A stretch of DNA of 33,135 nucleotides from Candidatus Saccharimonadota bacterium (GTDB taxonomy: Bacteria; Patescibacteriota; Saccharimonadia; Saccharimonadales; UBA4665), in assembly GCA_027357065.1 (NCBI GenBank), contig DAHVVZ010000021.1, forward strand, positions 1-33,135, given 5' to 3'. Positions 1-33,135 of the stretch are shown piece after piece; within the stretch, counting starts at the first letter, position 1; every line of letters starts with the position of its first letter. The position numbers and the translations under genes were made by a program. The notes under the pieces were generated by a model that was given only the letters and a program-made list of their open reading frames with translations, was not told the origin of the DNA and did no database searches.

Positions 1-58
1 AAAGATAGTTTTTCCCACCAACCTAAAGAATAATCAGCGACAATCCTGCCAAAAAGGA

Positions 59-658
59 TTATTGTTTCTTGTTAGATTTTAAGTACGAATTGCTAGAGAT
101 GAACACTGTTGGCGCCGACCATAACGAGAAACTTGCTGCAGACCGCCCGCGCAGCGTTTCTACGGTTGCAATAATCCGGCGCAGAATAAACAAACCGGCA
201 GCCAGTAAAAATAGTGCAATTGGTATTTCTAAAATTACAGCTGTCAAGAGCGATGCACCTTGCTCATTCGTGCTCCAGGATAGGGTAACGTCAAACCAGG
301 CATCAACCGTTAATAGAGTAGCTGCAATAGTCAGCAATATTACCGATAGCTGGCGACGATGCAAAACCAGCCAAGCGGTCAGCGCAAAAATTAATGTCAG
401 CCCGACGTCGTAACCTACCCAAGCTAGCCTCCAGCCATGACTAGTAATCTTGGCTGGCAAACTATCATTTAGGTATACCGTCCAAGGTATGAGCAATAAC
501 GCACCTAGCGCAGTAATGGCAATAATCAGCGCTCTGCGCCGGGGACTGCGAGAGACAGGAGGTGGTGCGGTTTCGTGTAATAGCCTTGCTACACGGTTAC
601 GTTCTTCGTTAGTCCAGGCTTCGACTTGTTCTTTACTAGGAATGTTCTGGTTACTCAT
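59..658 (-). CDS. Multi-pass membrane protein, uncharacterised
   Basis: 199-aa ORF with about 4 hydrophobic helices after a basic N-terminus; overlapping + strand ORFs lack family-like sequence. Confidence 0.75.
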   Translation of the reverse strand: MSNQNIPSKEQVEAWTNEERNRVARLLHETAPPPVSRSPRRRALIIAITALGALLLIPWTVYLNDSLPAKITSHGWRLAWVGYDVGLTLIFALTAWLVLHRRQLSVILLTIAATLLTVDAWFDVTLSWSTNEQGASLLTAVILEIPIALFLLAAGLFILRRIIATVETLRGRSAASFSLWSAPTVFISSNSYLKSNKKQ

Positions 659-747
659 TAGGAGCCTTAACTTTAGTTAGCTGGATGCTTCCTTGCGCAA
701 ACAATTATATATAGCCAATATTATCGTACTTATTACTTGAAAATTAC

Positions 748-1623
748 TTAAAGTTTAGCGATTGAAGCGACCGCGGAGCTCATTGCCTGATATGACTCGG
801 GGTTGGCATCCTTGTTAGCCATAATGATCACGTGATCGATCCCGACATTTCTTAGCTTAGTGGCTTCGTCAATCAGCAGCGAAGGGTTGTTGGCGATTGA
901 GGTGCTGTCTAATCTTAAAAGAGAGGTCTTTTCAATCTCTGAAAATGGCCGTTTAATTTCTTCGCAATAGGATTTTAGTACATCCAGCTTGTGAACTAAG
1001 GCATCAATGTCCGCAGCGAAAAGGTTACAGGCATCGCCGTACTGAGCGACATAGCGCAGCGTCTTTTGTTCGCCGCCGCCGCCAATCAGAATCGGTGGGT
1101 GCGGTTTAGTAACCGGCCGAGGCGACAAGTAGGGCTCCGGCAGCTGATAAATCTTACCCTTAAATTCGCTGGCATCACCTTTCCACATTTGATGAACCAA
1201 TTTTAAAGTGTCCTCGAGGCGATCAAAGCGCTTAGATTGCAATGGATTAAGCAGACCCAGTGCCAGTGCTTCTTGCTCATTCCACCCGGCACCAATGCCG
1301 AAGTAAGCTCTCCCAGAGGAAACTACGTCCAGAGCCGTAACGGCATTAATCAATACTGCCGGCTCTCTATATATGACGCCAGTAACTAGCGTGCCCAGTT
1401 TAACCTTGCTGGTATTGCCAGCAATGAAGCCTAGGGTGGTGTAGGCCTCCATCATTGGCTCGGTATACTCGCCAATGCCCGGAAGCTGGAAAAAGTGGTC
1501 CATTACCCAAATGCTATAGATACCAGCGGCTTCGGCTGACTGCACGATTTCTTTTAGATTAGCCCCTATCTTATCTGTACCGCCGGGGTAATCGAAACGA
1601 TTGATTTGTAAGCCAACTCTCAT
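748..1623 (-). CDS. LLM-class (luciferase-like) F420-dependent oxidoreductase
   Basis: MRVGLQINRF.., WVMDHFFQ, GRAYFGIGAGWNEQEALALG, KPHPPILIGGGGEQKTLR; SD aaaaaaggaggg upstream of ATG. Confidence 0.88.
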   Translation of the reverse strand: MRVGLQINRFDYPGGTDKIGANLKEIVQSAEAAGIYSIWVMDHFFQLPGIGEYTEPMMEAYTTLGFIAGNTSKVKLGTLVTGVIYREPAVLINAVTALDVVSSGRAYFGIGAGWNEQEALALGLLNPLQSKRFDRLEDTLKLVHQMWKGDASEFKGKIYQLPEPYLSPRPVTKPHPPILIGGGGEQKTLRYVAQYGDACNLFAADIDALVHKLDVLKSYCEEIKRPFSEIEKTSLLRLDSTSIANNPSLLIDEATKLRNVGIDHVIIMANKDANPESYQAMSSAVASIAKL

Positions 1624-1639
1624 AGCAGACCCTCCTTTT

Positions 1640-2611
1640 TTATAACTTACGTAACTTAGGTAAAACCTCGCGTCCTACGAGCTTTATTGTTTCAAGCTGA
1701 TTAATTGAAGTAACCTGGAAACATACCGTCTCGGCATGTAAATCATTAACTAACGGCGAGTAGATGTCTATAAAATCGCTGACTTGACTAATTCGGTTGT
1801 AGCGCTCAAGGATTGCTGCTTTTGGCAGGCTGTCAGCTTCTTTTTGAAGTTCCGCTGGATCAGACAGGACAGCCCGACTGGGTGCCCTTAGTCCGCGCCA
1901 TGGTAAAAGCGCCTGCCAGGCTTCATCGTCATTGCTGGCAAATACCGACCAGCGGCTAGCTACTAAGCGAAAATCAGGCTTATTACTATTCCTGATACTG
2001 TCTAGGATATTGGCCTTGGTTTCATCAATCTGTTTTACGCTCGTAATAATGCCATCGCACATGCTAGCCGCTGTGCTAGCCGACTTTGGACCGTCGGCCG
2101 CGAGTAAGATTGGAACCTTATTAATCGGCGGGCTGTGCAGCTTTAGATTGTTCACCTGATAATAAGCTCCGGAGTGGTTAACGCTTTCACCGGCCAATAG
2201 TTTTTGCATAATACCAATCGCTTCCTTAATCCGTTCAGAGCGTTCATTGTAATTAGGAAGCTTAAATCCAAGCGGTACTTCATTAATGTTTTCTCCAGAT
2301 CCAATCCCTAATTCAAACCGGCCAGCGCTTAATCTATCAAGAGTAGCGGCAGCTTGCGCTACAATTGCCGGGTGATAACGAAAAAGCGGGGTTATAACAC
2401 CGGTCATAAGTCTAATACTGGAAGTAGATGCGGCAATAGCTCCTAAAGTACTCAGAGCGAAGCCGCTAGCTCCGGCATCAAACACCCATGGCTGAAGATG
2501 CTCAGAAACCATTACTCCGTCAAAACCTTCCAGCTCCGCGAGTTTGGCCTGCTTAACTAAATCCTCGGGCTGAAATTGCTCGTCACCTAAAAACCAATAA
2601 AATTTTGTCAT
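1640..2611 (-). CDS. F420-dependent oxidoreductase, G6PDH (FGD-like, TIGR03557-type) family
   Basis: WFLGDEQFQPEDLVKQAKLAE..GFDGVMVSEHLQPW..GASGFALSTLGAIA..LMTGVITPLFRYHPAIVAQAAATLDRLSAGRFELGIGSGENINEVPLGF; EHxxPW and GSGE positions match FGD active-site His/Trp/Glu. Confidence 0.88.
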   Translation of the reverse strand: MTKFYWFLGDEQFQPEDLVKQAKLAELEGFDGVMVSEHLQPWVFDAGASGFALSTLGAIAASTSSIRLMTGVITPLFRYHPAIVAQAAATLDRLSAGRFELGIGSGENINEVPLGFKLPNYNERSERIKEAIGIMQKLLAGESVNHSGAYYQVNNLKLHSPPINKVPILLAADGPKSASTAASMCDGIITSVKQIDETKANILDSIRNSNKPDFRLVASRWSVFASNDDEAWQALLPWRGLRAPSRAVLSDPAELQKEADSLPKAAILERYNRISQVSDFIDIYSPLVNDLHAETVCFQVTSINQLETIKLVGREVLPKLRKL

Positions 2612-2712
2612 TAGTTAATACCCTCTTTGCTTAGGCGAATAATAATCGCCTTAATTGTCTTAGTTAAAACAATCGGCTAATGAATTTATTAGTATCTGGT
2701 TAGCTTAGTAAA

Positions 2713-2970
2713 CTAGACTTCAAGACCTAGTTTTTCGCCTAACGCCTGATTGCTCGGCTCAACTAGAACACTACCATCTGAAAAGATAATCGTCGGAATG
2801 CTCTTATAGCCGTGATTAATCTCGCTGACTTCCTCGGCTGCTCCTGGGACTGCATCAATATCTATATAGTCGTAGGCTATCTTTTTACTATCTAAGAATT
2901 CACGGCTACGTTTACAGTCACCGCACCAGGGTGCGCCGTAAAGTTTGACAATTGAAATTAAATCGCTCAT
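2713..2970 (-). CDS. Glutaredoxin / mycoredoxin-like protein (CGDC active site)
   Basis: VKLYGAPWCGDCKRSREFLDSKKIAYDYIDID..KSIPTIIFSDGSVLVEPSNQAL; Mrx1-like length and TVPT/SIPT + DGS pattern; SD aggaga. Confidence 0.85.
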   Translation of the reverse strand: MSDLISIVKLYGAPWCGDCKRSREFLDSKKIAYDYIDIDAVPGAAEEVSEINHGYKSIPTIIFSDGSVLVEPSNQALGEKLGLEV

Positions 2971-2977
2971 CTGTCTC

Positions 2978-3703
2978 CTATCTAATATCTATTCTAACAA
3001 AAGATTCCGCGAGCTCATAACCGGCGCTTTGCCCGACTAGTTGGGCCATCTCTTTCACAAATTTAGCAGTATTCTTCATGTCACTAATCTGACTAGCATG
3101 CGCCTCTAGGGCTGCCAGCTTGCGGTCGAAGGTTTTAGTTATGTCGACATAGAAATTACCGTTATCGAAATTCGTTAGCAATACTGTCTTAGTTTTATGT
3201 GGCATGAAGCCTTCTTGGTACAGCTCAGGGAAGCTTAAGTGATCGCGGGCTAAGGGGAAGACTGCGTCTAGTGTTGCTTGTCCGGCCGCCCGGTGGTCGG
3301 GGTGATTAATAAAGCCGCGGCGGGCGGAGTAAAGCATCGACGGATCCATAGTGATTACGACGTCCGGTTTAATGGTACGAATAGCTTTTACGATCTCTTT
3401 TTTCAGATCCATAGTGACTTCCAGCATGCCGTCTGGGTAGCCAAGGAAACTAACGCTTTTTCCTTTAATTGCCTTAACTGCCGCTCTTTGCTCGGCTTCA
3501 CGAAACTTAACCAACTCTTCGGACGTAATTTCCGGATCGTCGCTACCCTTGCTTCCATCGGTAATAATTAGGTAATGCACCTCGGCGCCCTGACTTGCAA
3601 ACATCGACATCGTTCCTGATGCGCCAAAGTCTAAATCGTCGGGGTGAGCAGCCACTCCAAGTACAATCTTGGGTTTCAGTTCAGGAAATTCTAAAGCTGG
3701 CAT
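2978..3703 (-). CDS. PIG-L / LmbE family deacetylase (MshB/Mca/BshB-like)
   Basis: AAHPDDLDFGASGTM, FREAEQRAA, FLGYPDG, VITMDPS, NHPDHRAAGQATLDAVFPLARD; 8 nt from the mycoredoxin-like gene. Confidence 0.88.
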   Translation of the reverse strand: MPALEFPELKPKIVLGVAAHPDDLDFGASGTMSMFASQGAEVHYLIITDGSKGSDDPEITSEELVKFREAEQRAAVKAIKGKSVSFLGYPDGMLEVTMDLKKEIVKAIRTIKPDVVITMDPSMLYSARRGFINHPDHRAAGQATLDAVFPLARDHLSFPELYQEGFMPHKTKTVLLTNFDNGNFYVDITKTFDRKLAALEAHASQISDMKNTAKFVKEMAQLVGQSAGYELAESFVRIDIR

Positions 3704-3752
3704 TCACCTAGTGTAACATTTGCCGGTCGATAGACTATAATGCTTGGGATAG

Positions 3753-4919
3753 ATGCGCATTTACGATACTACAAAAAAACTTTACCGCCAGTTTAATCCA
3801 TCGCACACCGTCAAAATTTATGTTTGCGGCATCACCCCCTACGCTTCGGCGCACATGGGCCATATTTTTACCTTCATGACCTATGATCTTTTGCAGCGCC
3901 GGCTAGAGGATGGTGGCCATGAAGTACAAATGGTGCGCAATATTACTGATGTCGATGACCCGTTATACGTTAAGGCGGCAGAGCTTAATACCGACTATAT
4001 TAGTTTGGCTAAAACTGAGGTTGCTTCTTTTCATAAAGTACTGCATCTCTTAAATTTTCGGCCGACCTATGCTGAGCCAAGAGCCAGCCAGTACATTACC
4101 GAGATGGCTGACTCAGTTAAAATATTGCTCGATAAGGGGGATGCCTACTACGTTAATCAGGATGTCTACTTTGATACCTCTAAGTACCCGAATTACGGGA
4201 AGTTCTCAGGCTATAGCCCGCTGCTGTTAAACAATCTGCTTTGTGAACGCGGCGGCGATCCCTTTCTAGAAACCAAGCGTCAGCCGCTAGATTTTCTGCT
4301 TTGGAAGAATATTGCTGATCCGGAAGATGCCGCTCAATGGCAAACGGTACTCGGTACTGGACGCCCTGGATGGCATATCGAGTGTAGCGTAATGTCCGAG
4401 ATTGTGCTTGGCGATTCTTTTGATATTCACGGTGGCGGCACCGATTTAATATTTCCACACCATGAATCCGAGATTGCCCAGAATGTCGCCTTGCACGGTT
4501 CACCGCTAGCAGATCATTGGATGCATGTTGCGCCGATGATTATGGCCGGTGAAAAAATGAGCAAATCACTTGGAAATATGGTCTTTGCTATGGACTTGCT
4601 AAAAGTTTACGAGCCAGCGGTTATACGTTTGGCGCTGATGCATTACCACCACCACATTGGTGGTGAATGGAAGGATGATTTCCTTAATGACGCTCGGCAG
4701 TTGCTGGCCAGAGTTCGTGCTTCCGGCAAGCAGTGCGACGATCTAGCCGCCACTAAGCTTTTAGCAGAAGTCCGTGAGGCGCTCGATGATGACATTAATA
4801 CCTTGGAGGTCATTAACGTACTTCAAGCATTTGTTGGCCACGCAAGTAGGGATACTGCGGCTAGAGATCAAGAACACCCCTTAGTTAAGCAGACCCTGAA
4901 TCTTTTAGGCCTAGTCTAA
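3753..4919 (+). CDS. mshC: MshC-like cysteine:1D-myo-inositol 2-amino-2-deoxy-alpha-D-glucopyranoside ligase (CysRS paralogue)
   Basis: 388 aa; YVCGITPYASAHMGHIFTFMTYDLLQR, NITDVDDPLYVKA, PGWHIECSVMS, DIHGGGTDLIFPHHESEIAQ, EKMSKSLGN; shorter than typical CysRS, with TPY/DVDDP signatures of MshC rather than TVYD/DIDDK of CysRS. Confidence 0.8.
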   Translation: MRIYDTTKKLYRQFNPSHTVKIYVCGITPYASAHMGHIFTFMTYDLLQRRLEDGGHEVQMVRNITDVDDPLYVKAAELNTDYISLAKTEVASFHKVLHLLNFRPTYAEPRASQYITEMADSVKILLDKGDAYYVNQDVYFDTSKYPNYGKFSGYSPLLLNNLLCERGGDPFLETKRQPLDFLLWKNIADPEDAAQWQTVLGTGRPGWHIECSVMSEIVLGDSFDIHGGGTDLIFPHHESEIAQNVALHGSPLADHWMHVAPMIMAGEKMSKSLGNMVFAMDLLKVYEPAVIRLALMHYHHHIGGEWKDDFLNDARQLLARVRASGKQCDDLAATKLLAEVREALDDDINTLEVINVLQAFVGHASRDTAARDQEHPLVKQTLNLLGLV

Positions 4920-4935
4920 CCTGATTATTAGACCC

Positions 4936-6759
4936 TTAGTGTTTGGCGCGCTTACGTTTGATTGGATCTAGCTCTTTTTTGCGCAGGCGTAAACTTTTGG
5001 GCGTTACTTCAATTAACTCGTCGCGTTCAATAAAGTTAAGGCATTCTTCCAAGCTAAAGATAACCGGCGGGGTAAGCTGTACTACGCCATCACTTGAGCT
5101 GCTACGCATATTGGTCAGATGCTTAGCCTTACAAACATTAATTTCCAGATCCTCCTGGTGCTTGTTAAGGCCGATAATCTGCCCGGCGTATACCTTCTCG
5201 GCCGGACCAACAAAGACGGTGCCGCGCTCTTCAGCAGTTTGCAGGGAATAAGGCGTGGTTAGCCCGGATTCAAAAGCAATCAGCGCGCCGTTTCTTAATT
5301 GTTGCAGCGGGGCGCCCATCGGTTGGTAGCCAATGTTTAGTGAGTTGAGAATTACTGTGCCACGGGTGCTGGTAATAAGTGTATTGCGTAAGCCTAAAGA
5401 AGTACGAGTAGGCATCGTATAGACAAGTTTAGTTATGCCCTTGCTACCTACAAACTGCTCTTTTAGAATCGCCCGTCGATTACCGGCCTCCATTTGCACG
5501 GCGCCGGCATACTGATCAGGCACGTCAATGACAACCTCTTCAAGCGGTTCCATGGTAACCCCATTCTCTTCGTGCGTGACTACCTGCGGGCGGCCAACTT
5601 CAAACTCATATCCTTCGCGGCGCATCGTCTCAATTAACACGCTTAGGTGTAGCTCACCGCGTCCGGACACTAAGAAACCGATGCCGTCATCTTCTACGCG
5701 CAAGCTAACGTTAGTCTCGAGTTCTTTTTGCAAACGCGCACTGATCTGCCGACTGGTATTAAACTCCCCTTCCTGACCTTTAAAAGGGCTGGTGTTCGGG
5801 CCTAGATAAACCTGCAGGGTTGGGGCTTCAACTTCAATTGTCGGCAAAGCTTCAGGTTGCAGTGCGTCGGCAATCGTTTCGCCAATTTGGGCGTCGGCAA
5901 TACCCGTCAATTGGACAATATCTCCGGCTACGCCGCTAGGGGCTTCAAATCTGCTGACTCCTTGGCTCATGTAAACTTTATCTACTTTAGCCTTAGATTG
6001 ACTTCCGTCTTTTTTGCACAAGACCACTTGGTCGCCAGGCTTGACTGATCCGCGCTTAATTCGGCCGATTGCATAGCGGCCTTTAAAGTTATCTGCGCCA
6101 AGCGCTGTAACCATCATTTGAAATGGCTTGTCGATCTCAATTTCCGGCGCCGGAACATGCTCAATAATTGCTTTAAAAATGGGCTCTAAATCGGCATCTG
6201 CCTCAGCATTAAGCGGTGGAGAGACCCAGGCTTTACCGGTCCGGGCAACAGCATAATATACCGGATAATGTAGCTGGTTCTCATGAACCGCCAGTTCTAA
6301 GAACAAATCTGCGAGTTCGTCTTCAACTTCGGCAATGCGCGATGTAGGTTTATCGATCTTATTAATGATAACAATCGGCTTTAGTTCCGCGGCTAAGGCC
6401 TTGCCCAGTACAAACTTGGTCTGAGGCATAGGTCCTTCCTGGGCATCGACAACCAAGATACAGCCATCGGCCATATTAAGGGTGCGCTCCACTTCGCCGC
6501 TGAAGTCGGCATGTCCAGGAGTGTCGATGATGTTAATACGGTAGTCACCATGCTGTACGGCGGTAACCTTAGCGGTAATAGTAATCCCTCGTTCGCGTTC
6601 CTGATCGCCGCTATCCATAATCAGTTCCTGGCTCATTTCGGCCTGATTGTCTCTAAAGGTATGGGATTGCTTTAACAGACCATCTACTAAAGTGGTCTTG
6701 CCGTGGTCAACATGCGCGATGATGGCGATGTTACGAATCTTGTTTGGATCTTGGCTCAT
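4936..6759 (-). CDS. typA: GTP-binding protein TypA/BipA
   Basis: [55 protein letters not shown]; 607 aa. Confidence 0.96.
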
Positions 6760-6763
6760 AAAT

Positions 6764-6785
6764 AAAAATGCCCTCTTGCGGGCTT
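6764..6785 (-). terminator. Terminator-like hairpin in the typA leader, directly before ATG
   Basis: Minus strand AAGCCCGCAAGAGGGCATTTTT: GCCC/GGGC stem plus U-tract; 4 nt from typA ATG. Confidence 0.5.
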
Positions 6786-6798
6786 AAAACTTAGCTTA

Positions 6799-6827
6799 AT
6801 TATAACATAAGCACAGTTTATTGGCAA
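6799..6827 (-). promoter_or_regulatory. typA sigma70-like promoter
   Basis: Minus strand TTGCCA (6822-6827), 17 bp, TATAAT (6799-6804). Confidence 0.7.
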
Positions 6828-6866
6828 TGAATGCTTCCTACGGGGTCAGGTTTCTGACTTTCTCTC

Positions 6867-9800
6867 TTATTGAGTATTGAAAGTGAAGGTCCCTAAGCCA
6901 ACTTGAGTGTTAGCGCTCATTGCATATACCGTTGCGGTCCATGATCCTGCTGGCGGATTAAAACTAACGCTAGCCTGACCACTAGCATTTGTTTGCAGAT
7001 CAGGTTGCCAAAGAAGAGTGGCGCCAACTGCATTTGCGAAACTGGGTATTGCTCCCCCGCCACCGCCACAACGGCCACCGCCACTACCTACAGGAGATAG
7101 TGACGATGAAGAGGAGGTCATAATTTGCCTGGCTGCATAGAAGCTAGCAAGAATATCCGGATTAACTTGGTTTGATAGAGCAAAGGAATTGGCACTAATA
7201 ATGTCCACAATCAGGGAAGTTGGTACGGCCTGATTATTGCTATCGGTAGTCGTTATATTAAGTGTCGAAGATTGATTGGCACTAATACTACTCGGAGCCT
7301 GGATAGATATATTTAACGATTTATTCAGGGGAGCGACGTTGAATGGCACACCTTCAGAATGGTAGATTCCGTTTAAGAAGTAATTGAAAGTTAGAGTGAA
7401 TGATGGAGCAAGATTGGGGGTAACGGTAAACGAGAAAGTGTTATTTCCTTGATTTAGGTTTAGCATCGACGGATTGTAGATCCTTCCCCTGTCCATCGTA
7501 ACCATCGCCCTGATAGCTGCAGGTGAATTAATAGTTAGGTTCACGACATCGCCGACCGCTAGATTGCCGGAGCTACCAGTAACGTTTAGATCATAGGTAA
7601 ATGCTCCACTGGTATCTTCTTGCTCGGATAACGGATAGTTGGCTACCGAATAGTAAGTTTGTGCAACAATCGTATTTCCGTACTGATCTTTAAAACTGAC
7701 CTTTAAAACCATGCTATCGCCGTTGTTGGCTAGTTGCGAAGACGGGATATCTATAGCTCCTAAACCAGAAGAGTCTGTCTGAACTGAACCAGAGGCCAGT
7801 TGGTTTGAATTGGTGCTATCTACTAGAACATACTGCAAGGTCGTGTTTACGAGTGGCAGATTGTCTAGCTGGTAAGCATAGGCATCACTTACTAGATTGG
7901 CTCCCGTAGGCAGCATGCTGCGCGTCGGACCAAACACTATATAGCCGTTTCCTTGATGCACGATAGCAGAAGCACCCCCTGCAGCACCAACTCCGGTTTG
8001 GTTAGGGAGATTAGCTTGAACAGTTACAATCTGACTATTGCCGTCACTTGGTAACGATGCCGCATTAACCGTATAAGTAGCCACGCCAGCTGCATTCAGT
8101 TGAACAGTTGTCGGGCTACCGGCTAGCTCATTCCCACCGTAGCCGAAATTTGCTTGATTAGCAGCAAGATTATTCTCGTAATAATCTTGCGAAAAAGTGT
8201 GAACGTCGATAGTTTGATTTGCTAGTGGCTGGCCGCTAGAGTTTATTGCCTTAATTGTCGCAGTTATACTATCGCTCGGAAGATACGAAGACTTACTAAA
8301 AGCCACGCTTATGGTGTTTGCTTGGTTAGTTGTAGCGGCTATTGTAAAGCTGGCTACTGAAAGGTCATTATTCGGGTTTCCGCTAATTGATTTTACAAAT
8401 AGCTGATACTGATTAAAGACATCGCCTTGATTGAGCCAGCTAGCACTGGCCGTAAAGCTACCGTTAAATGTACCGTCAGCGTTAACCGGAACAGTTAGTG
8501 TCTCAACTGGAGACGGGTCACCTTTATATGTTCCGACATATAACTGAACACTGCCGCCATTCGGGTTTGTGTATTGGGCGTCATTATCTAGACGCACATA
8601 ACCGGCAAATTTTATGCTGTCTCCAACGCTGTAGGTTGGCTTATTGGTAATCGCATAAACCGCCTGGGCGGTACTTAAGTTCTGATCTACCCTGATGTCC
8701 CCTCCGCTATTTAGCACATTTACAGGCACTATCGCGGTCTCATTGTTGTATGTTGCTACGACGATGTCTAAATTCTGATTAAATCCGTAGCTTGCGGTCG
8801 TTAGTCCGTTGAGCGTTTGTTGACCAAGTAAATTAACCGCACCATTGAGGTTATAGAAAGAGGCGTTAGCAGTGACGTCTTGGGCGCTTGCATAAGATTG
8901 AGCATCAATAATCGTTTTTTGATCATCTTGACGCAGCAACAAACCGAAATTACTTATGTCTATCCATACAAAACCAAGTTCTTTGCCGCTACTATCGGTA
9001 GCCACGGCCACGTAAAGTCCGTCGGGTTGAGATACGACATAGTTTCCGCCGCTAGCTACGCTTTGACTGCTTGTAACTACGCTCAAACCCGATGTCGAAA
9101 CTGCTAAATCGCTAAACTGAGGTGTTGTATAGCCATCCAAAGTAGTATTTGCGTAAACTAACGAGCTGAGCATGGCAGATACTGAGCCCTTATACAGCGT
9201 GACGTTGGCAGAATTTCCGACTTGACCGCCAAACTCCAGACTAAAAGTCTCATTTTGGCCGGAAGCTAGAGAGGTAAGATTATCGATTAAGCCGTTTTGA
9301 TCCTGGAAAGCAACCGAATCGCTAGGAATTGACGTTGTAAAGCCGTACGCCGTGGCTACTCCTAATTGCGTCCCTTGGGTGTTCTGCAAAGTCGGGTTTA
9401 TCATGACCGAATACTTCACCCCCTTCGTTAAGGGCTCGGCTGGCGCAAAAACAACCTGAGTCGGTGAATCACCCTGCTTAAAAGTGCCGTTTAGGGTTGG
9501 CGTAATAAACATGTTGTTCAGTAGCTTATCGGCATTAATCGGCTCATTAAAATTCAGTGTCAAAAGAGATGATGTGTTGACATTCGTGGCATTATTACTC
9601 GGTGACGTCGATACTAATCTAAACTGAACTACTTTAGCCTTAAAACTTCCGACGGTAATATATTGATCGTGTGGACGTGCTAGTTTCCAATAGCTAAGAC
9701 CCCCGGCCAAAACGACTACAAGCAACAAAAAGACTACTATGAAAGATTTCGACTTAAATATCCGCTTCCACCACGAAGTCTTTTTGGCTTGATCGTTGCC

Positions 9801-10013
9801 AAAAGAAGCTGGAGCTACGGTTACTGGTGGCGTCGATACGATAATCTGATTAGTTTCTGTTGGATGCGAATCACTCTCATCCGTAGGGGTTGCTGAACTA
9901 GGATTGATTGTCGTGGCTTCTAAATTTTCGTTTGGGTCAGATGAAGCCTCTGAATTGCTGACTTCAGGATGCAACTCATCTATCTTAGCTTCTTCCTGGG
10001 GATGATCATCCAT
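6867..10013 (-). CDS. Membrane-anchored surface protein with Big_5-like and alpha-2-macroglobulin (MG)-like domains, no thioester domain
   Basis: N-terminal acidic/Ser-rich cytoplasmic tail, TM helix FIVVFLLLVVVLAGGLSYWKL, Big_5-like VSTSPSNNATNVNTSSLLTLNFNEPI, MG2-like KPTYSVGDSIKFAGYVR, bait-like SGGGRCGGGGG then LLWQPDLQTNASGQASVSFNPPAGSWTATVYAMSANTQVG. Confidence 0.75.
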   Translation of the reverse strand: MDDHPQEEAKIDELHPEVSNSEASSDPNENLEATTINPSSATPTDESDSHPTETNQIIVSTPPVTVAPASFGNDQAKKTSWWKRIFKSKSFIVVFLLLVVVLAGGLSYWKLARPHDQYITVGSFKAKVVQFRLVSTSPSNNATNVNTSSLLTLNFNEPINADKLLNNMFITPTLNGTFKQGDSPTQVVFAPAEPLTKGVKYSVMINPTLQNTQGTQLGVATAYGFTTSIPSDSVAFQDQNGLIDNLTSLASGQNETFSLEFGGQVGNSANVTLYKGSVSAMLSSLVYANTTLDGYTTPQFSDLAVSTSGLSVVTSSQSVASGGNYVVSQPDGLYVAVATDSSGKELGFVWIDISNFGLLLRQDDQKTIIDAQSYASAQDVTANASFYNLNGAVNLLGQQTLNGLTTASYGFNQNLDIVVATYNNETAIVPVNVLNSGGDIRVDQNLSTAQAVYAITNKPTYSVGDSIKFAGYVRLDNDAQYTNPNGGSVQLYVGTYKGDPSPVETLTVPVNADGTFNGSFTASASWLNQGDVFNQYQLFVKSISGNPNNDLSVASFTIAATTNQANTISVAFSKSSYLPSDSITATIKAINSSGQPLANQTIDVHTFSQDYYENNLAANQANFGYGGNELAGSPTTVQLNAAGVATYTVNAASLPSDGNSQIVTVQANLPNQTGVGAAGGASAIVHQGNGYIVFGPTRSMLPTGANLVSDAYAYQLDNLPLVNTTLQYVLVDSTNSNQLASGSVQTDSSGLGAIDIPSSQLANNGDSMVLKVSFKDQYGNTIVAQTYYSVANYPLSEQEDTSGAFTYDLNVTGSSGNLAVGDVVNLTINSPAAIRAMVTMDRGRIYNPSMLNLNQGNNTFSFTVTPNLAPSFTLTFNYFLNGIYHSEGVPFNVAPLNKSLNISIQAPSSISANQSSTLNITTTDSNNQAVPTSLIVDIISANSFALSNQVNPDILASFYAARQIMTSSSSSLSPVGSGGGRCGGGGGAIPSFANAVGATLLWQPDLQTNASGQASVSFNPPAGSWTATVYAMSANTQVGLGTFTFNTQ

Positions 10014-10146
10014 GTTGAATTAAGCATAATCATCTACATGGACAAATGCAATAATGCTGACTGCTGTGCCGTTAATAATGGATTATCCTGTTGATTAACT
10101 CAATGCCTAAGCCGAGCCTGAAAGGAACTTTCCATTTTGATTTGTT

Positions 10147-10317
10147 TTAATGGTGCGAATTCAAGAAAGTCAGGTAAAAAGCGATGTAGACCATCACTAT
10201 GCCGATATTGAAGATCAGACGCTCCCGGAAACGATGCCTAAAGAATAGCAGGTCTACTGCGACTACAGTCACTACCATTGCCAGAAGATAAACTACGACC
10301 GTTATGTTTCTGCTCAT
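10147..10317 (-). CDS. Small membrane protein (56 aa), not in ORF track
   Basis: Manual translation MSRNITVVVYLLAMVVTVVAVDLLFFRHRFRERLIFNIGIVMVYIAFYLTFLNSHH*; two TM segments; TATAAT upstream (minus strand). Confidence 0.65.
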   Translation of the reverse strand: MSRNITVVVYLLAMVVTVVAVDLLFFRHRFRERLIFNIGIVMVYIAFYLTFLNSHH

Positions 10318-10419
10318 TAGCTGCGATGCGCCCTTTCGTTTCTAAATTATATGCTCTAGCCACCTAGTCAACAAAGAGCCAAGCTGCTTGCTATATGCCG
10401 CTCAGACACTACCTATAAA

Positions 10420-10776
10420 CTAATGATTTAAAAGATAATTAAGAAGAACTAACGCGTCGTTATGCTCTTCGTCCTTAGCTGAATACACCAGAACAACAGG
10501 GCCCGATTGAATTTCAGCAAGCAAACTTTCTACGGCAAGCTTGTTGGCTATTAACTCAGCTAAATAAAGCTTCTGAAATTGCAGCCATTTATCCGGATCG
10601 TGACTAAACCATTTCCTTAACTCGGTGCTCGGCGCAATCTCTTTCAGCCACAGATCTATCTGGGCTTCCTTTTTACTGATTCCGCGTGGCCATAAACGGT
10701 CAATTAAAATGCGCTTTCCTTCTTGGGCTTCAAATGGCGCATAAACTCGTTTGATGCTAACTTGTGGTTGTCTCAA
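10420..10776 (-). CDS. DUF488 family protein (TTG start)
   Basis: IKRVYAPFEAQEGKRILIDRLWPRGISKKEAQIDLWLKEIAPSTELRKWFSHDPDKW..; TTG start with aaggacc SD. Confidence 0.9.
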   Translation of the reverse strand: MRQPQVSIKRVYAPFEAQEGKRILIDRLWPRGISKKEAQIDLWLKEIAPSTELRKWFSHDPDKWLQFQKLYLAELIANKLAVESLLAEIQSGPVVLVYSAKDEEHNDALVLLNYLLNH

Positions 10777-10803
10777 CTTGGTCCTTTGAGAGTCCTTAGG
10801 AAA

Positions 10804-11517
10804 TTAATAGCCGGGGAACTCTTCGGTCTTAATGTTATCCTCATTAACATTTAAACTTACTAGTAGCTGGCGCATAGCCTTAACCATTCCTTCCGGACCA
10901 GAAAGGTAGTAGATAGGAACGTTTAGATCGCTAACATGACGCCTAATCATCTCTTCGTCAACGTGCCCACGTTCGCCGTTCCAGTCTTCAACTGTCGAGT
11001 CAGTAACTACCGGAACAAACTTAAAGTTCGGGTTATTAGCTGCAAAACTCGCAAAATCCTCAGCGAATGGCTCATCAGCTGCTGTTCTATTGGCATGTAG
11101 CAATGTTATTTGCTGCAAGCTTTTATCTTGAGTAGCCTGCGCTATCATGCTACGCACCGGCGTAACGCCAATACCGCCAATAATAAATACTGCGGGTATA
11201 GACTCGGTCTTATGCAAGGTAAAATCCCCGTAAGGACCGTCTAGTTTGACTTCAGAGCCGTTCGGTAGCTCCTTAAGTACTCTTTTGAATGCCGTGTCGC
11301 GCATCCTGGTAGCAACCGCTATACGCTCCTCATAGGGCGCAGTGATAAAAGAGAAGGCCCGGGTATTGCCCTCTTCATCGGTTTCTGAGGGATTAATTAG
11401 CGTATAGTCGGCGAATTGTCCGGCTCGATAGGTAAAACCATCCGGTTTTTCAAAGTAAAAGGCCATCGTATCTCTAGCGATAACTGCTTTATCTACTAAT
11501 TTAACGTTCGTGCTCAT
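10804..11517 (-). CDS. FAD/NAD(P)-binding ferredoxin-reductase-type oxidoreductase
   Basis: YRAGQFADYTL, RAFSFITAP, LDGPYGDFTL, VFIIGGIGVTPVRSM, YYLSGPEGMV; aaaggagg SD before ATG at 11517. Confidence 0.85.
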   Translation of the reverse strand: MSTNVKLVDKAVIARDTMAFYFEKPDGFTYRAGQFADYTLINPSETDEEGNTRAFSFITAPYEERIAVATRMRDTAFKRVLKELPNGSEVKLDGPYGDFTLHKTESIPAVFIIGGIGVTPVRSMIAQATQDKSLQQITLLHANRTAADEPFAEDFASFAANNPNFKFVPVVTDSTVEDWNGERGHVDEEMIRRHVSDLNVPIYYLSGPEGMVKAMRQLLVSLNVNEDNIKTEEFPGY

Positions 11518-11780
11518 CAAGTCCTCCTTTTCTAAGTTGTTCCTTGTAAAGCTTTATTTCTTTGTTAGTTCTTGATCTTTATATAACTTCTAAATAAATT
11601 ATGTTTTCTTGCTTAAGTTATAAAATACAGCCAGTTGCCAGCATTTCACATTACTAAGTATAGTTTACGTTGGAAAGTAATTCTTCAATAAAAGGGAATC
11701 ATAAGCTATTAATAAGGTTAGTCGCTTAAAGTGTACTAAAGTAAAGGGATAGACATGCCAAAGATTCGGAAAGGTGTCTT

Positions 11781-12263
11781 GTGCCCGCAAAGATAGCCAG
11801 ACAAAAAGGTTGGGGATGGGTAGTAACTCAGGTAGTTTTACTACTTGTACTACTGTTTGCGCCACTAATCGCACCAATATATGTGCCGACTTGGCTAGGA
11901 GTGCTAGCGATTATTATTGCGGCATTAGGCATAGGCATCAGTTTCGTGGCTTCACGAAATTTAGGCACCGCCTTAACGCCAACTCCTGTGCCTAGAGATA
12001 GCGCCACGCTGCATACCAATGGTTTGTACAGGCATATGCGACATCCGATATACACTTCAGTACTTCTAGTGGCAACCGGCATCGCTCTTTACCGATTAGC
12101 CTGGTCATCAATTGTGCTATGTATAGCGGTCTACGTATTCTTTTACTATAAGAGCCGGCACGAGGAGAAAATGCTTTTAGACAAGTACCCAGGGTACCGA
12201 AAATACCAGGCTACAACCGGCCGTTTTTTTCCAAAACTTGGCAATTCAGAAAACAATAAATAA
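11781..12263 (+). CDS. Isoprenylcysteine carboxylmethyltransferase-family (PEMT/ICMT-like) membrane methyltransferase, GTG start
   Basis: TNGLYRHMRHPIYTSVLLVATGIAL..SRHEEKMLLDKYPGYRKYQATTGRFFPKL. Confidence 0.85.
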   Translation: MPAKIARQKGWGWVVTQVVLLLVLLFAPLIAPIYVPTWLGVLAIIIAALGIGISFVASRNLGTALTPTPVPRDSATLHTNGLYRHMRHPIYTSVLLVATGIALYRLAWSSIVLCIAVYVFFYYKSRHEEKMLLDKYPGYRKYQATTGRFFPKLGNSENNK

Positions 12264-12281
12264 TTACGAGGAGATAACTCT

Positions 12282-12857
12282 ATGCATGACGATCATCAAC
12301 ACCATCACCATCAATTCCGTTATAACGAAGAGGAACGCCTAAAGAGGCAGGACCCGGTTAAGATACTCGAGAGTAGCGGTCTAAAGCGGGGCATGACATT
12401 TATTGATCTTGGTAGCAACGAAGGTTTTTTTACTTTGCCGGCCGCTAAAATAGTCGGACCAAAAGGACAGGTTTACGCAGTAGATGTTGATAAGCAAGCC
12501 ATAGAAACACTAAACCAAAAGTTAACGAATCTTGGGACCAGCAACTTCGGTACGGTTAGCGGCAGAGCTGAGGATACGGTTTTCGGGGAAAGCATTGCCG
12601 ACTTTGTGTTTCTAGGCACCGTACTTCACGATTTTGCCGATCCGCTTCAAGTCCTTAAAAACGCTAGGACAATGCTCAAGCCCAGTGGCAAATTAGTAAA
12701 CCTCGACTGGCGGAAAAAAGAGACCGTTATGGGGCCGCCGTTAGATATTCGTTTCTCTAAAGCAAAATCTAGAGCTTTGATCGAAGAAGCCGGAATGCGC
12801 GTTACAAGTGTCAAAAACTACGACGATAGTTACTACCTAATAGAGGCGGTTGCCTAA
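12282..12857 (+). CDS. Class I SAM-dependent methyltransferase with His-rich N-terminus
   Basis: MTFIDLGSNEGFFTLPAAKIVGPKGQVYAVDVD; SD gaggag; N-terminus MHDDHQHHHHQ. Confidence 0.88.
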   Translation: MHDDHQHHHHQFRYNEEERLKRQDPVKILESSGLKRGMTFIDLGSNEGFFTLPAAKIVGPKGQVYAVDVDKQAIETLNQKLTNLGTSNFGTVSGRAEDTVFGESIADFVFLGTVLHDFADPLQVLKNARTMLKPSGKLVNLDWRKKETVMGPPLDIRFSKAKSRALIEEAGMRVTSVKNYDDSYYLIEAVA

Positions 12858-12888
12858 AGTACTCGTAGCATACGCTATAATTAAACCT

Positions 12889-13050
12889 ATGAGTGATAAA
12901 GTTTTATACCAGTGCCCTGTCTGCGGACTGCATTATGAGAGCGAAGAAGTCGCCAAAGAGTGCGAGGCCTACTGCACGCAACATAACGGTTGCAGTCTGG
13001 ACATTACTAAACTTTCAGTCGAGCGTTCCGCTTCCAGCGAAAAAGAATAA
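12889..13050 (+). CDS. Small zinc-ribbon-like protein (53 aa), start revised from track
   Basis: MSDKVLYQCPVCGLHYESEEVAKECEAYCTQHNGCSLDITK..; CxxC plus further Cys; TATAAT-7-ATG immediately upstream. Confidence 0.7.
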   Translation: MSDKVLYQCPVCGLHYESEEVAKECEAYCTQHNGCSLDITKLSVERSASSEKE

Positions 13051-13356
13051 CTGCTGATAATTTTTTACTAACTCTCAGATGTATCATCTGTTAATTTATT
13101 AATTTTAGCTTGATTAGGACTCGCACCAGAGAGTAGGCGCTGCCACTAGTCCTAGAAAAAGTACCTGTTATGCCATTGATTATTTTTTTAGGTGTATTAT
13201 GAGATAGCAACGTTTTGGTGGTGCGCGATATTTAATATTCGCTGTTGTAGAGGTAGGCTTCTTTTAAAAGGAGATAAATGCGTATGAAGCAGTAGGCTAT
13301 AAATACCTAAATTATCCTTAAACAGTTAATAATTAATTCCTTAGAAAGAAGTAGCT

Positions 13357-14037
13357 ATGTTAAGAAGAATAATCTATGCGGGAGGGATACTCGGCATACT
13401 AAGCTTGGTATTTGTCCAGTCCGGCAGCTTTGCTAGCTTTACAGCAACTGCAAGCGTTAAAAATAACATCGAGACCGGAACGTTTTCTTTAGCAGTGAAG
13501 CCCGTCCCAAATAGCGTGACTGTTGACAGCGTTTTTGGCCCTGACGCTACCTACGCACAGCAAGCAGACGGCAGTTTGAGCAATATATCCCCCAGCCAAT
13601 TGCAGATGAACCTCGGTTACCTGACTCCTGGCACGACATATACCTATTCATTTACTGTTTTTGACAACGGAACTTTGCAGGGTGAAGTGAATAATATTGT
13701 TTACGCTCCGACTGCTAGCCCGAATGCTAACCAATATGCTCTTGAAAAAGATTTGACGATCCAGATCTTTGATAGCTCGGGATACTCGTTAGGTACAACG
13801 ACTGCCAACAACGGATACACATTTAGCACTAACGTAGACCTCAACGGTCATGGCCCGGACTTCCTTCAGCCTGAGCCGTCACCTAGTTATGAGGGCTCGG
13901 CAACATACAAAGTCGTAATCACTTACGCCGGTGGTTACTACAACAACAACTACGGAACTAATCCTCTAATTAGCCAAAACAACGAAGAGGGAGTTTCAAT
14001 TGCGCCGTTGCTAACGGTCAACGGCAACACACTCTAA
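13357..14037 (+). CDS. Secreted TasA/camelysin-like protein
   Basis: Signal peptide MLRRIIYAGGILGILSLVFVQSGSFASFTATASVKNNIETGTFSLAV; adjacent signal peptidase gene. Confidence 0.65.
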   Translation: MLRRIIYAGGILGILSLVFVQSGSFASFTATASVKNNIETGTFSLAVKPVPNSVTVDSVFGPDATYAQQADGSLSNISPSQLQMNLGYLTPGTTYTYSFTVFDNGTLQGEVNNIVYAPTASPNANQYALEKDLTIQIFDSSGYSLGTTTANNGYTFSTNVDLNGHGPDFLQPEPSPSYEGSATYKVVITYAGGYYNNNYGTNPLISQNNEEGVSIAPLLTVNGNTL

Positions 14038-14053
14038 CAAAAAAATAACTCTG

Positions 14054-14095
14054 TCTGGCCGATTGGCAGCCCAAATGTCTTTCGGCCAGATTTTT
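14054..14095 (+). terminator. Intrinsic terminator/attenuator hairpin between TasA-like gene and signal peptidase
   Basis: TCTGGCCG (14054-14061) / CGGCCAGA (14083-14090), perfect 8 bp, then TTTTT; nested TTGG-cagc-CCAA in the loop. Confidence 0.75.
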
Positions 14096-14101
14096 ATCTA
14101 T

Positions 14102-14728
14102 ATGGAAAAGCTAAAATTACTCAGTTCCAGACTCCAAGGTTTGCGTCATCTGAAACCAAGGCAGATATTCGAAGCCCTGGTTATAGCGTGCCTAGTGGTC
14201 GGATTCATTATTATGAGTGTCGCCATCCTTTCAGGGAGATGGCAGATTAGACCTATTCTATCTGGGAGCATGCAGCCAGGCTTTGCGATCGGCGGTGTAG
14301 CAATCACTCAAACCATACCCACCAGCCAGCTAAAAGTTGGCGATGTTGCTGTTTTTCATCCTCCTTTTATGAACAGCACGACTTACATTCACAGAATAAT
14401 TTCAATTAGTAAGTCAAATAACCATTACATAATCCAAACTAAGGGCGACGATAACCCGACCAAAGATCCTTGGTTGCTTCAAATAACTTCAAAGAATTCA
14501 TACATAACCCGCTTCACACTACCATTTATTGGCTATCTGGCAGTGTGGGTTCATTCATATAGCGGAAGAAAAGTTCTTTTAACAATAGCTGGAGTCCTAG
14601 TCATAATTCTCCTTATGACTTTGTTCTTAGATATAGAGAAAAAGAGACGAAACCGTAAAAACCTAACAGAAAGTTCAAAACAAGATATTTTGCAAAAGCC
14701 AAAACGAAAGCAAAACAGCCGGCGGTAA
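14102..14728 (+). CDS. Signal peptidase I (SipW-like), start revised from track
   Basis: ILSGSMQPGFAIGGVAIT, VGDVAVFHPP, YIHRIISI, IQTKGDDNPTKDPWLL; C-terminal TM and basic tail. Confidence 0.85.
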   Translation: MEKLKLLSSRLQGLRHLKPRQIFEALVIACLVVGFIIMSVAILSGRWQIRPILSGSMQPGFAIGGVAITQTIPTSQLKVGDVAVFHPPFMNSTTYIHRIISISKSNNHYIIQTKGDDNPTKDPWLLQITSKNSYITRFTLPFIGYLAVWVHSYSGRKVLLTIAGVLVIILLMTLFLDIEKKRRNRKNLTESSKQDILQKPKRKQNSRR

Positions 14729-14750
14729 ACCTTGCCCAAAGGCTTAGGGA

Positions 14751-15047
14751 CTAAACGAGTCTGGCTTCTATTAAGATAACCAGCAATAGAATGGAAAGTA
14801 AGCCGAATAAAAAGGCGTATTCGGCGATCGTTTCGAAACGCTTACTGCGCTTGTCGTTAACGGATCTAATGGATAAAAATGAAAAGATGGCGCTAAACGT
14901 AAATATAAGTACGGTTAGCGATGCGAACTGATCAACATGAGTCTTGTGAATTAGATTGAGGGTTCTTATCGTCGTAACCGCTATGAAAGAGAAGCCTAGC
15001 AAACTAGCTGAGGCATTAAGTATATGTTCGTTCTTGTTCTTTCCCAT
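14751..15047 (-). CDS. Small membrane protein (98 aa)
   Basis: Three hydrophobic segments, coherent coding ORF. Confidence 0.55.
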   Translation of the reverse strand: MGKNKNEHILNASASLLGFSFIAVTTIRTLNLIHKTHVDQFASLTVLIFTFSAIFSFLSIRSVNDKRSKRFETIAEYAFLFGLLSILLLVILIEARLV

Positions 15048-15174
15048 AACACCTACTAACCTAGCAATAATCCCTGTTATTAGACTTAAGCAATCTACCC
15101 GAAGCTCAATCCATATTCTTCCTAGCTTTGGAGCAAGGCATGGCTTTTATTAGAAGAGCGAACTTGTGCTAAGT

Positions 15175-16938
15175 TTAAAACTTGTTTGAGCGCCATTGCC
15201 GCCAGATAAGACGGTGTACGGGTATCCATTTAGGAATATCTCTTATTCCGGGGATAAACGGCACTGCGAGTAGTAGCATGGTAGCGAGACCGGTCAGGTA
15301 TATTGCAATTAGGTCGACATTAAAGGAAGTGCTGAAGCTTGGTATCTGGTACCACAGCGTATACAGCCATAGCCATGGTTGACCGGGGAAGGACCCCGAT
15401 TCATTCATTACTCCCCACTGTTCGCCTGTCATATGCTGAGCTTTAGCCAGCGAGGCGAAATAGTTTCCATCCTCGATGAATAATAAAGGCTTCGTGTAAT
15501 CAGTACCGTAAAACGGCGCCTCAGCAAGTAAGTCAGCATCAATCGCACCGCTCTGAGCTAATGTAAGCTCGTTAGATATCAGTGTCGGCACGGGACCATC
15601 ATTAGCCTTAGGGACTATCGGTTTACCATTCTTAAAGCTAACTTTATCAACTGCCTGTAAATATGCCTGATCCCAAACTTTTTGTTGGGCGGAGCTAGCC
15701 TTGTTGTAGCGATTGAGCGCGGTCTGGAGGCTGGAGTTGCCTGGGGCTAGTTTCTGCAGCGGCTGAAGCACGAAAGCTTGTGCAGTCTTAATGGGCTGGT
15801 GCACCCCGGCTAGAGATTCCCAGGAAACAATTAGTTTCTGCGAAGCATTTGGTGTGTTGTTATACGGAGGTCCATATTTTGCAGTCTCACTAGTGCCGGC
15901 AAGTTCGCTTGTCGCGGTAGCCATAAAGTCAGCTGGTGCAATCTTCGCCCAGGTCGAAATAGTAACCGGTGGCTCATCAGGAGAAGAAAAGAGGCCGGCA
16001 AGCACGAGAACGAGAGCTAGAACGATTAGAGTTGCAAGTGAACCCTCTTTTATGATGTCATAACGCTTGGTTGCGCCACGCCATTCTCCGGCTTCGGCCT
16101 TTTTAAGAGCCTTTTTCTCGGCACGACCATGCGCTTTTTGAATTGGGTGGGAAACACCTCTTACCCGGACAAGTACTATATGCACGGTGACAAAAGACAA
16201 AAGCAGAATCGGGATTATCACAATGTGCCAGGTCAGCATCTGGCCAAAATTCATTAGATTAAAGAAAGATCCGAGACCAGTGGCATTGATTGCGTCTTTG
16301 CCGTTAGTGGCAATCCATTGGGAATCGAAATTCTGCTGCGAGAGATAGCCGGTAAAGCTTTCAAGGATAGATATCGCAAAGGCCAGTACACCAGTCATCC
16401 AAGTTAAGGCCCGTTTCCCTCGCCAAGCTGCCATCCAGAACTTACCCCAAAGATGAATCACCATGAAGGCCATAAATAGCTCAACACTCCAAAGATGGGC
16501 GCTGTTAACGAAATGGCCGAGCGAACTTTCATGCCACCAGTTGACGCCACCGATGGCCAGTACGGCGCCAGACAAGATCACTACTCCTAAAGCTGCTAGG
16601 GTAGCTACGCCAAAAACATAGATCCAAGAAGCTACATATGCCGGCTGGCGGTCCGGTAGCAATTTTGTCGGTGGCAAGATGTGCAAGAAGAAATGACGGA
16701 CTTTATAAGTCAACATCTTTTTATCTTCGGCAGAGACGTTAGACTCGTCTGGCTCCTGATGCTCGGGTAGTGGCGGCTGAAGCTTGGTTTTTGGGAAAGG
16801 CAGCATAATTGCCAGTCCAAAGATCACTATCATCAGAGCAATAATAATTAAGTTAGCAACTGAAATTGTAAAGAACGACCAGTTGAGATAGTGCTGCGGG
16901 TGGTTCAGATTTATGACTGCTGCAAGATAATTAAGCAT
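15175..16938 (-). CDS. Cytochrome b (bc/b6-type N-terminal domain) with large extra-membrane insertion
   Basis: Helix-B pair HLWSVELFMAFMVIH and helix-D pair HIVIIPILLLSFVTVH (spacings 14 and 15); GYLSQQNFDSQWI; C-terminal TM ending DIPKWIPVHRLIWR. Confidence 0.85.
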   Translation of the reverse strand: MLNYLAAVINLNHPQHYLNWSFFTISVANLIIIALMIVIFGLAIMLPFPKTKLQPPLPEHQEPDESNVSAEDKKMLTYKVRHFFLHILPPTKLLPDRQPAYVASWIYVFGVATLAALGVVILSGAVLAIGGVNWWHESSLGHFVNSAHLWSVELFMAFMVIHLWGKFWMAAWRGKRALTWMTGVLAFAISILESFTGYLSQQNFDSQWIATNGKDAINATGLGSFFNLMNFGQMLTWHIVIIPILLLSFVTVHIVLVRVRGVSHPIQKAHGRAEKKALKKAEAGEWRGATKRYDIIKEGSLATLIVLALVLVLAGLFSSPDEPPVTISTWAKIAPADFMATATSELAGTSETAKYGPPYNNTPNASQKLIVSWESLAGVHQPIKTAQAFVLQPLQKLAPGNSSLQTALNRYNKASSAQQKVWDQAYLQAVDKVSFKNGKPIVPKANDGPVPTLISNELTLAQSGAIDADLLAEAPFYGTDYTKPLLFIEDGNYFASLAKAQHMTGEQWGVMNESGSFPGQPWLWLYTLWYQIPSFSTSFNVDLIAIYLTGLATMLLLAVPFIPGIRDIPKWIPVHRLIWRQWRSNKF

Positions 16939-17077
16939 GTTTATTGAATCAAATTAACATTAGCATTATCTCCAGATGCTTTGTTACAGTCAAATATTTT
17001 GTATGAAAAGTATCCCGCGTTGCGCAAGAAATGCCCTTTATTTATCTGTAGTAGGATTCTTATTTCAGAGTCAGTGC

Positions 17078-18187
17078 TTAGCTAATCGGATCGGCGAGCG
17101 CAATAATGTCCGTAACAGCGTCAACGTCGGGTATATTTGCAGTCGAAGTCATAATTAGCGGCTCGGGGGTTCGGCCCTTAATAATCTGAGGAATAGTAAT
17201 GTTCTTGCGCTTGATGGCCAGTGAAACGATTCTAAGAATCATCGGTTCATAATCTAGGTCGATGTTTAGTACGCACGCCTTAGGAAATGAGCCATAACCG
17301 CTAATTAAACTCGGGATTAGATTAGCCTCTAAAAAGTTAGGCCTCCCAGCAGCGTCGAGACGAATGTCGATGCGACCGTAATCCTGGCCGCCTAATGCAT
17401 GAAAAGCACTCAGGGCAAGAGTATTTACGCTCTTCTTAATATCTTCATCAATTACTTCAAGCACGGATTCGGCATTTAGCGCTTTAACCTGACTACTTAA
17501 TAGACGCGCGCCATTATTATCTGGCGGTGCAACGAGCTCTATTGGCAACGCCAAGTAGTTATTAGTGAACTCGTCTTTTAAAATCGCCACACTAAACTCT
17601 CGGCCGGGCAAGTACTCTTCAATCAAAGCATCAGAATGCAAATTTGTAATAATCGAGCTCACTTTAGAGCCTAGCTGATTGAAGTCCCTAACCACCGACT
17701 GACTATCGATGCCCAGTCCACCGCCCCGGTTGGCAGGTTTAACGAATAATGGGTAGCCCAGCAATAGCTCAGTCTTTGTTAGCTGGCTTGGGTCACTTAC
17801 TACTTGAAACGGCGAGCTCTTTAGGCCGTAATCCATTACGCGCTGTTTCGCTAAAGGCTTGTTGCGTTCAAGCTCGTGAGCTTTCTTGGCCGAGCCGGTA
17901 TAGGTAATGTGATGACTGTCTAGAAATTCACTGAGCCAAATCTTTTTTGGATCGCTAAAGCCCAGCAATGGGTCGGAGGGAATAAATTCCATACCCAGAA
18001 ATACAATATCCGGCCGGGCAGCGGCAAGTGACCTAAGATCGTTAAGGTTATTTATAACGCTTAAGCCCACTTGGGTAAAATGCCGCGCCAGTACGCCGCG
18101 TATTGATTTAGCGGATTCTTCGCTCATTGAACTAAGCCCGCTGGTTGAGGAGCGCACTATCTCAATATGTAAATTGCTTTTTTCCAT
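17078..18187 (-). CDS. ddl: ATP-grasp ligase, D-alanine--D-alanine ligase family
   Basis: GYPLFVKPANRGGGLGIDSQSVV, ALIEEYLPGREFSVAIL, GGQDYGRIDIRLDAAGRPNFLEANLIPSL; the extra MVAH in the track is probably untranslated. Confidence 0.8.
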   Translation of the reverse strand: MEKSNLHIEIVRSSTSGLSSMSEESAKSIRGVLARHFTQVGLSVINNLNDLRSLAAARPDIVFLGMEFIPSDPLLGFSDPKKIWLSEFLDSHHITYTGSAKKAHELERNKPLAKQRVMDYGLKSSPFQVVSDPSQLTKTELLLGYPLFVKPANRGGGLGIDSQSVVRDFNQLGSKVSSIITNLHSDALIEEYLPGREFSVAILKDEFTNNYLALPIELVAPPDNNGARLLSSQVKALNAESVLEVIDEDIKKSVNTLALSAFHALGGQDYGRIDIRLDAAGRPNFLEANLIPSLISGYGSFPKACVLNIDLDYEPMILRIVSLAIKRKNITIPQIIKGRTPEPLIMTSTANIPDVDAVTDIIALADPIS

Positions 18188-18253
18188 GTGCGCAACCACC
18201 TAGCTGAGCCAACGAGTTGACTCTATGAATTATTGACTAAGGCAAATACTTGC

Positions 18254-18547
18254 TTAGTAAGATCTGCGGAAGCCGCCGCTGCCTCTAGAGGAGCGGTCTT
18301 CTTGTGGACGAGCTTCATTAACCGTAATTGAACGGCCGTTAAAGTCTTTGCCGTTAAGTGCTGCCATCGCAGCCTTAGCTTCGTTGTCATCTGACATTTC
18401 TATAAAGCCGAAGCCTTTAGACTGACCACTGTCGCGGTCTTTAATTACTGCTGAACTGGTTACTTTACCGTGTTCTGCGAATAATGCTTCTAGTTCCTGT
18501 TCGGTGACACTGTAAGCGAGTCCGCCTACGTATAGTTTCATTGCCAT
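18254..18547 (-). CDS. RRM-type RNA-binding protein
   Basis: RNP2 LYVGGL and RNP1 KGFGFIEM; C-terminal RSSRGSGGFRRSY; SD agaagg. Confidence 0.93.
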   Translation of the reverse strand: MAMKLYVGGLAYSVTEQELEALFAEHGKVTSSAVIKDRDSGQSKGFGFIEMSDDNEAKAAMAALNGKDFNGRSITVNEARPQEDRSSRGSGGFRRSY

Positions 18548-18876
18548 GATCTTAATACCTTCTTTTAAATAATATCGCTTGCTTAATACTTATCTGCCCG
18601 CGATTATTTAGAGTCAGTAAAGACTAATAATTATGCAAACGGAGAGTTTCAGTAACTACTTGCTTATCTATAGGATAGCACAGATTAGACGCTTCTGCAC
18701 GCTTTAGAGGTGATTATCTTAAACGAGACCAAGCCAGACACTTTATTTAGTAGACGTTTTAAGCTGTTAAATGCCTGTTTCAATGCAAAGAGAGCGACTG
18801 TTGATTATTTAATAATAGGTACTATAGTTAAGGATGAGACGGCTATTAATAAACACTTACATAAAAAATAAAGCAT

Positions 18877-20142
18877 ATGAGTTTAATATTCGCTGAACAG
18901 GAACCTAGGTTTCAGGAAGCAAGTGTTAACTTAGATGAAACCTCTAATGTAGGTGAGTTAGGTAGAACTATGCTTAGCACTTATGCCCTGGAAGAACAAG
19001 AGGTCGAGCCTGTCGAGGCCCCCGAAACTATTGAAACTTTATTAGACAAGTATGAAAAACCGCTTAGTGATGGCTGGTTAGTGGAATTCCATAACCTTCC
19101 GGAAGGAGTAACCGCATATAACGCCAGTCGGGTATTTAATGTTAATCAGGTACCGCACATGCTGGTACGTGAAGAAGGTAACCGGGCCGATCAGGAGTTT
19201 ACTTCAAGAGTTGCCATCTACCAGGTAAGCGAAGACGGTCGGCACTGCTGGCCTAGCGGTATTTCGAACCTGCCGGAGCTAATCAAAGGCAGTATCACCC
19301 AAGATCCGGCTATTTCTTATGTACGGGGAAATTGGACCTTAAGCTGGGTGGAGGTTGAGCCGGTAAATGTGAGTAGTCCGAATCAGGGGGCAAGCTGGAA
19401 ATCGGTGATTGCAATTGGACCTACGCTAGATAAACTTAACCGCTTAAGCGAGACAATTGAGTCTAGTGACGGCAATAGTCTGCACCGTCCGGTGGAGTTG
19501 CCGGACACCAAAGGAGTGCGCGCCGTAGAACTTCTTGACGGCCGAATCGGCATAACTACCCGCACCTCTTTAGACGGAAAGTACGAGCTGCGTTATGCAA
19601 TCGCCGACTCTTGGGAAGAAGTTACGACCGATCTTTTATCCGCCGCCAAGCCAATTAAGGGCTTAGATGGGCTAATTGCGAATGTTGACGATCGCTATGC
19701 TAAACGCTGGATTGGGCCTAATGACCAAAGGCTACTGGCAAACGGCGAGGTATCGCTTCTTTTCCATGCCGGCCGGTTTATTGAAGACTCGGTTCCCGAT
19801 AGTCGCGAGTATGATGTTTTGCACTGCATCCTTACTCCTGGCACAAAAGATACACCGACCGAGGCTAAATTTATAAAGCTTCTCGCAAGAAGCGACGACT
19901 TTAATTTACCGCCTGCTACTTTGCCTCCTAAACGACCAGACCTCGAGCGTGTCGCTTACCCAAGCTGCCTTATTATGCCGAAAGAGCGAAATATGGCTTC
20001 AATTTTGCTGGCTGCCCTAAGAGACTCCGGTGAAGCAGGGATTAAAGTTTCCGACCCGCTAAAAGAGTGGCGAGAAGATAACCCGGAATATGCCAATAAC
20101 CCCTTCCCCCAGTCAAGCGAACAACTCACGATAGCTGCTTAA
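18877..20142 (+). CDS. DUF1861-like (GH130-like beta-propeller) protein
   Basis: YNASRVFNVNQVPHMLVREEGNRADQEFTSRVAIYQ, LLDGRIGITTR, KRWIGPNDQRLLANGEVSLLFHAGRF, VAYPSCLI. Confidence 0.55.
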   Translation: MSLIFAEQEPRFQEASVNLDETSNVGELGRTMLSTYALEEQEVEPVEAPETIETLLDKYEKPLSDGWLVEFHNLPEGVTAYNASRVFNVNQVPHMLVREEGNRADQEFTSRVAIYQVSEDGRHCWPSGISNLPELIKGSITQDPAISYVRGNWTLSWVEVEPVNVSSPNQGASWKSVIAIGPTLDKLNRLSETIESSDGNSLHRPVELPDTKGVRAVELLDGRIGITTRTSLDGKYELRYAIADSWEEVTTDLLSAAKPIKGLDGLIANVDDRYAKRWIGPNDQRLLANGEVSLLFHAGRFIEDSVPDSREYDVLHCILTPGTKDTPTEAKFIKLLARSDDFNLPPATLPPKRPDLERVAYPSCLIMPKERNMASILLAALRDSGEAGIKVSDPLKEWREDNPEYANNPFPQSSEQLTIAA

Positions 20143-20181
20143 GAACTTATTCTTAATTTTATCTAGCTTAAAAGGTCATCT

Positions 20182-22575
20182 CTACTCTGACGTAAAGTCT
20201 GCCGGCCACTGCCATTCCTGAACCTCAGGCATGTCAACGCCGTGCTCATCTATATATGCCTGGTGCTCAACCAGCTTCTCCTGCATCTTCTCTTTTAGAG
20301 CCTCGGCCGCATCTCCCTGAAGACCGACCCTCTCAATAACATCCATGACTAAATGGAAGCGGTCCATGTCGTTACGCACCGTCATATCAAAAGCCGTAGT
20401 GATCGTTCCCTCTTCTTTGTAGCCACGGACATGCATGTTGCGGTTGGTGCGGCGATAAGTCAAACGGTGAATTACCCAAGGGTAACCGTGGAAAGCAAAA
20501 ATTATTTCTTTATCTTTAGTAAACAACAGGTCGTATTCAATGTCGGTCATACCGTGCGAGTGTTCGGTGTCCGGCTCTAGACGCATCAGATCGACGACAT
20601 TAATAACCCGAACTTTTAGATCCGGTAAGTTCTCGCGCAGGATTGATACCGCGGCCAGGGTTTCCAGCGTTGGAACGTCTCCGGCGCAAGCCATCACCAC
20701 GTCCGGCTCACTTCCCTGATCGTTGCTAGCCCAGTTCCAAACTCCAAGGCCTTTAGTACAATGATCGATCGCCTCATCTATCGATAGCCACTGTGGACTA
20801 TCGTGTTTTCCGGTAATTGTCAGGTTAATGTAATTACGGCTCTTCAAGCAGTGATCCATGACCGATAATAGGGTGTTCGCGTCCGGTGGCAGATAAATCC
20901 TGACCACTGAAGCTTTTTTATTTAGCATGTGGTCAATGAAGCCCGGATCCTGATGCGTAAAACCATTGTGATCTTGGCGCCAAACATGGGAAGTCAAGAG
21001 GTAGTTTAAAGAAGCAATCGAATGGCGCCAAGGCAGCTCAGCAGACATCTTAAGCCATTTGGCATGCTGGTTAACCATCGAGTCAACGATCCTTATGAAG
21101 GCCTCATAGCTATGAAAGATTCCATGTCGTCCGGTAAGTAAATAGCCTTCCAGCCAGCCTTCGTCCTGATGCTCGCTAAGCATTGAGTCAAATACCGCAC
21201 CGCTTTGGGCTAGAAACTCATCAGTCTCGCGTGTTCTGGCGTTCCACTGACGGTTAGTAACTTCAAATACAGCTTCAATGCGATTCGATATGGCTTCGTC
21301 CGGACCGAATATCCGGAAGTTATGCTGGCTCTCATTGAACTTAATGACATCGCGCAGGTATGGACCGAGGGCATGCATATTCCCAGCGTTGACGATACTG
21401 CGACTAGGGATCGGCACGGCATATTCCCTAAAGTCGGGGAGTCTTAGTTCTCTTAGAAAACCGCCGCCGTTACTGTGCGGATTGGCTCCCATGCGCTTTT
21501 CTCCGCTCGGCGCCAACTCTGCCAGCTCATGCACTAAGCGCCCCTGATTGTCGAACAATTCTTCCGGCTTATAACTTTTCAGCCAGTTCTCGAGCACAGC
21601 CACGTTTTGTGGGTGATCGGCATCTACCGGCAACGGCACCTGATGTGCCCGGAAGGTGTTTTCATTAGGCTTTCCGTCAACCATCTTCGGTCCGGTCCAG
21701 CCTTTTGGCGAATTAAGAACAATCATCGGCCAGCGCGGACGAGTAGAATCGTTATTGTCCCTAGCATTGGATTGGATACGCTGGATTTCACTAACTACCT
21801 CATTAAGCTTAGCTGCCATCAGCTGATGCATTAGCTGCGGATCGTCACCTTCAACAAAGTACGGCGTCCATCCGTATCCTCTTAGCAGCTGATCTAATTC
21901 TTCGTGTTCAATGCGGGCCAGTACAGTTGGGTTGCTGATCTTGTAGCCATTGAGGTGCAGAATTGGCAGTACCGCGCCATCGGTTTTGGGGTTTAAGAAC
22001 TTGTTAGAGTGCCAGGATGTCGCGAGCGGACCGGTCTCCGCTTCACCGTCGCCGATTACGCAGGCCACAATTAGGTCTGGATTATCGAAGACTGCACCGA
22101 ATGCATGGCTTAAGGAATAGCCGAGTTCTCCACCCTCATGCATCGAGCCGGGAACTTGCGGCGAAACATGGCTTGATAAACCGCCTGGGAAGGAGAACAT
22201 TTTAAATAGCCGCGCCATGCCGGCCTCATCTTGCGTTACTTCTGGGTAGACTTCGCTAAAAGTTCCTTCGAGATAGGTATTGCCGACTAAAGCCGGACCG
22301 CCGTGCCCGGGACCGGATATGTAGAGCATATTTAAGTCATATTCTTTAATCACCCGATTGAGGTGAGCATAGATAAAGTTTTGACCCGGGGTCGTGCCCC
22401 AGTGTCCAAGAAGCAGCTTTTTTACATGATCCAGCTCCAGCGGCTGGCGAAGTAGCGGGTTGGCGGCAAGATAAATTTGACCTACCGATAAATAGTTGGC
22501 GGCGCGCCAATAGGCGTCAATCTTACGCAGTGCTTCAGCATCAAGCGGATTTTCGTTGTCGTTATTCATTTGCAC
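20182..22575 (-). CDS. xfp: Xylulose-5-phosphate/fructose-6-phosphate phosphoketolase
   Basis: [81 protein letters not shown]. Confidence 0.97.
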
Positions 22576-23704
22576 CCCCTTTTTGAATTAGCTCTTTGGC
22601 TTGGCTTGCCATAACGTAGGCTTCGTCAGTCGGCAAGACATGGACACCAACACGGCTATCGTCTGCCGAAATTAGAAATTGATGATTCTGGTTACGCAAC
22701 CCATCTATTTTAATCCCCAGAAACTCAAGCTTGCTACAGACTCTTTCTCTGATTATAGAAGACTGCTCGCCAATACCGCCAGAGAAAATTAGTGAATCAA
22801 GGCCTTCAGTGGCACTGGATAGTGAACCTATCGCTCGTGCCACGTGGTAGCAGAACAAAGCCACCGCCTCGGCTGCGCGCTGATTGGTACTTTCATTATC
22901 CAGCAAGGTTTTCATGTCAGCCGATAGACCGGAGACGCCAAGCAAACCGGACTCGGTACTCATCATCTGATTGAATTGTTCAGGGCTAACTCCGTCTTTC
23001 TGGTAGAGATACCAGCCCAGTCCGGGATCTAAATCCCCACTGCGACTGCTCATAATAATGCCTGACGCGGGCGTAAAAGACATGGTCGTATCAACCGGTT
23101 GGCCCTTAACGGTAGCGGCCAGACTCGCGCCACTGCCCAAATGAGCATAGATAACCCGACCGTTCACGGCATCTTCGCCGGCCGCATCTCTAAAGGCTTG
23201 CTGCAGATAACTATAGGATAAGCCGTGAAAGCCATAGCGGCGCAGGGCGTCTACTCCCTGGTACTTCTGCGGTAAAGGCAATATCTGCGCCAAGCGTGGC
23301 AAATCCCTGAAAAAAGCCGTATCAAAACAAGCAATTTGTAAGGCCTGATCGAAGGACTGTTTGCATAAAGCAATTAGCTTTAAGGCAAGAGGAAGATGTT
23401 CTTGATCAAAGATAATATATTCTTCTAGATCACTGATAACTTCATCGGTAATCTTGACCGGCTCAATATATTTGGGACCTCCTTGAACCAGCCGGTGAGC
23501 AATGGCCACCAGCAACTCACCCTCTACTTCTTTAAGCAAACTGCTAAGAAAATTGTTCGCAGCTTCCTCAAATGATCTGTTAATTAGCGATTCTTCAATA
23601 TTGCTTAATTCATTTAGCGATGGCGAGTCGCCCTCCAGCGCATAAACAGTAGCTTTAATACTAGATGAGCCGGCGTTGATCGCAACAATTATTTTCCGCT
23701 TCAA
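22562..23704 (-). CDS. ackA: Acetate kinase (TTG start)
   Basis: [62 protein letters not shown]-like [10 protein letters not shown]; overlaps xfp start by 14 nt. Confidence 0.95.
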
Positions 23705-23846
23705 TTACGGCCGTCCTTAATTGTCATACTTTTTAAAACCACAAGTTTGAGACATTTTTCCCACCATAGATATTGCTATATCTAAGCATATGCTATGTGC
23801 GGCTGGGATTCAATTTGCTATGGTTTCGTCGATTTAAGATTTTTGC

Positions 23847-24704
23847 TTAGCGCTTGGAGTTAGCAGCTATTAGTAAGTTATTTACTTGCCGCGATAGGTC
23901 TTCGACAGTCGAACGGTTCTTTTTTCTGGCGATTGCCCAAATCGGGCGCGTCAGTGTCGGTGTCTTAATCTTAATCAGCTTAGCGCTAGCAATATCTTCT
24001 TTGACCATGTGGAATGGCAGCAAGGCCGTTCCTCTTCCGGAAAGCGCCATGTCTTTAAGCAGTTCGAGGCTGGTTGAGTAAAAAACAGGCTGAACATTTA
24101 AACCTAACCTCTTAAATTGTTTTGTGAAATGCGCAAAAGTTGTCGAATCGAGATTAAACGCCAGCCAATCGTCGATACCCCCATCCCGATCCTTGGTTTG
24201 CAGTTTCGGTGAACTGACAAATACGAACTTTTCGGTATGCAACCTTTTAACCTTAATGTCTTTGGGGACGTACCCGGGCTGACCAGTGATTAGTCCTAGA
24301 TCGATCTTATCGGTCAGTAAATCACTAATAATTTTTTTGGAGTTGTCGACCATAATTTCTAGCCCGCTTAGGATGTTAGAGTCTTTAGCCGAAGAATAAA
24401 GCAGATAGGCAATGCTATCGATAATCCCAATGTGCCGAGATTGGTGGGTAATTAGTTTACTAAGCTTCTTATGTAGTAGCGCGTCTTCTTTAAGAATCTT
24501 GGTGGCGCTCTCCAGTACCAGCTTTCCTTCTTTAGTTAGTTCAACATCATAGCGGTTACGCTCAAACAATTTAACGCCAAGAGAGCGCTCTAAGGAGCCG
24601 ATTGCAAGAGTTATTGCCGGCTGGGACTTACCGAGCGCTAGGGCGGCGGCAGAGAAGCTTTTATACTTCGCGACTTCATAAAATTTTTTGTACCGATGAT
24701 CCAT
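23847..24704 (-). CDS. LysR-type transcriptional regulator, start revised from track
   Basis: MDHRYKKFYEVAKYKSFSAAALALGKSQPAITLAIGSLERSLGVKLFERNRYDVELTKEG; TATACT-6-ATG. Confidence 0.9.
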   Translation of the reverse strand: MDHRYKKFYEVAKYKSFSAAALALGKSQPAITLAIGSLERSLGVKLFERNRYDVELTKEGKLVLESATKILKEDALLHKKLSKLITHQSRHIGIIDSIAYLLYSSAKDSNILSGLEIMVDNSKKIISDLLTDKIDLGLITGQPGYVPKDIKVKRLHTEKFVFVSSPKLQTKDRDGGIDDWLAFNLDSTTFAHFTKQFKRLGLNVQPVFYSTSLELLKDMALSGRGTALLPFHMVKEDIASAKLIKIKTPTLTRPIWAIARKKNRSTVEDLSRQVNNLLIAANSKR

Positions 24705-24742
24705 ATGATCAGTATATAGCATAGTTTTTATTTATTACAGAT

Positions 24743-24757
24743 ATAAGCTTGTCTTAT
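24743..24757. promoter_or_regulatory. Candidate LysR-type operator (T-N11-A) between LysR gene and ino1
   Basis: ATAAG-CTTGT-CTTAT, perfect 5-bp arms; T24744-N11-A24756; overlaps ino1 -35. Confidence 0.6.
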
Positions 24758-24777
24758 TTTAAAGTCTTTTGTAGAAT
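24749..24777 (+). promoter_or_regulatory. ino1 promoter, leaderless configuration
   Basis: TTGTCT (24749-24754) -17 bp- TAGAAT (24772-24777) -7 nt- ATG 24785. Confidence 0.6.
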
Positions 24778-24784
24778 GACTTTT

Positions 24785-25927
24785 ATGACAGCAAACGACA
24801 ATCAGGAAATAAAAATAGCAGTAATTGGAGCTGGAAACTGTTTTTCCGCTCTCTACCAGGGATTTAGCTTTTACAAAGACTCCGATCAGGATAATATTCC
24901 GGGCGTTATGTTCGCGGACATTGGCGGCTATCGTCCAAGTTCAATTAAGGTCGTAGCGGTTTATGATATCGATGCTAGAAAAGTTGGGCTTCCAACCGGC
25001 AAGGCGATATTCTCTAAACCAAACTGCGCCAGAGTTTTTGCTCCTAATGTGCCGGACGGTCCTATCGTTCAAATGGGTCAGCCACTCGATGGTTTTTCGG
25101 ACTACATGTTAAATCAGCCCGAGGATATCGGATTCAGGCTGTCAGATGCCAAGCCTGTAGATATCGTTAAGTCACTTAAAGAAAGTGGTGCCGACATATT
25201 AGTTAATTACCTTCCGGTTGGCTCACAAAAAGCTACCGAATTTTACGCTCAGGCCGCCATTGATGCCGGCGTGGCCTTTTTAAACTGCATACCGGTCTTT
25301 ATCGCTAGCGACCCAAAGTGGGAACAAAAGTTTATTGACGCCAAGCTACCGCTAATTGGCGACGACATGCGCTCCCAGCTCGGTGCCAGTGTTTTAAGTC
25401 AGGTATTACAAGAGCTAGCTTTTGACCGCGGAATGGTTGTAGATTTCCATCAGCAGATCAACATTGGCGGTAATACCGACTTTAACAATATGATGGTTCA
25501 ATCCAGACTCGAAAGTAAAAAGAAGAGTAAAGAAAATGTCATCCGGGCTCAAAACGACCTGCGCGGCATTGAAGTTCCAAAAGACAGCTTATTTGCCGGG
25601 CCCAGTACTTTCTTGCCGTATCTAAAGGACAACAAGGTAGCTTACTTTAATATTAGATTGCGCGGTTTCGGTGATAACCCAGTAACTATTGATGCTAAGC
25701 TATCGGTGCAGGATAGCGAGAACAGCGCCGGAGTAGTGATAGACGCTATTCGCTACCTAAAAGTCGCCCGTGAACTGGGTATTATTGGCGCACTAAGAGG
25801 CCCCAGTGCCTGGACGCAAAAGACCCCTCCGGAGCAGATGATGTACGCTGATGCTAAGGAAGAATGCGAAGCTCTGGCCAACCGTCGTCTTACCGCTTCA
25901 GTCAAGCGCCAGCCAAAAGCTAGCTAA
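24785..25927 (+). CDS. ino1: Myo-inositol-1-phosphate synthase (actinobacterial-type Ino1), start revised from track
   Basis: IAVIGAGNCFSALYQGFSFYKD, ILVNYLPVGSQKATEFYAQAAIDAGVAFLNCIPVFIASDPKW, PLIGDDMRSQLGASVLSQVL, NIGGNTDFNNMMVQSRLESKKKSK, NSAGVVIDAIRYLKVARE. Confidence 0.93.
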   Translation: MTANDNQEIKIAVIGAGNCFSALYQGFSFYKDSDQDNIPGVMFADIGGYRPSSIKVVAVYDIDARKVGLPTGKAIFSKPNCARVFAPNVPDGPIVQMGQPLDGFSDYMLNQPEDIGFRLSDAKPVDIVKSLKESGADILVNYLPVGSQKATEFYAQAAIDAGVAFLNCIPVFIASDPKWEQKFIDAKLPLIGDDMRSQLGASVLSQVLQELAFDRGMVVDFHQQINIGGNTDFNNMMVQSRLESKKKSKENVIRAQNDLRGIEVPKDSLFAGPSTFLPYLKDNKVAYFNIRLRGFGDNPVTIDAKLSVQDSENSAGVVIDAIRYLKVARELGIIGALRGPSAWTQKTPPEQMMYADAKEECEALANRRLTASVKRQPKAS

Positions 25928-25958
25928 GTTAAAAAGATCAATTGATTATTTAATTCGG

Positions 25959-26102
25959 CTACTTGGACTTGTCCCACTTGCCCATGTGGCCCATGTGATG
26001 CATTTTGTGTCTAAAACCTCTTAAAAGAGCTCCTAGGCCAATAAAAAAGATGGCTAGTCCGACAGGTGAACCCCAGCCAAGGATTTCGTGCCAGTTTGTC
26101 AT
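25959..26102 (-). CDS. Small membrane protein with His/Met-rich tail (47 aa), not in ORF track
   Basis: Manual translation MTNWHEILGWGSPVGLAIFFIGLGALLRGFRHKMHHMGHMGKWDKSK*; SD aaggag; promoter TTGACG-17-GATAGT on minus strand (26130-26158). Confidence 0.75.
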   Translation of the reverse strand: MTNWHEILGWGSPVGLAIFFIGLGALLRGFRHKMHHMGHMGKWDKSK

Positions 26103-26129
26103 TTTGATACTCCTTATGTTTATATTTTT

Positions 26130-26158
26130 ACTATCCCACTAGAAATATTGGTCGTCAA
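26130..26158 (-). promoter_or_regulatory. Sigma70-like promoter for the 47-aa small ORF
   Basis: Minus strand TTGACG (26153-26158), 17 bp, GATAGT (26130-26135). Confidence 0.6.
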
Positions 26159-26184
26159 GTAGAAGCCCTGATTGGGGGTGGTAA

Positions 26185-26793
26185 TCAGGTGCTAAGTGGT
26201 AGTTGCCTAAAGGGGTGTTTAAGTAGCTGTGCAACTGCATAGCTAAGTAAGATGCCAAAAAAGAACTGGAAAAAGAGTGAACTTTCGCTTAAGTAATAAA
26301 CTATGTGAAATTGAGAAAGCATTGCGAAGACCCCAGCCATAAACTGCAGAAACAGTAAGCCAAGGCTAATCCAATCCTTATATATAAGAATTGTCAGCCA
26401 GCCGCCAAAACCAAGCTCGAATAGAAATAAGACGGTGCTGGCTCCGATATGGCTCCAGTTAAAAAAAGAATTTAGGGTGTCGGGAGTTAACAATACTCCT
26501 AGCAAAAGTACGGTCAGAATATTAATTAGCAGAGCTAACTTTTTCAACACGGGCTTATTCTTAGGCAAGGCGTTGGCGGCACGCAATAAAAAGTAGTCAC
26601 ACAGGATAAAGCCGCCGCCGTAAGTTACAGCTGTCGACCAGTGTTCGCCATAAAAACTCAGTCCGCGGTTATTTTTGAAGCCTTTGGTGGTAATAAAGAC
26701 GGTAAGAGTTAGGAGTAGAAAAAAGCTTATTTGCGCTAAAACAATATTGCCGAGCACTGGATTTTTAAGAAAGCGTACGGTCTTTTCTTTCAT
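26185..26793 (-). CDS. Multi-pass membrane protein, uncharacterised
   Basis: 202-aa hydrophobic ORF with SD gaagg; NRGLSFYGEHWSTAV. Confidence 0.75.
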   Translation of the reverse strand: MKEKTVRFLKNPVLGNIVLAQISFFLLLTLTVFITTKGFKNNRGLSFYGEHWSTAVTYGGGFILCDYFLLRAANALPKNKPVLKKLALLINILTVLLLGVLLTPDTLNSFFNWSHIGASTVLFLFELGFGGWLTILIYKDWISLGLLFLQFMAGVFAMLSQFHIVYYLSESSLFFQFFFGILLSYAVAQLLKHPFRQLPLST

Positions 26794-27148
26794 AAACCTT
26801 CTTTAATTCTATGTCGCTCTAGGTATTTCTGGTCGCTAATTGCAACTCTTTTAGTACCTCTAGCAAGCTTAATTATCTATCTAAATCTATTTTAATCCAT
26901 TATTTATATTTAAAAAATCCATCTATTTCGCTCCGCTTATTAAGAATCTAGCGTTATGTCAATAGCTCTTAACCAGTTTTGCCTTGAATGGAAGAGATAG
27001 ATGCTAGTGCGGCTCTTTAAAAGACAATTTATCTGCGCTTCTGAGTTAATACAGATACGACTTCAAGATAAATATTAACTTTAATGATTAAAGAAGCATA
27101 TGATATTGATATGTTAAAGGCTACAGATGTTTACAGATAGGAGTACCA

Positions 27149-28162
27149 GTGAAGCGCTATAAGATTAGCACCATTCTATCGGTTCTTGGGCTCATTGGCT
27201 TAATAATTATCTTTTATATTAACCGGGGCCAGCTAAAGAGCGTGTTTCATCTCTTAGGAGATCTGCGCTGGTACGTTATAGTTTTGGTTTGCGTAGTTCA
27301 GATATTTAGTTATTGGGTTAACGGTCTCTACTACCGTTCGATTCTTAGGATATTTGGTTACGAGATTAGTATTAAGCGTCTATTCGAAGGCGCGCTGGCG
27401 ACAAACTTCGTTAACTATATCCTGCCGACGGCCGGAATGGCCGGAGCCGGATTCTTGTCGCAAGTCCTAGCTAAAGAAGTTCCGCGCGGCAAAAGCGTGC
27501 TAACGCAGCTGATGCGCTACGCGCTGAGTGCGCTTGCGGTTTTAATTATGATGCCTCTGGGATTCGTTTTAATTTTGCTCAGCCATGACTCAGCGCACCC
27601 AATCGTCAGAGTAACCATTATTTCCGCTTTAGTAATTACCGTTCTGGCTTTTATAATCGTTGGTTTTATCTACCAGGAAAAGCTTCTCCGACACTTCCTA
27701 AAGTGGCTAATTAACAGCCTGAAGCGAATATTCCCGAAAATTAATATTAATGGTGTGCGCAATTTTATCGACGACTTTTATGCTGGTTTTCATGCCATGG
27801 TCAAGCAAAAGCGAAACATGCTGATTCCCTTTTCCTGGTCAATTAACTATATCCTGATTGAAATAGGCACCTTTTATATGGCCTTTCTAGCTTTTGGAAA
27901 AGTTATTGATCCGGGCATCGCAATTATGGCCTACCTGTTCGCAAACATTGCCAGCATCCTTGGTGGAGTATTCTTTTCGGTAGGAGTTTTTGAAGTCGGC
28001 ATGGCCGGGACGCTAGTCGCTCTGGGACAGCCATTTGCGTTTGCGGTTTCGGTAACCGCCCTATATAGAGTACTGAATCTGCTTATTGGTTTGCCGCCGG
28101 GAGCCTTTTACTACCGTAAATTTCTGCCAAAGAAAACCGCCGGGCAAAACTCGACTGTTTAA
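27149..28162 (+). CDS. Lysylphosphatidylglycerol synthase TM region/UPF0104-type flippase-like membrane protein (GTG start)
   Basis: 337-aa multi-TM; TNFVNYILPTAGMAGAGFLSQVL; ASILGGVFFSVGVFEVGMAGTLVALG; LIGLPPGAFYYRKF. Confidence 0.85.
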   Translation: MKRYKISTILSVLGLIGLIIIFYINRGQLKSVFHLLGDLRWYVIVLVCVVQIFSYWVNGLYYRSILRIFGYEISIKRLFEGALATNFVNYILPTAGMAGAGFLSQVLAKEVPRGKSVLTQLMRYALSALAVLIMMPLGFVLILLSHDSAHPIVRVTIISALVITVLAFIIVGFIYQEKLLRHFLKWLINSLKRIFPKININGVRNFIDDFYAGFHAMVKQKRNMLIPFSWSINYILIEIGTFYMAFLAFGKVIDPGIAIMAYLFANIASILGGVFFSVGVFEVGMAGTLVALGQPFAFAVSVTALYRVLNLLIGLPPGAFYYRKFLPKKTAGQNSTV

Positions 28163-28167
28163 GAAAA

Positions 28168-29949
28168 CTACTGCTCGGCAATGCCAAACTCCTTGAGCTT
28201 ACGCTGGCCGGCATCAGATTTCACTTGTTGCAGATTTAATAGTTGGGCGTAAATACCGCCAGTCTTGGCCAGCTCTTCTGGCGACCCGATTTCATTTATC
28301 TTACCGTTCTTTAAAGTAATGACGGTGTCTACATGCTGAATCGTACTTAAGCGGTGGGCAATAATTAAGGTCGTGCGATTTTCCATTAATCTAGTGAGCG
28401 CTTGTTGAACTTTTTGCTCGCTACGGCTGTCTAAACTACTGGTGGCTTCATCTAAAATTAGAATCGGCGCATCTTTTAGAATAGCGCGCGCTATTGCGAT
28501 ACGCTGCTTTTGTCCACCGGAGAGTTTTACGCCATGCTCGCCAATCTCGCTGTCATAGCCCTTTTCGTACTTTACGATAAACTCATGGGCATTAGCATCT
28601 TTGGCGGCGGCTATGACCTGCTCCTCGCTAGCCAGCGGGTTAGCATAGGCAATATTTTCCCGGATAGTCCCAGAAAATAAGGCCGGATCCTGGAACACTA
28701 CGCCGATGGCCTCGCGCACACTGGACTGGGTTACTGTGTTGATGTCTTGACCGTCAATACAAATTCTTCCGGCGCTAACCTCATAGAACCTCAGCAGTAA
28801 GCTGGAAATTGTAGTTTTTCCTTCGCCACTTTCACCTACTAAAGCCACCTTGGTATTGGGTAGTAATGTGAAATTAATATTTTTTAACACCAGCTCGTGG
28901 TCATATCCGAACGAAACGTTTTCGAAACTCACCTTGCCTTGTTTAAGCTTTAGCGGCCGCGCGCCTGGGTGATCGGCAATGGCCGGCTGGATATCCATAA
29001 TTTTGAAGTAATCTTTGGTATTCGCTACAGCACGCTGCGACTGGTCTACTAAAAAACTAATGCTGAAGATTGGAATCCGAATTAACATTGCGTACTGGAT
29101 TAAGAGCACCATGGTGCCAAGACCATATACCCCGTGAGCCGTTTCGACAAAGATGTAGACGAAAACAATCAAGAAGATAAAATTGAGGATTAGGCGTCGG
29201 ATAATATCTTGCCGGTGCCAAAAACGGCTTTGCGGCTTTGTAGTTGAGACGATTTTGCGGTAGTGGCGTTTAAAATTATTTAGTTCACGACCCTCTTGAA
29301 GATAACTCTTAACCACTCGCACCTGATTAATCGCCTCGGCAAAACGACCGCTTGCCTCATCCGACTCCAGATTGATGGTCTTCTGGTATTTTTGCCAGCG
29401 GTTACTAGACTTGGCGGTCAGGATTATGAATATCGGGTAAAGAGCTAGTAGCATTAAAGCGACTTGCCAGGAGTAATAGGCAACGATTAGCAGCGAAAAG
29501 ATAGTGCTGAAAATAAACTGCAGGAAGTTATTGCTCATCATCTGGATGAAGTCAGCAATCTGGTAAATCCCCCGATTCATACGGTTAATAATCTTGCCAG
29601 TTAATTCCATGTCGAAGTAGGCTTGTGGCAGACTAAGCAAATGCTCATAATAGCGCTGGCTCATAAAACGCTGTAGCTTAACCGATAAGATGTCTCCTAA
29701 ATAGCCGCCAAAGTTACTAAGCAAAGTCTGAAGCACGTCGGTCACGAAGATTAAAATGGCAAAGACCGCAACTAGGGTAACATCCGCTTTACCGCCTTTT
29801 AGCAGATTGGTAATTTGATCAATTGCGCCTTTGGTAAAGAGCGGCTGCATCTGCGCAACGACAGCCATTAAAATAGTGAAGATGCTGACGCCCAAATAAT
29901 AGCGCCACAACTTACGCGCAAAACGCAAAATCCGCAAAATCTGTTTCAT
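28168..29949 (-). CDS. ABC transporter, fused permease/ATPase
   Basis: Walker A GESGEGKTT, signature LSGGQKQRIAIARAI, Walker B ILILDEATSSLD, six-TM N-terminal half. Confidence 0.95.
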   Translation of the reverse strand: MKQILRILRFARKLWRYYLGVSIFTILMAVVAQMQPLFTKGAIDQITNLLKGGKADVTLVAVFAILIFVTDVLQTLLSNFGGYLGDILSVKLQRFMSQRYYEHLLSLPQAYFDMELTGKIINRMNRGIYQIADFIQMMSNNFLQFIFSTIFSLLIVAYYSWQVALMLLALYPIFIILTAKSSNRWQKYQKTINLESDEASGRFAEAINQVRVVKSYLQEGRELNNFKRHYRKIVSTTKPQSRFWHRQDIIRRLILNFIFLIVFVYIFVETAHGVYGLGTMVLLIQYAMLIRIPIFSISFLVDQSQRAVANTKDYFKIMDIQPAIADHPGARPLKLKQGKVSFENVSFGYDHELVLKNINFTLLPNTKVALVGESGEGKTTISSLLLRFYEVSAGRICIDGQDINTVTQSSVREAIGVVFQDPALFSGTIRENIAYANPLASEEQVIAAAKDANAHEFIVKYEKGYDSEIGEHGVKLSGGQKQRIAIARAILKDAPILILDEATSSLDSRSEQKVQQALTRLMENRTTLIIAHRLSTIQHVDTVITLKNGKINEIGSPEELAKTGGIYAQLLNLQQVKSDAGQRKLKEFGIAEQ

Positions 29950-30096
29950 ACCTCAAACACTATAACTTAGATACGCCTATTTTTATGAGCAAATCTTATC
30001 TTGGGTCTTTTTTAATTAAGCTCGTTTTGCTTATTAATGTTTAAAGAGGTAGTAAAATCATTTTTGCTGGAATTAAATTCGACTTAAAATAAGCTT

Positions 30097-30516
30097 ATGG
30101 ATTCGAAAGGGTTGCAAGTGAGCGACAAATCGGCAGCTGAACAAATCGGCGCCATCATTCAAAAGCAGTCTGACTGGCGCGGCATCCGGCTTAAGCAATT
30201 ACGCCGAATCATCCTAAGTGCCGATGTCGAGTTAACTGAAGAAATTAAATGGCGCATGCGCTCCCGCCCGGAAGGAATCCCGGTCTGGTCCAGCAACGGC
30301 ATTGTCTGTTTTGCAAACATCCTTAAAAACAGCGTCAGACTGACCTTTCCTAAAGGTGCCCAGCTTAACGATCCGCTCAAATTATTTAACTCCAGACTCG
30401 ATAGCCGTACGGTACGTGCCATAGATTATTTTCAAGATTCTGATGCCAATGCCGCTTCAGAGGTTGCTCTAAAAACTTTAATCGAGACGGTGGCCAAACT
30501 TAATCAGAAGCAGTAA
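30097..30516 (+). CDS. DUF1801-like protein
   Basis: LRRIILSADVELTEEIKWRMRSRPEGIPVWSSNGIVCFANILKNSVRLTFPKGAQL; TAAAAT-6-ATG. Confidence 0.75.
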   Translation: MDSKGLQVSDKSAAEQIGAIIQKQSDWRGIRLKQLRRIILSADVELTEEIKWRMRSRPEGIPVWSSNGIVCFANILKNSVRLTFPKGAQLNDPLKLFNSRLDSRTVRAIDYFQDSDANAASEVALKTLIETVAKLNQKQ

Positions 30517-30539
30517 GCACTTTTAGCTTTAGCGAACTT

Positions 30540-31190
30540 CTAAGGCTCTGTTAATTGAAGCATCGCTAGTGGCAGCATGATTAGGGCCAGTCCGCAGGCC
30601 ATGATAAATAAAGCTTGAGAAATAAGAGTGGCTCTATTTAATCCGACGCTGGCTATTAAAAATAGACCACTAATGCTCCAGATCCAAAACGTATAGTTTA
30701 AACACCGCGCCAGACAACTCTTCGCTGTTTCTTTACCTCTAGCTTTAAAGTAAGCGAGGCTCTTATATAGAGCGTAAAACAGACCAAGCGCTGCAATAAT
30801 GCTTGCCAGATCATGAATAGAAAAGATTTGTACCGGAGATATGCCACAAGCCGAGATGCTCTCGTCGCAGCGGTTAGATATTGGCGTCGTTGCCTCGAAT
30901 AAGGTCGCTACGCCAAAAACTAGATAACCTATTAATGCGCTACGCTTGCGCGGTGGCTGAATTAGTTTAAGTAGTCTTAAGCCGATTATAATAACCACCG
31001 TTGCCGTTAAAGCGTCTCCTAAAATAAACACCCAGGCATAAGGTTTAGAATAAACTTCAAGCACACTTAGGTAATTATCGTTTAGTGCGCTAGGATCTAA
31101 CCAATATCCTAGCGGCCATATGTTATAAATAACGGCCGTTAGAATACTCAGTTTTAGAATTATCTTACCTGCAGGGCTTTTAATCTTCAC
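30540..31190 (-). CDS. DUF998-like membrane protein (GTG start)
   Basis: Multi-TM; GYLVFGVATLFEATTPISNRCDESISACGISPVQIFSIHDLASIIAA. Confidence 0.7.
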   Translation of the reverse strand: MKIKSPAGKIILKLSILTAVIYNIWPLGYWLDPSALNDNYLSVLEVYSKPYAWVFILGDALTATVVIIIGLRLLKLIQPPRKRSALIGYLVFGVATLFEATTPISNRCDESISACGISPVQIFSIHDLASIIAALGLFYALYKSLAYFKARGKETAKSCLARCLNYTFWIWSISGLFLIASVGLNRATLISQALFIMACGLALIMLPLAMLQLTEP

Positions 31191-31362
31191 TGTCTAATAT
31201 AATCAAACTTTTACTTATTAAGCTCAAGCTCTAAACTGTCTACAAGGTTATTTTGGTGCGGAGACGGATACTACCAATAGCGTTACTACAAGATTACTTA
31301 AGAACTAGGCGCCAGCCGGACTGTAACATTTACTTTTTATTATTTTATTGTATAATAACTCC

Positions 31363-32883
31363 ATGTATTCGCCTGAACTATCCATCGAGCACCGGGAGTG
31401 GGAAGAAGATCTTTTTACTGAGTCGGATAAGGATTTCCTAACTAATCTGGGTTGTCCGTTTGACGCCAATATTCAAGATTGCGTTAGCCTAGAGAACCTG
31501 AACGAACTACTCGAGAAAGCTTTTGTTTCTGGGGAGAACGAGAACGGCGAGCTTGACATAGAAGAGCTAAACGCCAGGATAGAGTTTTTTGATCATTTTG
31601 CGCTTTTGCAAAGCTCGACTAGGGAGGCGTTGATCCACCATCCCGAGTGGCCGCTGACCCGTAAGTCCGTTATTGGTGTGCTCCGACTGATACATAACAC
31701 AGAAGGAGTGAACATTGTTTCGGCTTTAGATCATTACCCCAAACTTTTAAGTATCGAACCTTCTGTTTTAAAATTCCGCATGGATAACATCACCGGGTCC
31801 GGTGTTAAGTTGGCGCGGGTATTAAATAAGTTTAGTCCGGCCTTAGGCCTGTCTAGTAATACTTTCAATAGCAAGCTTGACGAACTTACTCAACTAAAGC
31901 TAAATGCACGGCAAGTAGTCACTATTTACCCGCCGGTAGTAGGCATGTCAAGCAGTGAAGTTAATTTTATGCTGAAGGGCTATTCCCAACTTGGTCTTGA
32001 TGCAATTAAGCTAATTAACGAAGAGCCGAATATGCTACGTCCGAATAAGGTAGCGCAGGCAAAAACTAAAATGTTTCATCTCAGAGAGCTCGGCTTAAAT
32101 GCGCCGATGGCAGTTAATAATTTCCCGCCGCTACTAACCGTCATATCTATCGAATTAACCAAAAAAGTTATGAGGGAGCTCCAAGAGATTGGCCTTGATG
32201 CGCAGCTAGTTATGAATAAATTTCCGCTGTACGCCATGACGCTTCGTGTCGAAGATTTCAAGAATGCTCAGGATAAATTTACGCGATTAGGTTTGGACGC
32301 CAAGAGAGTAATCGAAGGTGATGCATCGCTTGTCACTAAACCAGAGGAAGCAATTGCCCTTAGAATGGCAGAAATCGCTGACCTAGATCTTGACCCGGCT
32401 AACTTATTAAACAGCTGTCCAGAACTGATGCATGTGTCTTCAAAAGCTTTAAAAACCAGGCATCGGGTTATAGCCAGTGCGGCGCGTGCCTGGGGCGTAA
32501 CAGATTATCTAAAGACGGCTAATGATATCATTGAGAAATATCCACCATTGCTAAGCTTTACCTCTGATCGTCTTCGGGTTATAGAGCGCATTCTGAGCCA
32601 AAGTCTAGAACCCGGCAGCCGACTTGAACTCTCCCACATCAAGGATCTGGTCCGCTTCCAGTTAGAGCCTACGGTTGCCGGTTATCTGGAAGCAAAAGAC
32701 AGTTTGCCGTTGCGGCCCGAACGCCTTATTTATCAAAGTAGTAGGTTCCGTAAACTAGATAAAGTAGGTTTACTAAAGATCATCTTCGACCCCAAAAACG
32801 CCTCTGACCCGGTAATCAAAACCTTTATGCGTGGCCGCGCAAGAAACAACAAACCAACTGAAAATTACCACGAACACATCTAG
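31363..32883 (+). CDS. mTERF-like helical repeat protein (about nine 32-33-aa repeats), start revised from track
   Basis: LDAIKLINEEPNMLRPNKVAQAKTKMFHLRELG / LNAPMAVNNFPPLLTVISIELTKKVMRELQEIG / LDAQLVMNKFPLYAMTLRVEDFKNAQDKFTRLG tandem repeats with conserved FP.L and terminal LG. Confidence 0.75.
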   Translation: MYSPELSIEHREWEEDLFTESDKDFLTNLGCPFDANIQDCVSLENLNELLEKAFVSGENENGELDIEELNARIEFFDHFALLQSSTREALIHHPEWPLTRKSVIGVLRLIHNTEGVNIVSALDHYPKLLSIEPSVLKFRMDNITGSGVKLARVLNKFSPALGLSSNTFNSKLDELTQLKLNARQVVTIYPPVVGMSSSEVNFMLKGYSQLGLDAIKLINEEPNMLRPNKVAQAKTKMFHLRELGLNAPMAVNNFPPLLTVISIELTKKVMRELQEIGLDAQLVMNKFPLYAMTLRVEDFKNAQDKFTRLGLDAKRVIEGDASLVTKPEEAIALRMAEIADLDLDPANLLNSCPELMHVSSKALKTRHRVIASAARAWGVTDYLKTANDIIEKYPPLLSFTSDRLRVIERILSQSLEPGSRLELSHIKDLVRFQLEPTVAGYLEAKDSLPLRPERLIYQSSRFRKLDKVGLLKIIFDPKNASDPVIKTFMRGRARNNKPTENYHEHI

Positions 32884-33135
32884 CTAGTAAGACAGCGACA
32901 GTAGATAGGTGGAGTCATTCGGTCCTAGGGGCTCGGTTTTTCTAATTGTTCTAAGATCTCTTTGATCTAATCCGCCCCAAACTCCGTATTCTTCATTATT
33001 GTCAATTGCCTCTTTCAGACAGTACAAGCGCACAATGCATCGAGCGCAGACTTTCTTAGCTTCTTCAACGTCGGCTTTAGTTTCTCCATAAAATATTTGT
33101 TTTTCCATGCCACGACAGGCGCTTTCTTTTGTCCA
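32884..33135 (-). CDS. WhiB-family Fe-S transcriptional regulator, 5'-truncated by window edge
   Basis: Frame is open to the edge: WTKESACRGMEKQIFYGETKADVEEAKKVCARCIVRLYCLKEAIDNNEEYGVWGGLDQRDL; C-Xn-C-X2-C-X5-C and GVWGG. Confidence 0.9.
   Translation of the reverse strand, partial: WTKESACRGMEKQIFYGETKADVEEAKKVCARCIVRLYCLKEAIDNNEEYGVWGGLDQRDLRTIRKTEPLGPNDSTYLLSLSY

Follow-up and report, generated by a model that had tools for sequence, protein, structure and literature searches.

Mycothiol is considered a hallmark of actinobacteria. A three-gene locus on a contig of Candidatus Saccharimonadota bacterium raises the question of whether this lineage makes mycothiol or a related thiol as well. 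The contig (DAHVVZ010000021.1, assembly GCA_027357065.1), analysed over its whole length of 33,135 nucleotides and called the window in the following, is contig C32 of a genome of 599 kb that is 82% complete. An earlier note had described the locus as a candidate site of mycothiol biosynthesis in a CPR-like genome. The guess about the genome was right, because a near-identical locus (L050; 97% identity for MshC and 98% for PIG-L) belongs to 'Candidatus Saccharibacteria bacterium isolate clean1453'. The organism is a tiny, probably host-dependent bacterium.

Gene layout of the locus

All three predicted genes were confirmed as open reading frames, with the ligase divergent from the other two (Table 1), and the motifs quoted for the ligase (TPYxSAHMGH, NITDVDDPLY and KMSKSLGN) are all present in a reading frame of the stated length. 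A promoter-like match in the gap between ligase and deacetylase, 3713-3741(+), was at chance level. Comparison with the sibling genome that carries L050 gave dN/dS values of 0.11 for the ligase, 0.04 for PIG-L and 0.12 for the glutaredoxin, so that purifying selection acts on each of the three genes. Elsewhere in the window, two tandem F420-type luciferase-like oxidoreductases are encoded on the minus strand (748-1623 and 1640-2611), as is a protein of 1048 aa that combines an Ig-like domain with an alpha-2-macroglobulin bait-region domain (6867-10013).

Table 1. Features of the locus, with positions in the window and the evidence for each assignment
Feature	Position	Strand	Evidence
MshC-family cysteine:amino-sugar ligase, 388 aa	3753..4919	+	ORF, profile models, tree, predicted fold, residue mapping
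PIG-L/LmbE family N-deacetylase, 241 aa, motifs AHPDD and HPDH (metal)	2978..3703	-	Pfam, comparison with solved structures
Glutaredoxin, 85 aa, WCGDC, mycoredoxin-like	2713..2970	-	profile models, comparison with sibling genomes
Intergenic gap between divergent deacetylase and ligase, 49 bp	3704..3752		ORF positions

The ligase belongs to the MshC family

In profile searches the ligase scored higher with the MshC model TIGR03447 (353 bits, cut-off 485) than with the cysS model TIGR00435 (323 bits, cut-off 340), both scores falling short of the curated cut-offs. The NCBIfam equivalog cut-off of 485 bits is narrow, because homologues of Acidimicrobiia and Thermobaculum from MshA-bearing genomes also miss it (399-440 bits). 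A maximum-likelihood tree that included reference sequences of MshC and of CysRS separated the two families at 100/100, with the 12 Saccharibacteria ligases on the MshC side, where they form a single clade (100/100). Grouping the ligases with the CysRS of their own lineage was rejected by an AU test (p-AU 0.0036).

The AlphaFold model of the protein (pLDDT 94.8) found its best PDB match in Mycobacterium smegmatis MshC (8hfn; TM 0.92, rmsd 2.2 Å), while the rmsd to the leading bacterial CysRS structures was 3.3-4.1 Å. The Cys-adenylate and zinc site of the M. smegmatis enzyme comprises C43, C231, H256, T46, T83, Y48 and the HIGH and KMSKS motifs (PMC9736012). Mapping from this structure placed the zinc ligands of the ligase at C25, C211 and H236 (plus E240), and T28, Y30, T65, a HIGH-like HMGH (34-37) and KMSKS (268-272) are kept as well (PMC9736012). 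Every catalytic residue named in that study is identical in the ligase, including H37 of HMGH. The MshC-specific GITPY, RGG and W306 are also retained, and at CysRS-diagnostic sites the CysRS residue is almost never present in 13 Saccharibacteria proteins of the ligase type. The C-terminal domain of CysRS, the tRNA-anticodon region, is missing from the ligase, and a distinct CysRS of 463 aa is encoded elsewhere in the same genome.

Taken together, the 388-aa protein is, as the earlier note had proposed, a true MshC-family ligase and not a CysRS; it neither groups within CysRS nor is it the only candidate for that function in the genome. With known MshC (TIGR03447; M. smegmatis 3C8Z/8HFM; Acidimicrobiia) it shares fold, Cys-adenylate site, length, the GITPY and RGG motifs and clade. 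It differs in that its model score stays below the cut-off, MshA, MshD and MshB proper are missing from its genome, and its partner is a divergently oriented PIG-L resembling diacetylchitobiose deacetylase. The catalytic domain and the activation of cysteine are common to CysRS, from which the ligase differs by its separate clade, the missing C-terminal region and the lack of CysRS-diagnostic residues.

Among the reference loci, nine of the Acidimicrobiia type (L053, L055, L056, L059, L061, L069, L075, L081, L082) carry mshC followed in tandem by a true cysS, possibly a relic of the duplication that produced MshC. A record named Bifidobacterium breve (L063) contains an MshC of the Acidimicrobiia type and is probably a mislabelled or contaminated MAG.

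Distribution and probable origin of the ligase

Among 298 genomes of the class, an MshC-type second gene is confined to the window's own family, in which 18 of 95 genomes, spread over 10 genera, carry the ligase. All 18 also encode the PIG-L of the window, adjacent and divergent in 16 of them. The two exceptions are a ligase at a contig edge and a genome with the pair on different contigs (G097, 98% complete). By comparison, PIG-L occurs in 36 of the 77 ligase-negative family genomes (p=9e-6, uncorrected for kinship).

A placement of the ligase among Actinomycetota was favoured, the branch leaving out Nitriliruptoria and Thermobaculum having received 96/93 support; the alternative as sister to all other MshC was not rejected by AU tests (p-AU 0.087 and 0.095). 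The nearest relatives outside the CPR are actinobacterial, and a search among phages returned similarity at the level of CysRS and nothing closer. In the PIG-L tree, ligase-positive and ligase-negative genomes are intermixed, with 10 state changes, which fits a ligase that was acquired early, in one event, and has been lost repeatedly. The source of this single gain was probably an MshC of the Actinomycetota type, and the family probably lost the gene multiple times afterwards.

The partner deacetylase and the glutaredoxin

The deacetylase was recognized by the PIG-L model of Pfam with 106.8 bits. Its nearest solved relatives within the PIG-L/LmbE superfamily, diacetylchitobiose deacetylase and LnmX (124 and 103 bits, identity of 35% or less), are the closest both by sequence and by fold (TM about 0.77-0.80), but differ from it in that the window's protein is encoded next to a cysteine ligase. 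The deacetylases of the mycothiol and bacillithiol pathways, MshB/Mca and BshB, belong to the same superfamily, share the metal motifs and act one step before cysteine ligation. The window's PIG-L, however, remains far below the cut-off for MshB (27-51 bits, 50.6 by hmmscan; cut-off 224) as well as that for BshB1 (93 bits; cut-off 182.5), and its fold matches MshB with a TM of only about 0.6. Its affinity is thus with diacetylchitobiose deacetylase more than with MshB. Of the proposed MshB part, the pairing of a PIG-L deacetylase with the ligase stands, whereas the assignment to MshB itself is not supported.

In the 36 genomes with PIG-L and no ligase, the gene often lies beside the oxidative pentose-phosphate genes pgl, gnd and zwf and a MarP-type protease, and it must therefore have a function that is independent of the ligase. 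One genome (G286) has two copies: the first adjoins the ligase (72% identity; L224, G286:C12:20001-30000), and the second belongs to the pgl-gnd-zwf island (59%; L039, G286:C4). In isolate DFJ.1 (L052:9072-9853) the PIG-L adjoining the ligase is split across two frames, by a frameshift, a sequencing error or decay. Two actinobacterial MAGs (L064:872-4848 and L128:270-5569) carry, upstream of mshC at a distance of about 1.5-3.4 kb, a PIG-L with 41-45% identity to that of the window; genes for an RsgA-like GTPase and an F420:NADP oxidoreductase-like protein separate the two.

For the small glutaredoxin, the mycoredoxin model TIGR02200 was the best match and Mycoredoxin-1 (Rv3198A) the closest solved structure (57 bits). 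The score of 76.7 bits is under the model's cut-off of 89.5, and close copies exist in ligase-negative genomes; the likeness to mycoredoxin thus held up, the membership did not. In ligase-negative siblings, the corresponding Grx domain is fused to a thioredoxin reductase of 401 aa in total (65% identity over 72 aa), as in a locus of the same genus (L226:1489-2694), where the domain forms the N-terminus and a second small glutaredoxin precedes; many family genomes encode further Grx-domain ORFs of comparable length. Since relatives devoid of MshC have this subfamily fused to thioredoxin reductase, it need not depend on mycothiol, and in contrast to Mycoredoxin-1 the fusions imply an electron donor other than mycothiol. 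This weakens the glutaredoxin as proof of mycothiol use. A position next to PIG-L is restricted to genomes of the window's genus (G000, G333, G286, G329, G336), and strong copies of the gene were detected in 10 of 18 ligase-positive and 8 of 77 ligase-negative genomes (p=9e-5, uncorrected for kinship).

Other parts of the mycothiol pathway

Ten MshC-bearing genomes, nine of Actinomycetota and one of Thermobaculum, served as controls in the search for MshA. They yielded 332-433 bits in 10/10 cases, whereas no match in the 95 family genomes exceeded 133 bits, and the top one is a generic GT4 common to ligase-negative relatives. The GT4 of the window's genome (C11:3101-4309) reaches 103 bits. An MshA-like gene was found in none of the 18 ligase-positive genomes, eight of which are 94-98% complete. 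MshB proper scored about 30 bits in the search of ligase-positive Saccharibacteria genomes (controls: 154-236 bits in 10/10), and MshD gave no convincing match, with at most 35 bits among 13 ligase-positive genomes against 130-245 bits in 4/4 controls. A dedicated Mtr was not detected either, with generic matches of 191-200 bits in two genomes, although the controls for this enzyme are weak and vary from 203 to 570 bits.

The window also contains an Ino1-like ORF (24749-25927; 335 bits, cut-off 638), which had been counted as a pathway part. It is present in 7 of 18 genomes with and 21 of 77 without the ligase (p=0.39), and in 3/9 versus 15/46 when only genomes at least 90% complete are considered. 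We therefore rejected Ino1 as a part of the pathway. Its neighbours are a LysR regulator and an operon of phosphoketolase and acetate kinase (20182-25927 in total).

Thus, neither mshA nor mshD was found in the genome, and the 'four of the expected parts' of the earlier note shrink to one family-level match and one generic deacetylase. Among the refuting observations that the note had named, the lack of an MshA homologue is the one that did turn up. The full pathway was rejected as the default reading, because the ligase-positive genomes searched lack MshA, MshB proper and MshD while the controls have them. The claim that the lineage makes mycothiol is not supported, and what we retain is the narrower one of a cysteine:amino-sugar ligase. 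With the other mycothiol genes missing, the product is probably a different or host-supplied cysteine-sugar compound and not mycothiol itself; a truncated thiol such as Cys-GlcN-X is possible. Among the controls, the Thermobaculum genome (G353, Chloroflexota; L125) holds, besides MshC, an MshA of 381 bits and a PIG-L resembling MshB (154 bits), which suggests a mycothiol pathway outside Actinomycetota.

A proposed pathway and its alternatives

We propose, with a probability of roughly 60%, that a horizontally acquired cysteine:amino-sugar ligase and a GlcNAc deacetylase together form a Cys-glucosamine compound on an acceptor that is perhaps host-derived. PIG-L would strip the acetyl group from a GlcNAc-containing small molecule and free its 2-amino group. 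The ligase, with its intact site, would activate cysteine with ATP on the zinc site to Cys-AMP and, judging from clade and chemistry, transfer it onto the freed amine to give a Cys-glucosamine thiol. The acceptor would not stem from the known mycothiol route, because MshA and MshD are missing; it may be imported from the host or the environment (e.g. GlcNAc-Ins or GlcN-Ins of an actinobacterial host) or be a different GlcNAc derivative, and the product would miss the acetyl group that is added last in mycothiol. Reduction by the thioredoxin-reductase/glutaredoxin system is plausible, and NADPH might be provided by the oxidative pentose-phosphate genes located beside PIG-L in relatives. Family membership, the intact site for cysteine activation, the missing anticodon region, the separate CysRS and the divergent pairing with the deacetylase are computational results, whereas substrate, product and redox use are what we infer. 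The boldest reading, to which we give somewhat less than even odds, is that in Saccharibacteria the MshC-type ligase and the chitobiose-deacetylase-like PIG-L make a new low-molecular-weight thiol, with cysteinyl-glucosamine on a non-inositol GlcNAc glycoside or on host GlcN-inositol.

A special case of the proposed pathway would keep inositol in the product: the epibiont imports GlcNAc-Ins, GlcN-Ins or mycothiol from its host, and the ligase rebuilds Cys-GlcN-Ins. In its favour, actinobacteria are the hosts of cultivated Saccharibacteria, the tree places the ligase among the MshC of Actinomycetota, and the late ligation step was retained with the deacetylase alone. Against these points, the PIG-L is neither MshB- nor Mca-like and a transporter consistently linked to the locus was not found, which leaves about one chance in four for such a salvage. 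Only slightly less credit is due to the idea that ligase and PIG-L could act on unrelated amines, the ligase on a peptide, lipid or secondary metabolite, with the pairing reflecting mere chromosomal neighbourhood. Paralogs of class-I synthetases have been predicted as amide ligases for other products (PMC2922099), a precedent to which the PIG-L genes of ligase-free genomes, many of them in synteny with pgl, gnd, zwf and MarP, can be added. Yet the two genes remain adjacent and divergent in 16/18 genomes, even off the pentose-phosphate island (G000, G286, G207, G158), their chemistry is consecutive, and the ligase keeps GITPY, RGG and W306.

The remaining readings fare worse. Complete mycothiol, or Cys-GlcN-Ins made de novo, would require that MshA and MshD are highly diverged or unassembled and that Ino1 supplies inositol phosphate. 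The incomplete genome, the Ino1-like gene in the window and the 103 bits of the GT4 speak for it, but the same GT4 has the same score in ligase-negative relatives, far from the controls, MshA-like genes are lacking even in the eight ligase-positive genomes of 94-98% completeness, neither MshD, MshB proper nor, with weak controls, a dedicated Mtr was matched, and Ino1 is absent from 6/9 ligase-positive genomes of at least 90% completeness; we consider it largely refuted and very improbable. Still less probable is that the protein is a truncated paralog of CysRS with a remaining role on tRNA or in the quality control of translation. Although the fold alignment shows 35-36% identity to structures of CysRS and the cysS model gives 323 bits, this reading was rejected on the MshC clade and its diagnostic residues, the AU test against an origin from the lineage's own CysRS, the missing C-terminal region and the separate full-length CysRS. 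Contamination by an actinobacterium during assembly or binning, to which the actinobacterial affinity of the ligase might point, was rejected with near certainty, given 18 genomes from 10 genera, contigs of up to 244 kb, a conserved, family-wide PIG-L partner and a ligase clade of its own (100/100).

Meaning of the locus

In a search of openly licensed papers, neither MshC nor mycothiol was reported from Saccharibacteria, which by itself does not prove novelty, and none described a thiol system based on cysteine and a sugar in CPR. The enzyme family of the ligase is known, but this divergent member occurs in a lineage and a genetic setting where it was not expected, and its product could be new. 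An MshC homologue alone does not equal mycothiol production; a conserved MshC-type ligase with a deacetylase, but without the entry and exit enzymes of the pathway, makes this family a testable case for a new thiol or for an ultra-small bacterium that relies in part on thiol precursors of its host.
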